This document shows positions 1 to 64,000 of a stretch of DNA of 64,000 nucleotides, in pieces. This stretch comes from Nesterenkonia sp. Act20 (GTDB lineage: Bacteria > Actinomycetota > Actinomycetes > Actinomycetales > Micrococcaceae). Both the position numbers and the translations under genes were made by a program. Position 1 is the first letter of the stretch. Each line of letters starts with the position of its first letter. The notes under the pieces were generated by a model. That model did no database searches and was not told where the DNA came from. It saw nothing but the letters and a program-made list of their open reading frames with translations. Location: contig NZ_JADPQH010000001.1 of the NCBI RefSeq assembly GCF_019173455.1, positions 1,766,391 to 1,830,390 on the forward strand, given 5' to 3'.

Positions 1-1
1 C

Positions 2-1045
2 GACGGCGCCTCGCTCTATGAGGACATGATCGCGGCCATCGACTCTGCCGAGCGCTCCATCTTCATGGAGACCTACATCTGGAAGAACGATGAGGTGGGG
101 CAGCGGTTCATCGAAGCGTTCAACGCGGCGGCCCGCCGCGGCGTCGACACCTATGTCATCTACGACGGCTTCGCGAACCTCGTGGTGCCCAGCGCCTTCT
201 ATCGTCAGCTCGAGGATTCCGTCCACGTCTTTCGGCTGCCGGCGGTGGGCCGGAAGGTGTGGAAGGGGCCGTTGCGCTACACCGGGATGAACCACTCCAA
301 GGTGCTGGTGGTCGATGACATGACCGGGTTCGTGGGCGGCTACAACATCGGCTCACTCTTCGCCCGCGAATGGCGGGACACCCACCTGCGTGAGGTGGGC
401 CCCGCCGCATGGGGTCTTCGCCAGACTATCGCGCGCAAGTGGAACGAGGACCGCGCCACCGAGGAGCAGATTCCTTGGGTTCCGCCGACCAGTTGGGACC
501 CCACCGTGCGGGTGGCCGCGAACCTGCCGATCGACCTCGTATATCCCATCCGGAACATGTACCTCAAGGCGATCGAGCGATCGCAGCACCACGTCTGGAT
601 CTCCACGCCCTACTTCATTCCTGACCAGCAGATCCTGCGCGCCCTGAAACGGGCGGCCGAACGAGGCGTGGATGTGCGGGTGATGGTGCCGAAGGTGTCA
701 AACCATGTGCTCGGCGACTGGGTGTCCCGCGGCTTCTACGGACAGATGCTCGACTCAGGAATCACCATCCTGCTCTACGCCACGTCGATGATGCACTCCA
801 AGACCGCGACGATCGACGGCGAATGGTCCACCGTCGGCAGCGCGAACATCGACCGACTCTCGCTCTCCTTCAACTACGAGTCCAATGTCGAGATCGTCGA
901 TCCAGGCTTCGCGGCTGAGATGGAGAAGGTCTTCCACAGCGACGCGGAACACTGCGAGATCGTGGACCCGCACGCCTGGCGGGATCGCAACCCCATGGCA
1001 CGCGCCACGGAGTTCGCGCTCACCCCGTTCCGTCCCGTGCTCTGA
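2..1045 (+). CDS. Phospholipase D-family cardiolipin synthase, 5' end missing
   Basis: The reading frame is open from base 2, so the N-terminus (probably membrane segments and the start of the first PLD domain) lies outside the window. Two HKD motifs (HxKxxxxD) are visible: HSKVLVVDD with its His at about base 293, and HSKTATIDG with its His at about base 794. Each is followed by the usual GG/GSANID-type segment. This is the bipartite active site of enzymes that join phosphatidylglycerol with a second phospholipid to form cardiolipin at the membrane. The opening DGASLYEDM and the METYIW segment are typical of bacterial cls genes. An internal ATG at base 26 is probably not the start because the conserved sequence continues upstream of it. 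A general phospholipase D cannot be ruled out. Confidence 0.88.
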   Translation, partial: DGASLYEDMIAAIDSAERSIFMETYIWKNDEVGQRFIEAFNAAARRGVDTYVIYDGFANLVVPSAFYRQLEDSVHVFRLPAVGRKVWKGPLRYTGMNHSKVLVVDDMTGFVGGYNIGSLFAREWRDTHLREVGPAAWGLRQTIARKWNEDRATEEQIPWVPPTSWDPTVRVAANLPIDLVYPIRNMYLKAIERSQHHVWISTPYFIPDQQILRALKRAAERGVDVRVMVPKVSNHVLGDWVSRGFYGQMLDSGITILLYATSMMHSKTATIDGEWSTVGSANIDRLSLSFNYESNVEIVDPGFAAEMEKVFHSDAEHCEIVDPHAWRDRNPMARATEFALTPFRPVL

Positions 1046-1151
1046 TTCAGCCGCCCGCAGGGAAGATCGCCGGTTGTCTGTGCGTTGACGCTCTTCGGAA
1101 CATGACGCAGCCGCCTCCGAGCGCTGATCGATGAAGAAACCAGGAGAAGCC

Positions 1152-1763
1152 ATGCCGACAGCACTGAGCACCGTGGACCGCGAGACGATGCATCAACTCT
1201 TCGAGGGGCGGCACACGACGAACCTCTTCTCCGACGGGGAGGTCGACCTGGATCTCATTGAGCGGGCCTACGCCGACGCGCGCTGGGCGCCGACCTCGAT
1301 GAACTCTCAGCCGATGCGGCTGACAGTGCTGAAGCCCGGAGCCAGGCGCGAAGCCGTCGTCGAACACTTCAAGGGTGACAACAGCCGGAAGACCTCCGCT
1401 GCACCGATGACCGTGGTCGTGGCCTACGACCCCGCGTGGCATGAGCACATGCCGACGCTGTTTCCCCACGTGGAAGGGTTGCGCGAGAAGTTCGCCGAGA
1501 GGGTCGAGTTCCGCGAGAAGATGGGTCGGGACAACGCGTTCCTTCAGGCCGGCTACTTCATCCTGGCACTGCGCGCACATGGTCTCGATGTCGGCCCCAT
1601 GGCTGGACTGGATGCACCCGGGGTCGACGCTGAGGTACACGCCGAGACCGGGTGGAAGACGCTCATGGTGCTCAATGTCGGCCACGGCCCGAGCGACCAT
1701 GAGGATGCGCAGTACCCGCGCGGCGCACGCTTCGACTTCACCGAAGCCGCGCTGGTCCTCTGA
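1152..1763 (+). CDS. Nitroreductase-family protein (malonic semialdehyde reductase-like)
   Basis: About 203 residues with the FMN-binding nitroreductase fold: an N-terminal ARWAPTSMNSQP segment (cofactor contact and substrate pocket), a central helix region, and a C-terminal VLNVGHG stretch. The subgroup resembles RutE/HadB-type enzymes that reduce malonic semialdehyde with NAD(P)H. No uracil-degradation (rut) genes are nearby, so the physiological substrate is open. The start is placed at the ATG at 1152 because AGGAG lies 5-6 bases upstream; an in-frame ATG at 1131 has no such site. The gene stands alone, followed by the DJ-1-like gene on the same strand. Confidence 0.8.
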   Translation: MPTALSTVDRETMHQLFEGRHTTNLFSDGEVDLDLIERAYADARWAPTSMNSQPMRLTVLKPGARREAVVEHFKGDNSRKTSAAPMTVVVAYDPAWHEHMPTLFPHVEGLREKFAERVEFREKMGRDNAFLQAGYFILALRAHGLDVGPMAGLDAPGVDAEVHAETGWKTLMVLNVGHGPSDHEDAQYPRGARFDFTEAALVL

Positions 1764-1863
1764 GGTTTCGAGAGTGACGTTCCAAGATTCGACAGGTCAC
1801 TGAGCACGTGAAAACCTGACGCCAGTGACAGAGATGAAGTACCGAGGAAGAAGGAGCATCATC

Positions 1864-2418
1864 ATGACAGAGAACTCACCACAGATCACCGGCAAGACCA
1901 TCGCACTGCTGGTCACCGACGGCGTGGAGCTTCCAGAGCTCAAGGAGCCGATCGCCGCCATCAAGGCAGCGGGCGGTACAGCGAAGATCGTCTCCCCCAA
2001 TGAAAAGTCGCTGCAGGCGATGGAGGGCGACTGGAAGCACTCCGAGCACTTCGACATCGACGTGCAGCTGACTTCCGCCGCGGCGAGCGACTACGACGGA
2101 TTGGTCCTTCCCGGCGGCACGCTCAACGCCGACACCCTGCGGATCAATGAGGATGCCCAGAAGTTCGTGTCTGCATTCTTCTCCGCGAGCAAGCCGGTGG
2201 CCGCCATCTGCCACGGTTTGTGGATCCTCACCGAGGTGGATCAGGTCAAGGGCCGTCGCGTCACGAGTTTCCCCTCGCTGAAGACGGATCTGCGCAACGC
2301 CGGCGCCGAATGGGTCGACGAGTCGGCCGTGACCAGCGACGGGTTGGTGACCTCCAGGACTCCCGATGACCTGGAGGATTTCAACCAGGCGTTCCTCACG
2401 CTGGTCGCCCAAGGCTGA
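1864..2418 (+). CDS. DJ-1/PfpI-family protein (type 1 glutamine amidotransferase-like)
   Basis: A 184-residue single-domain protein. It starts with a Rossmann-like strand (KTIALLVTDGVELPEL) and has the nucleophile elbow AAICHG (Cys followed by His-Gly), as in intracellular proteases/chaperones of the PfpI and YhbO type. Family members deglycate proteins or metabolites or act in stress protection; which of these applies here is unknown. The ATG at 1864 is preceded by AAGAAGGAG, which fits better than the upstream in-frame start at 1825. A strong hairpin terminator follows immediately, so the gene ends its transcript. Confidence 0.83.
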   Translation: MTENSPQITGKTIALLVTDGVELPELKEPIAAIKAAGGTAKIVSPNEKSLQAMEGDWKHSEHFDIDVQLTSAAASDYDGLVLPGGTLNADTLRINEDAQKFVSAFFSASKPVAAICHGLWILTEVDQVKGRRVTSFPSLKTDLRNAGAEWVDESAVTSDGLVTSRTPDDLEDFNQAFLTLVAQG

Positions 2419-2438
2419 TACCCCAGCTCGACGAGAAG

Positions 2439-2474
2439 CGGCCAGGACCTGCAACAGGTCCTGGCCGTTTCTGT
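2439..2474 (+). terminator. Intrinsic terminator after the DJ-1-like gene
   Basis: A perfect 13-bp stem (2439-2451 pairing with 2455-2467) encloses a 3-base loop, and TTTCTGT follows directly. It lies 20 bases after the upstream stop codon. Confidence 0.88.
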
Positions 2475-2515
2475 GTATCTGAGCGCTGGGCGCGGCGAGC
2501 TAGGTGGAGGTGCCC

Positions 2516-2521
2516 TAATCT
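2516..2521 (+). promoter_or_regulatory. Likely -10 element of a leaderless thiE transcript
   Basis: TAATCT fits the actinobacterial -10 pattern TANNNT and ends exactly 6 bases before the thiE ATG, so transcription should begin at the start codon. No usable ribosome binding site sits between it and the ATG. No convincing -35 is visible. Confidence 0.5.
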
Positions 2522-2527
2522 GGAGTC

Positions 2528-3256
2528 ATGACTGACAATGAGCCTATGGCAGAGACTCCGCACCCCAAACACCTGGGGCGCATGCGACGGGAGCGCCTGC
2601 TCGCCTCTCGTCTCTACGTGTGCACCGACCTGCAGCGATTCATCACGCGCCCCGAGGCCGGACCCGTAGATGAGCTGGACTTCGATGCCCTGCGCGAGTT
2701 TTTCGTCGCGGCCTTCACTGGTGGCGTGGACATCATCCAGGTCCGAGACAAGCATGTCACCGTGCAGACGGAGATCGCCGCGCTGGTCCTGCTGCGGCAG
2801 GTCGCGGATGAATACGCCGGGCTCTCCGCAGCGAACGACCGTGCCGATGTCGCTGCGATCGCCGGCGTCGATGTGTTCCACGTCGGGCAGGATGACCTGT
2901 CCACGGAAGAGGCCCGAATGATACTGGGCGACGACGTCGTCATCGGCCGGTCCTGTCAGACCATCGAGCAGGTGCGCGAAGCCGATTCAGACATCGGCCT
3001 GGACTACTTCTGCACAGGTCCGATCTGGGAGACGCCGACCAAACCCGGCCGCGCCGCCGTCGGTCTCGAGCTGCCTGCTCAGGCCGCAGCGCTGGAGAGC
3101 GCGAAGGCCTTCTTCGCGATCGGTGGGATCGATGAGACCAATATCGGCGAGGTCACCGCGGCCGGCGCCGACCGCGTGGTGGTTGTCCGCGCCGTGACCC
3201 AGGCTTCGGACCCTGCCGCGAGCGCCCGGGCGCTGCGCGACCAGCTCCCCGCCTAG
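2528..3256 (+). CDS. thiE: Thiamine phosphate synthase
   Basis: Joins the pyrimidine diphosphate (HMP-PP) and thiazole phosphate precursors to make thiamine monophosphate in the cytosol. The 242-residue protein shows the TIM-barrel signature set: QVRDK, AANDRADVA with VDVFHVGQDDL, a GPIWETPTKPGRA loop, and FFAIGGI near the C-terminus. At the usual STH-type active-site segment it reads GRSCQT, so the Ser is kept but the usual His position differs. It has a roughly 30-residue N-terminal extension before the first strand. No other thi genes are nearby and no TPP riboswitch is seen. Its 3' end overlaps the convergent LysR-domain gene by 104 bases. Confidence 0.88.
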   Translation: MTDNEPMAETPHPKHLGRMRRERLLASRLYVCTDLQRFITRPEAGPVDELDFDALREFFVAAFTGGVDIIQVRDKHVTVQTEIAALVLLRQVADEYAGLSAANDRADVAAIAGVDVFHVGQDDLSTEEARMILGDDVVIGRSCQTIEQVREADSDIGLDYFCTGPIWETPTKPGRAAVGLELPAQAAALESAKAFFAIGGIDETNIGEVTAAGADRVVVVRAVTQASDPAASARALRDQLPA

Positions 3257-4037
3257 AGTCCTTGGGGTTCGCCTGCTTCGCACTGCTCCTGGGCTCAGCG
3301 GCCGCGATGATCTCACTGCGGCCGCTGCCAGCCTTGCGTCCACGGGCAACTCCGATGAACTCCTGGATCACCGGCCCGTCTGCGTCACGCAGCCAGGCAA
3401 GTCCGACGTCGTAGCCCGGAAGGTCCTCGACCTGGCGGATGACCACATCTCGACGTGAGAGCATCCGCGCCACTGAGTGGGGCAGGATGAGCAACCCCGC
3501 GCCGGAGGCCACGACCTCCAGCGCCATACGCTCCCCGGCAGCAAGGTCAACGCCCAGCTTCGGTGTGTGGATATCTTGCGCGCCGCTTGAGCCGCCCAAG
3601 CCGTCGACCCCGACGGCACTACCAGCGTTGCCAGCATCGCGGCTTGCCGCATCTTCCAGCATCGCTGCCGCATCGAAGAACGGCTCTGCCGCGATCTCCT
3701 GCCAGCTCACCGACTCCTCGGCCGCCGCGACCCAGTGCTCGCGGGCGGCGCAGACCACCGGGTCCTCGCGGTAGAGCCACACGCGGTGCAGGTCATCGCC
3801 GGTGCTGACCTCCGCCTCGGCGGGAAAACGGATGTAGCCGACGTCGATGGTCCCGGCCCGCACCCGCTCCAGCTGACCGGCTTCATCGAAGTTCTCCACG
3901 CTCAGCGTGAAGTCCGGATAGCGTTCCCGCCACCGGGTCACCCACTTATCCGGCGTTGCCCCGGGGATGGCCCCCAAGCGCAGGCCGCGTGCGGGTTCAG
4001 ACGCTTCCGAGTCTGCCGAGGAGGGGGCTTCAGACAA
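3153..4037 (-). CDS. LysR-type substrate-binding domain protein without a DNA-binding domain
   Basis: The 294-residue product begins directly in the periplasmic-binding-like effector domain of LysR regulators (LRLGAIPGATPDKWVTRW, later VDVGYIRFP and VVASGAGLLILPHS). No winged helix-turn-helix precedes it. It ends in about 60 Arg/Pro/Gly-rich basic residues, which may bind nucleic acid; such tails occur on related actinobacterial proteins. The start appears to be TTG at 4037, overlapping the upstream hydrolase stop by 8 bases, so the two genes are probably translationally coupled. The basic tail is encoded antisense to the end of thiE. The effector and target are unknown. Confidence 0.72.
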   Translation of the reverse strand: MSEAPSSADSEASEPARGLRLGAIPGATPDKWVTRWRERYPDFTLSVENFDEAGQLERVRAGTIDVGYIRFPAEAEVSTGDDLHRVWLYREDPVVCAAREHWVAAAEESVSWQEIAAEPFFDAAAMLEDAASRDAGNAGSAVGVDGLGGSSGAQDIHTPKLGVDLAAGERMALEVVASGAGLLILPHSVARMLSRRDVVIRQVEDLPGYDVGLAWLRDADGPVIQEFIGVARGRKAGSGRSEIIAAAEPRSSAKQANPKDSRRGAGRAAPGRSRQGPKPGSRRGQPPRGRRRPR

Positions 4038-4743
4038 CGTTGTCCCGAAGGAACGTCACCGCACGGTCCCAGGCCAGCTGGGCCTTCTCCGGGTCATACG
4101 TTCCAATGAGGTTCTCGTCATTGTGGAAGGCGTGGCCGGCGTCGTAGTAGAAGTAGGTGACATCGGCGCCGGACTCCGCACGGATCTGCTCTTCCTGCTC
4201 GCGGGCCTTCTCCACCGGGTAGTTCTGATCCTGTTCGGCATAGTGTCCCTGCACTGCCGCGGCGAGACCGGTGAAGCTCGAGGGCACACCCTGGCCCACG
4301 CCGTAGAACGGCACCGCCGCGGAGACCTTGTCACCTTGTTGAGCGGCCATGGCGAGAACGAAGCCGCCGCCCATGCAGAAGCCGATGGTGCCCACGGTCT
4401 TGGAGGTGACGGAGTCCAGGCCCAGCAGGTAGTCGGTGGCTCCGGCCAGCAGCTGCGCGCCCTTCTCAGCCGGCAGCTGAGACATCATCTCGCCGGCCTC
4501 CTCGCCGTCGTGGGTGATCCGACCCCCGTAGAGGTCCGGCGCCAGCGCCACAAATCCTGCTGCCGAGAGTCGATCGGCGATGTCCTTGATGTGGTCGGTG
4601 AGACCCCACCACTCCTGGATGACGATGACGCCGGGCCCGGAGCCGCTCTCGGGGACCGCCAGGTAGCCGTGGCCCGTACTCGGTCCCTCGGCAGATGGGG
4701 TGATCGCGAAGGTGGTGTTCTGGTGTGGGGTCTGTTCACTCAT
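4030..4743 (-). CDS. Dienelactone hydrolase-family alpha/beta hydrolase
   Basis: A 237-residue cytosolic hydrolase. The nucleophile elbow is GFCMGG (Cys nucleophile, as in carboxymethylenebutenolidase), the His is in DAGHAFHND near the C-terminus, and the N-terminal strand/loop GVIVIQEWWGL is typical of the family. The family opens lactone rings in catechol breakdown or acts on other esters; no aromatic-degradation genes accompany it here, so the substrate is not assigned. The gene is translationally coupled to the LysR-domain gene downstream. Its ATG is probably leaderless, since TAGAGT lies 6 bases upstream. Confidence 0.85.
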   Translation of the reverse strand: MSEQTPHQNTTFAITPSAEGPSTGHGYLAVPESGSGPGVIVIQEWWGLTDHIKDIADRLSAAGFVALAPDLYGGRITHDGEEAGEMMSQLPAEKGAQLLAGATDYLLGLDSVTSKTVGTIGFCMGGGFVLAMAAQQGDKVSAAVPFYGVGQGVPSSFTGLAAAVQGHYAEQDQNYPVEKAREQEEQIRAESGADVTYFYYDAGHAFHNDENLIGTYDPEKAQLAWDRAVTFLRDNVV

Positions 4744-4749
4744 GCCCCG

Positions 4750-4755
4750 ACTCTA
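4750..4755 (-). promoter_or_regulatory. Likely -10 element of the dienelactone hydrolase operon
   Basis: On the minus strand this reads TAGAGT and lies 6 bases before the ATG at 4743, the spacing expected of a leaderless transcript. A weak TTGTGG lies 16 bases further upstream. Confidence 0.45.
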
Positions 4756-4802
4756 ACGAATCCGCGCTGCACCACAACCAGGTGCGCCGTTAGACGGTCG
4801 GC

Positions 4803-4808
4803 TAGGTT
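4803..4808 (+). promoter_or_regulatory. Likely -10 element of the small membrane protein gene
   Basis: TAGGTT matches TANNNT and ends 6 bases before the ATG at 4815, again suggesting a leaderless transcript. It is part of a 71-base divergent promoter region shared with the hydrolase operon. No -35 is evident. Confidence 0.42.
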
Positions 4809-4814
4809 GGATGG

Positions 4815-5081
4815 ATGAGACGACACCGCAACGCCGTCAACGCCCTGCTGTTCTTCGCCCCCATCGGGGTCGTGCTCTCGGCGATTCCGCAGGCGCCCGA
4901 CGTCGCACCGGTGCTCGGATGGTGCCTCACGCTGGCCATGCTGCTGGCGGCCCTGCTCCTCGCGCTGCGTGGCCGCCGGGCAGAGCCCGATGCCGAACCA
5001 CTTGCCGCACCCGGTGCCGAACGAGGCGCTGCCGCCGAATCCGAGCAAGGTGCTGCTGCTGCCGAAGATGTCAGCCGATGA
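4815..5081 (+). CDS. Small two-helix membrane protein of unknown function
   Basis: An 88-residue product with two predicted membrane segments (about residues 9-24 and 32-52), separated by a short proline-containing loop. A basic RGRR stop-transfer motif is followed by an Ala/Glu-rich cytosolic tail. I do not recognise a family. The start is supported by a leaderless-type -10 and by the immediate hydrophobic N-terminus. It converges on the ROK regulator gene, overlapping its end by 11 bases. Confidence 0.55.
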   Translation: MRRHRNAVNALLFFAPIGVVLSAIPQAPDVAPVLGWCLTLAMLLAALLLALRGRRAEPDAEPLAAPGAERGAAAESEQGAAAAEDVSR

Positions 5082-6288
5082 GTCGATTGACGTTCTTGAT
5101 CGAGAGGCCGTGACCGGTCACCAGCGCTGAAGCGCCGAGGATCCCCGCCTGTCCACGGGTCTGCGTGCCGAGGATACGCAGGTGCTGGGTGGCAAGCGGC
5201 AGAGACCGTGAGTACACGGCTTCCCTGATCCCGGCGAGGAAGTGCTCCCCCGCAGTGGAGACCACGCCACCGATCACGATGACAGAAGGGTTCAGCAGGT
5301 TCACGCAGCTGGCCAGCACGGAACCGACGTCGCGACCGGCCTGACGCACCGTGCGCAGGGCCTCCAGGTCACCGGAGCGCACCAGCTCGAGCAGCGCTGC
5401 ATGATGTGGAACGTCGAATCCACTCGCGCGAAGCTGCGCGGCCACTGCCGGGCCGGAGGCCACGGCCTCGAGGCAACCGGTATTGCCGCAGGTGCACGGC
5501 GTCTCATTGCCGTCCGGGATCGCAATATGACCAAGGTCCCCTGCCGCGCCCTGCGCGCCGTGCTGCAACCGGCCATCGCTGATGATCCCAGCACCGATGC
5601 CGGTGGCGACCTTCACGAACATCATGTTCGAGACATCCGGATACTTCACGGCGTGCTCACCCAGCGCCATGGCATTGACGTCGTTGTCCACCAGAATCGG
5701 CACGGGGAACCACTGGCGCAGGTGTCCCGGGATATCGAAGTGATCCCATCCCGGCATGATCGGCGGACTGGTCAGGCGCCCCGTGGCGAATTCCACCGGG
5801 CCGGGCACGCCGACTCCGACCCCCAGCAGATCACCAGGCGTGCGCCCGGCCTCGGTGAGCAGCTCCGAGGCTATTCTGCCCACGGCATCCAGAACCGCCA
5901 CGGGCCCCTGGGTGATGTCGAGGTCCTGCTCCCGCTCAGCGATCACGCGGGTAGACAGGTCCGTCACGGCGATCCTCGCATGTGTTCCGCCAAGATCCAC
6001 CGCTAGCACCGAGCGTGCCTCCGGGTTGAAGGCGAAGGTGCTCGGCGGTCGGCCCCCGGTGGACGTGGTCTCTCCCGCGGGGGCGATCAGTGAAGACGCC
6101 AGCAGCTCTTCGACGCGCGCGGAGATGGTCGAGCGCGCGAAGCCGGTCATCTCCGCCAGATCGGCGCGGGTGCGCGGAACACCGTCCCGCAGCAGCTGGA
6201 ACAGGGCACCTGCGCTGTTCGGCAGATTGTTCCCTGCGGACGCCACTGTTGCGCTGTTCTGCTCTTCGATCACGGACACGTACGCCAT
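5071..6288 (-). CDS. ROK-family transcriptional regulator
   Basis: A 405-residue protein with an N-terminal winged helix-turn-helix (about residues 25-75, RADLAEMTGFARSTISARVEEL) fused to a ROK sugar-kinase-like domain. The phosphate loop VLAVDLGGTHARIAV, the GVGVPGPVE segment and the ROK zinc/signature region (GHIAIPDG with CTCGNTGCLEAVASG) are visible. It diverges from the adjacent sugar ABC operon, the classical layout for a local repressor that releases DNA when its sugar binds. Candidate operators are the two inverted repeats at 6311-6344. The inducing sugar is unknown. Confidence 0.88.
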   Translation of the reverse strand: MAYVSVIEEQNSATVASAGNNLPNSAGALFQLLRDGVPRTRADLAEMTGFARSTISARVEELLASSLIAPAGETTSTGGRPPSTFAFNPEARSVLAVDLGGTHARIAVTDLSTRVIAEREQDLDITQGPVAVLDAVGRIASELLTEAGRTPGDLLGVGVGVPGPVEFATGRLTSPPIMPGWDHFDIPGHLRQWFPVPILVDNDVNAMALGEHAVKYPDVSNMMFVKVATGIGAGIISDGRLQHGAQGAAGDLGHIAIPDGNETPCTCGNTGCLEAVASGPAVAAQLRASGFDVPHHAALLELVRSGDLEALRTVRQAGRDVGSVLASCVNLLNPSVIVIGGVVSTAGEHFLAGIREAVYSRSLPLATQHLRILGTQTRGQAGILGASALVTGHGLSIKNVNRLIG

Positions 6289-6310
6289 GGCCCAAGTAAA
6301 CCACCCGAAC

Positions 6311-6344
6311 TTCCGTCTTCGGAATATCAGAAGTTTTTCAACTT
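6311..6344. promoter_or_regulatory. Two short inverted repeats, candidate ROK operators
   Basis: TTCCG-TCTT-CGGAA (6311-6324) and AAGTT-TTTC-AACTT (6331-6344) share the same 5-4-5 geometry, 6 bases apart. They lie just upstream of the -35 of the ABC operon and near the regulator start. Binding by the ROK protein is inference from position. Confidence 0.4.
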
Positions 6345-6359
6345 GCGACTATCTTTTGA

Positions 6360-6388
6360 TTGACTCGCGACAGAAGTGGCCCTAGATT
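6360..6388 (+). promoter_or_regulatory. Promoter of the sugar ABC operon
   Basis: TTGACT (6360-6365), a 17-base spacer and TAGATT (6383-6388) form a clear sigma-70-type promoter. The -10 ends 6 bases before the ATG at 6395, so the transcript is probably leaderless. Confidence 0.72.
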
Positions 6389-6394
6389 GTGAGC

Positions 6395-7915
6395 ATGGTC
6401 ACACAAAGCAGTGGTAACCAGCTTCTGAGCATGCGAGACATCGTCAAGCACTTCCCCGGCGCCAAGGCCCTCGACGGCGTCGACCTCGATATCCGTGCCG
6501 GCGAGGTCCACTGCCTGTTGGGCCAGAACGGAGCCGGCAAATCAACCCTGATCAAGGTCCTCGCGGGAGCGCATCAGCCCACTTCCGGGCAGATCAGCTG
6601 GAAGGGCGAGCCGGTCACCATTCCCACCACGATGGCGGCGCTGCGCATGGGCATCGCCACGATGTACCAGGAGCTCGACGTCGTCGACGGTCTCACGGTC
6701 GCCGAGAACATCTTCCTCGGCCATGAGCTCAGCTCCGGCGGGGTGCTTCACCGCTCGGCCGCTCTCGAACAGACGCGTGAGCTGCTCCAGCGGCTCGGTC
6801 ACCCCGAGATTCCACCGCAGCGCGAGGTCGGGCGACTCTCTGCGGCAGGGAAGCAGATCGTCTCCATGGCTCGCGCGCTGTCCCATGAGGCGCAGCTGAT
6901 CATCATGGACGAACCCTCGGCAGTGCTTGACCCCGAAGAGGTCGAGAATCTGTTCCGAGTCGTCCGCTCGCTGCGAGATCAGGGCGTGGCAGTCGTCTAC
7001 ATCTCCCACCGGCTCGATGAGATCCGCCAGATCGGTGACCGCATCACCGTTCTCAAAGATGGACGCACGGCAGCCACCAGTCTCACCGTCACAGACACGC
7101 CCACCAGAGAACTCATCTCGCTGATGACCGGCCATGAGGTCACCTCCGACTTCGGCGGGACCGCGAGCGGCCCCACCAGCTCTGATCCGCTGCTGGAGGT
7201 GGACGGGCTCGCCATCGACGGCGTCTTCGAACCGGTCACCTTCGACGTCCGTCCCGGCGAGATCGTCGGACTCGCGGGCCTCGTCGGCGCCGGGCGGTCG
7301 GAGATTCTGGAGACGGTCTACGGAGCTCGCCGAGCCACCGCCGGAGAGGTACGGATCAAGGGCAAGAAGCTGCGCCGAGGCTCGATCGCAAGTGCGGTGG
7401 ACCAGGGGGTGGGTCTGGCACCCGAGGAGCGCAAGAGCCAGGGCCTCCTGCTGGACCAGCCCATCTACCGCAACATCACGCTCTCCACCTTCGCTCGCTT
7501 CGGCAGATCGGGGCTGCTCAACGAACGGGCCGAGCGCGCGGCGGCACAGAAACAGGCCGAGTCGCTGCACCTCTCCCCTGCTGATGTGACACCGAACATT
7601 CGCACACTCTCCGGAGGCAACCAGCAGAAGGCGATGCTGGCGCGCTGGCTGGTGCACGGGTGCGACGTGCTGCTTCTGGATGAACCGACCCGCGGCGTCG
7701 ACGTCGGCGCTCGGGCGGAGATCTACAGCCTCGTAAGGGAGCTGAGCCGGCAGGGAACCGCCGTGCTGATGGTCTCGAGCGAGATCGAGGAGGTTCTGGG
7801 GCTCGCTGACCGGATCCTCGTCGTCGCCGATGGCCGAGTCGTCCACACCGGCCCCTCCAACGACATCGACGAACACCGGGTGCTTGATCTGGTCATGGAA
7901 GGAGCTCACACATGA
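6395..7915 (+). CDS. Sugar ABC importer ATPase with two nucleotide-binding domains
   Basis: The 506-residue protein has the fused double-ATPase architecture of RbsA/MglA/XylG. In the N-terminal half the Walker A is GQNGAGKST, with LSAAGKQ in place of a classical signature and IIMDEPSAVLD as Walker B. The C-terminal half has a degenerate Walker A (GLVGAGRSE), a full LSGGNQQK signature and LLLDEPTRGVD. It powers monosaccharide-type uptake through the downstream permease. The ATG at 6395 is preferred over GTG at 6389 because it falls 6 bases after the -10. It overlaps the permease gene by 4 bases (ATGA). Confidence 0.93.
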   Translation: MVTQSSGNQLLSMRDIVKHFPGAKALDGVDLDIRAGEVHCLLGQNGAGKSTLIKVLAGAHQPTSGQISWKGEPVTIPTTMAALRMGIATMYQELDVVDGLTVAENIFLGHELSSGGVLHRSAALEQTRELLQRLGHPEIPPQREVGRLSAAGKQIVSMARALSHEAQLIIMDEPSAVLDPEEVENLFRVVRSLRDQGVAVVYISHRLDEIRQIGDRITVLKDGRTAATSLTVTDTPTRELISLMTGHEVTSDFGGTASGPTSSDPLLEVDGLAIDGVFEPVTFDVRPGEIVGLAGLVGAGRSEILETVYGARRATAGEVRIKGKKLRRGSIASAVDQGVGLAPEERKSQGLLLDQPIYRNITLSTFARFGRSGLLNERAERAAAQKQAESLHLSPADVTPNIRTLSGGNQQKAMLARWLVHGCDVLLLDEPTRGVDVGARAEIYSLVRELSRQGTAVLMVSSEIEEVLGLADRILVVADGRVVHTGPSNDIDEHRVLDLVMEGAHT

Positions 7916-8961
7916 GTGAGACAACAGCAACAGGGGCCCACACCGGTGCCGACACCCCGGGCCGCGATCTGAGCCCGGAGGAGAGCAAGCCCAAGAAGTC
8001 CGTCGCGGGCTCGAACCTGAGCCTCGGACACAGTCTCGGTCTGATCCTCGCTCTGGGCGCTCTGGTGGTCCTGGGAATCATCACCGGCGGAGACCGCTTC
8101 CTGAGTCTGGACAACCTCATGGTCATCCTGCAGCAGGCGGCGGTGGTCGGGGTCATCAGCATCGGGGTGACCTTCGTGATCACCTCGGGAGGCATCGATC
8201 TCTCGGTGGGCTCCGTCATGGGGCTCGCCACCATCTGGGCGTCGACGCTGGGCACCCAGGCCATCGCCACGGATCTCCACTGGATCATCATGGTCTTCAC
8301 CGCTATGGGGGTGGGTGCGGCAGCCGGGCTGTTGAACGGATTGATCATCGCCTATGGACGCGTGGTGCCCTTCATCGCGACGCTCGCCATGCTGGTCGCG
8401 GCACGTGGGTTCGCCGAGCTCATCTCGGGCCGACAGACCCAGATCGTCACCGTCCCAGGATTCCTGAGCTTCTTCCGCAGGGACATTCTTGGGATACCAG
8501 TCATCGTCTGGGTGTTCCTGCTCGTCGCCGCAGCGGGCTGGTTCCTGCTCAACCGCACGACCTTTGGCCGCCGCACCATCGCCGTCGGCGGCAACCCCGA
8601 AGCTGCCCGGCTCGCCGGCATCAAGGTGAAGCGACATCTGGTGATGGTGTACAGCCTCGCCGGGCTCTGCGCGGGCATCGCGGCCGTGATGATGCTGAGC
8701 CGGACCACCTCCGGCTCCTCGACGCATGGCTACCTCTACGAGCTGGACGCGATCGCCGCCGTCGTCGTCGGGGGCACCCTGCTGGCAGGTGGCCGCGGCA
8801 CCATCTTCGGCACCGTCCTCGGCGTGCTGGTCTTCCAGGTCCTGACCAACGTCTTCGTCCTGAACAACCTCGACTCCTCGGTCCAGGCCGTGGTCAAGGG
8901 CGCCATCATCGTCGGGGCCGTGCTGCTGCAACAGCGCTTCTCCAGCCACAGCCGAACCTGA
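7912..8961 (+). CDS. Sugar ABC importer permease (RbsC-type)
   Basis: A 349-residue integral membrane protein with about 8-10 hydrophobic segments after a charged 40-residue N-terminus. The SGGIDLSVGSVMGL motif and the AVGGNPEAARLAGI cytosolic loop identify the BPD_transp_2 (ribose/xylose/galactose) permease family. It would form a homodimeric channel with the preceding ATPase and the following lipoprotein. It is translationally coupled to the ATPase gene through the ATGA overlap. Confidence 0.92.
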   Translation: MSETTATGAHTGADTPGRDLSPEESKPKKSVAGSNLSLGHSLGLILALGALVVLGIITGGDRFLSLDNLMVILQQAAVVGVISIGVTFVITSGGIDLSVGSVMGLATIWASTLGTQAIATDLHWIIMVFTAMGVGAAAGLLNGLIIAYGRVVPFIATLAMLVAARGFAELISGRQTQIVTVPGFLSFFRRDILGIPVIVWVFLLVAAAGWFLLNRTTFGRRTIAVGGNPEAARLAGIKVKRHLVMVYSLAGLCAGIAAVMMLSRTTSGSSTHGYLYELDAIAAVVVGGTLLAGGRGTIFGTVLGVLVFQVLTNVFVLNNLDSSVQAVVKGAIIVGAVLLQQRFSSHSRT

Positions 8962-9025
8962 CCCGATCAACATCTCCCGAATCAACCCACTCGCACAGCT
9001 GAATCACCACTCATCAGGAGGAATC

Positions 9026-10078
9026 ATGTCTCGCATCACCCCGCGTTACCTCTCAGCCGCCGCCCTCGTCTCCGTCACGCTGCTGATCAGCGGCTGCCTC
9101 TCCAATGACCCCGAGGAGGTGGAGGCCGAGGGTGATTCCGGAGCCGCGGAAGCCCAGCCCGCCGGTGAGAACTCGGAGCCCGGCGAAGATGTCGTCATCG
9201 GCTTCTCCGGACCCGCAGCCGGGCACGGCTGGATCGGCGCCATCACCGAAGGTGCCCAGGCCCAGGGGGACGAGTTCGACGATGTGGATCTGCGTGTCTC
9301 GGAAGGCACCGACGACGTCAACCAGCAGATCAGCCAGATCGAACAGTTCATCAATGACGAAGTCGACGCCATTGTGGTCCTCCCCTTCGATGGGGCGGCG
9401 CTGACCGAGATCGCCATCGAGGCGATGGAGGCCGGCATTCCCGTGGTCAACGTCGACCGCGAATTCTCCAGCCCGTTCGCCGCCCGCACCACGATCCTCG
9501 GCGACAACTACGGCATGGGCGTCTCGGCCGGTGAGTACATCTGCGAGCAGCTCAGCGATGACCCGGACGCCGTTGTGGCGGAGATCGCCGGCATTGACTC
9601 GCTGCCGCTGACCCAGGAGCGCAGCGACGGGTTCGAAGAGGCCCTCAGCGACTGCGGCCTCGACGTCGACAACCGCGTCGCCGCCGACTTCACGGTGGCC
9701 GGCGGTGAGAGTGCCGCCGCCAACCTGCTCCAGGCAGCCCCTGAGATCGACGCCATCTGGAACCACGATGACGATCAGGGCGTCGGTGTCCTGGCCGCCA
9801 TCGAGAATGCCGGACGCGACGAGTTCTTCATGGTCGGTGGAGCGGGATCGGCGAACATGATGCGCGAGATCGAATCCGGTGACTCCGTGGTCGAGGCCAC
9901 GGTCGTCTACCCCGCGACGCAGGCCGCCGACGGTGTGCGACTGGCTCGCCTGCTGGCCCAGGACCGGGCCATGGGCGACCTGGTTCAGATCGAGGTTCCG
10001 CGCGAGATCCAGCTCTTCGCCCCGGTCGTGACCGCCGACAACGTGGACCAGTACCTGCCCAACGCCTTCGAGTCCTGA
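9026..10078 (+). CDS. Sugar-binding lipoprotein of the ABC importer
   Basis: A 350-residue RbsB-like periplasmic-binding protein. The signal sequence ends in the lipobox LLISGC, so the mature protein is lipid-anchored on the outer face of the membrane. An acidic linker (residues 25-55) precedes the binding domain, which shows VVIGFSGPAAGHGWIGA, ISQIEQFINDEVDAIVVLP and IPVVNVDRE. AGGAGGAATC lies just before the ATG, so this gene has a strong site of its own and may be made in excess over the membrane parts. The ligand cannot be read from the sequence. Confidence 0.92.
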   Translation: MSRITPRYLSAAALVSVTLLISGCLSNDPEEVEAEGDSGAAEAQPAGENSEPGEDVVIGFSGPAAGHGWIGAITEGAQAQGDEFDDVDLRVSEGTDDVNQQISQIEQFINDEVDAIVVLPFDGAALTEIAIEAMEAGIPVVNVDREFSSPFAARTTILGDNYGMGVSAGEYICEQLSDDPDAVVAEIAGIDSLPLTQERSDGFEEALSDCGLDVDNRVAADFTVAGGESAAANLLQAAPEIDAIWNHDDDQGVGVLAAIENAGRDEFFMVGGAGSANMMREIESGDSVVEATVVYPATQAADGVRLARLLAQDRAMGDLVQIEVPREIQLFAPVVTADNVDQYLPNAFES

Positions 10079-10089
10079 GAGAGGCCGTC

Positions 10090-11295
10090 ATGGCAGAGCG
10101 AGCGAAGCCGCGCCTCGGCGTGGCCATGATCGGCCACGCCTTCATGGGACGCACCCACTCCCACGCCTGGCGATCTGCACCTCGGTTCTTCGACCTTCCG
10201 CTGGATCCACAGATGAAGGTGCTGGTGGGCCGTGACCAGCCCAGGGCCGAGGCCGCCGCCTCGACCCTGGGCTGGGCGGAGGTCTCCACGGACTGGCGCG
10301 CGGTCCTGGAACGCAAAGATGTGCACCTGATCGACATCTGCACCCCGGGCGATACCCACGCGGAGATCGCCGAGGCGGCCCTCGAGGCAGGAAAACATGT
10401 CCTGGTGGAGAAGCCGATGGCGAACTCCGTGGCGGAGGCGGAACGGATGTACGCCGCCGCGCAGCGAGCACGGCCGCAGGGGGTTCACGCCATGGTCGGC
10501 TTCACCTATCGGCGGGTGCCCGCGCTTCAGCTGGCACGCGAGCTGATTCTCGAAGGAAAGATCGGAGAGGTGCGGCAGGTGCGCGCCCAGTATCTTCAGG
10601 ACTGGCTCGCGGACGAGTCAGCCCCGCTGTCCTGGCGGCTGGACAAGGAGCGCGCCGGTTCAGGCGCCCTCGGCGACATCGGAGCGCACATCATCGACCT
10701 GACGTACTTCCTCACCGGCCAGCGCTTCGCCGGAGTCTCCGGGCTCCTCGACACGATCGTGGCCGAGCGCCCGGTGGCGGAGCAGAACGGCACAGGTGCC
10801 GGACTCGCTGGCGGCGTCGCCGGAGCAGAGCGGGGTCCAGTGACCGTGGACGACGCAGCGCTGGTCACCGGACGGTTGGAATCGGGGGCACCGGTGATCC
10901 TCGAGGCATCCCGCTTCGCCTGGGGTCGCAAGAACGCGATGCGCATCGAGATCTCCGGGTCCCGTGGAGCCCTCTGCTTCGACTTCGAGGAGATGAACGT
11001 CCTGCACTACTACGACGCCACCACCTCGGCTCGCACCGCGGGGTTCACCCGGATCCTCGCCACCGAACCGGACCACCCCTTCGTAGAAGCCTGGTGGCCG
11101 CCCGGCCACGGTCTCGGCTACGAACATGGATTCACCCATCAGGTCGTTGACCTGGTGCGGGGGATCGCAGCCGACGAGGACCCGCGGCCATCCTTTGAGG
11201 ACGGCCTGCATGTACAGCGTGTGCTGGACGCGATCGAGCGCTCCAGCGGCGCAGCCAATCAGTGGACCGCAGTCCACGAGTTCGAGCGGAGTTGA
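10090..11295 (+). CDS. Gfo/Idh/MocA-family NAD(P)-dependent sugar dehydrogenase
   Basis: A 401-residue oxidoreductase. The N-terminal Rossmann fold has [18 protein letters not shown] (a GxGxxG variant), the family EKP motif appears as VEKPMANS, and a C-terminal alpha/beta domain contains [13 protein letters not shown] with the catalytic Asp/His pair. Members oxidise or reduce sugars, inositols or glycosides, often making 3-keto intermediates. It lies 11 bases after the binding-protein gene and 4 bases before the TIM-barrel gene, so the pair probably processes the imported sugar. Confidence 0.9.
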
Positions 11296-11299
11296 GACC

Positions 11300-12307
11300 A
11301 TGACACGACCAGTCACACTGTTCACCGGACAATGGGCGGATCTGCCCTTCGAGGAAGTCGCCCGCCTCGCCGGAGAATGGGGCTACGACGGATTGGAGAT
11401 CGCCTGCTGGGGAGACCATCTGGACCCAGCCCGGGCCGCGGAGGATGACGCCTACGTGCAGAACCGGTTGGACATCCTGGAGAAGAACGGCCTGAAGGTC
11501 TACACCATCGCGAACCACCTCAAGGGGCAGGCCGTCTGCGACGATCCGATCGATGCCCGACACCGCGGCATCCTGCCGGACCACATCTGGGGTGACGGTG
11601 ACGCTGAAGGCGTACGCCAGCGCGCCGCCGAGGAGCTGAAGCTGACCGCCCGCGCGGCGGCACGGCTTGGAGTCAAGACCGTCACGGGCTTCACCGGCTC
11701 CGCCATCTGGAAGTACGTCGCGATGTTCCCCCCGGTCTCCGAAGAGCTGGTGGACGCCGGGTATCGCGACTTCGCTGATCGGTGGAATCCGATCCTCGAC
11801 GTCTTCGATGAGGTCGGTGTGCGTTTCGCTCACGAGGTCCACCCCTCAGAGATCGCCTATGACTACTGGACCACCCAGCGCACGCTGGAGGCCATCGGAC
11901 ATCGTGAGGCCTTCGGATTGAACTGGGATCCCTCCCACATGGTCTGGCAGGACCTCGACCCGGTGGGATTCCTCTGGGACTACCAGGACCGGATCTACCA
12001 TGTGCACTGCAAGGACACGAAGAAGCGGCTCAACAACGGGCGCAACGGACGGATGGGTTCGCATCTGGCGTGGGCCGATCCACGGCGAGGCTGGGACTTC
12101 ATCTCCACCGGGCGCGGAGACGTGCCCTGGGAGGACGCGTTCCGCATGCTCAATGCGATCGGGTATACCGGTCCGCTCTCCGTGGAGTGGGAGGACGCCG
12201 GCATGGACAGGCTCATCGGCGCACCCCAGGCCCTCGAGTTCGTTCGGGCCAACGCCTTCGACCCGTCTGAAGCAGCGTTCGACGCCGCGTTCTCCTCCAG
12301 TTCCTGA
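11300..12307 (+). CDS. Sugar phosphate isomerase/epimerase-family TIM barrel protein
   Basis: A 335-residue AP-endonuclease-2-like TIM barrel. The ligand set is carried by [41 protein letters not shown] and [11 protein letters not shown]; the Glu, Asp-His and His residues are the expected divalent-metal ligands. Such proteins isomerise sugars or cleave/epimerise keto-sugars made by Gfo/Idh/MocA partners, which fits its position. The start is the ATG at 11300 with GGAG 8 bases upstream; the frame is open further back, inside the preceding gene. No terminator is visible after it. Confidence 0.88.
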
Positions 12308-12355
12308 TTGAAGCGGGGCGTGCAACCGGGCGGCAGATGAGCAAGAATCCGGTAC

Positions 12356-13684
12356 ATGGGCCACCATGAGCAGACCGAAAAGAAGATCTCACTGACCGGT
12401 TCCGTCGCGCTGGGCACCGGGGTGATGATCGGGGCGGGAATCTTCGCGCTGATCGGCCAAGTGGCGGAGCTGGCCGGCGGGTGGGTCCCTTGGGCCTTTC
12501 TCGCCGGCGCGGTCGTCGTCGGGTTCAGTTCGTACTCCTATATTCGCTACTCGGTGGCGAACCCTTCCTCCGGTGGCATCGCCATGCTTCTCAAGGCGGC
12601 ATACGGGCCCGGGATCATCGCGGGGACGTTCTCTCTGTTCATGTATGTCTCGATGATCCTCGCGGAGGCCCTGCTCGGACGCACCTTCAGCACCTACCTG
12701 TTGCGCCCCTTCGGGATGCAGGGCTCCGCGATCTTGGTCCCGGTGCTGGCCGTGGCTGTCATCGCGACGGCTGCGCTGGTGAACCTGGTGGGCAACCGCT
12801 GGGTCGAGCGTTCTGCGACCGCGACGGCCGCGATCAAGATCATCGGCATCGCGGCGCTGGCGGTCGCAGGCCTGGTGGCCGCCGGGGTCTCTTCACTGGG
12901 CCAGCTGGTGTCCACCTCGCAGAGCGCCGCACCGGAGCAAGGGTGGATGGGCTTCCTCGCCGGGATCACGCTCTGCATCCTGGCTTATAAGGGCTTCACC
13001 ACGATCACCAATCAGGGTGCCGATCTGAAAGACCCGAAGCGTAATCTCGGGAGATCCATCGTCATCTCCATTGTGCTGTGCACCGTGCTCTATCTGCTCA
13101 TCACAATTGCCGTCACCAGCAGCCTGAGCGTGCCAGAGATCATCGAGGCCCGGGACTACGCGCTGGCCGAGGCCGCAGAACCGCTCTTCGGCTCCTGGGG
13201 TGTGGGGCTGACGGTGCTCGTCGCGGTGGTGGCCACCGTCTCCGGACTCATCGCGAGCCTGTTCGCGGTCTCCAAGCTCTACGACATGCTCCGCGATATG
13301 GGGCAGGTTCCCGGGCTGCCGGGCCGACGCGAACACCAGTCCCTGTTCATCACCGCAGGACTGGCGATCGCGATGGCGGCCCTGTTCGACCTCTCCCAGA
13401 TCGCTTCACTCGGAGCCATCCTCTACCTCTGCATGGACATCGCGATCCACTACGGAATCGTGCGCCACCTGAAGGACGAGGTGGACGCCAAGATCTGGAT
13501 CCCCTGGGTGGCCATCGTCCTAGACGTCGCAGTCCTGGTCCCCTTCGTCATTCTCAAGGGAACATCGGATCCCTACACTTTGGGGGTCACCGCAGCGGTG
13601 GCGCTGCTGATCCTGCTGTCCCAGTGGATCATCGTCCGACGGCGCAGTCAGCACGAACCAGCCGAAGATTCCCACCACCGTTGA
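12356..13684 (+). CDS. APC-superfamily amino acid permease
   Basis: A 442-residue membrane protein with about 12 hydrophobic segments. The first helix carries the APC-family motif VALGTGVMIGAGIF, where the unwound GxGIF region binds the substrate amine and carboxylate. A later FTTITNQGADLKDPKRNLGRSI loop is typical of the cationic/neutral amino acid transporters. The substrate is not predictable. It begins 48 bases after the sugar cluster, with no good ribosome binding site and only a weak AAGAAT element upstream. It ends at a strong hairpin. Confidence 0.87.
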   Translation: MGHHEQTEKKISLTGSVALGTGVMIGAGIFALIGQVAELAGGWVPWAFLAGAVVVGFSSYSYIRYSVANPSSGGIAMLLKAAYGPGIIAGTFSLFMYVSMILAEALLGRTFSTYLLRPFGMQGSAILVPVLAVAVIATAALVNLVGNRWVERSATATAAIKIIGIAALAVAGLVAAGVSSLGQLVSTSQSAAPEQGWMGFLAGITLCILAYKGFTTITNQGADLKDPKRNLGRSIVISIVLCTVLYLLITIAVTSSLSVPEIIEARDYALAEAAEPLFGSWGVGLTVLVAVVATVSGLIASLFAVSKLYDMLRDMGQVPGLPGRREHQSLFITAGLAIAMAALFDLSQIASLGAILYLCMDIAIHYGIVRHLKDEVDAKIWIPWVAIVLDVAVLVPFVILKGTSDPYTLGVTAAVALLILLSQWIIVRRRSQHEPAEDSHHR

Positions 13685-13690
13685 TGGTGA

Positions 13691-13734
13691 ACATGGGAGG
13701 CCCCTGGCGAACCAACGCCAGGGGCCTCCCGTGT
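13691..13734. terminator. Bidirectional hairpin between convergent genes
   Basis: A perfect 15-bp GC-rich stem (13695-13709 with 13716-13730) and a 6-base AACCAA loop. It extends to about 19 bp with one G-T pair. It lies between the APC permease and the ice-binding protein gene and can serve both, though no long T-run follows on either side. Confidence 0.85.
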
Positions 13735-13747
13735 TCGAGCTCGGCTG

Positions 13748-15121
13748 CTAGTCCGAGGAGCCGGAGCGGTGGCGCTTGGTGATCAGCAGAGCGCTGCCTG
13801 TGATGATGAGCAGAGCGCTCAGTCCGATCAGCGCGCTGAGGAGCGGTCCGGGGCCGGTTGCTGGCAGGTCGGAGGAATCGGAAGCCGAACGCTCCTCGTC
13901 AGCAGCGGCCGCGGCCTGCGATTCCGAAGCCTCGTCACTGGGGGCATCCGATTCAGAGGCCTCGTCAGAAGGTGCCTCGGATTCGGAAGGCCCGTCACTC
14001 GGGGCGTCCGACTCGGAGGCCTCATCATCTGGGGCGTCCGACTCGGCTGTGGGTGTGCCAGATTCTGTCGGGGCCTCAGACTCCGTCGGGTTGTCACTAG
14101 GAGTATCTGATTCGGAAGGGTTGTCCGAAGGGCTGGCCGACTCGGTAGGCCCGTCTGACTCGCTGGGACCTTCGGTGGGTTCATCTGTTTCGACCGGGGG
14201 AACCGTGGGCTCGTCCGTTTCGACCGGCGGCACCGTCGGTTCTTCGGTCTCGACGGGCGGCTCTGTGGGCTCGTCCGTCTCACCCGGCGGTATCGTCGGT
14301 TCATCCGTCTCGACCGGGGGCCCTGTGGGCTCGTCCGTCTCAACTGGCGGGTCCGTCTCGCAACCCGGGGTGGTGAACACGTTGCTGTCCAGCGTCACGG
14401 CACCATTTCGTGCAAGCGCCCGGCCCTGGACCGTCGCCCCAGTGGTTGCGGTGATCGATGTCAGCGCCAAGATGGATCCCGCGAAGGTCGATGCAGTGCC
14501 CAGCGTTGCTGAACTCCCCACCTGCCAGTAGACGTTGCAGGCCTGAGCGCCGTTGATCAGTGCCACGTTGCTGCCCGTACCGGTGATCAGCGTCGAACCG
14601 ACCTGGAAGATGAACACCGAGCTGGGGTCCCCCTGGCCGTCCAAGGTGACGGTGCCAGTGAGGCCGAGCGGACCGCTGGAGTTGTAGACACCGTCCACGA
14701 AGGTCTGTCCAGCGAGATCGCCGCTGACGCTCGCAGTAGGCGCCCGTCCGGCGACATCGTCATAGGCGATGACCAGATCCGACTGCGCCTGACCCGCCGC
14801 CGCATTTCCCGCGTTGACTGTGCCGCTCACGAGTCCCGGTGGGAAACCAGTGACGGCCTCCCCTGGGCTGACCCCGAGGTCACCGCTCAATGTTGTCGGA
14901 CCGGTGTTGGTGACGGTCTGTCCTCCCAGCACCGAATAAGACTCTGTGGTCCCGAGTCCTGCGGGTGTCGTCGCGGCCGAGGCTGCGGAGGAGAACGACA
15001 GGGCGACTGCCATAGCGATGAAGGCGACTACGAGGGCGCTGAGCCCAAGCTTCAGGCGCATGCTGAAAGTGAGCCGTGGAACCACGTACGCAGATGGGGC
15101 TGAGGCAGTCGTTTTATTCAT
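13748..15121 (-). CDS. Surface-anchored ice-binding (DUF3494) protein with LPATG sorting signal
   Basis: The 457-residue protein has a signal peptide (roughly residues 1-49, ending SAASA), a DUF3494 beta-solenoid domain (about 50-255), a Pro/Thr/Glu repeat region and a Ser/Asp/Glu/Ala repeat region, then SDLPATG, a hydrophobic helix and KRHRSGSSD. The DUF3494 signatures (LGVSPG, VFIFQVGSTL, SSATLGTASTFAGSILA, GRALARNGAVTLD) match ice-binding proteins that bind ice and inhibit its recrystallisation. The tail is a complete cell-wall sorting signal, and the repeats would project the domain through the wall. Not all DUF3494 proteins bind ice. GGGGGA precedes the ATG. Confidence 0.86.
   Translation of the reverse strand: MNKTTASAPSAYVVPRLTFSMRLKLGLSALVVAFIAMAVALSFSSAASAATTPAGLGTTESYSVLGGQTVTNTGPTTLSGDLGVSPGEAVTGFPPGLVSGTVNAGNAAAGQAQSDLVIAYDDVAGRAPTASVSGDLAGQTFVDGVYNSSGPLGLTGTVTLDGQGDPSSVFIFQVGSTLITGTGSNVALINGAQACNVYWQVGSSATLGTASTFAGSILALTSITATTGATVQGRALARNGAVTLDSNVFTTPGCETDPPVETDEPTGPPVETDEPTIPPGETDEPTEPPVETEEPTVPPVETDEPTVPPVETDEPTEGPSESDGPTESASPSDNPSESDTPSDNPTESEAPTESGTPTAESDAPDDEASESDAPSDGPSESEAPSDEASESDAPSDEASESQAAAAADEERSASDSSDLPATGPGPLLSALIGLSALLIITGSALLITKRHRSGSSD
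13915..14065 (-). repeat. Degenerate Ser-Asp/Glu-Ala repeat codons in the ice-binding protein
   Basis: Units resembling SESDAPSDEA (10 residues, 30 bases) recur about four times before the sorting signal. They probably form an acidic, disordered wall-spanning stalk and are prone to length change. Confidence 0.7.
14170..14350 (-). repeat. Tandem 30-base repeats encoding VETDEPTxPP
   Basis: Six tandem 10-residue units (VETDEPTGPP, VETDEPTIPP, GETDEPTEPP and variants) lie directly after the DUF3494 domain. The DNA copies are near-identical, so slippage could change stalk length between strains. Confidence 0.85.
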
Positions 15122-15590
15122 TTTTCCCCCAGAAAGGAATGCGGTTGGCGCCGATCGAAAGTTATCGTGCGCACATGGCCCAGCAGATTCTGCACCCGAA
15201 AAAATGACGGGAGATCTGGGTCACTGATTACCGACATTACGGTGAGAATTGAGGATCTACAAGCTGAAATTCTCGGTGGAGACCCGTGAAAGTCGCCAGG
15301 TCGACGGTGACGTGGGGAGATGATGAAAAAACTGAGGTCGCGGTGCACAGAGAAGGTTCACGTTGAGTAAACTTCCGTCGATGCCTAGCGATTGTTACTA
15401 GGTACTTAAGTCCATATCCTTCGTGATTCCGTGTCGCCATTTCGTCCCGGCGCTCGGGCCATCAGCTCCAGCCCAAGACATATCGAATCACCAGTGTGAC
15501 GGTGCGTACCGTTCCCCAGGATCATTGATGGACCGAAGGACACCTGGGTCTCGCGAGAGTGGAGGGAGCCGGGGTCAGGCCGGGCACAGA
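15122..15590. other. Gene-free region upstream of the ice-binding gene
   Basis: About 470 bases, less GC-rich than its surroundings. It should carry the promoter and leader of the minus-strand ice-binding gene. I see no recognisable riboswitch, tRNA or supported ORF; short frames at 15118-15440 lack coding character. Confidence 0.5.
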
Positions 15591-15591
15591 A

Positions 15592-15646
15592 AAATGCCCG
15601 GCCCCTCACGGTGGAGAATCTTCCACCAGCGCGGGGCCGGGCATTT
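15592..15646 (-). terminator. Terminator of the yceI-like gene
   Basis: A 14-bp stem (15592-15605 with 15633-15646) encloses a second small hairpin. On the minus strand the outer stem runs into CATTTTTCTGT, a proper U-tract. It is 33 bases after the yceI stop. Confidence 0.87.
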
Positions 15647-15678
15647 CTTCGAGGAGAGCTCACGCTCTCCACAATCAA

Positions 15679-16212
15679 TTACTGTGCGAGCACGAAGGCT
15701 GCCTCGAGATCGATCGAGACCTTGTCGCCGACCAGCACCCCGCCTGCTTCGAGGCTGGCGTTCCAGGTCAGGCCGAACTCCTTGCGGGAGATGACGGTGT
15801 TGGCGGAGAAGCCTGCGCGGGTGGCGCCGAAGGGATCCACTGCCTGTCCACCGAACTCGACCTCGAAGGTCACGGTCTTGGTGACGCCGCGGATGGTCAG
15901 GTCACCGGTGATCTCGAACTCTTCACCGCTGGCGGTGATGCTGTCTGCCTTGAAGGTCAGCTCCGGGTGGTTCTCAGCATCGAGGAAGTCCTCGCCGCGG
16001 ACGTGACCGTCGCGGTCGGCGTTCTTCGAGTTGAAGGAGTTGGCCTTGACGCTGGCGTCAAGGGTCGCCACATCTCCCTCGGAGACGGTCAGGGTGGCGT
16101 CGGCCTCTTCGAAGATCGCGCGGACCTTGGAGATGCCGGCATGACGCACGGTCATGCCGATCTCGGAGTGCGAAGCGTCAAGGTTCCAGGTACCGGTGGT
16201 CAGATGTGCCAT
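15679..16212 (-). CDS. YceI-family lipocalin-like protein
   Basis: A 177-residue protein that is entirely YceI domain: WNLDASHSEIGMTVRHAGISKVRAIF at the N-terminus, NADRDGHVRGEDFLDAENHPELTF in the middle and LTIRGVTKTVTFEVEF later. The fold is a beta-barrel that binds polyisoprenoid or similar amphipathic ligands. No signal peptide is present, so this copy is probably cytosolic, as is common in actinobacteria. TAGGAG lies about 9 bases before the ATG. It is monocistronic with its own terminator. Its physiological role is not known. Confidence 0.88.
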   Translation of the reverse strand: MAHLTTGTWNLDASHSEIGMTVRHAGISKVRAIFEEADATLTVSEGDVATLDASVKANSFNSKNADRDGHVRGEDFLDAENHPELTFKADSITASGEEFEITGDLTIRGVTKTVTFEVEFGGQAVDPFGATRAGFSANTVISRKEFGLTWNASLEAGGVLVGDKVSIDLEAAFVLAQ

Positions 16213-16332
16213 GAATAGGGCTCCTAAGTGTTGCGGTGCTGCGCTGTCCGCGCAGAGCTACGGTATGTGACAACCTGCTCAACCACAGTGTGCCTCAATT
16301 TATTTCAAAACTGAAGCAAGTTAACGTGGAGG

Positions 16333-17340
16333 TCATCCTGAGGTACGTCGGACCAGGGATGTCTGAAGCACTACAGGTTCCACGCTGCCGCCGTTCATCA
16401 TCTCCATCAGCAGATCCACCGCCCTGCCTGCGAGTTCGCCCACGGGGTTGATCACTGTGGTCAGCGGAGGCCTCGTGAGCTGCGCCGCGTGCGTGTCATC
16501 GAAGCCTACGAGGGCGATCTGTTCCGGCACCGCGATCCCTCGGGACTGCACCTCATGCATGGCGGCCACCGCCATCAGGTCCGAGGCGACGAAGACCGCG
16601 TCGAGATCCGGTGCCGTCTCCAGCAGCCGTTGCATGGCGGTGGCTCCGGAGGAGGAGGAGAAGTCGCCATACTCCACAAGCCCTGCATCCAACCCGGCCG
16701 CCCGCAGGGCGGTGGACCATCCCGCAAGACGGTCGGCGCCCGCGGCCATGTCCTGAGGCCCGGCGATGGTGGCCAGTCGGCGGCGTCCCTGTGCGATCAG
16801 ATGCTCCGCGGCCAGCGCTGCCCCGGAGCCGTTGTCCACATCCACCCAAGGAATCCCGACGTCGCCGGCGTAGGGACGACCGACATAGACCGCCGGCAGC
16901 TTCGTCTCATGAAGCACACCGGAGAGATCGTCGTCGCGGTGGTGAGAGACGATGATCGCGCCGTCGGTATAACCGCCGCGCAGGTAGCGTTCGATCTTCT
17001 GCCGACCATCGCCCGGCTGACCCATCGCGAGCAGCACCTGCACCGGGGAGTCAGCAAGCCGCTGCGTGATGGAGGCCAGCATCGCCGCGAAGAAGGGATC
17101 CGCGAACACCCGGTCCTCGGCCTCCGGCACGACGACGGCGATCGAGTCCGCTTCCCGGTTCACCAGCGAGCGCGCCGCTCGATTGGGCCGGTACCCGAGC
17201 TCGGACACCGCCGCCGCCACCGCGACCCGGGACTGTTGACGCACTCGGGGATCGAGATTGACCGCGCGCGAGGCCGTCGCGCGGGAAACGCCTGCTCTGG
17301 CCGCCACATCCTCCAGAGTCGGCAGTCGCCGAGCAGGCAT
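16333..17340 (-). CDS. cebR: LacI-family repressor, probably of the cellobiose operon
   Basis: A 335-residue regulator. The N-terminal helix-turn-helix TLEDVAARAGVSRATASRAVN is followed by the LacI hinge helix region (YRPNRAARSLVN), then a periplasmic-binding-like effector domain (VVVPEAEDRVFADPFFAAML, LVGFDDTHAAQLTRPPLTTV). It lies 62 bases downstream of the GH1 gene on the same strand. The operon promoter region contains a LacI-type palindrome at 22257-22270 that resembles the CebR operator of Streptomyces (TGGGAGCGCTCCCA). The cebR assignment rests on this synteny and operator and is inference. Confidence 0.83.
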   Translation of the reverse strand: MPARRLPTLEDVAARAGVSRATASRAVNLDPRVRQQSRVAVAAAVSELGYRPNRAARSLVNREADSIAVVVPEAEDRVFADPFFAAMLASITQRLADSPVQVLLAMGQPGDGRQKIERYLRGGYTDGAIIVSHHRDDDLSGVLHETKLPAVYVGRPYAGDVGIPWVDVDNGSGAALAAEHLIAQGRRRLATIAGPQDMAAGADRLAGWSTALRAAGLDAGLVEYGDFSSSSGATAMQRLLETAPDLDAVFVASDLMAVAAMHEVQSRGIAVPEQIALVGFDDTHAAQLTRPPLTTVINPVGELAGRAVDLLMEMMNGGSVEPVVLQTSLVRRTSG

Positions 17341-17402
17341 GGTCTCCTCCTTGGTCGTCCGGCCCCATCACCTCATACCCACACGACCACGACGCCGGGG
17401 GC

Positions 17403-18848
17403 TCAGTCCACCACGCCTGTAGCGGCGACCTGGGCATACCAGTGTGCCGACGCCTTGGGCGTGCGCTGAAGCGTATCGTAATCCACCCGGACGATCCCGA
17501 AGCGGCGGTCATAGCCGAACGCCCACTCGAAATTGTCCAGCAGAGACCACACGAAATAGCCACGGACATCGGCACCGGCATCCATCGCGTCCCGCACGGC
17601 GCGCAGGTGTTCACGGATATAGCTGAGGCGGTCATCGTCCTGGACGAAATCCTGGGCATCGGGCTGATCCGGATACGCCGCCCCGTTCTCGGTGACATAG
17701 AGCGCCACCCCCGCCGGGCCGGTGTATTCGCGATGCAGCCGCATCAGGAGGTCCTTCAGCCCCTGTGGGAAGACCTCCCACCCCATGGAGGTCGCCGGGA
17801 GACCGCGGGAGACCGAGGCGACGTGCTCGGAGCCCACATTCGGGTTCGGTGCACCGCCGGCCCGGGCCGCAGCTGCGGCTGCCGAAGCCTGCTCGGGCTC
17901 CACCCCGGTGAGCAGCTCACCGGTGTAGAAGTTCACGCCCAACACGTCGATAGGTGTGGAGATGATCTCCAGATCCCCCGGCTGCACCAGACCCTCCCGC
18001 CAGAGACCGTGCTGATCCTCGAGCACGTCCTCCGGGTAGGCGCCGTGGAAGATGGCCGAGGCGAAGAAGCGGTTGAAGCTGCCGTCGAGGCGACGGGCGG
18101 CATCCACGTCCCCCGGAGCCTCCGGATCTGCGGGGCGGTAGTCGGTGAAGTTCAGCGTCAGCCCCAGCTCCAGCTCCGGATCACGACGCCGCAGCTCCGC
18201 CACCGCGAGCCCGTGCCCCAATAACAGGTGATGTGCCGCCGCCAGGGAATCCTCCGGCGAGGTCCGTCCCGGAGCGTGGTGCCCATTCGCGTATCCCAGG
18301 AAGGCCGCACACCAGGGTTCGTTCAGCGTGGTCCAGTGTCGCACCCGGCCTCCCAGCGCCTTGTGCAGCACGACGGCGTACTCCGCGAAGAGCTCTGCGG
18401 TCCGCCGGTTCGCCCAGCCACCCTGATCCTCCAGGGCCTGGGGCAGGTCCCAGTGATACTGCGTGAGCCATGGAAGGATCCCCGCCGCCAGCAGCTCGTC
18501 CACCAGGTCAGAGTAGAACTTCAGACCTTGTGGATTGACCGTCTCCCCGTCGGGCATGACGCGGGACCAGCTGACCGAGAAGCGATAGACCTTGAGGTTC
18601 AGACGCTTCATCAGCGCCACGTCCTCGCGGAAGCGATGGAAGTGGTCACAGGCGACATCGCCGGTCTCCCCCTCATGCACCTTTCCGGGAGTGTGGGAGA
18701 AGGTGTCCCACACTGAGGGGCCGCGTCCGCCCTCTGCCACGGCGCCCTCCACCTGATACGCGGCGGTGGCCGAACCGAAGAGGAAATCGGCGGGGAACGC
18801 CACGGTGCTCGGTGAGCTTGCCACTTCTGCGGCGACTGAGGGATTCAT
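17403..18848 (-). CDS. Glycoside hydrolase family 1 beta-glucosidase
   Basis: A 481-residue cytosolic enzyme hydrolysing imported cellobiose or short cello-oligosaccharides to glucose. The family landmarks are all present: FLFGSATAAYQVEGA at the N-terminus, the acid/base Glu in TLNEPWC, the nucleophile Glu in YVTENGAA, and the C-terminal SLLDNFEWAFGY substrate-binding segment. The ATG at 18848 overlaps the permease stop (ATGA); the frame continues upstream but without homology. It is the fourth gene of the ceb-type operon, matching bglC of Streptomyces in position. Confidence 0.92.
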   Translation of the reverse strand: MNPSVAAEVASSPSTVAFPADFLFGSATAAYQVEGAVAEGGRGPSVWDTFSHTPGKVHEGETGDVACDHFHRFREDVALMKRLNLKVYRFSVSWSRVMPDGETVNPQGLKFYSDLVDELLAAGILPWLTQYHWDLPQALEDQGGWANRRTAELFAEYAVVLHKALGGRVRHWTTLNEPWCAAFLGYANGHHAPGRTSPEDSLAAAHHLLLGHGLAVAELRRRDPELELGLTLNFTDYRPADPEAPGDVDAARRLDGSFNRFFASAIFHGAYPEDVLEDQHGLWREGLVQPGDLEIISTPIDVLGVNFYTGELLTGVEPEQASAAAAAARAGGAPNPNVGSEHVASVSRGLPATSMGWEVFPQGLKDLLMRLHREYTGPAGVALYVTENGAAYPDQPDAQDFVQDDDRLSYIREHLRAVRDAMDAGADVRGYFVWSLLDNFEWAFGYDRRFGIVRVDYDTLQRTPKASAHWYAQVAATGVVD

Positions 18849-19822
18849 TGTTTGACGGCTCCTTGCATGATTCCGGATACGAGCTGACGGCCCGTGAAGA
18901 TGAACAGGATGAGCAGCGGAACGGTCGCCATCGTGGCGCCGGCCAGCACGAGCGAATAGTCCACGAAATGTGCCGCCTGCAGCTGCTGCAGGGCCACCGG
19001 AAGGGTGGGGTTCTGTGGGCCCAGCACGATGAACGGCCAGAAGAAGTTCGTCCAGTTCAGGACGAAGGTGAAGAGGAACAGCATCGCGGCTGCTGGTTTG
19101 GCCGCGGGCAGCGCCACATGCCAGAAGGTGCGGATCATGGAACACCCGTCCACGGTGGCGGCCTCGATGAGCTCATCGGGGATCGCCTGACGCAGGTACT
19201 GGGTCATCCAGAAGACGCCGAAGGCCGTGACAAGACCCGGCACGATGACGGCCTGCAGCTCACCAGTCCAACCCAGCCGGGCCATCACCTGGTAGAGCGG
19301 CACCACACCGAGCTGGGTGGGCACCGCCATCGTGGCGATGACGAAGACCAGCAGCGGCACCGCACCCTTGAACCGCAGCTTGGCGAAGGCGTAGCCGGCA
19401 AGTGTGGAGAAGAACACCACCGAGACCGCAGTGACGGTGGAGACGATCACCGAGTTCATCGTGGCCTGCCAGAACGGCACTGTGTCGATCACTGCGGCAG
19501 CGTTGGAGAAGAAGTTGCCGCCCGGGATCAGCGGGAATGAGTCCCGGGACAGGATCGTGGAATCGTGGCTGCCGATCAGGATGGACCACCAGAGCGGGAA
19601 CATCCCGCCGAGGATGACCGCGGCAAGGCATCCGTAGACGATCCACCCCGGTCCGCGACCGGGCCCCCGGGAGCTTCCGGGACGCCGTCTGCGTCCGCCG
19701 GCCCGGGATCCTGCCCCGGATCCCGACCCTCTGCGCCGGCTGGGGTCGCCGTCATCCTTGGTCGCCGTCGCCGGGCCCGTGCGCGGGATGATCGGCAGCG
19801 GCTTCTCTTCGAGCGCGCTCAT
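18845..19822 (-). CDS. cebG: Carbohydrate ABC importer permease, second subunit (CebG-like)
   Basis: A 325-residue MalG-type permease with six membrane segments after an Arg/Gly/Pro-rich cytosolic N-terminus of about 60 residues. The EAA loop (EAATVDGCSMIRTFWHVALP) that docks the ATPase is present. It overlaps both neighbours by ATGA, so the operon is tightly coupled. No ATPase gene is in the operon, so a shared MsiK-type ATPase encoded elsewhere would be needed, as in Streptomyces. Confidence 0.88.
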   Translation of the reverse strand: MSALEEKPLPIIPRTGPATATKDDGDPSRRRGSGSGAGSRAGGRRRRPGSSRGPGRGPGWIVYGCLAAVILGGMFPLWWSILIGSHDSTILSRDSFPLIPGGNFFSNAAAVIDTVPFWQATMNSVIVSTVTAVSVVFFSTLAGYAFAKLRFKGAVPLLVFVIATMAVPTQLGVVPLYQVMARLGWTGELQAVIVPGLVTAFGVFWMTQYLRQAIPDELIEAATVDGCSMIRTFWHVALPAAKPAAAMLFLFTFVLNWTNFFWPFIVLGPQNPTLPVALQQLQAAHFVDYSLVLAGATMATVPLLILFIFTGRQLVSGIMQGAVKQ

Positions 19823-20820
19823 CGCTTGACCTCCGAGCTAGATATGCGGCGAGTGATGATGAAGTTGACCAGCCCGATGGCCACGATCAGCAGGAAGAGC
19901 AGCACCGCCACCGCCGAGGCCTGTCCGAAGTCCGAGCGGGTCCAGCCGAGTTCGTAGAGATACATGGTCATGGTCTGCCACTGCCCGTCAGTGCCGCCAC
20001 GGCCGTATTGATCGAACATCCGCGGCTCATCGAAGATCTGCAGTCCGCCGATGGTGGAGGTGATGATCACGAAGATGATGGTGGGCCGCAGGTTGGGGAT
20101 GGTGACCGAGACGAACTGTCGGACCTTGCCCGCGCCGTCGATCTCTGCTGCCTCATAGAGGTCGCGCGGCACTGCCTGCATGGCCGCCAGGAAGATCAGC
20201 GCGTTGTAGCCGGTCCAGCGGAAGTTCACCATGGTGGCGATGGCCAGATGGCTGGGCAGCGTGCCCGAGTGCCAGCCGATGGCATCGATGCCCACGGTCT
20301 CCAGGATGGAGTTGACCAGACCGAAGCGGTCACCGAAGAGGTTCGAGAAGATCAGCGCCACCGCGACGGGGGTGACCACGTAGGGGACCAGCACCCCCAT
20401 GCGCCAGAACGTCTTGGCGCGAAGGTTGTAGTCCAGCAGGTACGCGATGAGGATCGCGGCCACCACCTGGGGCGCTGAGGACAGGATGAAGATCGAGAGG
20501 GTATTGCGCAGCGAGATCCAGAACGCCCGCTCCCCCAGCACCGCCATGAAGTTCTCGGCGCCGATGAATTCGCCCTGACCCATGATCAGATCCCAGTCAT
20601 GGGTGGCGACCCAACCGGTGTAGACCAGCGGAAAGAGCCCGACCACGGCGAAGAGGAGGAAGAACGGACTGATGTAGAGGTACGGCGAGTACCGGCGGTC
20701 CCAGGCCGAGGCCCGGTGCCGGAAGCTCACTTTCGGCTTCCGGCGACCGGTCCTCGGTTCTGGCGCCGACCCGCCGCTGCGTGCGGTGGTGACTGGTGCG
20801 TGCGCAGCAGGGGCGGACAT
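19819..20820 (-). CDS. cebF: Carbohydrate ABC importer permease, first subunit (CebF-like)
   Basis: A 333-residue MalF-type permease. A basic cytosolic N-terminus is followed by six membrane segments (the first at about residues 46-70) and the EAA loop EAAEIDGAGKVRQFVSVTIP. It pairs with the next gene to form the sugar channel. It lies 2 bases after the binding-protein gene and overlaps the next permease by ATGA. Confidence 0.88.
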   Translation of the reverse strand: MSAPAAHAPVTTARSGGSAPEPRTGRRKPKVSFRHRASAWDRRYSPYLYISPFFLLFAVVGLFPLVYTGWVATHDWDLIMGQGEFIGAENFMAVLGERAFWISLRNTLSIFILSSAPQVVAAILIAYLLDYNLRAKTFWRMGVLVPYVVTPVAVALIFSNLFGDRFGLVNSILETVGIDAIGWHSGTLPSHLAIATMVNFRWTGYNALIFLAAMQAVPRDLYEAAEIDGAGKVRQFVSVTIPNLRPTIIFVIITSTIGGLQIFDEPRMFDQYGRGGTDGQWQTMTMYLYELGWTRSDFGQASAVAVLLFLLIVAIGLVNFIITRRISSSEVKR

Positions 20821-20822
20821 GA

Positions 20823-22205
20823 TCAGCGCAGGGCTTCCATGTCGTTGACGAACTTCTCCCAGGAGGCTTCGGGGTCATCGATCCCATCGACATCCACCCG
20901 GTTGATCGCGTCCTGGATCGCCACGTTGATGGTCAGGTACTCGGTGCCCTTCAGCGGCTGGGTCTCCACGGCGTCAGCCCGCTCGGCGAGGATCTCACCG
21001 GTGGGTGCGTCGTTGAAGAACTCCTCGCTGGAGGAGCGCAGCTCCTCAGACTCGAGCGCCTCGGTGGTGGAAGGGAATGCGCCCACGACGTCGAAAGCCT
21101 TGAGCTGCTGCTCAGGAGCGGTCAGCCAGGCTGCCAGCTTCTTGGCTTCCTCGATGTTCTCGCCCTGGGACGGGACGGTCAGGTAGGACCCGCCCCAGTT
21201 TCCGCCGCCACCCGGGAAGGTGTTGGCGATGTCCCAGCCCTCGACCCCCTCGGCGTTGCCCTCGATGATGCCGAGCATCCAGCCCGGGCACATCATGGTC
21301 GCGAAGGACTCTTCACGCTGGAAGGCGTCTGACCAGTCGCCGCTCCACTGGGCCAGACCTGCGGAGAGCTCGTCCTCCACGGAGGCCTCGAGCAGCTGAT
21401 CGTAGAGATCCTTGACCTCGGGATTCGTATCGGCGATGATTTCGCCCTCTTCATTCTGGTACGGCACCTCGACCTGATTGATCATGCCCTGCCAGATGTT
21501 GTCCGAGCCGGAATACCAGGCGGAGTCCGATTCAGCGACGAACTCGCGACCCGCGGCGAAGTAGTCCTCCCAGCTGTCCCCGAGGAACTCAGCCACCTCT
21601 TCACGGTCGGTGGGCAGGCCCGCCTCTTCGAAGAGGTCGGCCCGGTAGCAGACCGCCTGGGGGCCACTGTCGGTGCCGTAGCCGATCAGTCGGCCGTCTT
21701 CGAGGACCGCGTCGTCGTACTTCCAATCCAGCCAGCGATCCTCGAGCTCGGGATCGGTGAGATCTTCGAAGCGGTCTGGGTACTGCTGGAACTCTGCGAG
21801 CCAGTCGACTTCGATGGGTTCGATGTCCGAGGCGCCCTGGCCAGCACCGAGGCTGTTGCGCAGGGAGTCGCGGGCGTTCTCCGCCGTGTCGATCTTGTTG
21901 TGCTCGATGGTGATGTTGTCGTTGATCTCCTCGTATTCTTCGAAGAGGTCCTCGTAGCCGAACTCGTTGAACGTGGTGACGCTGAGGGTGACATCCTCAC
22001 CCTCGGCGCCGCCTCCTGAAGAGTCCTCGCCCTCGGCAGAACCGCCGCAGGCTGTCAGTGCCAGCGTCATCACCGAGGTGAGCGCCACCCCCTGCAGCAC
22101 ACGGGAGCGACGGCGGGAGCCGCGACTCGCTCGCGCCGGTGCGGGCTGGGCTCCAGCTCGCGCGGAGGAGCTGTGGTCCTCCTGGTTGTGATCAGTTGTC
22201 CTCAT
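20823..22205 (-). CDS. cebE: Cellobiose/cello-oligosaccharide-binding lipoprotein (CebE-like)
   Basis: A 460-residue extracellular solute-binding protein. It has an unusually long cytosolic N-terminus (about 45 residues, Arg/Ala-rich), then a hydrophobic stretch ending in the lipobox LALTAC and a Gly/Glu-rich linker. FNEFGYEDLFEEYEE, GASDIEPIEVDWLAEF, LIGYGTDSGPQAVCYRADLF and GLPTDREEVAEFLG closely resemble CebE-type proteins of Streptomyces as I recall them. The ATG at 22205 has AAGGAG 9 bases upstream; the frame's earlier starts lack this. It opens the operon and lies about 50 bases downstream of the LacI-type operator. Confidence 0.87.
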   Translation of the reverse strand: MRTTDHNQEDHSSSARAGAQPAPARASRGSRRRSRVLQGVALTSVMTLALTACGGSAEGEDSSGGGAEGEDVTLSVTTFNEFGYEDLFEEYEEINDNITIEHNKIDTAENARDSLRNSLGAGQGASDIEPIEVDWLAEFQQYPDRFEDLTDPELEDRWLDWKYDDAVLEDGRLIGYGTDSGPQAVCYRADLFEEAGLPTDREEVAEFLGDSWEDYFAAGREFVAESDSAWYSGSDNIWQGMINQVEVPYQNEEGEIIADTNPEVKDLYDQLLEASVEDELSAGLAQWSGDWSDAFQREESFATMMCPGWMLGIIEGNAEGVEGWDIANTFPGGGGNWGGSYLTVPSQGENIEEAKKLAAWLTAPEQQLKAFDVVGAFPSTTEALESEELRSSSEEFFNDAPTGEILAERADAVETQPLKGTEYLTINVAIQDAINRVDVDGIDDPEASWEKFVNDMEALR

Positions 22206-22256
22206 CACGGATATCTCCTTCGATGTGAGGTGCGAGCGATTCCTCATAGCCTCTTA

Positions 22257-22270
22257 TGAGAGCGCTCTCA
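22257..22270. promoter_or_regulatory. LacI-family operator (CebR-like palindrome)
   Basis: TGAGAGCGCTCTCA is a perfect 14-bp palindrome about 52 bases upstream of the cebE-like start. It differs from the Streptomyces CebR site by one base per half. It also lies about 195 bases upstream of the divergent fhaA gene. Confidence 0.8.
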
Positions 22271-22464
22271 CGGTGAGATGAAAGTAACACCATCTTCTCG
22301 ATGTGGCAAGCGTCACAGTCAGGTTCACCCGATCGTTAGCTTCTCCCCAGGGCTGATGAGCGGCACGGCCCCAGGGTGAGACAGTAGACTCAGCATTTAG
22401 CGCCCGCCCCTGGACGTAGCGATCCCGGGACAGGGCAGACATTCATCAGCAGAAGGAGGTGCCG

Positions 22465-23256
22465 GTGGGACTGCTTGACAACCTCGAACGCGGCATCGAA
22501 AAGGCCGTCCGCGGTGCCTTCTCAGGACGAGGAGGGAGTCTCGGACCCGTGGAGATCGCCACCGCCGTACGCCGTCATATGGACCGAGAGTCCAAGACCG
22601 TCGCAGAAGGTCAAAGCCTGGCACCGAACCTGTACAAGATCCGCCTCGCCGAAGAGGACTTCGCCGAGGCCAAGAAGTACGGCGTGACACTCGCCGAGGA
22701 GCTCTGCGAGGAGATCCTGCGCCATGCCGAGTCCCAGGGTTACACCCTGCTGGGGCCGGTCAGGGCGACCTTCGTGAAGAACACCGAGCTCAAGCGCGGC
22801 CAGCTCAGCATCGAATCACGCACGGACAAGGACGCCGCGTCCAGCCCGGTCGCGCCGCAGGCGTCCTCCCCCGCTGCTGGGCCGTCCGCCGGAGCGCCGC
22901 TGCCCTCCACTATGGCTCAGCCCGCCGTCGCCTCACGCCCTGCACCCGCGCCAGCACCAGCCCCGGAACGTGCGGCGAGCCTGGAATACGAGGAGCGCAC
23001 CTACCCGCTCCGCCCCGATTCCACGGTGATCGGCCGGTCCACCTCCGCGGATGTCACCGTTCCCGACACCGGCGTCTCCCGCAAGCATGTGGAGCTGTTC
23101 CGGACTGCCGGCACCTGGTATGCCCGCGACCTCGGTTCCACCAACGGCTCCTATGTGGACGGTGAACAGCTCACCGGGGATCACTCCAAGGTTCAGCTCA
23201 CCGACGGCGCCCTCATCTCGCTCGGCAATGCGCGCCTGCGCTTCCGCCTGAGCTGA
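22465..23256 (+). CDS. fhaA: FHA-domain protein with DUF3662 N-terminal domain
   Basis: A 263-residue cytosolic signalling protein. Residues 1-120 are the DUF3662 domain (MGLLDNLERGIEKAV start, typical of Micrococcales FhaA). A Pro/Ala-rich linker follows, then a C-terminal FHA domain (about 175-263) with VIGRSTSADVTVPD, SRKHVELF and DLGSTNGSYVDG, the phosphothreonine-binding residues. FhaA reads phosphorylation by the PknA/PknB kinases encoded in this operon and links it to peptidoglycan synthesis. AAGGAGG lies 5 bases before the GTG at 22465, favouring it over GTG 22459. It starts the operon that runs to gatD. Confidence 0.92.
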   Translation: MGLLDNLERGIEKAVRGAFSGRGGSLGPVEIATAVRRHMDRESKTVAEGQSLAPNLYKIRLAEEDFAEAKKYGVTLAEELCEEILRHAESQGYTLLGPVRATFVKNTELKRGQLSIESRTDKDAASSPVAPQASSPAAGPSAGAPLPSTMAQPAVASRPAPAPAPAPERAASLEYEERTYPLRPDSTVIGRSTSADVTVPDTGVSRKHVELFRTAGTWYARDLGSTNGSYVDGEQLTGDHSKVQLTDGALISLGNARLRFRLS

Positions 23257-23269
23257 AGGGCTCTGGGAT

Positions 23270-23776
23270 ATGAGTGAACTCGCTGTCACCGTGCTGCAGT
23301 TCGGTCTGCTGCTGCTGCTCTGGATCCTGATCCTCTCCATCATCGGAGCCCAGGGCCGGGACATGACCATCTCCAAGCGCTCCCGCGCCCGCGCCGCAGC
23401 ATCGGGTCCCAGCGCGGCGCCGGGTCCGCGCAACGGGCCCCCGGCGCCTGCGGCCGCGAGCCACAGCGGTCCGACGCCGCGCCCTCGGCCACGTCGGCTG
23501 CTGGTGAGCGAGGGTCCGCTGGCTGGAACTGAGCTGCCGCTGGGTTCAGCATCGATCATGATGGGCCGCGCCCAGGAGTGCACCCTGGTGCTCGACGACG
23601 ACTACGCCTCCGGGAAGCACGCCCGGCTCTTCCCGCAGGGATCACGCTGGTTCCTCGAAGACCTGGGATCCACCAACGGCACCTGGCTGGGCGATGAGCA
23701 GCTCACCCGGGCCTCCACGGTGGAGCCCGGAGATCGGATCCGGATCGGCAAGACCGTCCTGGAGCTGAGGACCTAG
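23270..23776 (+). CDS. fhaB: FHA-domain membrane protein (FhaB/FipA type)
   Basis: A 168-residue protein with one N-terminal membrane helix (about residues 5-28), a Pro/Ala/Arg-rich linker and a C-terminal FHA domain (about 85-165). The FHA core reads IMMGRAQECTLVLDD, SGKHARLF and DLGSTNGTWLGDEQL. Mycobacterial FhaB (FipA) interacts with the division machinery after phosphorylation. It begins 13 bases after fhaA and ends 3 bases before the phosphatase gene. Confidence 0.92.
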   Translation: MSELAVTVLQFGLLLLLWILILSIIGAQGRDMTISKRSRARAAASGPSAAPGPRNGPPAPAAASHSGPTPRPRPRRLLVSEGPLAGTELPLGSASIMMGRAQECTLVLDDDYASGKHARLFPQGSRWFLEDLGSTNGTWLGDEQLTRASTVEPGDRIRIGKTVLELRT

Positions 23777-23779
23777 CCC

Positions 23780-25473
<1,694 letters not shown>

Positions 25474-25477
<4 letters not shown>

Positions 25478-26979
25478 GCACTCAGACCCACCAGGTGTAC
25501 AAGCCCCGACGCAACCTCGAGCTCGTGCTGCTGTTGATGGCACTGACTGTGGCGATCGGCGCCCAGATGCTTGTCGCCTTCGCCCTCGATGAGCCCATCA
25601 CCACGGACTACTTCATCGAAGGATCCGTCTACGCCGGCCTGGTCCTGGCCTTCCACGTGGTCCTGCGCCTGCGCGCCAAGTATGCGGACCCCTTCATCCT
25701 TCCGATCGTGGTGACGCTGAACGGTCTCGGCATCGCGATGATCCATCGGCTCGACTTCACCGCGAGCTACTCCGGCGTCGCGGACCGGCAGCTGCTCTGG
25801 ACCGGCGTCTCGATCGTCGCCGCCATCGTGCTGCTCTGGCTGCTCAAGGACCACCGACGACTGCGGCAGCTGACCTACATCTCGCTCGCGGTCAGCGTGC
25901 TGCTGCTCTTCATGCCGATCCTCCCTGGACTCGGCTCCGAGGAGAACGGCGCCCGCATCTGGGTGGATCTCGGCTTCGCCTCCTTCCAGCCCAGCGAGAT
26001 CGCCAAGATCACGTTGGCGGTGTTCTTCGCCGGCTTCCTGGCCAATAACCGCGACCTGATCCTCCTCGCGGGTCGGAAGGTCGGACCCGTCACCTTCCCC
26101 CGGCTGCGCGACCTCGCGCCCATGTTCATCGCCTGGATCGTGGCCATCGGAGTGCTGGTCGTGCAGAACGATCTGGGCAACGCGCTGATGTTCTTCGGCC
26201 TGTTCGTGGCCGTGATCTACGTGGCCACCTCACGGTTCTCCTGGATAGCCATCGGCGCGGTCTTCATGCTCTTCGGCGCTGCCTTGGCGTATCAATTCGT
26301 CGGCCACTTCCGGGACCGGGTGGAGATCTGGCTCAACGCCTTTGATCCCGAGGTCTACAACCGGGCCTTCGGCGGCTCCCACCAGGTGGTGCAGGGTCTG
26401 TTCGGGCTTGCGCACGGCGGTCTGGCCGGCACCGGCCTGGGTTCGGGGAATCCGAACATGGTCTCACTGGCCAACTCCGACATGATCATCACCGCCTTCG
26501 GCGAAGAGCTGGGCTTCATCGGCCTCTCCGCGATGCTGCTGCTTTACCTGCTGCTGTTCAGCCGGTATATGCGCGCCGGACTGGGCACCCGGGACACCTT
26601 CGGCAAGCTACTCGCGGTGGGTCTGGCGGTGGTGCTCGTGCTGCAGGTCTTCGTGGTCGTCGGCGGCATCACCCGGGTCATTCCGCTGACCGGTCTTGCG
26701 ACTCCGTTCCTGGCAGCGGGCGGCTCCGCCCTGCTGGCGAACTGGCTGATCGTCGCACTGGTGCTGCTGATCTCCCATGCTGCCCGCCAGCCGGTGATCG
26801 TGGGCCCGATGGTCAATGCGACCGGGGAGGCCTCCTCCGGCACCGAATCTCGACTGCAGTCGGACGGTCCAGGCGCCCGCGAAACCGCGGTGCGCCGGCA
26901 CAGCGCCCCGCCGGCTCCGTCCACCGCCGATGAGGAACACACCCGTCTGGATCACGCACCGCGAGGAGGAACCCAGTGA
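25474..26979 (+). CDS. rodA: RodA/FtsW-family peptidoglycan glycosyltransferase
   Basis: A 501-residue SEDS protein with about 10-12 membrane segments. Conserved features include GARIWVDLGFASFQPSEIAK and VVQNDLGNALMFF, with the SEDS extracellular loop around FRDRVEIWLNAFDPE and the GLFGLAHGGLAGTGLGSG segment. It polymerises lipid II. The neighbouring class B PBP and kinases identify the RodA (elongation) branch rather than FtsW. The start is a TTG overlapping the phosphatase stop, supported by AAGGAGG 6 bases upstream. A Ser/Arg-rich C-terminal tail of about 60 residues is cytosolic. Confidence 0.92.
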
Positions 26980-28418
26980 ACAACGCTATTCGCCATACCT
27001 GGGTCGTCTCCGTGGGTCTGTTCATCACGCTCTTCGCCGCGCTGTCCATCATCCAGGTCGGGGTCACCGACGAGCTCAACGCCAACCCCAACAACGTGCG
27101 CCAGCTCTACGAGGATCGCGGTGCCCCTCGCGGTGCGATCACCGTGGACGGCAGCGCCATCGCCGAATCGGTGCCCTCGGACAATTCGAGCTTCGACTAC
27201 CAGCGGGTCTACAACGCGCCCGAGCTGTACTCGGGGATCACCGGGACCTACTCCATCGCCAACGCCACGGGTCTCGAGCGGACACTCAACGAGTACCTCT
27301 CCGGACAGTCCGACAGCCAGTTCTTCGACCGGATCGCCTCGGTGTTCACCGGGGACACCATGGATGGAGGTCAGGTGGAGCTCACCCTCGACGCCGACCT
27401 GCAGCAGCTCGCCTACGACCAGATCCCCGACGGGACCCGCGGGAGCATCATCGTCAGCGAGATCGCCACGGGAGACATCAAGGCCATGGCCTCGAAGCCC
27501 AGCTATGACAACAACAAGCTGGCTGTGCAGGACTCCAGCAAACTGGTGGAGAACCAGGAAGCGCTGGAGGCGGACGAGGACTTTCGCTACACCTCGCGGG
27601 CCATCTCCACCACCATCGCGCCCGGATCCACCTTCAAACTGATCGACCTCGTCGCCATGCTCGAATCCGGGGACTACGAGCCGGACACGGTGCTGGAGAA
27701 CCCGAACTCGATCACCCTGCCTGAGTCCAGCACCGAGCTGCAGAACTTCGACCGCGGGATCTGCGCTCAGCGTCCGCAGGCCGAGCTGTCCTGGATCGTC
27801 GCTCAGTCCTGCAACACCCCCTTCGCCGAAGCTGCCATGGAGCTCGGCGAGGACGCGATCCGCGACAGCGCCGAGGCCTTCGGCTGGAACTCCGGAGACC
27901 TCGAAATACCTCTGGAAGTCGCCACCTCGGCCTTCCCAGAGGACCTCTCGGACGCAGCCCTGGCACAGTCCGCCATCGGGCAACAGAGCGTCACCGCAAC
28001 GCCGCTGCAGATGAACATGGTCACCTCCGCCATCGCCAACGGCGGCACGCTGATGCAGCCCACCCTCGTAGATGCGATCCGCGGATCGGACCTCCAGCTG
28101 CTCTCCACCACTGAACCAGAGGTGCTCTCCGAAGTGACCAGCGAGGACATCGCTGACGAGATCACCGAGATGATGGTGGGAGTGGTGGAGTCCGGCACCG
28201 GCACCCGCGCTCAGACCGGCAGCTTCGACGTGGCGGCCAAGACCGGGACCGCAGAGATCGGCGACAGCGAAGAGGTCAATTCCTGGATCACCGGATTCGC
28301 CCCGGCCGATGACCCGCAGTACGCCGTGACCGTTGCGTATGAGCGGATCGACTATGACACCGGCTCCTCGCTCACGGCCCCCGGGCTGCTGACCATGCTC
28401 GAGGCGGCGATCGAATGA
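26976..28418 (+). CDS. pbpA: Class B penicillin-binding protein (peptidoglycan transpeptidase)
   Basis: A 480-residue protein with a single N-terminal membrane anchor (about residues 8-30), a dimerisation region and a transpeptidase domain. Active-site motifs are STFK (SxxK, Ser near residue 218), SCN (SxN, near 278) and KTGT (near 422). It cross-links the glycan made by RodA, its obligate partner. The GTG start overlaps the rodA stop (GTGA). At 480 residues it matches actinobacterial PbpA. Confidence 0.93.
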
Positions 28419-30247
28419 GGCCAGTCGTCGGCATCCTGATGGGTGAGCGCTACCAGCTCACCGAACGCATCGCCATCGGCGGCATGGGCGAGGTCTGGAA
28501 GGCCTCTGACCAGGTGCTGGGGCGCACTGTGGCGATCAAGATCCTCAAGGAGGAATACACCGGAGATGAGGCGTTCCTGCGCCGATTCCGCGCCGAAGCG
28601 CGCCACACCGCCCTGTTGAACCACCCCGGCATCGCCGACATCTACGACTACGGCGAGCAGTCGGGTTCGGGTTATCTGGTCATGGAGCTGGTTCCGGGAC
28701 GGCCGCTCTCGGTCCTGCTGGAGACGGACAAGACGCTGTCCTGGGAGAAGACCCTCTCCATCATCGCGCAGACCGGGCGCGCCCTGCAGGTGGCCCACGA
28801 TCAGGGTCTGGTCCACCGTGACGTGAAGCCGGGCAATCTGCTCATCACCCCCACGCGCCGGGTGAAGATCACCGACTTCGGCATCGCCCGGCTGGCAGAT
28901 CAGGTCCCGCTGACCGCCACCGGCCAGGTCATGGGCACCGTCCAGTACCTCTCCCCGGAGCAGGCCACGGGACAGCACGCGACGGGATCCTCCGACATCT
29001 ACGCGCTGGGAATCATCGGCTACGAGGCCATCGCGGGCCACCGACCGTTCACGGGCGAGTCACAGATCGCGATTGCACTGAAGCAGGTCAATGAGCGGCC
29101 ACCCGCCCTGCCCGAGACTGTGCCCGAACCGGTGCGTGCGCTGATCATGTCGATGCTGGAGAAGGATCCCTCCCAGCGTCCCATGACCGCGACCAAGCTC
29201 GCGGAGGCGGCAGACGCGCTGCTGCGCCATGACCCGGAGGCCGCGGTCAAGGCCGTACCGGCCATGGCCGCCCATATGGGCGGTGCCGACGCGCAGGACG
29301 CCACCCAGGCGATACCGCGTCATGACACCCAGCCCACCGCCGTGGTCCCGGCGGCCAGCGCAGGCGCGGCGGGTGCCGGCGCGGCCTCGGCGCGCACGCC
29401 CGAGCAGCCCGCCGCCAATGAACACACGGCTCAATACGGGACCACCCCAGGAACCGCCACATCTCATCATCAGGCCTTTGAATCAGGCACACGAGCGCCT
29501 GCCTCCGGCTACGCGCAGCCCCGACCGCATGGAGGCCGCCGCTGGTACTGGCCGCTCATGGGTCTGCTCGCCCTGGTGCTGCTCGCGCTGGTGGCCTCCT
29601 ACTTCTTCCCGCAGGGAGGCGCAGGAGACCCGTCCGAGGAGTCAGAACCCAGTCCGACGGTCACCGAGACCATCACGCCGGGGACCGAGCTGGTCGAGAT
29701 CCTGGAGGGCAACTACCTGGGTCTCTCCCTGGACGAGGCGACAGTCTCGCTGCAGCAGGCGGGGATGCAGGTCCAGGCCGAAGCGGTGGTGTCCAACCAA
29801 CCCGCCGGCGTCGTCACCGGAATCTCACCGGAGGGCGAGGTCCCGGTGGGGTCGACCATCACCGTGCTCTACTCCTCCGGTCCACGGGACATGGAACAGG
29901 ACGCTGAACAGGGTTTCGAGCAGAATAGCGGTCAGAACGAGGGGCAGGACAGCGAGCAGGAGGCTCCCGGAGGTCAGCAGAACAGCGCTGAGCAGCAGGA
30001 GCCGCAGAGCCCTTCCGATGAGCCCGCTGACGAGCCCACCACCGAGGCCCCGTCCGATGCGCCGACCGACGCGCCGACCGACGCCGGAACCGATGCGGAT
30101 TCCGCAGATGCCGCGCCCGACGCTGGGCAGAACGCAGACGCTGACCCGGCGAGCCCAGAACCGGGTGCCCGACCCTCCAGCGATCCCGCCTGGGCTGGCG
30201 TCGCAGACCAGGATGGTCCAGGATCGGAGACAGGAACTGAACTATGA
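28415..30247 (+). CDS. pknA: Membrane Ser/Thr protein kinase with one PASTA domain (PknA position)
   Basis: A 610-residue kinase. Residues 8-270 are a complete kinase domain: [12 protein letters not shown] glycine loop, VAIKILK lysine, HRDVKPGN catalytic loop, DFGIAR, and [13 protein letters not shown] activation segment. After an Ala/Pro-rich linker there is one membrane helix (about 382-402) and an extracellular PASTA-like repeat (about 425-490). A Glu/Gln-rich and then Asp/Pro/Thr repeat tail (APTDAPTDA) of about 120 residues follows. Mycobacterial PknA has no PASTA domain, so this is an extended form. The ATG overlaps the pbpA stop. Confidence 0.9.
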
Positions 30248-32523
30248 CCGAGCCTGCTGAGCGTATTCTCAACGGCCGCTACCGAATCAGCTCGCTGATC
30301 GGTCGGGGCGGGATGGCCGATGTCTATCTCGGCCACGACCTCTCGCTTGATCGCAAGGTCGCCGTCAAGATGCTGCGCCCGGATCTGGCCCGGGATCCCC
30401 AGTTCCAGGGCCGCTTCCGCCGCGAGGGCCAGTCCTCTGCCTCGCTGAACCATCCCAACATCGTCGCCGTCTACGACTCCGGGCGTGAAGAGGTCGAGGA
30501 CCAGACCCATCACGAGGTCAAGACCCCTTATATCGTCATGGAGTACGTGGATGGTGTGACCCTGCGTCATATCCTGCATGGGACTCCGAAGATCACCGAC
30601 ACCTCCGACGTCGACGAGGAGGAGACGCGGGTCGCCGCGGGCTCCACCCCGCCACCGCCTCCTGAGCAGGACGAGGATGTCCTCTCGCTCGGTGACACCG
30701 GTCGGGTGCATGCCGGCGAGGACCACCTGCCCGCGCACCAGGTCGGATCACAGCTCCAGTCGAAGATCGATCATGCGCTGAACAAGCCCCTCTCGGAGCA
30801 CGAGACGGCCGGGTATATGCACGGCATCCTGGGTGCCCTGGGCTATAGCCACGAGAAGGGCATCGTCCACCGGGACATCAAGCCCTCCAACGTGATGGTG
30901 TCGCAGACCGGTCAGATCAAGGTCATGGACTTCGGCATCGCCCGCGCCCTGGCAGACTCCGCCTCCACGATGACCCAGACCTCCGCCGTGGTGGGAACCG
31001 CCCAGTACCTCTCCCCCGAGCAGGCGCGCGGCGAGGTGGTGGATCACCGCTCGGACCTCTACTCCGCCGGGTGTGTGCTCTTCGAGCTCCTCGCCAATCG
31101 CCCACCGTTCCAGGGCGAATCTCCGGTCTCCGTGGCGTACCAGCACGTGCGCGAAGCACCGCCCCAGGTCAGCGATTTCAACCCGCGGGTGAGCCCTGCG
31201 ATGGAGTCTGTGGTGGGCAAGGCCCTGACCAAGGATCCGGCGCGTCGGTTCCAGACGGCAGAGGAGTTCAACCAGGCCTTGCAGAAGGCGCTGATCGGCA
31301 TCGGTGTCGACGACGACGATCACCCGACCGCCGCGCTGGGGGCAGTCGGCGGACGGCAGGACTTCAACCAGGTCCTCGCTGCGGGGGCCGCACCTATGGC
31401 CACGCGCCTTTCTGCCCGCACACCCGAGGACCCGGACCTCTATCAAAGCTACAGCGAGCCCGCTCCGCGTCCGAGACGACGACGCGGCGGGCTCATCCTG
31501 GTCTGGACGCTGCTCATCCTGGCGCTGCTCGGAGGCGGGACCTACGCCCTGATGAACATGCTGGAGACTTCCGAGGTCTCGATACCCGATGTGGAAGACA
31601 CCGCCCGCGAGGAGGCCATCGCCGAACTCGAGGACGCGAATCTGAACTACACCTTAGAGACCGAGCCGCACCCTGAGATCGAGGAGGATCGCGCGGTCCG
31701 TACCGATCCGGCCTCCGGCACCACGGTCCCCGCTGACAGCGCAGTGGTGCTGTACCTCTCCGCAGGACCCGAGAGCGTCCGGGTCCCCGATGATCTGCGC
31801 GGCTCCTCGGAAGACGAAGTCCGTGAGGCTCTGGAGGGCGTCGGTCTGGAGGTCGGCGAGGTCAGCCGGGAGAACGACCCGGAAGTCGAAGCAGACATGC
31901 TGATCAGCACCGACCCCGACGAGGGCTCCTCGGTGAGCCCAGGGTCCGAGGTCGACCTGGTCCTGTCCACCGGTCAGGTGGAGATGCCAGGAGTCTTCAA
32001 CCGCAGCCGCGCCGAGGCTCAGGCGATCCTCGAGGATCTCGGGCTGAGTGTAAACGCCATCGAGGACGAGCGCACCGACTACTCCGAAGGCACCGTAGTG
32101 GGCCAGCGCGTGAACGGTCAATCGGTTCGCGCCGGAGACGACATCCCGCAGGGCTCCCAGGTCACCCTCGTGGTGGCGGTGGCTCCCGAGCCGGAACCCA
32201 CTCCCTCCGAAGATGAGCCCGATGAGGAGGAACCCTCCGAAGACCCCAGCGATGAGCCCGAACCCGAGCAGCCCTCCGAGGACGGCGGGAACGGCGGTGG
32301 AGACGATGCCCCCGAGGACGAACCCGCAGGCGACGCCAATAACGACGACGACGGCGGCAATAACAACGGCAATGGCGGCACCAACGGCGAGGGTGCGGGA
32401 AACAGCGGCGATCAGGAGAACAACGGCGGCGGCAATGGCGGCAACAACGGCAATGGCGGCAATCAGGGGAACAGCGGCGGCGGCAACAACGGCAATGGCG
32501 GAGGCGCCGGCGATGAGCAGTGA
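30244..32523 (+). CDS. pknB: Membrane Ser/Thr protein kinase PknB with three PASTA domains and an insertion
   Basis: A 759-residue kinase. The glycine loop ([15 protein letters not shown]), lysine (VAVKML), [16 protein letters not shown] and the [14 protein letters not shown] activation segment are intact. Between the hinge ([13 protein letters not shown], residue 99 onwards) and the helix before the catalytic loop there are about 65 extra acidic/proline-rich residues (about 113-180) not found in standard PknB. A membrane helix near 418-440 leads to three PASTA domains (about 445-645), which bind muropeptides or lipid II. A Glu/Pro tract and an Asn/Gly-rich tail of about 55 residues end the protein. 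It overlaps pknA by ATGA and murT by 11 bases. Confidence 0.93.
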
Positions 32524-33853
32524 TCTCCGAAGCTCGCCGCCGCCGTCACGGCTCGGGCGCGTGGGCTCCGCCGCCGCTGGGCTGAGCTCGGTCGGATCGG
32601 TGCTTCTGGGACGGTCAGCCCGCGCCGTCTCGAAGCTCCGCGGATCGGGCGGATCGGCCTTTCCCGGCCTGGTCGTGGAAAAGATCGACCCTCATTTCCT
32701 CGCCAGGACGCTGCGCCGGCTGCCGCGAGGTGTCATCGTGGTCTCCGGGACCAACGGAAAGACCACCACCACCAAGATGGTCGTGGAGCTTCTCCGCGGT
32801 CAGGGCCTGAAGGTCTTCACCAACCGCAGCGGCTCAAACTTCACCCGCGGCGTCGTCGCCTCCATAGTGGGCGAGGTCCGGCTCAACGGTCGGCTCGATG
32901 CAGACATCGCGGTGCTGGAGCTCGACGAGGCGCATGCGGTGCATTTCGTCAAAGCTGTGCGGCCGGACCACAGCCTGCTGCTCAATGTCATGCGCGACCA
33001 GCTCGACCGATTCGGCGAGATCGACACCACGGCGGGCATGCTCCGTGCCATCGCGCAGCACACCGATCAGGGTGTGGTGCTCAACCGCGAAGATCCGCGG
33101 GTCCGTGCCATCGCGCACAGCCTCGAGAATCAGCGTGTCGACTACTTCGGGCTCAGCGAATCGCTGCTCAGCCACTTCCCCAGTGACGATGACTTCCATG
33201 CCGGTCCTGCCGCGGCGGCCGACCGTCCCGACGCGGACGTGGTCCTTGAGGAGCTCACCGAGGGGGGCGGCCGATTCACGCTCGACGGTGAGACCATCAC
33301 CACGACACTCACGGTCAACGGCGCCTACAACACCTTCAACGCGGCCGCCGCACTGGCCGTGGTCCGCCAGGCGCTGGGCGAGACGGTGGACTCGGCGGCG
33401 CTGATCGCCTCCCTGGCCAAGGTGTCTCCCGCGTTCGGCCGCGGGGAGAGCCTCACGGTGCAGGGCCGATCACTGGACCTGGTGCTGGTGAAGAACCCGT
33501 CCGGCTTCCGGCTGGGGCTGAGCTCCTTCGCCTCATCCGGGGTGGCCACCATGATCGCCATCAATGACAACTATGCCGATGGCCGCGATATGAGCTGGCT
33601 CTGGGATGTGGAGTTCTCCTCGCTGGCCGAGGAGGGCGTGCGGATGATCTCGGGAGTGCGTGCCTACGACATGGCGCTGCGGCTGAAATACGACGACGTC
33701 GACTTCGATGCCGTGGAGCCTGACCTCCAGGCGGCGCTGACCCGGTTCCTGGACGACAATCCTGGCCAGCCGGCCCGCATCTTCTGCACCTATACCGCGA
33801 TGCTGGCGCTCCGGAAGCAGCTCAGCGCCTACACCGAAGTGGAGGCCTTCTGA
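32513..33853 (+). CDS. murT: Lipid II isoglutaminyl synthase, MurT ligase subunit
   Basis: A 446-residue Mur-ligase-like enzyme that, with GatD, amidates the D-glutamate of lipid II to D-isoglutamine. The ATP site GVIVVSGTNGKTTTTK and the central LELDEAHAV and LLNVMRDQLDRFGE segments are clear. The C-terminal MurT domain follows (about 340-440). Known MurTs carry a Cys4 zinc ribbon in the central domain; this protein has one Cys in total (ARIFCTY), so the ribbon is absent. The start is the ATG at 32513 inside the pknB end; the frame continues upstream in low-complexity DNA only. Confidence 0.9.
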   Translation: MSSDLRSSPPPSRLGRVGSAAAGLSSVGSVLLGRSARAVSKLRGSGGSAFPGLVVEKIDPHFLARTLRRLPRGVIVVSGTNGKTTTTKMVVELLRGQGLKVFTNRSGSNFTRGVVASIVGEVRLNGRLDADIAVLELDEAHAVHFVKAVRPDHSLLLNVMRDQLDRFGEIDTTAGMLRAIAQHTDQGVVLNREDPRVRAIAHSLENQRVDYFGLSESLLSHFPSDDDFHAGPAAAADRPDADVVLEELTEGGGRFTLDGETITTTLTVNGAYNTFNAAAALAVVRQALGETVDSAALIASLAKVSPAFGRGESLTVQGRSLDLVLVKNPSGFRLGLSSFASSGVATMIAINDNYADGRDMSWLWDVEFSSLAEEGVRMISGVRAYDMALRLKYDDVDFDAVEPDLQAALTRFLDDNPGQPARIFCTYTAMLALRKQLSAYTEVEAF

Positions 33854-34605
33854 TGACCGGCGCAGCCAAACCCATCCACGTGCTCCAGCTCTACCCCCGA
33901 GACATGAACATCTACGGGGACTTCGGCAATGCGCTGGTGCTCACACGACGCCTGCAGTGGCGCGGGTACGAGCCGATCCTGCACAGCTACGACCCGGAGG
34001 ACGAGTTTCCCGAGGAGGTCGACCTTCTCATCGGTGGAGGTGGGCAGGACAGTGGTCAGGACAAGATCCAACAGGACCTGCTGCGCCTCGGTGACAGGCT
34101 CCACGAACTGACCGAGCGAAACACCCCGATGCTGATGATCTGCGGCCTCTACCAGCTCTTCGGGCATTCCTTCCGCACCCGAGAAGGCCGCGAGATCAAG
34201 GGGATCGGTGTCCTGGACCTGCACACCGAGGGGACCGACACCCGGCTGATCGGCAATGTGGTCGCCGAATCCGGGCAGTTCGGGGAGATCCTCGGCTATG
34301 AGAACCACTCCGGCCAGACTTACCTGGGCGAAGGCGTGCAGCCGCTGGCGCGCGTCACCAAGGGAGAGGGCAACAACGCTCGAGACTCCCATGAGGGTGC
34401 CCGCTATAAGAATGTCCTCGGCAGCTACCTGCATGGTTCGCTGCTGCCCAAGAATCCGGCGATCGCCGACTTCCTGATCGCCACCGCCGTGCAGAACCGC
34501 TACGGCGAGGATGTCCAGCCAGCCATCGAGCCTGCGGGCTCCGCGCAGCCCATCGATGAGCTGACCCGTCAGGCGCGCATGCACGCCACCAAGCGGCCGC
34601 GCTAG
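33853..34605 (+). CDS. gatD: Lipid II isoglutaminyl synthase, GatD glutaminase subunit
   Basis: A 250-residue class I glutamine amidotransferase of the cobyric-acid-synthase (CobQ) type that supplies ammonia to MurT. The nucleophile Cys lies in MLMICGLYQLFG, and the catalytic His lies in GSYLHGSLLPKNP. The N-terminus VLQLYPRDMNIYGDFGN is characteristic of GatD. The ATG shares a base with the murT stop (TGATG), so the two subunits are made together. It closes the operon that began at fhaA and stops 13 bases before the convergent crgA. Confidence 0.93.
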   Translation: MTGAAKPIHVLQLYPRDMNIYGDFGNALVLTRRLQWRGYEPILHSYDPEDEFPEEVDLLIGGGGQDSGQDKIQQDLLRLGDRLHELTERNTPMLMICGLYQLFGHSFRTREGREIKGIGVLDLHTEGTDTRLIGNVVAESGQFGEILGYENHSGQTYLGEGVQPLARVTKGEGNNARDSHEGARYKNVLGSYLHGSLLPKNPAIADFLIATAVQNRYGEDVQPAIEPAGSAQPIDELTRQARMHATKRPR

Positions 34606-34618
34606 GAGGAGCTGCTCG

Positions 34619-34915
34619 TCACTTCCACCGCATGGTCATGAAGAAGCCGATCATGATGATGCCGAAACCGATGACGACGTTCCAGCCGCCCACGGACTGA
34701 ATCGGAAACGCGCCCTGGGTGATGTACCAGACGATCAGCCAGAGCAGACCGAGGATCATCAGACCGATCATGGTGACGCGGTACCACATGGGCAGCGACT
34801 CGTCCTCGAGCTCGAGATCCTTCAGCTCCATGGGCTCGGCATCGTTGAGCGGAGACTTCTTGGCTGCCGTCTTCTCGTTCTTCCTACGATTCCTGCGCTG
34901 CTTGGACTCTGCCAC
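34619..34915 (-). CDS. crgA: Cell division protein CrgA
   Basis: A 98-residue protein with a basic, Lys-rich cytosolic N-terminus and two membrane helices (about residues 45-65 and 75-93), ending in MRWK. It belongs to the actinobacterial CrgA family, which joins the divisome and interacts with FtsZ and cell-wall synthases. The start is the GTG at 34915, with GAGGAG 10 bases upstream; the frame is open further upstream but that part does not look coding. Position near pknB is conserved in actinobacteria. Confidence 0.9.
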   Translation of the reverse strand: MAESKQRRNRRKNEKTAAKKSPLNDAEPMELKDLELEDESLPMWYRVTMIGLMILGLLWLIVWYITQGAFPIQSVGGWNVVIGFGIIMIGFFMTMRWK

Positions 34916-35060
34916 GTCGATTCGGCTCCTCTGGATCTCGCACTGACCTCGGTTCGGTATTCTGTTCCCACAACCGAGCACACGCGGCGCCGGCCCTGGT
35001 CTGCGCGCCATTCTATCCGTCGAACTGTGATGCTCGCCCCACCTGCCGTTCGGAGGACTC

Positions 35061-35810
35061 ATGTCGGGACACCGCCGCGGCGCAGGCGCCCGCGTGCTGG
35101 GCGTCACCGGCGAGCTGCTGATCACCCTGGGCGTGCTGGGACTCCTCTTCGTGGTGTGGGAGGTGTGGTGGACCGGATTGGACGCCAACCGCGATGCGCA
35201 GGCGCTCGAGGAGGAGTTTCACAGCCGGATCGAACAGGTGGACCCCGGTGCGGACTCCAACCCCGCGCCGCCGGACTGTCAGGAGCTGCCCGCGGGCGGA
35301 GCTGCAGCGTGCCCGGAGCAGATGTCCGCGGTGGACAGCGGCGCCATCGCGGTGCTCTACGCGCCGGCCCTCGGCTCGGACTGGTCTGCTCCGGTGCGCT
35401 CCGGGGTTGATGACGCGACGCTGAACAGCGGAGGCGTGGGTCACTATCCCGACACGCAGCTTCCCGGCGAGGCAGGAAACTTCGCCGTGGCGGGGCATCG
35501 ACTGACCTATGGCGACGTCCTCCGAGACCAGGATCAGCTTGCCGCCGGGGATGAGATCTACGTGGAATCTCCGGACGGCTACTACACCTATGAAGTCACC
35601 GAGAGCTATGTGGTGCTTCCCGAGCAGTCCGAGGTGATCCTCCCGGTTCCGGGCGAACCGGACGCGGAAGCGGATCGCTCTCTGCTGACGCTGACCACCT
35701 GCCACCCACTGTTCTCGAATCGCGAACGGCTGATCACCCACGCTGAACTCGTGAACTGGTCTCCACTGTCCGCGCAGGCGCCCGCCGCCGTCGCCCAGGG
35801 AGGTTCCTGA
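35061..35810 (+). CDS. srtE: Class E sortase
   Basis: A 249-residue transpeptidase that attaches surface proteins to the cell wall. An N-terminal membrane helix (about residues 14-36) is followed by the sortase barrel. The catalytic triad is visible: His in VAGHRLTYGD, Cys in LTTCHPLF and Arg in SNRERLI. An insertion containing two Cys (PPDCQELP and AACPEQM) near residue 75 is unusual and might form a disulphide. The LPATG-tailed ice-binding protein at 13748-15121 is a possible substrate, though class E enzymes often prefer LAxTG. A 67-residue membrane protein follows immediately. Confidence 0.9.
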   Translation: MSGHRRGAGARVLGVTGELLITLGVLGLLFVVWEVWWTGLDANRDAQALEEEFHSRIEQVDPGADSNPAPPDCQELPAGGAAACPEQMSAVDSGAIAVLYAPALGSDWSAPVRSGVDDATLNSGGVGHYPDTQLPGEAGNFAVAGHRLTYGDVLRDQDQLAAGDEIYVESPDGYYTYEVTESYVVLPEQSEVILPVPGEPDAEADRSLLTLTTCHPLFSNRERLITHAELVNWSPLSAQAPAAVAQGGS

Positions 35811-35811
35811 G

Positions 35812-36015
35812 ATGTACGCCTGGCTCTTCCGCCATCTTCCCGGGCCCCTGGCCGTGCAGATCCTGCTCAGCCTGCTCATTCTGGCCGGTATCGTATTTGT
35901 CCTGATGCAGTTCGTCTTCCCGTGGCTGAGTCAGTACAGCCCGCTCAACGATTCCACACTCGAAACGATGACCTCCTCGGCATGTGGCCGAGGCGAAGGG
36001 ACCCCCCATGAGTGA
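35812..36015 (+). CDS. Small membrane protein between sortase and trpG/pabA
   Basis: A 67-residue protein with the start MYAWLFRHLPGP, one or two hydrophobic segments (about residues 12-42) and a short polar tail. Small proteins with this type of N-terminus occur between the sortase and glutamine amidotransferase genes in actinobacteria; their function is not established. It starts 1 base after the sortase stop and overlaps the next gene by 8 bases, so it is part of one transcript. Confidence 0.78.
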   Translation: MYAWLFRHLPGPLAVQILLSLLILAGIVFVLMQFVFPWLSQYSPLNDSTLETMTSSACGRGEGTPHE

Positions 36016-36655
36016 GACCTCCTCCGCAGCTCGGATCCTCGTGGTCGACAACTACGACAGCTTCGTCTACACGCTGGTCGGGTACCTTCGTGAGCTCGGC
36101 GCCGAGACGACCGTGATCCGCAACGACGACCTGACAGTGGCCGAGGCCAAGAAGCTCGCTGCGGAACACGACGGCGTGCTCATCTCCCCCGGCCCGGGCA
36201 CCCCCGGTGAGGCTGGCGTGTCGGTAGAGCTCATTCGCTGGTGCGCGGAGGCGCAGGAGCCGATGCTCGGAGTGTGTCTGGGCCATCAGGGCCTGGGCGA
36301 GGCCTTCGGAGCGACCGTGACGCACGCCGAGCAGCTCATGCACGGCAAGACCTCACCGGTGACCCACACGGGCCACGCCTCCTTCGCGGGACTCCCCGAG
36401 ACCTTCGTGGCCACGCGGTACCACTCGCTCACCGTGGCGCCGGAGACCATTCCGGAGATCCTCGAGGTCACCGCCTCCACCGAGGACGGAGTGATCATGG
36501 GGTTGGCCCACCGGACCGCACCGCTGTGGGGGATGCAGTACCACCCCGAATCCGTGCTCACCGAGGGCGGATACCGGATGCTGGGCAACTGGTTGGAGTC
36601 CATGGGCCAGCATGGCGCCGCCGAGAAGGCCGCCCAGCTGAACCCGATCCGCTGA
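36008..36655 (+). CDS. Anthranilate/aminodeoxychorismate synthase glutaminase component
   Basis: A 215-residue class I amidotransferase. The nucleophile elbow is GVCLGHQGLGEAFG, the His/Glu pair lies in MQYHPESVLTEGG, and the N-terminus ILVVDNYDSFVYTLVGYL is typical of TrpG/PabA. It provides ammonia from glutamine to a chorismate-binding partner for folate or tryptophan synthesis. No partner gene is nearby, so PabA versus TrpG is not decided; the Mycobacterium gene at this locus is called trpG. GAAGGGA precedes the ATG at 36008. Confidence 0.9.
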   Translation: MSETSSAARILVVDNYDSFVYTLVGYLRELGAETTVIRNDDLTVAEAKKLAAEHDGVLISPGPGTPGEAGVSVELIRWCAEAQEPMLGVCLGHQGLGEAFGATVTHAEQLMHGKTSPVTHTGHASFAGLPETFVATRYHSLTVAPETIPEILEVTASTEDGVIMGLAHRTAPLWGMQYHPESVLTEGGYRMLGNWLESMGQHGAAEKAAQLNPIR

Positions 36656-36683
36656 GAATCTGGGGCTCTGAGAATCTGGGGCT
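36652..36683. repeat. Direct tandem duplication of 16 bases at the end of the amidotransferase gene
   Basis: CTGAGAATCTGGGGCT occurs twice in succession, followed by a partial third copy (CTGAG). The first copy contains the TGA stop codon of the upstream gene, so each copy repeats the stop in the +1 and following positions. Confidence 0.9.
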
Positions 36684-36732
36684 CTGAGGCTCCCGCACCC
36701 AGCAACGCTCCACGACCCTCCTGACGCAGATG

Positions 36733-36772
36733 CACGAAGCGGACCTGGCGTGATCGCCAGGTCCGCTTCGTG
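36733..36772. terminator. Perfect 18-bp hairpin between convergent genes
   Basis: Arms 36733-36750 and 36755-36772 pair without mismatch around a TGAT loop. It lies between trpG/pabA and the convergent gene ending at 36850. No T-run follows, so termination would rely on stem strength. Confidence 0.8.
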
Positions 36773-36849
36773 TGCTGGGCCGCTGCCGAGGTTCTGCCTC
36801 CTGCAACGCCCGTGCACCTAGGTCATCTGCGTCCTACAACGCGCTCGAC

Positions 36850-37761
36850 TCAGGTGGCCGGCTTCGGTGAAGGAACGTTGTTGCCCTTGGCCTCGCCGGC
36901 GTCCTGGGCATTGACGTTGGTCTCTCCCGAGGGCCCAGCCTTGGTCTCCGGGGAGCCGGAAGGCTTGGGTGCGGCCGACGTGGTCTGCGGAGCCGAGCTC
37001 GCTGGCTTCGCGGGAGCCGCCGGAGTTCCCTGCACGGATGGCTTCTCAGCAGAAGTCACCGGCTTGGGCGCCGCCGTCGAAGAGGTGGCCGGACGGGTGA
37101 CCGGCTCCGGCTTCTTCCACGGGTCTTCCACAGGCTGGCTGGCGCGCCACGCGGCGACGCCTGCCGTGACGGTGGCAGCCACGAGACCGAAGATCAGCAG
37201 TCCCTTCTTGCGGCTGTTGGAACGCTGCTGCTTCTTCAGAGTCTTCGCTGTGCCCTTGGCGTAGCGCTCGGAGCTCTTGCGCAGCTTCTTGACGATCTTC
37301 TTATCGCCAGTCGCCTTGATCAGCGCCTTCTCCACCCGAGGATCCAGCTCGGCCCGATGGATGAGCTTCGCGGTCTTGTCCGCGTAGCCACCCAGACGCG
37401 CCGACGTCGCCGGAACATACTCCGAGGTGAACTGAGTCTTGGCGGTGTCGTACTTGGCGAGGACCTTGGCCACCTCGGCGCGAGCCTGAGGGGGGAGCCT
37501 GTCGTACTGCGAGGCGATTCCCCCACCGGCGACCGAGGAGTACTGCTTGATCTTCTGGCCCGCCACTGAGGCGCCGTCGTTGACTGCCGTCAGTGCACGC
37601 CCGGAGGCGTCCTGCACCTTCGGAGCGCTCTTGCGGTAGGTGCCTTCGGCCCAATCTGCGGCCGCGCCCAGTTTGGGGGCGGTCCAATCACGTGCGGTCT
37701 CGACTCCCGCGAGCACGACGTGCTCCCAGGAGTGGTTCCGCTTCTTCTTCTTGCCGAACAT
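36850..37761 (-). CDS. Uncharacterised single-pass protein with Lys-rich body and Pro/Ala/Ser tail
   Basis: A 303-residue protein with a basic start (MFGKKKKRNHSWEHV), an Ala/Lys-rich helical region to about residue 185, one membrane helix (about 187-207, after SRKKG) and a Pro/Ala/Ser/Thr-rich tail of about 95 residues. The layout resembles DUF5324-type actinobacterial proteins, but I cannot confirm the family. GGAGGA lies 6 bases before the ATG. It is divergent from the cyclophilin gene and probably monocistronic. Confidence 0.75.
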   Translation of the reverse strand: MFGKKKKRNHSWEHVVLAGVETARDWTAPKLGAAADWAEGTYRKSAPKVQDASGRALTAVNDGASVAGQKIKQYSSVAGGGIASQYDRLPPQARAEVAKVLAKYDTAKTQFTSEYVPATSARLGGYADKTAKLIHRAELDPRVEKALIKATGDKKIVKKLRKSSERYAKGTAKTLKKQQRSNSRKKGLLIFGLVAATVTAGVAAWRASQPVEDPWKKPEPVTRPATSSTAAPKPVTSAEKPSVQGTPAAPAKPASSAPQTTSAAPKPSGSPETKAGPSGETNVNAQDAGEAKGNNVPSPKPAT

Positions 37762-37898
37762 GCATGTCCTCCGAATCCGGATCGGTTGCTCACATCAGCT
37801 TACGTGGTCTGCCGGTGACCTGCTATGGCACGGCCCATCTCCCCCCATCATCCCCCGAGCTGGCACCTCGCGCCACCAATAGTGAGACAATGGGGCCC

Positions 37899-38432
37899 AT
37901 GAGTGCTATCGCAACACATAAGGCAACTATCCGAACTTCCAAGGGCGAGATCGTGGTCGAGCTCTTTGGCAACCACGCACCCAAGACTGTGGACAACTTC
38001 GTGGGTCTGGCCACCGGCGAGCAGGAGTGGACCCACCCGGAGTCGGGCGAGAAGATGGTCGACACTCCGCTTTACAGCGGCACAGTGTTCCACCGCATCA
38101 TCTCCGACTTCATGATCCAGGGCGGAGACCCGCTCGGCCTCGGCGTCGGGGGACCCGGCTACAAGTTCGGCGATGAGATCCACCCCGAGCTGGACTTCAC
38201 CGCGCCGTACAAGCTGGCCATGGCCAACGCCGGCCCCGGCACCAATGGTTCTCAGTTCTTCATCACCTCCGTGGCGACCAACTGGCTCCAGGGCAAGCAC
38301 ACCATCTTCGGCGAGGTCAGCGACGCAGAGTCACAGAGAGTCGTTGATGCGCTGAACACCGTGCCCACCGACAACCGGGATCGCCCGAAGGAAGACGTCG
38401 TCATCGAGAAGATCGACGTCGAGAAGCTCTGA
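37899..38432 (+). CDS. ppiA: Cyclophilin-type peptidyl-prolyl cis-trans isomerase
   Basis: A 177-residue cytosolic cyclophilin that speeds proline isomerisation during folding. The core motifs are VFHRIISDFMIQGGDP (catalytic Arg, Phe), MANAGPGTNGSQFFIT and GKHTIFGEV. The start is the ATG at 37899; another in-frame ATG is at 37890 and the frame is open back to 37593 without homology. No good ribosome binding site is seen and GACAAT lies 7 bases upstream, so the transcript may be leaderless. The gene order ppiA-rhomboid near pknB is common in actinobacteria. Confidence 0.9.
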   Translation: MSAIATHKATIRTSKGEIVVELFGNHAPKTVDNFVGLATGEQEWTHPESGEKMVDTPLYSGTVFHRIISDFMIQGGDPLGLGVGGPGYKFGDEIHPELDFTAPYKLAMANAGPGTNGSQFFITSVATNWLQGKHTIFGEVSDAESQRVVDALNTVPTDNRDRPKEDVVIEKIDVEKL

Positions 38433-38442
38433 GGATCCTAGA

Positions 38443-39315
38443 ATCACCGCAACATTCTGTCCGCAGCATCCGGACAGGCCGGCCTCTGTGCAGTGTCAGC
38501 GCTGCAGCCGGCCGGCCTGTCCGGAGTGCCTGCGGGAGGCCCCCGTCGGGTTCCAGTGCGTGGACTGCCTCGAGCGCGCACGCAGCGAGTGGCAGCGCCG
38601 CCGCCCCACTGCTCGTTCGCAGTTCGGTGCAGTGATCCGACCGGGGCAGCGCCCCATCGTCACCTTCACCGTGATCGGGCTGTGCATAGCCGTCTATGTC
38701 CTGCAGCTGCTCAGCGACACGGTCACCGCGTCCCTCTGGTACGCCCCGCTGCAGACCTCCGCCTGGGTCTTCGAGCCCTGGAGGATGCTCACCTCTGCGC
38801 TGGTGCATTCACCGTCCAGCGCCATGCACCTGCTCTTCAACATGTTCGCCATCTGGTTCGTGGGCCGCGCCATCGAGCCCGCCCTGGGCCGCGCCCGCTA
38901 CGGTGCCCTGCTGCTGCTCTCCGCACTTGGCGGCTCCGTGGCCGTGCTGTTCCTGACTCCCGCGATGACTCCCACGCTGGGTGCCTCCGGTGCCGTCTTC
39001 GGCCTCTTCGGAGCCCTGTTCATCCTGATGCGCGCCACCGGGGCGCAGACCGGGGGGATTCTCACCCTGATCGCGATCAACGTGGTGATCAGCTTCGTCA
39101 TCCCTGGCATCTCCTGGCAGGGCCACTTCGGCGGCCTGGTGACCGGAGCGATCTGCGCGCTGCTGCTCTCCAAGGTTCCGCGCGGCCGCACCGGTGACGC
39201 GCAGAGGAACGCCCGCCGCCGCTCGCTGTGGCAGGGCCTGGGGCTTCTCGGGGTCGCCGTGCTGCTGATCGCGCTGACCGCCCTGGGCATGCAGCTGGTC
39301 AACCCGTACGCGTGA
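38443..39315 (+). CDS. Rhomboid-family intramembrane serine protease with N-terminal zinc ribbon
   Basis: A membrane protease with six or seven hydrophobic segments. The catalytic Ser is in TLGASGAVFG, the His in WQGHFGGLVTG, and the HLLFNMFAIW segment in helix 2 is typical. The first standard start is GTG at 38488, but in-frame codons before it encode FCPQHPDRPASVQCQRC, the first half of a zinc ribbon whose second half (CPEC, CVDC) follows. No ATG, GTG or TTG exists upstream in this frame. ATC at 38443, with GAGGA 7 bases before it, would give ITATFCPQ as the start. I extended the gene to that codon; 38488 is the conservative alternative. Confidence 0.75.
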   Translation: MTATFCPQHPDRPASVQCQRCSRPACPECLREAPVGFQCVDCLERARSEWQRRRPTARSQFGAVIRPGQRPIVTFTVIGLCIAVYVLQLLSDTVTASLWYAPLQTSAWVFEPWRMLTSALVHSPSSAMHLLFNMFAIWFVGRAIEPALGRARYGALLLLSALGGSVAVLFLTPAMTPTLGASGAVFGLFGALFILMRATGAQTGGILTLIAINVVISFVIPGISWQGHFGGLVTGAICALLLSKVPRGRTGDAQRNARRRSLWQGLGLLGVAVLLIALTALGMQLVNPYA

Positions 39316-39335
39316 GCGAACGCCCTGTGCAGAAC

Positions 39336-39442
39336 TATTCCACAGTTTTCCCGGTAGTTCACAGATGCCTGTGGATACCGCTCTGACCTGACGAAATACA
39401 CGCATGTAACTTATGCACACTGTGGATAAACCCTGTGGACAG
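39336..39442. other. Cluster of DnaA-box-like sites remote from oriC
   Basis: Five sites in 107 bases: TATTCCACA (39336), TGTGGATAC (39370), TTATGCACA (39411), a perfect TGTGGATAA (39421-39429) and TGTGGACAG (39434). The third and fourth form an inverted pair one base apart. The region lies between the rhomboid gene and the convergent CNNM protein gene and encodes nothing. Confidence 0.7.
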
Positions 39443-39474
39443 CTTTGTCTGCTCCAGGTCACGAACCAAAGATA

Positions 39475-39500
39475 CCGGACCCACGCGTCGGTGGATCCGG
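39475..39500. terminator. Imperfect hairpin between convergent genes
   Basis: CCGGACCCAC and GTGGATCCGG pair with one mismatch around a 6-base loop. It may terminate either neighbour. There is no T-run. Confidence 0.4.
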
Positions 39501-39529
39501 CATCTCTGTCCTGGTTGAGCCAGGGTCTG

Positions 39530-40606
39530 CTACTGTCGCGCGGCGGCGCCCTGCTGGCGGACCTGGGCAGCGGTTGATCCGTTCCACTGCTCCTCCATCG
39601 TGGGCCACATCCGCTTGAGGATGTCGTTCCAGGTGATCGCCCCGGCGAGTCCGGTGTCTGAATACACGACCGCGAGCTGCTCGCCAGCCTCACGCATGCT
39701 CTGGAAGGCCTGATAGACCGAGGCACCCATGGGAACCACCAGTGCCGGCCGTGCGAGTTCGCTGACCGGGTGCGTCGGCTCCACGGTCAGGGTGTCGCGC
39801 ACATGGACCACCAGCGGGTCTGTGCCCGTCTCCGGAATGATCAGCACCCGAAGATGCCCCGTCCTGCGGGCCGCCGCCTGCACATCAGCGGCGGTGGCAC
39901 CGGCGGGGACCGTCGTGGTCTCCTGCCGGGTGCGCCCCGCGATGACGTCGTCCACTGTGAGAGTCTCCAGGTCGATGACCCGGGAGATCTGCGAGGCAGA
40001 GGCCTCGTCCAGGGCACCGGTCTGCGTGGAGTGCTCCACCAGATGCCTGATGGTCTCGGAGTCGTACCCGCCGGCTGCCGCACGATCCACCGGGGTGATC
40101 CCGCTGGCCGAGACAAGCCGGTTGGCAATGCTGTTGATCCACAGCAGCAGGGGTCTGAAGACCCAGAGGATGATCTGAGCAGGCAGTGCCACGAGCTTCG
40201 CGGCTCGCTCGGGATGAGCGATGGCCCAAGACTTCGGAGCCATCTCCCCGACCACCAGGTGCAGGAAGGTCATCAGCAGCAGAGCCAGGGCGAAGGCCAG
40301 GGCGTCCGCAGCCCAGTAGGGCAGGCTCCAGGATTCGAAGATCGGCGTCAGCGCGTAGTGCACCGCCGGCTTGCTAACAGCACCGAGCGCAAACGTGCAG
40401 GCGGTGATGCCCAGCTGTGCACCCGCGAGCATGACGGTGAGCTCGTTGAGCCCGCGCAGGGCTGCACGTGAGGAGCGGCTGTGCTCTGCCGACTCCTCCA
40501 ACCGGTGCCGCCGAGCGGCAAGCAGCGCGAACTCAAGGATCACGAAGAAGGCGGAGATGATGATGATGCCGACAGTGGCCACCAGTGGAATCAGCCAGTC
40601 GCTCAT
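39530..40606 (-). CDS. CNNM/CorC-type membrane protein with CBS domains (short form)
   Basis: A 358-residue protein with a DUF21 (CNNM) transmembrane domain (about residues 1-190, starting with a long hydrophobic helix) and a pair of CBS domains (about 205-335). The CorC/HlyC C-terminal domain seen in its neighbour is missing. Proteins of this family are linked to magnesium or other divalent cation export, although many carry the old label hemolysin. It overlaps the upstream paralogue by 4 bases, so the two are co-translated and may form a heterodimer. Confidence 0.87.
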   Translation of the reverse strand: MSDWLIPLVATVGIIIISAFFVILEFALLAARRHRLEESAEHSRSSRAALRGLNELTVMLAGAQLGITACTFALGAVSKPAVHYALTPIFESWSLPYWAADALAFALALLLMTFLHLVVGEMAPKSWAIAHPERAAKLVALPAQIILWVFRPLLLWINSIANRLVSASGITPVDRAAAGGYDSETIRHLVEHSTQTGALDEASASQISRVIDLETLTVDDVIAGRTRQETTTVPAGATAADVQAAARRTGHLRVLIIPETGTDPLVVHVRDTLTVEPTHPVSELARPALVVPMGASVYQAFQSMREAGEQLAVVYSDTGLAGAITWNDILKRMWPTMEEQWNGSTAAQVRQQGAAARQ

Positions 40607-41964
40607 CGTTCCTCCTCAGACTCTTCGCCGAGGCGAAGGTGGACGGATTCTGGGACATGTCGATCGACGCTGAGCACCGTCACGTCGAGCCAGCGGCGCG
40701 GTGGTGAGGATTCGGCGTAGTCCGCCGGATCTGCCGGCAGCTCCACGCGAACCTCCTGCCCTTCGGTCAGCAGCGAGCCCTCCTGGGCCATCAGCAGGCC
40801 GGAGAGGGTCTCATAGTCGCCCTCGGGGAAGCTGCGTCCGATGACGCGCTCCACCTCATCAAGGTGCAGATCACCATCCACGCGCCAGAAGTTCTCTTCC
40901 ACGGGTTCGATCCCGCTCGGCGCCTCGTCGTCGTGCTCATCGGTGATGTCGCCGAGGATCTCCTCGGCCAGGTCTTCCATGGTCACCACGCCGGTGAAGC
41001 CACCGTATTCGTCGATGACACAGGCGAGCTTGGCATTGGCGTCGCGCAGCGTGCGCACGGCATCGGGGAGCGGCATCAGTGTGGGCACGATGACCGGTGT
41101 GCGCATGAGCTCAGACGCGGGCAGGTCATCGGAGAGGTCGCTGCCGAGCAGGTCCACCATATGTACGACTCCGACGGGCTCATCGTGGGTGTCCACCACG
41201 GGGTAGCGGGTATGCTCCTCCGCCATCAGGGTGCGGATCTCCCCCAGAGTGGTGTCGGGATGGATCAGACCGGTGCGGGAGCGGGGAACCATCGCGTGTT
41301 CCACGTCGTGCTCCGGGAAGTCCAGGATCCGATCCAGCGTCAGGTACATCTCTTCGGCGAGGTCGCCGCTCTCGTGCGAGCTGGAGACGATGTGTTCCAG
41401 ATCCTTCGCGGTGGCACTGGACTCGACGTCGTGGACCGGCTCGATCCGCAGCAGCTTTAGCAGCGCATTGGCCGCGAAGTCGAAGATGGCGATGAGCCAG
41501 CCGAACGCACCGAGGTAGAACTTGGTGGAGCGAGCCAGCCCGAGAGCCAGCGGCGTGGGGTTGGCGATCGCATAGTTCTTCGGAAAGAGTTCCCCGAAGA
41601 TCATCTGCACCACGGTGGAGACCGCCAGCGCAATGATCGTGCCGATGGTGATGCCCAGTGCTGCAGGGATGCCGACGCCGCCGAGCAGCTCGCCCAGACC
41701 TTCGCCCACCAGCGGCTCCGCGACATAGCCGACCATGAGGCCGGTGACGGTGATGCCGAGCTGGGCACCCGAGAGCATGAACGAGGTGCGTCCGGTGACA
41801 TCGAGTGCGCGCTGAGCGGACTTGTCGCCGCCGGCGGCCATGGAGCGCAGACGATTGCGATCCACCGACATGTAGGCGAACTCCTGGGCCACGAAATAGC
41901 CGTTGGCCGCGATGATCAGCAGGATCAGCACAATGCCGAGGAGCAGGAGCAGGAGGGCGATCAC
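40603..41964 (-). CDS. CNNM/CorC-type membrane protein with CBS and CorC domains (long form)
   Basis: A 453-residue protein. The N-terminal helix and DUF21 domain (about residues 1-190) contain GAQLGITVTGLMVGYVAEP and IFGELFPKNYAIANP. Two CBS domains (about 205-330, with TRYPVVD and DEYGGFTGVVTMEDLAEEILG) bind nucleotide, and a CorC/HlyC domain (about 350-435) ends the protein. The likely role is Mg2+/Co2+ transport or its regulation. It is first in a two-gene operon with the shorter paralogue. The start codon is GTG. Confidence 0.88.
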   Translation of the reverse strand: MIALLLLLLGIVLILLIIAANGYFVAQEFAYMSVDRNRLRSMAAGGDKSAQRALDVTGRTSFMLSGAQLGITVTGLMVGYVAEPLVGEGLGELLGGVGIPAALGITIGTIIALAVSTVVQMIFGELFPKNYAIANPTPLALGLARSTKFYLGAFGWLIAIFDFAANALLKLLRIEPVHDVESSATAKDLEHIVSSSHESGDLAEEMYLTLDRILDFPEHDVEHAMVPRSRTGLIHPDTTLGEIRTLMAEEHTRYPVVDTHDEPVGVVHMVDLLGSDLSDDLPASELMRTPVIVPTLMPLPDAVRTLRDANAKLACVIDEYGGFTGVVTMEDLAEEILGDITDEHDDEAPSGIEPVEENFWRVDGDLHLDEVERVIGRSFPEGDYETLSGLLMAQEGSLLTEGQEVRVELPADPADYAESSPPRRWLDVTVLSVDRHVPESVHLRLGEESEEER

Positions 41965-42188
41965 CGGGCGACCACCATTGCGGCGCTGCGGCGGTCGGTA
42001 TGACCTTCATTCGCAGTACTCGGGGGACGGTGTCGTCGGCGATCAAGTACTGCGCTTGGTAAGTCGTACACCTGTGTGAGGCACCTCTTCAGTCGTGTGG
42101 ATGGCTGCTCATGGCAAATCATAGCCGAACGGGGTTCGGAGCCGGATGGTCTGCACAGCACCGAAGCCGGCCCCGCCGATGCAGAGAG

Positions 42189-42229
42189 AAAAACGGCCCC
42201 TCCCACCAAGAGGTGCGAGGAGCCGTTTT
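42189..42229 (-). terminator. Terminator after tRNA-Ala
   Basis: Read on the minus strand, the outer stem AACGGC/GCCGTT continues inward through CCTC/GAGG and CACC/GGTG with single mismatches, and GCCGTTTTTCTC supplies a U-tract. It lies 22 bases after the tRNA. Confidence 0.78.
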
Positions 42230-42250
42230 CTTCAGCGTGTTCTCATCCGG

Positions 42251-42323
42251 TGGAGGCAAGGGGACTCGAACCCCTAACCCCCTGCTTGCAAAGCAGGTGC
42301 GCTACCAATTGCGCCATGCCCCC
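42251..42323 (-). tRNA. tRNA-Ala (anticodon TGC)
   Basis: A 73-base cloverleaf with acceptor GGGGGCA/TGCCTCC including the G3-T70 pair that identifies tRNA-Ala. The anticodon loop is TTTGCAA, the T loop TTCGAGT, and the discriminator is A. The CCA end is not encoded. It is downstream of tRNA-Ile, as in other actinobacteria. Confidence 0.95.
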
Positions 42324-42340
42324 AGATTTTCCTCAGGCTA

Positions 42341-42454
42341 TCAGACGGAATCTGTGGCCCGAGACCAAACTTTTCGAGCATCCTCAGCCCGTCGCCACTG
42401 GCGATAACCGAGGATTCCCGCCACCGAGAAAGCCATCAGCACAATGCGCTTCAT
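42341..42454 (-). CDS. DLW-39-family small protein
   Basis: A 37-residue ORF between the tRNA-Ile and tRNA-Ala genes. The product starts MKRIVLMAFSVAGILGYRQW and continues with a charged segment ending in WSRATDSV. A short hydrophobic N-terminal helix plus an acidic/basic tail with a conserved Trp is the pattern of the DLW-39 family found next to gyrA in actinobacteria. AGGAGGAAGCG lies directly before the ATG, a strong ribosome binding site. The function is unknown. It is co-transcribed with the tRNAs, probably from the gyr operon or a tRNA promoter. Confidence 0.82.
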   Translation of the reverse strand: MKRIVLMAFSVAGILGYRQWRRAEDARKVWSRATDSV

Positions 42455-42476
42455 CGCTTCCTCCTGGAGTCCGGGG

Positions 42477-42550
42477 TGGGCGTAGGAGGACTTGAACCTC
42501 CGACCTCATCGTTATCAGCGATGCGCTCTAACCGCCTGAGCTATACGCCC
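42477..42550 (-). tRNA. tRNA-Ile (anticodon GAT)
   Basis: A 74-base cloverleaf with acceptor GGGCGTA/TACGCCC, D-stem TAGCTCAGG, anticodon loop CTGATAA and T loop TTCAAGT. CCA is not encoded. It lies downstream of gyrA and the DUF3566 gene, the position of ileT in Mycobacterium. Confidence 0.95.
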
Positions 42551-42677
42551 CCGACACCTCATAAAAGGTGCGTCATCCTCATCAGGACGACCACTACACA
42601 TTACATCGCTGACCTCGGCCGGACCAAATCGACGGCCTGCCGACCGGCGCAGGACAGCGCCCGTCCCAGGAGCAGAC

Positions 42678-43316
42678 TCAGTCGTCGGTCAGCGTGACCC
42701 CGACCCCGCCCACCAGGGAGGCGGAGAGGTTGTAGAGCACAGCGGCCAGCATGGAGAGGACCGTCAGCAGCACCACATTGATCACCGCGATGATCGTGGC
42801 GAAGGAGGCGACCTGTCCGATGGTGACCAGCTCCTCCACCCGGAAGGTCCCCCCGCCGCCCTCGGTGCCGAGGATCTGGCCGAGCAGCTCATTGACCCGG
42901 TTGAAGATGCCGGTCACATCCATCACCGACCACAGGGTGACCGCAGCGACCACGGTCATGATCCCGAGCGCCACCGAGAGCAGGAAGCTCATCTTCAGCA
43001 CCGACCAAGGGTCGACCTTGGAGATCAGCAGCCGCGCCTTGCGCACCTTGGCCTTGGGCGTGGGTCTCACGAGCCCCGGTTGAGGGCGGGACCCGGTCGG
43101 ACGCTGACCCGCCACGGGGCGAGTCTGCGGCGGACGCGAACCCGCCGTGGGACGAGCACCTGCGGTGCCCGCCGGAGCATTCTGCGGTCGATTCGCCGTG
43201 GTGGCCCCCCCAGCTGCCTGGGCGCGGGGCCGCGGCGCGGGGAACCGGTTGGCCGGACGCGCCGCGGAAGAGCCCGATTGGCTCCCTGAATTACCTGCGC
43301 CGTTGCTTGCGCTCAC
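42678..43316 (-). CDS. DUF3566 membrane protein downstream of gyrA
   Basis: A 212-residue protein. The first 100 residues are disordered (Ala/Pro/Gly/Arg-rich, with repeated RPxxG). The DUF3566 domain follows: KARLLISKVDPWSVLKMSFLLSVALGI, with two membrane helices (about residues 120-145 and 178-205) and an extracellular VNELLGQI stretch. It corresponds to Rv0007 of Mycobacterium and sits 12 bases after gyrA. The role is unproven. The start is GTG. Confidence 0.9.
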   Translation of the reverse strand: MSASNGAGNSGSQSGSSAARPANRFPAPRPRAQAAGGATTANRPQNAPAGTAGARPTAGSRPPQTRPVAGQRPTGSRPQPGLVRPTPKAKVRKARLLISKVDPWSVLKMSFLLSVALGIMTVVAAVTLWSVMDVTGIFNRVNELLGQILGTEGGGGTFRVEELVTIGQVASFATIIAVINVVLLTVLSMLAAVLYNLSASLVGGVGVTLTDD

Positions 43317-43328
43317 TGAAGACCTCCA

Positions 43329-46004
43329 TCAGGCGTTCTCTCGGTCCGCTTCATCTCGGTCCGCTTCATCAGGGACCAACGCTACTGCATCGGCGGAGTC
43401 TGGGCTGTCAGCCGAGCCTGGGCCGGCCTCCGGTGTCTCGGATTCTGGTGCCTCAACCGCCTCAACCTCACCGGTCGCGGCCAGCGCGACTCCGGAGCTT
43501 CGTGCCACCTTGAGGATCCGATCCTTCTTGCGTGGCTTCGCGAAGATGACCCCCATGGTGTCGCGTCCCTTGGAGGGTACGCCGGAGACGGGCGAGCGCA
43601 CCACCATGCCGGACTCCATGACGACGAGCACCTCGTCGTCGTCCTCGACGACCATGGCACCGACCAAGTCGCCGCGATCCTCCACCAGCTTGCCGACCTT
43701 GATTCCCAGGCCTCCGCGGCCCTGCACCCGGTACTCGCTGACGTCGGAGCGCTTGGCGTAACCGGCCTCGGTCACCACGAAGACATAGGAATTCTCGGTG
43801 ATCACATCGGCGGCGAGCAGCTCGTCCTCCTCGCGGAACTTCATGCCGGTCACACCCGAGGTGGCACGTCCCATGGGACGCAGCGCCTCGTCGGTGGCGG
43901 TGAAGCGCAGCGACTGGCCCTTGCGGGAGACCAGCATCAGGTCGTCCTCCGCGGAGACGAGCTTGGAGGAGACCAGCTCGTCATCTTCACGCAGGTTGAT
44001 GGCGATCACACCAGCCTGACGGGGGGTGTCGTAGTCGGTGAGCACCGTCTTCTTCACCAGGCCGCGCTTGGTTGCAAGCACCAGGTACGGGGCGTCCTCG
44101 TAGGTGCGCAGCGGCAGCACCCCGGCGATGTACTCATCGGGCTGGAAGGCCACGATGTTCGCCACATGCTGGCCCTTGGAATCGCGGCCTGACTCCATCA
44201 GGTCGTAGCACTTGGTGCGGTAGACCCGTCCGAGGTTGGTGAAGAACAGGATCCAGTGATGCGTGGTGGTCACGAAGAAGTGCTCCACGATGTCATCGGT
44301 ACGCAGCTGGGCTCCTCGGACGCCCTTGCCGCCGCGGTGCTGGGCCCGGTAGTTGTCGATCTTGGTCCGCTTGACGTAGCCATCGCGGGTGATCGAGACG
44401 ACCACATCCTCCTGGGGGATCAGATCCTCCATGGACATGTCACCGTCGTAGCCGAGCTGGATATGCGTGCGTCGGTCATCGCCGTGCTTGTCCACGATCG
44501 TGTCCAGCTCGGCGCTGATGATCCGGCGCTGCCGGTCCTCAGAGGCGAGGATGTCCTGGAAGTCGGCGATCATGGTCATCAGCTCGTCGTACTCATCCTG
44601 CAGGCGCTGCCGCTCAAGAGCGGCGAGTTTGCGCAGCTGCATATCGAGGATGGCCTGGGCCTGATCGTCGTCGATGTCCAGCAGAGCCTTGAGGTTCTGT
44701 CGGGCCTCTTCGACGGTGGAGGAGGCACGGATCGTGGAGATCACGCGGTCCAGGTCGTCGAGCGCCTTGAGCAGACCCACCTTGATGTGGGCCTCGCGCT
44801 GAGCCTTGTCCAGGCGGAACTGGGTGCGCCGGACTATGACGTCGATCTGATGGGTCACCCAGTGGTGCACGAAGGCGTCCAGGCTCAGCGTACGTGGAAT
44901 GCCGTCCACCAGGGCAAGCATGTTCGCGGAGAAGTTCTCCTGCAGCTGGGTGTGCTTATAGAGGTTGTTCAGGACCACCTTGGCCACGGCGTCGCGCTTG
45001 AGCACGACGACGAGGCGCTGGCCGGTGCGTCCGGAGGACTCGTCGCGCAGATCCGCGATGCCGGAGACCTTGCCGTCCTTGACCAGCAGTGCGATCTTCC
45101 GGGCCAGGTTGTCGGGGTTCGCGTGGTACGGCAGCTCGGTGACGACCAGGCAGGTGCGGCCCTGGATCTCCTCGACGTTGACCACTGCGCGCATGGTGAT
45201 CGAGCCGCGGCCGGTGCGGTAGGCCTCTTCGATCCCGCGGGTGCCCAGGATCTGCGCTCCGGTGGGGAAGTCGGGTCCCTTGATCCGCTGCAGCAGCGCC
45301 TCGAGGAGCTCCTCGCGGGAAGCCTGCGGGTTCTGCAGGTACCACTTCACGCCATCGGCGACCTCGCGCAGGTTATGCGGAGGAATATTAGTGGCCATAC
45401 CCACCGCAATGCCGGAAGAGCCGTTGACCAGCAGGTTCGGGAAGCGAGACGGCAGGACGACGGGCTCCTGCTGCTTGCCGTCATAGTTGTCCTGGAAGTC
45501 GACGGTGTTCTCGTTGATGTCCCGGACCATCTCCATGGCCAGCTGGGCCATCTTGGTCTCGGTATAACGCGGGGCGGCAGGGCCGTCGTCGCCGGGGTTG
45601 CCGAAGTTGCCCTGGCCGGTGGCCAGCGGGTAACGCATGACCCAGTCCTGGATCAGCCGGGACAGGGCGTCGTAGATCGCCGAGTCGCCGTGCGGGTGAT
45701 AGTTGCCCATCACGTCGCCGACCACGCGCGCGCACTTGTTGAAGGAGCGGTCCGGGCGGTAGCCGCCGTCGTACATCGCGTAGAGCACGCGACGGTGCAC
45801 GGGCTTGAGCCCGTCGCGGACGTCGGGCAGCGCGCGGCCGACGATCACGGCCATCGCGTAGTCCAGGTAGGACCGCTTCATCTCGGTCTGGAGATCGATC
45901 TGCCGGATCCGGTCGTGGGTCACGATGTCGTCGACGACGACGCCCTCCACGGCCTCACTGGGACCGCCCTGCGGATCCTGGGGTTCTTCGGTGTTGTCAC
46001 TCAC
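43329..46004 (-). CDS. gyrA: DNA gyrase subunit A
   Basis: An 891-residue breakage-reunion subunit. The quinolone-resistance region reads [15 protein letters not shown], with Ser and Asp at the usual sensitive positions. The catalytic Tyr is in [11 protein letters not shown]. Six C-terminal beta-pinwheel blades follow, including the GyrA box-like [12 protein letters not shown] segment. An acidic C-terminal tail of about 60 residues is longer than in most gyrases. It lies 70 bases after gyrB. The start is GTG. Confidence 0.97.
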
Positions 46005-46074
46005 GTGTGGTGTTCTCCCTTATGCGGAATTCGGCATCTGAGCTCGGGCTGCGGCCTGCGGGGCGTGCAGCGGA

Positions 46075-48467
<2,393 letters not shown>

Positions 48468-49025
48468 TCAGCCGTAGGTGTCGCGCGGCCCCCTGCCGCG
48501 CACGGAGTACAGGCCCTTCTTCCAGCTCGGCGCCTGCGGACCCCGGATGCTCAGCCCGGTCACGATCCCTGGCCCGAGCTCGCGGTTGAACACGTCCATG
48601 AGCTGGGGCTGCATCAGCTTCAGATTCGTCGCCCAGGCCGAGGAATCACAGATCACCTCCACCACCCCGTTCTCGAACTTCTCCGGCTTGCAGTGCTCGG
48701 CGATCGCGGTGCCGACCAGCTGCTCCCAGCGAGCAACGACCGACCCCACCGCCACCGGAGAGCTCCAGCCTCGAGTCTTGATCAGTCCGTCGACCACGCC
48801 GCCGAGCAGGTTGGGATCTCGCCGATCAGCAGACCGGGGGCCCGCCGCCGCGGCTCGCTTCTGCTTGTCCGAGCTGCTGCTGCGCGGATCTCCCGCCAGC
48901 GAGGTGCCCTTGGGGGTGCCGCGGAGCCGATGTTCGCCACGTCCCTTCGCTGCGGCGCGCATCCTTGCCAACAGAATCTTGGCGGCGTCCTCGTGATCCT
49001 GGAGCCGATCGTCAAGGCTGCTCAT
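48468..49025 (-). CDS. dciA: DUF721 protein, DciA-type helicase loader
   Basis: A 185-residue protein. A basic, disordered N-terminal half (about residues 1-80) precedes the DUF721 domain (about 85-180: VGSVVARWEQLVGTAIAEHCKPEKF, GVVEVICDSSAWATNLKLM). DciA proteins recruit the replicative helicase in bacteria lacking DnaC/DnaI, and the gene sits between recF and gyrB in many actinobacteria. The ATG at 49025 lies 14 bases inside the end of recF, so the two are coupled. Confidence 0.88.
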   Translation of the reverse strand: MSSLDDRLQDHEDAAKILLARMRAAAKGRGEHRLRGTPKGTSLAGDPRSSSSDKQKRAAAAGPRSADRRDPNLLGGVVDGLIKTRGWSSPVAVGSVVARWEQLVGTAIAEHCKPEKFENGVVEVICDSSAWATNLKLMQPQLMDVFNRELGPGIVTGLSIRGPQAPSWKKGLYSVRGRGPRDTYG

Positions 49026-50235
49026 GGGCTGACACCTGGCTGATCTGGTCCACCGATTCGACCCGCAGCGCATTGCCCAGCAGAGCCTCGGGCACGTCGT
49101 CGTCCACTGCGGCCGTCACGATCAGCTGCTCGGCCTCGGCGGCGAGTTCGGCAAGACGACGACGACGGCGCGCATCCAGCTCTGCGAAGACGTCGTCAAG
49201 GATCAGCACCGGTCGGGCACCCTCCTCGGGATCGTCATCGACCATCACCCGGTAGGCACCGAGCCGCAGGGCCAATGCAAAGGACCAGGTCTCGCCATGG
49301 GAGGCGAATCCCTTCACCGGCACCTGGTCCAGGCTGAAGTTCACATCGTCACGATGCGGGCCCACCAGGGTCATCGCGCGGTCCCGCTCGGCCCGTCGAG
49401 AACTCTGCAGCCGCTGCAGCATCAGGCCTGCCAGCTCGTGGCGGGTGAGGCTCTCCAAGGCCGAGACATCGGGCCTGGAAGCGTCACCAGGGACGCCCGC
49501 TCCGGCCTCGAAGGGCGAGTCCTGGGGGAGATCCTCCTCCAGTGAGCTCATATATTGCACCCTCGCGGTGCGCACACTCCCGGAGAGCTGCTCGTAGGCC
49601 GTGGCCACATGGGGACGCAGTGCAGTGAGCATCTCCAGGCGCGCCTTGAGCAGCTGGGAACCGGCCTCGGAGAGCTGATGGTCCCAGACCGCGAGCGTGG
49701 CTTCATGGGTAGAGGTGAATCCCTCATGGCGGATGGACTTGAGCAGTGCATTGCGCTGTTTGAGCACCTTCTCGTAGTCCAGACGCACTCGCCCAAGCGC
49801 TGGCCGCAGCTGAACCGCGAGATCATCGAAGAGCCTGCGCCGAAGCGTGGGACCTGACTTGATCAGCTCCAGATCCTCCGGGGCGAAGAGCACAGTGCGC
49901 AGTATGCCCAGCACATCGGTGGCACGGACCGGATTCCCGCGATTGATCCGAGCGCGATTGCTGCGTCCCGGATTGATCTCGACCTCGAGCAGGGCCTGCC
50001 GGCTGCCCCGATGGGCGTCGGCGCGAATGATGGCCTGCTTCTCGCCATGACGGACGAGCGGCCCATCCTGACTCACCCGGTGAGAGCTCAACGTGGAGAG
50101 ATAGCCGATGGCCTCGGCGATGTTGGTCTTCCCCACACCGTTGAACCCCAACAGGACGTTCGGCCCAGGCTGCAGCTGCAGCTGCGCGTGCGCGTAGCTG
50201 CGGAAGTCGGTGAGTGTGAGCTGTGACAGCCGCAT
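49012..50235 (-). CDS. recF: DNA replication and repair protein RecF
   Basis: A 407-residue SMC-like ATPase that helps load RecA at gaps. The Walker A is GFNGVGKTN, preceded by LSQLTLTDFRSYAH; the signature is near GFASHGETWSFALALRLG and the Walker B is VLILDDVFAELD. It begins 21 bases after dnaN and overlaps dciA by 14 bases. Confidence 0.95.
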   Translation of the reverse strand: MRLSQLTLTDFRSYAHAQLQLQPGPNVLLGFNGVGKTNIAEAIGYLSTLSSHRVSQDGPLVRHGEKQAIIRADAHRGSRQALLEVEINPGRSNRARINRGNPVRATDVLGILRTVLFAPEDLELIKSGPTLRRRLFDDLAVQLRPALGRVRLDYEKVLKQRNALLKSIRHEGFTSTHEATLAVWDHQLSEAGSQLLKARLEMLTALRPHVATAYEQLSGSVRTARVQYMSSLEEDLPQDSPFEAGAGVPGDASRPDVSALESLTRHELAGLMLQRLQSSRRAERDRAMTLVGPHRDDVNFSLDQVPVKGFASHGETWSFALALRLGAYRVMVDDDPEEGARPVLILDDVFAELDARRRRRLAELAAEAEQLIVTAAVDDDVPEALLGNALRVESVDQISQVSAHEQP

Positions 50236-50256
50236 GGTCTCCTCGGCTGCCCGCAG

Positions 50257-51384
50257 CTACTGGTTGATCAGACGCACCGGCATCAGCAGATACCGGAAAT
50301 CGATGGACTTCTCACCCTCGGCTTCGGCCTGTCCGGTGATCATCGCGGGTTTGGGCGCGGAGACGAAGGAGAAGCGCAGGAACTCTGAATCGATGACGTT
50401 GAGACCCTCATTCAGGTACGCGGGGTTGAAACCCACGGTGATCGATTCACCGTTCAGCGTGGCAGGGATGACCTCCGAGGCGGAGGCCGCGTCGTCTACT
50501 CCGGCGTCGAGGATGACCTCGTTGTCCTGGGTGAACTGCAGCCGCACATGGCCGTTGCGCTCAGACACCAGCGAGACGCGGCGGGCGGCTTCGATGAATT
50601 CTGCGGTATTGACCACCGCATGGATCGGGGTGTCCTCGGGGAAGAGCTGACGGATCTTGGGGTAGTCCCCGTCGACCAGCACCGAGGTGGTGCGTCGTCC
50701 TCCGGAGGAGAACCCGACCAGTTCTGCGGACTCGGAGAGGGCGATCTGCAGCGAACCGGCGCCGGCGAGGGACTTTGCGACGTCGTTCAGCGTCTTCGCC
50801 TTGATCAGCACGGAGGTGGAGGTGTCGGGCGCCGCGGGTGACCAGTTGATCTCGCGCATTGCGAGGCGGTAGCGGTCAGTGGCCAGGAAGGTGATCGTGT
50901 CGCCCTCGATCTCGACCTTCACGCCAGTGAGGATCGGGAGAGTGTCGTCCTTCGAGGCAGCGGTGATCACCTGGGAGACGGCACGGGCAAAGGCGGCTCC
51001 ATCTACGGTGCCTGCAATTTCGGGCATGCCTGGGAGTTCTGGATACTCGTCCACCGGCATCGTGGACAGGGTGAACTTTGAGGACCGGCAGGTCAGCTGC
51101 ACTCGAGAGTCCTGCAGCTGCACCGTGACGGGAGCATTCGGCAGGGACTTCACGATGTCGTTGAGCAGACGTCCGGAGACGAGGATCGTTCCCGGCTGAG
51201 TGACATCAGCCTCGATATGAAGCTGGGCAGAGATCTCGTGATCGAAGCTTGAGATGGTCACTGTCTGGTCAGCTGCAGTGATGTGAAGACCCGCCAACAC
51301 CGGTGCAGGTGGTCGAGGGGAGAGGGAACGGGCGGCCCAGGAAACCGCTTCTGAAAGAACATCCCGTTCAACAGTGAACTCCAC
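50257..51384 (-). CDS. dnaN: DNA polymerase III sliding clamp
   Basis: A 375-residue beta clamp with three repeated domains. It starts VEFTVERDVLSEAVSWAARSL and includes LHITAADQTVTISSFDHEIS and the C-terminal YLLMPVRL. The GTG at 51384 is chosen because AAGGAAGG lies about 9 bases upstream and homology begins there; the frame is open 37 codons further into oriC without conserved sequence. Confidence 0.96.
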   Translation of the reverse strand: MEFTVERDVLSEAVSWAARSLSPRPPAPVLAGLHITAADQTVTISSFDHEISAQLHIEADVTQPGTILVSGRLLNDIVKSLPNAPVTVQLQDSRVQLTCRSSKFTLSTMPVDEYPELPGMPEIAGTVDGAAFARAVSQVITAASKDDTLPILTGVKVEIEGDTITFLATDRYRLAMREINWSPAAPDTSTSVLIKAKTLNDVAKSLAGAGSLQIALSESAELVGFSSGGRRTTSVLVDGDYPKIRQLFPEDTPIHAVVNTAEFIEAARRVSLVSERNGHVRLQFTQDNEVILDAGVDDAASASEVIPATLNGESITVGFNPAYLNEGLNVIDSEFLRFSFVSAPKPAMITGQAEAEGEKSIDFRYLLMPVRLINQ

Positions 51385-52038
51385 TGATCCCTGCCTTCCT
51401 TGTTGAGCTTCGACAGCCGGGTCGGTGAATGTCAAGCATCTGCGGGTTGTGTCGAGTGTCGAGCTTACCTGCAATCGAACCGCAGAAGCTAGCAAGGATG
51501 GAGACCAGCACCATATGAGCCTCGAAGGAGGTGTTCGCCCACAAGATCTGGGATTTTCGGTGAGGCGTCGGCTTCGGAGCGTGACTGTTCTCTGTCATTT
51601 AAAGGGTTAAGGGTCAGAAGTGTTAACAGGTGTTGTGGAAACTGTGGATAAGGCACTGCTTGTCGGTGTCTGGCCGGATCCCGTTGTGCACCATGCGGTG
51701 GAGGATTCTCGTGTGGGCTGTGTACGGGCAGTGGAGATTTCAACAGCTTCATTGTTGGCTCTCCCCAGGAAAACCCCGCTAGTCCCCAATGTCAGCGCTT
51801 TGTGCACCGCATACTGCACCGTTTTATCCACAGCTGTTAACGAAAACCTGGAGAACTCCACCGAACCCTGTGGATATGTGGGAAAACCTGTGGAGATACG
51901 GTGGCAGGGGTACCGCTGATCCCAAGCTCTATGCGGAATGACATGCGTGTGAGTTGTGGAGCACTGCTTTGTCCACAGCTGTTCACCCAGCGTCGTGATG
52001 CCGTGTGATGCTTCGGTCGAAGGTCAACCGCGGGTGAG
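51385..52038. other. oriC: Chromosomal replication origin (oriC)
   Basis: The 654-base dnaA-dnaN interval contains perfect DnaA boxes TGTGGATAA (51643-51651), TTATCCACA (51824-51832) and TTGTCCACA (51969-51977). A one-mismatch TGTGGATAT lies at 51869, and weaker sites occur near 51634, 51688, 51877 and 51889. AT-richer stretches around 51595-51630 (ATTTAAAGGGTTAA and TGTTAACA) may be the unwinding element. No ORF here is supported. It also carries the dnaN promoter. Confidence 0.92.
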
Positions 52039-53721
52039 CTACCGCTGCTGCTTGATCTTGTTCGTCAGTTCCGTGACCTGGTTGAACACCGCTCGGCGTT
52101 CTGCCATGAGTTCGCGGATCTTGCGCTCGGCGTACATGACCGTCGTGTGATCTCGACCGCCGAGGGCCTGTCCGATCTTGGGAAGGGACATCTCCGTGAG
52201 TTCGCGCAGCAGGTACATCGCGATCTGCCGGGCATTGACCAGCTTGCGGTTCCGCGACTTCGAGATCAGCTCCTCGACGCTGAACGTGAAGTAGTCCGCC
52301 GTGGCGTTGATGATCTGGTCGGCCGTGATCTCCTGAGCGTGGTCGTCGGAGATCAGGTCGCGCATGACCTGCTCCGCCAGCGCCAGGTCCACCTCCTGCT
52401 TGTTCAACGCGGCGTAGGCGGTGACACGGATCAGCGCCCCCTCCAGCTCACGGATGTTCGAGGAGATCTTCGAACCGATGTACTCGAGGACGTCATCTGG
52501 GCAGGAGAAGTTCTCGGCAGTGGCCTTCTTGCGCAGAATCGCGATGCGGGTCTCGAGCTCGGGGGGCTGGATGTCGGTGATGAGACCCAGCTCGAACCGG
52601 GATCTCAGCCGCTCTTCGAACCCGGAGAGACGTTTGGGAGGCAGGTCCGAGGTGATCACGACCTGTTTGTTGTTGTTGTAGAGGGTGTTGAAGGTGTGGA
52701 AGAACTCTTCCACGGTGCGCTCTTTATCGGCGAGGAACTGGATGTCGTCCAGCAGCAGGATGTCGACATTGCGGTAGAGGTGCTTGAAGCTTGCACCTTC
52801 GTCGTCACGGATCGAGTTGATGAAGTCGTTGGTGAACTCTTCCGAGTTCACGTAGCGCACACGGATCCCCGAGTAGAGGCGCTGCGCATAATGGCCTATG
52901 GCGTGCAGCAGGTGCGTCTTGCCCAGGCCCGAGTCGCCATAGATGAACAGCGGGTTGTACGCCTTGGCGGGAGCTTCCGCGACTGCATTCGCCGCTGCAT
53001 GGGCGAAGCGGTTGGAGGATCCGATGACGAACGTGTCAAAGGTGTATCGGGGATTCAGCCGGGAGGTCTCGTAGTGCTCGCTGCCGCTCGCGGTGAAGGA
53101 GGCCGGTGGAGCTGGTCGGCTGGGGGGACGGCGCTCGGCCAGTCGTGCATCCCGCTGTGGCTGTGCAGTGCGTTCGTACTGTGAATAGTCTGTGGGGGCG
53201 AAGCTGGGCTCGCCGAATTCGTCCCGTTCTCGGCTCCTACCGATCCCGACCCGTTCCGGGCGGTCGGGAAGCTCAGATCGTTCCGGGTGGTCGTAGGTGT
53301 CAGAGTCCGGGCGGCGTCGAGGGTTCTCGGTGGGGATTTCGCTGGGATAGAGATCATCGACCGCAGTGGAAGAGGCTGAAGCCGCCGAGGGCGCCGAGTT
53401 CGCGCTCGGTGCGATTCCGAGTTCGCGCTGCCGCGTCGCGAGCTCCGGGTCGATGACATAGGCACAGAGGACGTCCTTGCCGAAGACCGTGCGCATCGCG
53501 TCACCGAGCTGAGCGGCCAGGGTCGACTGCATCAGCTCCCGCACCCGTTCATGGGGCACGGCGACGGTGAGCAGCAGAGTCTCGCCCAGAAGCTGCTCCC
53601 CCTGGGGCACTGCCCGCCCGACATCGGTCAGCCGCAGGCCGGCGATGCCATGATTCTCTCGGAGCTCGGCAAGCACCTGCTGCCACTTGCGCGGCACATC
53701 GACCTCTGACTCAGCAGGCAC
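52039..53721 (-). CDS. dnaA: Chromosomal replication initiator protein DnaA
   Basis: A 560-residue initiator. Domain I is short (WQQVLAEL to about residue 95), and domain II is a long Pro/Arg/Ser-rich linker to about 220. Domain III has Walker [14 protein letters not shown] and Walker [11 protein letters not shown]. Domain IV ends in the DnaA signature [15 protein letters not shown], which reads DnaA boxes. I place the start at the GTG at 53721 (GGGGAG 4 bases upstream). An in-frame ATG at 53826 overlaps the upstream permease stop but would translate a stretch holding DnaA boxes and a -10 element. Confidence 0.95.
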
Positions 53722-53757
53722 GCTGCTCCCCTCGTGGATATCGGCGAAATTCTGCAC

Positions 53758-53796
53758 ATAGTATTCCACAGCTTCTGTGGAGAGAGCTGTGGGAAA
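53758..53796 (-). promoter_or_regulatory. Likely dnaA promoter with overlapping DnaA-box-like sites
   Basis: On the minus strand TACTAT (53758-53763) fits a -10 and would start transcription about 30 bases before the GTG. Three 7-of-9 DnaA-box matches (53762-53770, 53776-53784, 53788-53796) overlap or adjoin it, consistent with autoregulation. No -35 is clear. Confidence 0.5.
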
Positions 53797-53822
53797 AGTG
53801 AGATCTCCCGCGTCATCCCGGC

Positions 53823-55475
53823 TCATCCGCTGGTGACCTCCCGGCGCTGCCAGCCGATGACGCCGAGCGTGAGACCGGCCACACCGAGCAGGCTCAGCAC
53901 GAGCACAGGGGCCCACGTGACAGGTTCCACCGGGTACTGGGACAGGTGAGAAAAGACGTTGAAGTTCTGCATCACGGGGGGCAGGTCCAAGAGTCGTCCG
54001 AAGTTTGTCATGATCGCGGCATAACCGAGCACGACCCACCCAATGGCCCCAGTGAACCGGGGTGCCCAGCCGAAGACGGCGACGACCAGTCCCAGGACGG
54101 CCAGCACCGCAGGACCCTGATGCAGGCTGGCGAGAAGGAGGTCGGCGAAGTGTTGCGCGCGGGCCTGATGGAGCACAGAAGCCGCCGCACCTCCGGTCGC
54201 CAGGCCCACGAGCAGCAGGATCAGGGCAAGGCCCAGCAGAAGGACCATCACGTGGGCGAGAAGCCAGCTTCCTCGGCTCATCGGGGCCGTGAGCATCAGT
54301 GCGGCGCGACCCTGCGATTCTTCACCCCGGATCTGTTGCACCGCGCTCACGCCTGCGGCAGCCACGAAGATCGCCAGAAAGATGCTGATATAGGCCAGGT
54401 AGCCGAGCATCAGGGATTCGCCGGTGAATACCCGCTGGAACTGTTCGGGCAGATCATCGGCAGAATCGACCATGGTCTGGGCATAGCCACCGAACATCGC
54501 CCCGCACAGGACAAGGGCAAGCCCCCACCCGCGCAGACCCCCGCGGAGACTCTCCCGCGAGATGCCCAAGGGGGTTCCCAGCGAGGGCCTGGCACTCGCC
54601 GGTCCGGGTCTGCTGGGGAGCAGGCCTGCCCCGAGGTCCCGGCGGGTGCTCAGGAAGAAGGCCCAGAGCAGGGCTGCCACCGCGAGGAGCGCTGGCAGCA
54701 GCAGCGGCCACCAGCGGTCCTGAACGTAGGGGGCGGTCTGTTGAGACCACCCGAGGGGGGAGAACCAGGAAAGCCTCGTGCCACCGATTGCCGCAGCGTC
54801 CCCACCCATCCGGATCAGATAGCTCAGACCGAGCACCGAGCCTGCCGCGGCCGATGCGGTGCGAGAGGCTTCGGTCAGCTGGGCGGATACGGCACCGACT
54901 GCGGTGAAGAACAGGCCGACGGCGGCCCCCGAGCTCGCGACAAGCAGGGAACCGGTGACGGCGAAGCCACCGGAGAGGGCCCCGAGCAGGACCAGGAGTG
55001 CTGCGCAGACGTTGCTCAGGAAGGCCAGCGAAACAGCGGCCGCCAGCGTCGCGTGACGTCCCAGGACACTCGCTCGAAGCAGCTCCGCACGGCCGGACGC
55101 TTCTTCACCCCGGGTATGACGAACAACAATGAAGATGCTCATCAAAGCGATCAGCAGATAGATGAACAACACGTAGCCGGCGGCGTAGAAGCGTTCGAAG
55201 CTGGGCTCCGCCATCCCGTATGCCGGCCCGGTCATGAGCCGGCCCACCGGATCGGTGAACACCCCGGCCATCTGCACGAGCTCATCCTCGTCGCTGACGA
55301 TGGCCTGGACGGCATTGGCCACGTAGAAGCTCATCAGGCCGATTCCGAGGACCCAGAGGCTCAGGCGGAGACGATCCTGCCGCAGCATGAAACGCAGCAG
55401 CACCCCGGTTCCGCTCAGACGTCCCTGGACGGAGGAGTTCGTTCTCGTGGGGACCGACCGCGACAGTGTGTTCAC
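53823..55475 (-). CDS. ABC-2-type exporter permease with internally duplicated halves
   Basis: A 550-residue protein with about 12 membrane segments in two six-helix halves. Each half carries a matching cytosolic motif ([15 protein letters not shown] near residue 120 and [15 protein letters not shown] near 390), indicating internal duplication. This is the layout of TipA/polyketide-type antibiotic exporters. The GTG start overlaps the ATPase stop, and its own stop overlaps an ATG in the dnaA frame (ATGA). The exported substrate is unknown. Its position between rpmH and dnaA is unusual. Confidence 0.82.
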
Positions 55476-56451
55476 GATGCCTCCGCAGTGATGCTTCCGG
55501 ACGTGCTCCTCGGATCCGCTCCCTCGACCTGGTCTCCAGCGACGGCTCCATAGTGGCGGATCAGCAGCTGTTCAAGAGTGGGCGGGTGAGCTGTGAGGGA
55601 GCGGACCCCCAGGGAGGTCAGATACTGCAGCGTCGTCCCCAGATGTTCCGCATCGACCTCGACGACCGCGCGGCGCGAGCCCGGGTCCAAGCGCATCTCG
55701 TGGACGCCCTCGAGCTCAGACAGTCTCTCCGGCAGCTGCTCCGTCTCCACCTCCACCGTGGTGCGAGTCATGTGCCGAAGCTCTGCGAGGCTTCCAGATT
55801 CCACGATCTGACCGCCGCGAATGATCGACAGTCGGTCTGAGAGCACCTCCACCTGCGCGAGGATGTGACTCGACAGCAGGACGGACGTGCCCTGGGCCGT
55901 CCTCTCAGCGATGACCTGTTGGAAGACCACCTCCATGAGGGGTCCAATCCGGAGGTGGGTTCGTCGAGGAGCAGCAGGTCGACGTCGGCGGCCAAAGCCG
56001 CGATCAGTGCGACCTTCTGGCGGTTTCCCCTCGAATATGTGCGCGTCTTCTTGCGTGCATCCAGATCGAAGCGTTCGATGAGATCGTCCCGGCGACGCGT
56101 CGTATGTCGGGCGCCCGCATCACGGCTGCGCAACCGCAGGAACAGGTCGATCACTTCGCCGCCGGTCAGGCTCGGCCAGAGTTCGACGTCGCCCGGCACG
56201 TAGGCGAGTCGTCGGTGCAGTGCCACGGCGTCACGCCACGGGTCCCCGCCGAACACCCGTGCGATTCCAGAGTCGGCTCGCAACTGCCCCAGCAGCACAC
56301 GCAGCGCCGTCGATTTGCCAGCGCCATTGGGGCCGAGAAAACCATGGACTTCACCGGCTGCGACGCTGAGATACAGGCCGTCCAGAGCGCGCACCCGTCC
56401 GAAGTTCTTGACCAGACCTTCCACGTGAATGACAGGGTGATCGGAAGTCAT
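55472..56451 (-). pseudogene. ABC exporter ATPase interrupted by a -1 frameshift
   Basis: From the ATG at 56451 (GGAGGGA 7 bases upstream) the frame encodes a normal N-terminal half: Walker [13 protein letters not shown], signature-region [15 protein letters not shown] and Walker [14 protein letters not shown]. Just after DP the frame is lost. The rest of the domain ([22 protein letters not shown] with the switch His, and a C-terminal domain) continues in another frame to 55472. The break is at a run of four G on the plus strand (55941-55944); a fifth base would restore a full protein of about 326 residues. It may be a true pseudogene, a sequencing error or, less likely, programmed frameshifting. 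Confidence 0.8.
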
Positions 56452-56491
56452 GTTTCGTCCCTCCACGGACCCAGCGGCAGCCGGGGATACT

Positions 56492-56520
56492 ACGATAGAT
56501 CTCGGTGGCGCGGCAGCCAA
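56492..56520 (-). promoter_or_regulatory. Promoter of the ABC exporter-dnaA unit
   Basis: On the minus strand TTGGCT (56515-56520), a 17-base spacer and TATCGT (56492-56497) form a plausible promoter 41 bases upstream of the ATPase start. Confidence 0.55.
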
Positions 56521-56545
56521 TGGCGCACAGGCTGCCCCGGCAGAC

Positions 56546-56574
56546 TTGACGACGCGCCGAGGAAACCCTAGTGT
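56546..56574 (+). promoter_or_regulatory. Promoter of rpmH
   Basis: TTGACG (56546-56551), a 17-base spacer and TAGTGT (56569-56574) form a good sigma-70-type promoter about 90 bases before rpmH. A second TTGACA overlaps at 56574-56579. Confidence 0.68.
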
Positions 56575-56664
56575 TGACAGGTCGCCCCACGGTTCTGCCG
56601 TGCCTGCACGCAGGAACTTGTCCGGGGCCCGAATGACTTCAAACCATCCAAGTGGGAGTACACA

Positions 56665-56802
56665 GTGAGCAAGCGGACTTTCCAGCCGAGCAACCGCCGT
56701 CGCAGCCGCAAGCACGGCTTCCGTTCCCGTATGCGCACCCGTGCCGGCCGGTCGATCATCTCGACGCGTCGCAACAAGGGCCGCAAGGAACTTTCGGCCT
56801 GA
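56665..56802 (+). CDS. rpmH: 50S ribosomal protein L34
   Basis: A 45-residue, very basic protein. It starts [19 protein letters not shown] and ends GRKELSA, which is the L34 signature over its full length. The start is GTG with GGGAG 7 bases upstream. It opens the rpmH-rnpA-yidD-yidC operon. Confidence 0.97.
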
Positions 56803-56980
56803 TCTAGAGCAATTCACGCTGACCCACGGTCAGCTGGTTCCGGTGCACCGCATCTGGACCCACATACGGCCCGTCCCGCAGAATTGGGAGCGGGCCGTTC
56901 GTGCATCTGGTGTGCGCATGTGCCGCTACCGAAGGCACAGTCCGCAGCAACCAGGACGCAGCGAATGGAGGCCGAGCTCC

Positions 56981-57376
56981 GTGCTCCCCAAAGAACACCG
57001 GCTCACCTCCTCGCGCGATCATCGCGACACCATGCGGCAGGGCTCGCGCGCCGGTGGCGGCGGCGTGCTGGTGGCTGTGCGGATCGCTCCACAGCGTTCC
57101 GCTGCAGAAACTGATCCCTGGCGGTGTGGGCTCGTCGTCTCCAAGGCCGTAGGGAACGCCGTCGTTCGGCATCGTGTCCAGCGACGCCTGCGGCACGTCA
57201 TCTTCGATCTCATGCGAGATGATGCTCTGGCAACACCCGAGGGAGGCCAGTTGGACATGGTCATCCGGGCATTCCCAGAGATCGTCGACCTGGACCACGC
57301 GCAGCTGAGTGCGGCTGTGCAGGGTGCCGCGCAGCGGGCGCTGCGCAAGACTGCTCTGCGGCGGGTCCAGCAGTGA
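56981..57376 (+). CDS. rnpA: Ribonuclease P protein component
   Basis: A 131-residue basic protein that assists the RNase P RNA in trimming tRNA 5' ends. It begins [13 protein letters not shown] and holds the conserved RNR-type segment as [20 protein letters not shown]. The GTG at 56981 has GGAGG 9 bases upstream and homology begins there. A 178-base gap separates it from rpmH. It overlaps yidD by 4 bases. Confidence 0.94.
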
Positions 57377-57846
57377 GCGCTGACTCCTCGCGTGGAGCCT
57401 TCGACTTCCCGGAAGGGTCCGGCTCTTCGGAATCCCATTGGGTCAAGCATTCAAGCTACTACGTGGCACCAGGTGAGACTCCCGGACTGCCCACCACGGG
57501 TGTCGACGCGACCCAGCTGCGCCGCGGGTATTGGGGCTGGTTTCGCGCGGGCCCGTCGATGTTGCTGGCCCTGTTGATCAAGGGATACCGAAAGGTCATC
57601 TCGCCGCTGTATGGGCAGGTCTGCAGCTTCTATCCCAGCTGTTCCGCATATGGGCTCGAAGCAGTGACGGCCCACGGAGTGATTCGTGGAGTTCCGCTCA
57701 CCGGGTGGAGGGTGCTGCGGTGCAATCCGTTCACCGGAGGCGGGGTGGACCCGGTGCCGGCCAGTTCGAGGATTTGGCCGCAGGGTGCAGTACCGACGAT
57801 CATAGAGACAAACCACCCACCGATTCCCCGCGGTGATGATGACTGA
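57373..57846 (+). CDS. yidD: Membrane protein insertion efficiency factor YidD
   Basis: A 157-residue protein. The YidD core (about residues 62-135) reads [50 protein letters not shown] and GGVDPVP. It assists YidC-dependent insertion at the inner membrane. It carries an extra N-terminal region of about 60 residues that is not part of the usual 70-100-residue family. The GTG overlaps the rnpA stop (GTGA). Confidence 0.93.
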
Positions 57847-57914
57847 CGTCCTCCTCACCCTTGAGCCGGCAGGCTGCTTCGGCATGATGCCTGGCCACTA
57901 CATCTGAGAGATAC

Positions 57915-58874
57915 ATGGGCTTTTTCGACACAATCATGTGGCCCTTCACCTGGGCCGTCTCCTTCATCCTCAGCACCTTCCATGGCCTGCTGTCGGCCAT
58001 CGGGCTGCCTGAGAGCTCGGGATGGAACTGGGTTCTGTCCATCGTCCTGCTCGTGCTCGTGATCCGCATCATCTTGATCCCGCTGTTCGTCAAGCAGATC
58101 AAGTCCCAGCGCGGGATGCAGATCATCCAGCCTGAGGTGCAGAAGCTTCAGGCCAAGTACAAGGGCAAGAAGGACGCTGTCTCCCGCCAGCAGATGGCCC
58201 AGGAGCAGCAGGCGTTGTTCAAGAAGCACAACGTCAATCCGTTCATGACCTGTCTTCCGCTGCTGGCCCAGATGCCGATCTTCTTTGCGCTCTTCTGGAT
58301 GCTCAATCGGATGCGTGAGGAGCAGAACCAGCAGCAGGGCTACGGTGCGCTCAGCGCCAATGAGGTGCAGAGCTTCGACGGCTCATCGATCTTCGGCGTG
58401 AGCATGTCGGACATGTTCCTGCCCTCCTTCAGCGCAGACCCTACGCGCTGGGACGTCGTCATCCTGACGTCGATCATGATCGTCACGATGGTGGCCACCC
58501 AGTTCTTCACCCAGAAGCAGCTGATGAGCAAGAACATGTCTGAGGCTGCGCTGACGGGGCAGTTCGCACAGACCCAGAAGATGATGCTCTATGTTCTTCC
58601 GCTGGTCTTCGTCGTCGGCGGCGTGAACTTCCCCGTGGGTGTGCTCGTCTACTGGACGGCGACGAACTTCTGGACCATGGGCCAGCAGTGGTGGGTCATC
58701 CGGAACAACCCGACACCGGGCTCCCTGGCAGAGAAGGAGCTGAACCTTCGTCGTTCCGCCCGCGGCCTCCCGCCGTTCAACGAGGCCGCGAAGCCCGTGG
58801 AGCAGCCTAAGCCGACTGGCAAGCATCTGGGCCAGACCTCGCAGCCGGCGAAGAAGAAGAAGAGGAAGAAGTAG
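57915..58874 (+). CDS. yidC: Membrane protein insertase YidC (Oxa1 family)
   Basis: A 319-residue insertase of the short Gram-positive type. Five membrane segments are visible, and the hydrophilic groove Arg is in LVLVIRIILIPLFVKQIKSQRGMQ. The cytosolic hairpin is IIQPEVQKLQAKYKGKKD, and the later helices hold FMTCLPLLAQMPIFFALFW and GVNFPVGVLVYWTATNFWTM. The tail is Lys-rich (KKKKRKK), as is common where it contacts ribosomes. It is 68 bases after yidD. Confidence 0.96.
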   Translation: MGFFDTIMWPFTWAVSFILSTFHGLLSAIGLPESSGWNWVLSIVLLVLVIRIILIPLFVKQIKSQRGMQIIQPEVQKLQAKYKGKKDAVSRQQMAQEQQALFKKHNVNPFMTCLPLLAQMPIFFALFWMLNRMREEQNQQQGYGALSANEVQSFDGSSIFGVSMSDMFLPSFSADPTRWDVVILTSIMIVTMVATQFFTQKQLMSKNMSEAALTGQFAQTQKMMLYVLPLVFVVGGVNFPVGVLVYWTATNFWTMGQQWWVIRNNPTPGSLAEKELNLRRSARGLPPFNEAAKPVEQPKPTGKHLGQTSQPAKKKKRKK

Positions 58875-58876
58875 TC

Positions 58877-59518
58877 ATGAGCGAGAATGAGACGAAGCTG
58901 AGCCAGGCGGACGGGGAAGAGCAGGAGCTTGTCCCCGCCGAGGCCGAGGAAGCACCCGCTGGCGCGGTCGAGTCGCCGGCACCTGACTCCAAGGAGCAGG
59001 CAGGCCATGACTCTGAGGCGCCAGACGAGGCGGTGAAGGAGCAGCCCCCGGCAGAAGGTGCCACGGACGAGGGCGATATTGCTGCAGATTACCTCGAGGA
59101 GCTGCTCGACATCGTCGACCTCGACGGGGACATCGATATCGAGGTCCGAGGTGGACGAACCTATGTCTCGATCCTCACGGAAGATGGCGGCGACGAGCTC
59201 GACGATCTGGTCGGCCGCAACGGCGAGGTGCTCGACGCCCTGCAAGAGCTGACCCGTCTGGCCGTGCTGACCGCCACAGGTGATCGGACACGTCTCGTGC
59301 TGGACATCTCAGGACATCGCGACCGTCGTCAGTCAGAGCTGAAGCAGCTCGCGGAGGACGCGATCGCGAAGGTTCAGGATCGCCGAGAGGACGTGCACCT
59401 CGAACCCATGAGCGCCTACGAGCGGAAGATCGTGCACGACTTCGTCGCCGACTCCGGGCTGATCAGCGAATCTGAGGGCGAAGGAAAACGCCGCCACGTC
59501 GTGATCTCAGCATCATGA
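58877..59518 (+). CDS. khpB: Jag/KhpB-type RNA-binding protein (KH and R3H domains)
   Basis: A 213-residue protein. An acidic N-terminal extension (about residues 1-75) is followed by the Jag KH domain (LVGRNGEVLDALQELTRLAV) and a C-terminal R3H domain with ERKIVHDFVAD. It starts 2 bases after yidC and overlaps rsmG by ATGA. Related proteins act with KhpA in RNA-based control of cell elongation and division. Confidence 0.92.
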   Translation: MSENETKLSQADGEEQELVPAEAEEAPAGAVESPAPDSKEQAGHDSEAPDEAVKEQPPAEGATDEGDIAADYLEELLDIVDLDGDIDIEVRGGRTYVSILTEDGGDELDDLVGRNGEVLDALQELTRLAVLTATGDRTRLVLDISGHRDRRQSELKQLAEDAIAKVQDRREDVHLEPMSAYERKIVHDFVADSGLISESEGEGKRRHVVISAS

Positions 59519-60267
59519 GCGAACACCAGCCGGAGAGCGACACCTCTATGGACGAAGAGTCTCCGCAGACTCGCTCCCCTGAGGGGGACTCAGCGGATGC
59601 TCTCCAGGGGATGCAGCAGACTCCTGAGCTCACCGAACCGGAACGCGCAGCAGCCTCGGCGATATTCGGCGACCGGCTGGATCTTGCCGAACGCTACGTG
59701 GGTCACCTGTGCTCCACCGGAATCGAGCATGGTCTGCTCGGGCCGCGTGAAGTACCCCGCATCTGGTCCCGTCATGTGCTCAACTGCGCGATCCTGGCAC
59801 CGGAGCTCACCGCCGACACTACTGTGGCCGATGTGGGGTCAGGGGCGGGACTCCCTGGACTTGCCCTCGCAATTGCGCGCCCTGACGTGGAATTCATCCT
59901 CATCGAACCGATGGAGCGCCGAGTTGAGTGGCTGAGCACAGTGGTGCAGGATCTCGACCTGGACAATGTCCAGCTCATCCGTGCTCGGGCGGAGGAAGTC
60001 ACCGATGAGGTGATGGCGGACGTCGTCACATCTCGAGCGGTGACAGCTCTTAAGCGACTGTTGCCCCTTACTGTTCCTCTGCTGGACGATGATGGCGAGC
60101 TGTTGCTGCTCAAGGGCCGGAGTGTGCACAGCGAGATCGAAGCGGCGTCCAAGTCTTTCAGCCGGTACAAACTGCAGAAACCGACCGTTGAGCTGCTGGG
60201 CGAAGGACTGCTCGAGGAGCCGAGTACGGTGGTTCGCTGCCGGCGCCGCGCCGCTCGGGTGGCCTAG
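59515..60267 (+). CDS. rsmG: 16S rRNA (guanine-N7) methyltransferase RsmG
   Basis: A 250-residue SAM-dependent enzyme that methylates G527 of 16S rRNA; loss gives low-level streptomycin resistance. The SAM loop reads VADVGSGAGLPGLALAIARPD, with the acidic residue in FILIEPMERR, and VVTSRAVTALKRLLP follows. The first 45 residues are a nonconserved acidic extension. It overlaps khpB by ATGA. Confidence 0.95.
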   Translation: MSEHQPESDTSMDEESPQTRSPEGDSADALQGMQQTPELTEPERAAASAIFGDRLDLAERYVGHLCSTGIEHGLLGPREVPRIWSRHVLNCAILAPELTADTTVADVGSGAGLPGLALAIARPDVEFILIEPMERRVEWLSTVVQDLDLDNVQLIRARAEEVTDEVMADVVTSRAVTALKRLLPLTVPLLDDDGELLLLKGRSVHSEIEAASKSFSRYKLQKPTVELLGEGLLEEPSTVVRCRRRAARVA

Positions 60268-60329
60268 ACTCGTGCATGCCCGGGCGGCGCGCGCTGCCAG
60301 TACGCCTGACGGGCGTGGAGGAACGACTC

Positions 60330-61325
60330 GTGACTAAGGAGAGGTGGCGCGTGCAAGAGAACCGTGTTTCACGTGAAACAAGTGGTACTGCGAAGGCTGC
60401 CGGCGCCGCTGCCAGCGCGGCCGAAGGATCTTCGATCCTCGATTCGTTCGCCGCCTCTTCTCCCCTGGCCGCAGAGCTGGCTGACGAGAATCGGCGCCGC
60501 AAGAAACTGGTCTCTACGGAGCTGGATCGTCCGGATCACACTCGGGCAATCACCGTCTCGAATCAGAAGGGTGGAGTTGGAAAGACCACCAGTACGGTCA
60601 ACCTCTCGGCAGCGCTGGCCGATCAGGGTTTCAACGTCTTGGTCATTGACATCGACCCGCAGGGCAATGCCTCGACCGCGTTGGGAGTTGAGCACTCGGC
60701 CGATACCGATTCGGTGTACGACGTGCTGATCGAGGACTTCGCCCTCGCGGACGTCGTGGCTGACTGCCCAGACATTGCTCGCCTACAGGTGGTTCCAGCA
60801 ACCATCCATCTCGCCGGCGCAGAGATTGAGCTGGTGTCTCTGGTGGCCCGCGAACAGCGTCTCCAACGCGCGTTGGCAGAGTACTACCGCTACCGAGAAG
60901 ATCACGGCCTTGAGCGACTGGATTTTGTCTTCATCGACTGCCCTCCCAGCCTCGGGCTTCTCACGGTCAATGCCTTTGTCGCGGCGCAAGAGGTCTTGAT
61001 CCCGATCCAGTGCGAGTACTACGCCCTCGAGGGCTTGAGCCAGCTGCTCAACAATATCGGTATGATCCAGAAGCATCTGAACCCGCCGCTCAAGGTCTCC
61101 ACCATTCTGCTGACCATGTACGACGGGCGGACGAACTTGGCGTCGCAGGTCGCGGAGGAGGTCCGGGAGCATTTTCCGGAGTCTGTGCTCAAGTCAGTGA
61201 TCCCGCGCAGCGTGCGCATCTCAGAGGCCCCCTCATATCAGCAGTCGGTGATCAGCTATGACCGATCTTCGACGGGAGCGCTTGCCTATCTTGAAGCGGC
61301 GGCAGAACTGGTTCAGCGCTCCTGA
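60330..61325 (+). CDS. parA: Chromosome-partitioning ATPase ParA
   Basis: A 331-residue ATPase that moves ParB-parS complexes. The deviant Walker A is KGGVGKTTS, Walker A' is IDIDPQGNAS and the Walker B region is VFIDCPPSLGLL. The N-terminal 70 residues are a low-conservation extension, and a parS palindrome lies within its codons (60365-60380). Two starts are plausible: GTG 60330 (GGAGGA 7 bases upstream) and GTG 60351 (AAGGAG 9 bases upstream); both are seven codons apart in one frame. I chose the first. Confidence 0.94.
   Translation: MTKERWRVQENRVSRETSGTAKAAGAAASAAEGSSILDSFAASSPLAAELADENRRRKKLVSTELDRPDHTRAITVSNQKGGVGKTTSTVNLSAALADQGFNVLVIDIDPQGNASTALGVEHSADTDSVYDVLIEDFALADVVADCPDIARLQVVPATIHLAGAEIELVSLVAREQRLQRALAEYYRYREDHGLERLDFVFIDCPPSLGLLTVNAFVAAQEVLIPIQCEYYALEGLSQLLNNIGMIQKHLNPPLKVSTILLTMYDGRTNLASQVAEEVREHFPESVLKSVIPRSVRISEAPSYQQSVISYDRSSTGALAYLEAAAELVQRS
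60365..60380. promoter_or_regulatory. parS: parS site 1 (inside parA)
   Basis: TGTTTCACGTGAAACA, a perfect 16-bp palindrome identical to the bacterial parS consensus. Confidence 0.96.
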
Positions 61326-61363
61326 TCCCGCGCCCGCTCGCCCAGGTCGAGTGCGGATTCGCC

Positions 61364-61377
61364 GTTTCACGTGAAAC
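61364..61377. promoter_or_regulatory. parS: parS site 2
   Basis: GTTTCACGTGAAAC core, 38 bases after the parA stop. Confidence 0.95.
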
Positions 61378-61488
61378 AGTGTGATCCGACGCTAGCCTCC
61401 GAGCGTCATTGCCCCGTAGGGTGATGCGCTCCCAGTTCAAGACGTCATGGGCACAGTGCCTGTGAGGTAGGACGTCTTCACGGCGACC

Positions 61489-61502
61489 GTTTCACGTGAA
61501 AC
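61489..61502. promoter_or_regulatory. parS: parS site 3
   Basis: GTTTCACGTGAAAC core in the parA-parB gap. Confidence 0.95.
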
Positions 61503-61533
61503 CCGACCTGCGCTTGTCTGGTCTGCCATCAAG

Positions 61534-61547
61534 GTTTCACGTGAAAC
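61534..61547. promoter_or_regulatory. parS: parS site 4
   Basis: GTTTCACGTGAAAC core, 31 bases after site 3. Confidence 0.95.
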
Positions 61548-61625
61548 GCGGTGACGTTGGATGCGAACCGTGAGCGCAGCTGGTCTCCCCTTTGCAGCAA
61601 AGGTTCGGCTGCATCCAGCCCGCCA

Positions 61626-61639
61626 GTTTCACGTGAAAC
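61626..61639. promoter_or_regulatory. parS: parS site 5
   Basis: GTTTCACGTGAAAC core, 109 bases before the parB start. The whole 423-base parA-parB gap holds parS sites 2-5 and no gene. Confidence 0.95.
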
Positions 61640-61748
61640 GACGTCCTAGAACCTTGCTTGGCATAACCGCGTGCAAAATCTCCGTAGAATGAGATCTACC
61701 GCGTTGAGCTCACGCGGGTCGAGGTCGATGTCTCTAGGAGGCTCCTGC

Positions 61749-63083
61749 ATGGCGGAACGCAAACGGCGCGGTTTGGGACGAGGGTTAGGTGCGCTGATCA
61801 ACAGTGACTCGCAAGATCAAGAGCAGCAAGAGGCGGCTTCGGAGACTGGATCGTCCCCTCTTGATTCGGGAGGCCCCGATTCCTCGGGCGCGGTTTCACG
61901 TGAAACATCTGACGTGCGGTCCAGCACCCCACGCCCTATTGACGTGTTCTTCTCCGCAAAATCAGACCTCGAAGGACCCTATGTAGCCCGGGAATCCACG
62001 GTCATTCAGCGATCCGCGACGTCATCCCGACGACCGAGTGCCGGGCAGCGGGCACCCATGCCCGACGTTCTCTCCCGTGGGACCGGCAAGAGTGCTGAAC
62101 GTCCGATGACGCCGCAGGCCGGCGCCGAGGCGACCACGGACGATGAGACTAAAGAGCGCCAGGGCCGGGAAGAATCGTCGGTTGCCCCCGCGCAGACTCA
62201 GGACAATTCGAGACTGGACGCGGGACCTGAGGGCGCGTGGACCAACTCTGTTTCACGTGAAACCAGCGGCAAGGTGGACGGTGCCGAGTTCCGCTCCGTT
62301 CCGGTGGACTCGATCGTGCCCAACCCGCGCCAGCCGCGTCAGGAATTCGACGAAGAGCACATGGATGAGCTGATCCATTCCATACGGGAGATCGGCATGT
62401 TGCAGCCGGTGGTCGTTCGTCCGGCGGGTGCGGGTCTCTATGAGCTCGTCATGGGAGAACGCCGCTGGCGGGCCTCGAAGGCTGCGAACCTTGAGACCGT
62501 TCCGGCGATCGTGAGGATGACCAAGGATGACGATCTTCTGCGGGACGCTCTCCTGGAGAACATCCACCGGTCTCAGCTGAATCCGCTGGAAGAAGCGGCG
62601 GCCTATCGGCAGCTCCTGGATGATTTCAACTGCACTCAGGATGAGCTGGCGGAGCGGATCGGTCGGTCCCGACCTCAGATCAGCAACACCCTGAGGCTCA
62701 TGAAGCTCCCTCCTGCGGTGCAGCGACGCGTCGCTGCGGGTGTGCTCTCCTCGGGACACGCCAGGGCGCTGCTCGGATTGAAGTCGCCGGAGCAGATGGA
62801 GCAGCTGGCGGGGCGCATCGTCGCTGAGGGACTCTCGGTGCGCGCGACTGAAGAGGCGGTGACGCTTGCCCAGCGAGACCAACGCTCGTCATGGGATCTG
62901 GGACGTGAGCGGACGAAGAGCCCTCGGGTGCAGCAGCTCGAGGAGTTCTCCGATGCACTGACCGATCGACTCGATACCCAGGTGAAGATCACCCTGGGGG
63001 CAAAGAAGGGACGTATCGCGATCGATTTTGGGTCCATCGACGATCTGCACCGGTTGATGGATATGATCGGCAGTCGAGGCTGA
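61749..63083 (+). CDS. parB: Chromosome-partitioning protein ParB
   Basis: A 444-residue CTP-dependent DNA clamp that loads at parS. It starts [18 protein letters not shown] (the ParA-activating peptide), has a variable linker of about 150 residues, then the CTP/parS domain: [26 protein letters not shown] and [14 protein letters not shown]. The helix-turn-helix is [22 protein letters not shown]. The ATG at 61749 has AGGAGG 7 bases upstream, better than the earlier in-frame start at 61671. Two parS sites lie inside its linker-coding DNA. Confidence 0.96.
61893..61906. promoter_or_regulatory. parS: parS site 6 (inside parB)
   Basis: GTTTCACGTGAAAC core; the codons read VSRET, the same frame as site 1. 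Confidence 0.95.
62250..62263. promoter_or_regulatory. parS: parS site 7 (inside parB)
   Basis: GTTTCACGTGAAAC core; again translated as VSRET. Confidence 0.95.
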
Positions 63084-63084
63084 C

Positions 63085-63098
63085 GTTTCACGTGAAAC
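63085..63098. promoter_or_regulatory. parS: parS site 8
   Basis: GTTTCACGTGAAAC core beginning 2 bases after the parB stop and just before the terminator. Confidence 0.95.
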
Positions 63099-63101
63099 AC
63101 A

Positions 63102-63135
63102 TCGGGCCCGGAACGATGATTCGTTCCGGGCCCGA
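63102..63135. terminator. Bidirectional terminator between parB and trxA
   Basis: A perfect 15-bp stem (63102-63116 with 63121-63135) around a TGAT loop, followed by ACTGTTT on the plus strand. It separates the convergent parB and trxA genes. Confidence 0.87.
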
Positions 63136-63168
63136 ACTGTTTGCCGTCTAAGACGGTGTGTCAGCTGT

Positions 63169-63495
63169 TCAGCTCAGCAGGTCAGCGAACTCCTGCTCCA
63201 GCACCTGCTTCGGCTTGGCGCCGATGGAGGACTGGACGTGCTCACCGTCCTTGAACGCGTAGACCGCTGGAATCGATGTGATGCCAAACTTTGCGGCGGT
63301 CCCGGGGTTCTCATCCACGTTGACCTTCACCACCTGGATCTTCTCCGGGTTCTCTGCGGCGAGCTCCTCGAGGATGGGGGTCAGCATGCGGCACGGACCG
63401 CACCACTCGGCCCAGAAGTCGACAAGCACGGGCTTATCGGCCTGCAGGACGTCCTGCTCGAAGCTGGCGTCAGTGACATTCTTGAGATCTGACAT
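63169..63495 (-). CDS. trxA: Thioredoxin
   Basis: A 108-residue cytosolic thioredoxin. The active site is AEWCGPCRM, with the cis-Pro in ITSIPAVYAF and the buried Asp in VLVDFWAEW. AAGGAGAT lies before the ATG. It reduces protein disulphides using electrons from the TrxB encoded 14 bases upstream, an arrangement conserved near oriC in actinobacteria. Confidence 0.96.
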   Translation of the reverse strand: MSDLKNVTDASFEQDVLQADKPVLVDFWAEWCGPCRMLTPILEELAAENPEKIQVVKVNVDENPGTAAKFGITSIPAVYAFKDGEHVQSSIGAKPKQVLEQEFADLLS

Positions 63496-63509
63496 ATAGA
63501 TCTCCTTCC

Positions 63510-64000
63510 TTAGAGAGGTACAGGGGCGTTATGGGTCTCGTCGGCCGGGACCTCTGCGGCGTCGGTGGGAACGTTGTCCGCGAGCCAGTGCTCCACATCC
63601 AATGCGGCCACGCAGCCGGAGCCAGCGGCCGTGATGGCCTGGCGGTAGGTGGGGTCGAGAACGTCACCGGCGGCGAAGACACCCGGCAGCGAGGTCCTTG
63701 AGCTGCGACCGTCGACCCAGGCAGTTCCGTCTTCGGTCAGGGTGATCTGGTCTTTGAAGAGGGCCGTTCGTGGGTCATGCCCGATTGCCACAAACAGTCC
63801 TGTCACATCCAGAGCTGAAGGCTCTCCGGTGACAGTGTCACGGAGGATCAGCCGACTGACCTTGCCCTCTCCCTGGACCTCGGTCACCTCGGTGTTCCAC
63901 ACGAACGAGATCTTCTCGTTGGCCTTGGCACGGTCCACCATGATCTGCGAGGCGCGCAGCTCCTCGCGGCGATGCAGCACGGTGACCTGGGAGGCGAACT
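63510..64000 (-). CDS. trxB: Thioredoxin reductase, 5' end missing
   Basis: The frame is open to the window edge, so roughly the first half of the protein (FAD loop and CxxC centre) is missing. The visible part includes VTVLHRREELRASQ (end of the NADPH domain), VTGLFVAIGHDPRTALF, and the FAD-binding GVFAAGDVLDPTYRQAITAAGSG, all characteristic of the low-Mr NADPH-dependent enzyme. It feeds electrons to trxA, which follows 14 bases downstream. Confidence 0.94.
   Translation of the reverse strand, partial: FASQVTVLHRREELRASQIMVDRAKANEKISFVWNTEVTEVQGEGKVSRLILRDTVTGEPSALDVTGLFVAIGHDPRTALFKDQITLTEDGTAWVDGRSSRTSLPGVFAAGDVLDPTYRQAITAAGSGCVAALDVEHWLADNVPTDAAEVPADETHNAPVPL

Follow-up and report, generated by a model that had tools for sequence, protein, structure and literature searches.

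We describe a small intergenic element of Nesterenkonia sp. Act20 in which a cluster of DnaA boxes runs into a palindrome that resembles the published operator of the actinobacterial regulator McdR. The reading that we favour, with a probability of roughly 0.55, is that this is an old cis-element of the Actinomycetes at which DnaA would bind a triplet of boxes and McdR the palindrome, thereby tuning DnaA near oriC. The place, anatomy, conservation, neighbourhood and motif identity of the element were established by computation, starting from the 64,000-nucleotide stretch of DNA that we refer to as the window and by whose positions the features below are numbered.

The cluster is located in a 214-bp gap that extends from the stop of a rhomboid-family gene at 39315 (38488-39315, plus strand; Pfam PF01694), a neighbour that is kept in relatives, to the stop of a CNNM/CBS-domain gene at 39530 (39530-40606, minus strand; Pfam PF01595), which converges on the element. 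Approximately 12 kb separates it from the dnaN-dnaA gap (51496-52038, no strand assigned), in which a box scan found two perfect DnaA boxes and which is presumed to be oriC. The core opens with the palindrome AAATACA-CGCA-TGTAACT (39394-39411, no strand assigned), which agrees with the published McdR operator, AATnACAnnnnTGTnATT, at 10 of 12 fixed positions and has base 39411 in common with DnaA box I (TTATGCACA, 39411-39419, plus strand). Box I is followed, after 1 nt, by the inverted box II, a perfect TTATCCACA (39421-39429, minus strand), and after another 4 nt by box III (CTGTCCACA, 39434-39442, minus strand), which is parallel to box II; all three boxes, recognized by sequence, are conserved in the alignments of relatives. 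An upstream DnaA box with one mismatch, GTATCCACA (39370-39378, minus strand), precedes box I by 41 bp. Further upstream are two weak DnaA-box-like 9-mers, TTCTGCACA (39326-39334, minus strand), with two mismatches to TTATCCACA, and TATTCCACA (39336-39344, plus strand), also with two mismatches, together with a very weak one, TAGTTCACA (39355-39363, plus strand). On the other side of the core, a hairpin at 39470-39505 was recognized by eye between the convergent genes; it is present in close relatives too and resembles a shared terminator, and it was not called by the promoter/terminator scan. The cumulative GC skew of the window reaches its minimum at approximately 39-44 kb (39001-44000) rather than in the dnaN-dnaA gap near 51.5 kb.

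A sequence-only reading of this DNA had reported five boxes, one of them perfect, with a tight inverted pair between convergent genes about 12 kb from oriC, and these positions were confirmed. It had overlooked the palindrome at 39394-39411 and the class-wide link of the element to crgA and rhomboid genes. In the window, the pattern TTWTNCACA occurs four times against 0.28 expected, a number that none of 100 shuffles reached, and two of the four matches lie in the cluster and two in the dnaN-dnaA gap. Across the 2.93-Mb genome (two contigs) there are 20 matches, as compared to 15 for the reversed pattern. Thus, the box is not enriched genome-wide, and it is its clustering that is striking: the closest pair in the genome is that of the cluster (10 bp start to start), followed by the two oriC boxes, 181 bp apart, and by a TTTTCCACA pair beyond the window with a separation of 211 bp. 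The last of these is an inverted DnaA-like pair (G000:C1:1852006-1852225) that lies approximately 34 kb beyond the dnaN-dnaA gap.

Comparison with related genomes had been set in advance as the test that could refute the cluster. This test was run, and the cluster was not refuted. Of 30 congeneric genomes, 27 contain the rhomboid gene, whose product in the window is 90% identical to a homologue from an uncultured Nesterenkonia and 83% identical to that of N. sandarakina. A profile search, using a genus profile built from 24 regions downstream of the rhomboid gene, found the element in the same 27 genomes, with E values below 1e-11 and no more than 1.4 kb from the rhomboid gene; the three genomes that lack the element have no rhomboid match either, their completeness being 65, 79 and 82%. 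Three loci (L013, L015 and L024) fell outside the 24-locus alignment, for which the scan reached 420-480 bp past the rhomboid gene, and their genomes were found positive by the profile. In 6 of the 27 congeners, the element is turned round with respect to the rhomboid gene. Among the 24 aligned loci, pairwise identity is 0.85-0.90 over boxes I and II, a figure that is partly fixed by the pattern with which the loci were picked, as are the column counts of the element alignments. In bins free of the pattern (-50 to 0 and +20 to +30), identity is 0.48-0.74 versus 0.26 by chance, and it falls to the chance level (0.26-0.30) beyond approximately 90 bp upstream and 40 bp downstream of box I. The upstream box is found at its exact register, with at most two mismatches, in 18 of the 24 loci.

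Within the family, a model of the element (R1) gave matches at E≤0.01 in 292 of 295 genomes, with all 32 genera represented, and some genomes carry two copies approximately 230-400 bp apart. Box I is degenerate (TTATTAACA) in many of the family's other genera, in which boxes II and III stay near TGTGGATAA. When 40 stretches around family matches were read, a rhomboid gene was found in 34 and crgA as well in 16, the usual order being ppiA, rhomboid, element, crgA. The ppiA-rhomboid segment of the window (33853-42550) is flipped as compared to most family stretches, so that CNNM genes come after the element, which has remained next to the rhomboid gene.

A second model (R2), built from 55 family elements, found matches at E≤1e-3 in 89 of 159 genomes from the order and in 137 of 216 from the class; the other 79 class genomes gave no such match, and several weaker matches span the boxes only. 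The neighbourhoods that we read were those of top-scoring or hand-picked matches, and 45 of the 46 best-scoring loci from other families adjoin rhomboid, ppiA or crgA, with one adjoining gyrB. In several cases, the R2 match is located 10-36 kb into a genome assembled as one contig, or gyrA is found in the stretch that was read, which is consistent with proximity to the origin if such contigs are assumed to start at dnaA. In three genomes of one family (f3), the R2 match is not at crgA: it adjoins dnaA in L277 and is close to the end of a contig in L279 and L280. The palindrome may be part of some origins too. Outside the class, matches were only weak: 30 of 149 genomes in a phylum sample that includes class members, with a best non-class E value of 2.7e-6. 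Among the named contigs, the cluster was present in five Nesterenkonia contigs, Nocardioides gilvus and Boudabousia marimammalium, and absent from two Streptomyces and two Rhodococcus contigs that had been recruited through weak rhomboid matches; these absences probably reflect a different rhomboid gene.

The 3' side of crgA was examined in 29 genomes that we selected, of which 10 had an R2 match and 19 had none. At least two boxes were present within 300 bp after crgA in 21 of the 29 genomes versus 1 of 232 control windows, and at least one box in 27 genomes versus 10 of 232, a contrast that is partly one of non-coding with coding DNA, since the control windows came from the same loci and were mostly coding. 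Two of the 29 flanks have no box within 300 bp. The genomes without an R2 match contributed to these counts, with at least two boxes in 13 and at least one in 17 of the 19. At least 9 of the 12 McdR-motif positions were matched within the same distance in 17 of the 29 genomes, as compared to 0 of 232 control windows, which were again mostly coding, so that this contrast too is in part between non-coding and coding DNA. Both the box count in the crgA flanks and the strict-palindrome count given below are independent of the pattern used for picking loci. In all seven genomes of the family f37 (6-11 Mb), the boxes are kept after crgA and the palindrome is lost, with 6-8 of 12 McdR positions matched (L192, L193, L195, L196, L198, L199 and L201). 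Most of these loci carry an extra pair, such as TTGTGCACA and TTGTCCACA, approximately 130-190 bp further on. From the conservation of sequence, spacing and neighbourhood, it is strongly supported that the DnaA-box cluster is real and selected rather than a product of chance.

The palindrome consensus was obtained from our alignments before the published operator, AATnACAnnnnTGTnATT, was found, and it equals that operator. McdR, an actinobacterial MerR-type regulator (Rv1830, ResR), is described in PMC9040748 as binding this sequence at whiB2 in mycobacteria, where the operator arms and the spacer length matter and the spacer sequence does not. According to the same paper, whiB2, MSMEG_0833 and MSMEG_5468 are among five McdR DIP-seq peaks, and when McdR is overexpressed, division is blocked and the copy number of origin-proximal DNA rises. 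McdR/ResR is further described, in PMC10336103, as restricted to actinobacteria, across which it is conserved, and as tolerating a few mismatches. All 24 aligned Nesterenkonia elements agree with the motif at 10-11 of 12 positions and have the 4-nt spacer; a score of 10 of 12 was not reached by any of 34,544 random windows from the same loci.

A strict form of the palindrome, AATNACACNNGTGTNATT, occupies 41 sites, distributed over 35 of the 246 genomes of the class that were scanned, versus 0 for the reversed-pattern control. The strict form is absent from the genome of Nesterenkonia sp. Act20, whose copy in the window has 10 of 12 positions, and full matches to AATnACA-N4-TGTnATT occur in other genomes of the class. 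The crgA/rhomboid element accounts for 18 of the 41 sites and WhiB-family genes for 12; one site lies beside dnaA, one beside jag and 9 elsewhere, the last including sites with NlpC/P60, L,D-transpeptidase and CHAP genes as neighbours. Judged by the neighbouring genes cofD, fbiB or wbbL, 11 of the 12 whiB sites are of the whiB2 type. Palindromes upstream of or beside whiB2-type genes were seen in several families (L243, L247, L248, L251, L256, L257, L288, L291, L292, L294, L296, L303, L304, L308, L315, L317, L322 and L324). From these sites, the McdR-whiB2 link that was published for mycobacteria may be much older. Single palindromes were also seen near cell-envelope, phoH and cytochrome oxidase IV genes (L254, L289, L320, L321, L318 and L300), the envelope genes being those for an M23 peptidase after ftsX, an NlpC/P60 protein, an L,D-transpeptidase and a CHAP protein; by their sequence, these are possible further targets of McdR.

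In the arrangement that we favour, DnaA would occupy the triplet of boxes I, II and III through the inverted pair 1 nt apart and the third box 4 nt on, and a dimer of McdR would sit on the palindrome. Interference between DnaA and McdR is predicted because the palindrome runs into box I. The site would lower or time the amount of active DnaA near oriC, either by titration or by a change of nucleotide state like that at datA or DARS, and McdR on the overlapping palindrome would hinder or reshape the binding of DnaA, so that initiation would be released while McdR represses whiB2 and division. We infer DnaA and McdR binding at this element, their mutual interference and the resulting change in initiation from the anatomy of the site, and the published effect of McdR on copy number could also be a consequence of blocked division. 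A stronger version, in which McdR directly displaces or rearranges DnaA through the same operator that it uses to repress whiB2, and the element would serve as a replication-division switch throughout the class, is a tentative proposal that we hold to be possible and somewhat doubtful.

Alternatively, the element could act on DnaA by titration or nucleotide state, in the manner of datA or DARS, without McdR, the palindrome modulating this action or serving otherwise. The loss of the palindrome from all f37 loci that keep the boxes is consistent with such a site, as are the box order (> < <), which is that of E. coli DARS1, and the existence of other DnaA-box clusters outside oriC. However, the palindrome stands at a fixed distance from the boxes, and runs into box I, both in the family and in the class loci that we read, which suggests a joint function, and we consider a McdR-independent site rather unlikely. 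The titration role put forward by the sequence-only reading is possible on the sequence evidence under either arrangement, and its proposal of a selected cluster outside oriC was borne out by the conserved sequence, spacing and neighbourhood. Its other suggestion, that the cluster is a second or vestigial origin, found no support, the conserved part being approximately 110 bp that hold a palindrome and a few boxes between convergent genes. DnaA boxes near oriC, best model matches beside dnaA or at a contig end in the three f3 genomes, and a skew minimum in the window that is nearer to the cluster than to the dnaN-dnaA gap would agree with a second origin. Against this, the element is short and enclosed by convergent genes, the dnaN-dnaA gap has boxes of its own, and base composition did not mark the element out as an unwinding region, a weak argument given that the lowest-GC stretches are alike in both gaps; we regard an origin here as highly improbable. 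To a chance cluster, for which the single perfect box in this genome's copy and the lack of genome-wide enrichment might be cited, we give virtually no credence, because it is refuted by the conservation and place of the element.

The palindrome might instead be a site of the response regulator MtrA, with whose M. tuberculosis motif it shares a 7-4-7 layout. In both S. venezuelae and M. tuberculosis, MtrA binds oriC, dnaA and dnaN; its targets in the former species also include whiB, and the cell-wall hydrolase genes near some palindromes resemble MtrA targets. In contrast to the element, which is an inverted repeat, known MtrA sites are direct repeats with an 11-bp period, and the column match was 0.74 for the inverted versus 0.27 for the direct arrangement, in an alignment that was itself made with a symmetric motif. 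MtrA scored over its family cut-off in 19 of 20 genomes in one set and 11 of 20 in another, the nine failures of the second set all belonging to a single family, f4, and the one failure of the first set being among these nine. These nine f4 genomes, which had been chosen for an R2 match, all keep the palindrome at 10-11 of 12 positions. MtrA had been our initial reading of the palindrome and was dropped on two grounds, that the MtrA-less f4 genomes keep the site and that the published McdR motif was matched; we now consider it improbable. The genomes with no protein over the MtrA cut-off are nine of ten in f4 (G404, G391, G336, G417, G443, G304, G365, G378 and G430) and provide a natural test for MtrA-dependent sites. 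Slightly less probable still is that the element regulates or terminates the genes on either side, or encodes a small RNA, as the short intergenic gap and the adjoining hairpin at 39470-39505 might suggest. However, the neighbours converge, which places the element at their 3' ends, the scan called neither a promoter-like nor a terminator-like site, 6 of 27 congeners carry the element in reverse orientation, and the sole Rfam match was far under its cut-off (16.5 of 120 bits, E value of 0.22).

Returning to DnaA and McdR as the proposed joint ligands of the element, one of its closest likenesses is to E. coli DARS1, which also has three non-coding DnaA boxes, with box I facing box II and box III parallel to box II. 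The DARS1 spacers are 5 and 3 nt whereas those of the element are 1 and 4 nt, and DARS1 is flanked by bioD and uvrB, which run in parallel, and does not lie 12 kb from oriC; no palindrome was noted there. The primer sequences given in PMC4585315 are consistent with the bioD-uvrB gap being DARS1. Since the box order is that of DARS1 and the spacers differ, we do not class the element as a DARS, in a comparison that covers the DARS1 core on one side and, on the other, an element known here by its sequence. The datA locus of E. coli and clusters in Bacillus subtilis (PMC4451416) likewise consist of DnaA boxes outside oriC. Unlike datA, which lies more than 450 kb from oriC, depends on IHF for its action and is characterized by an IHF site that lies beside its boxes 2 and 3 or separates them, the element has an McdR-like palindrome and no known IHF-type site. 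The McdR/ResR operator at whiB2 is an inverted repeat of the same form, AATnACA-N4-TGTnATT, but it is found in a promoter around the start site, whereas the element lies between convergent genes, runs into a DnaA box and has 10 of 12 positions. In Streptomyces coelicolor, the DnaA-box clusters H69, D78 and H24 surround oriC, and one of them limits initiation.

A mycobacterial counterpart of the element may have been met before. A 2020 study by Hicks reportedly mapped DnaA sites across the M. tuberculosis genome, is said to have found that a recurrently mutated one adjoins Rv0010c, and reportedly made neither a link to McdR nor a class-wide comparison. We take Rv0010c to be located beside crgA, and the 'cryptic interaction site' of that study to be the site beside crgA, near the counterpart of the element; if so, binding of DnaA at the mycobacterial counterpart has already been shown. 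Genes of both proteins appear elsewhere in one context: dnaA, Rv0010c and Rv1830 are listed in one table of isoniazid-linked candidate genes (PMC8613195). In the accessible main text of PMC9040748, neither crgA nor DnaA is mentioned, crgA was not found in that of PMC10336103, and the accessible portions of PMC9040748, PMC10336103, PMC8613195, PMC9480834 and PMC9392950 connect McdR with neither DnaA binding nor crgA. The literature that we searched yielded no joint treatment of the crgA-rhomboid intergenic region and DnaA.

The coupling of initiation to division in actinomycetes is little understood, and the element offers one small candidate site at which the two processes might meet. McdR is essential in mycobacteria and is tied to antibiotic resilience. 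If DnaA and McdR do act together at this element, the rise in origin-proximal copy number under McdR overexpression would have a direct explanation.
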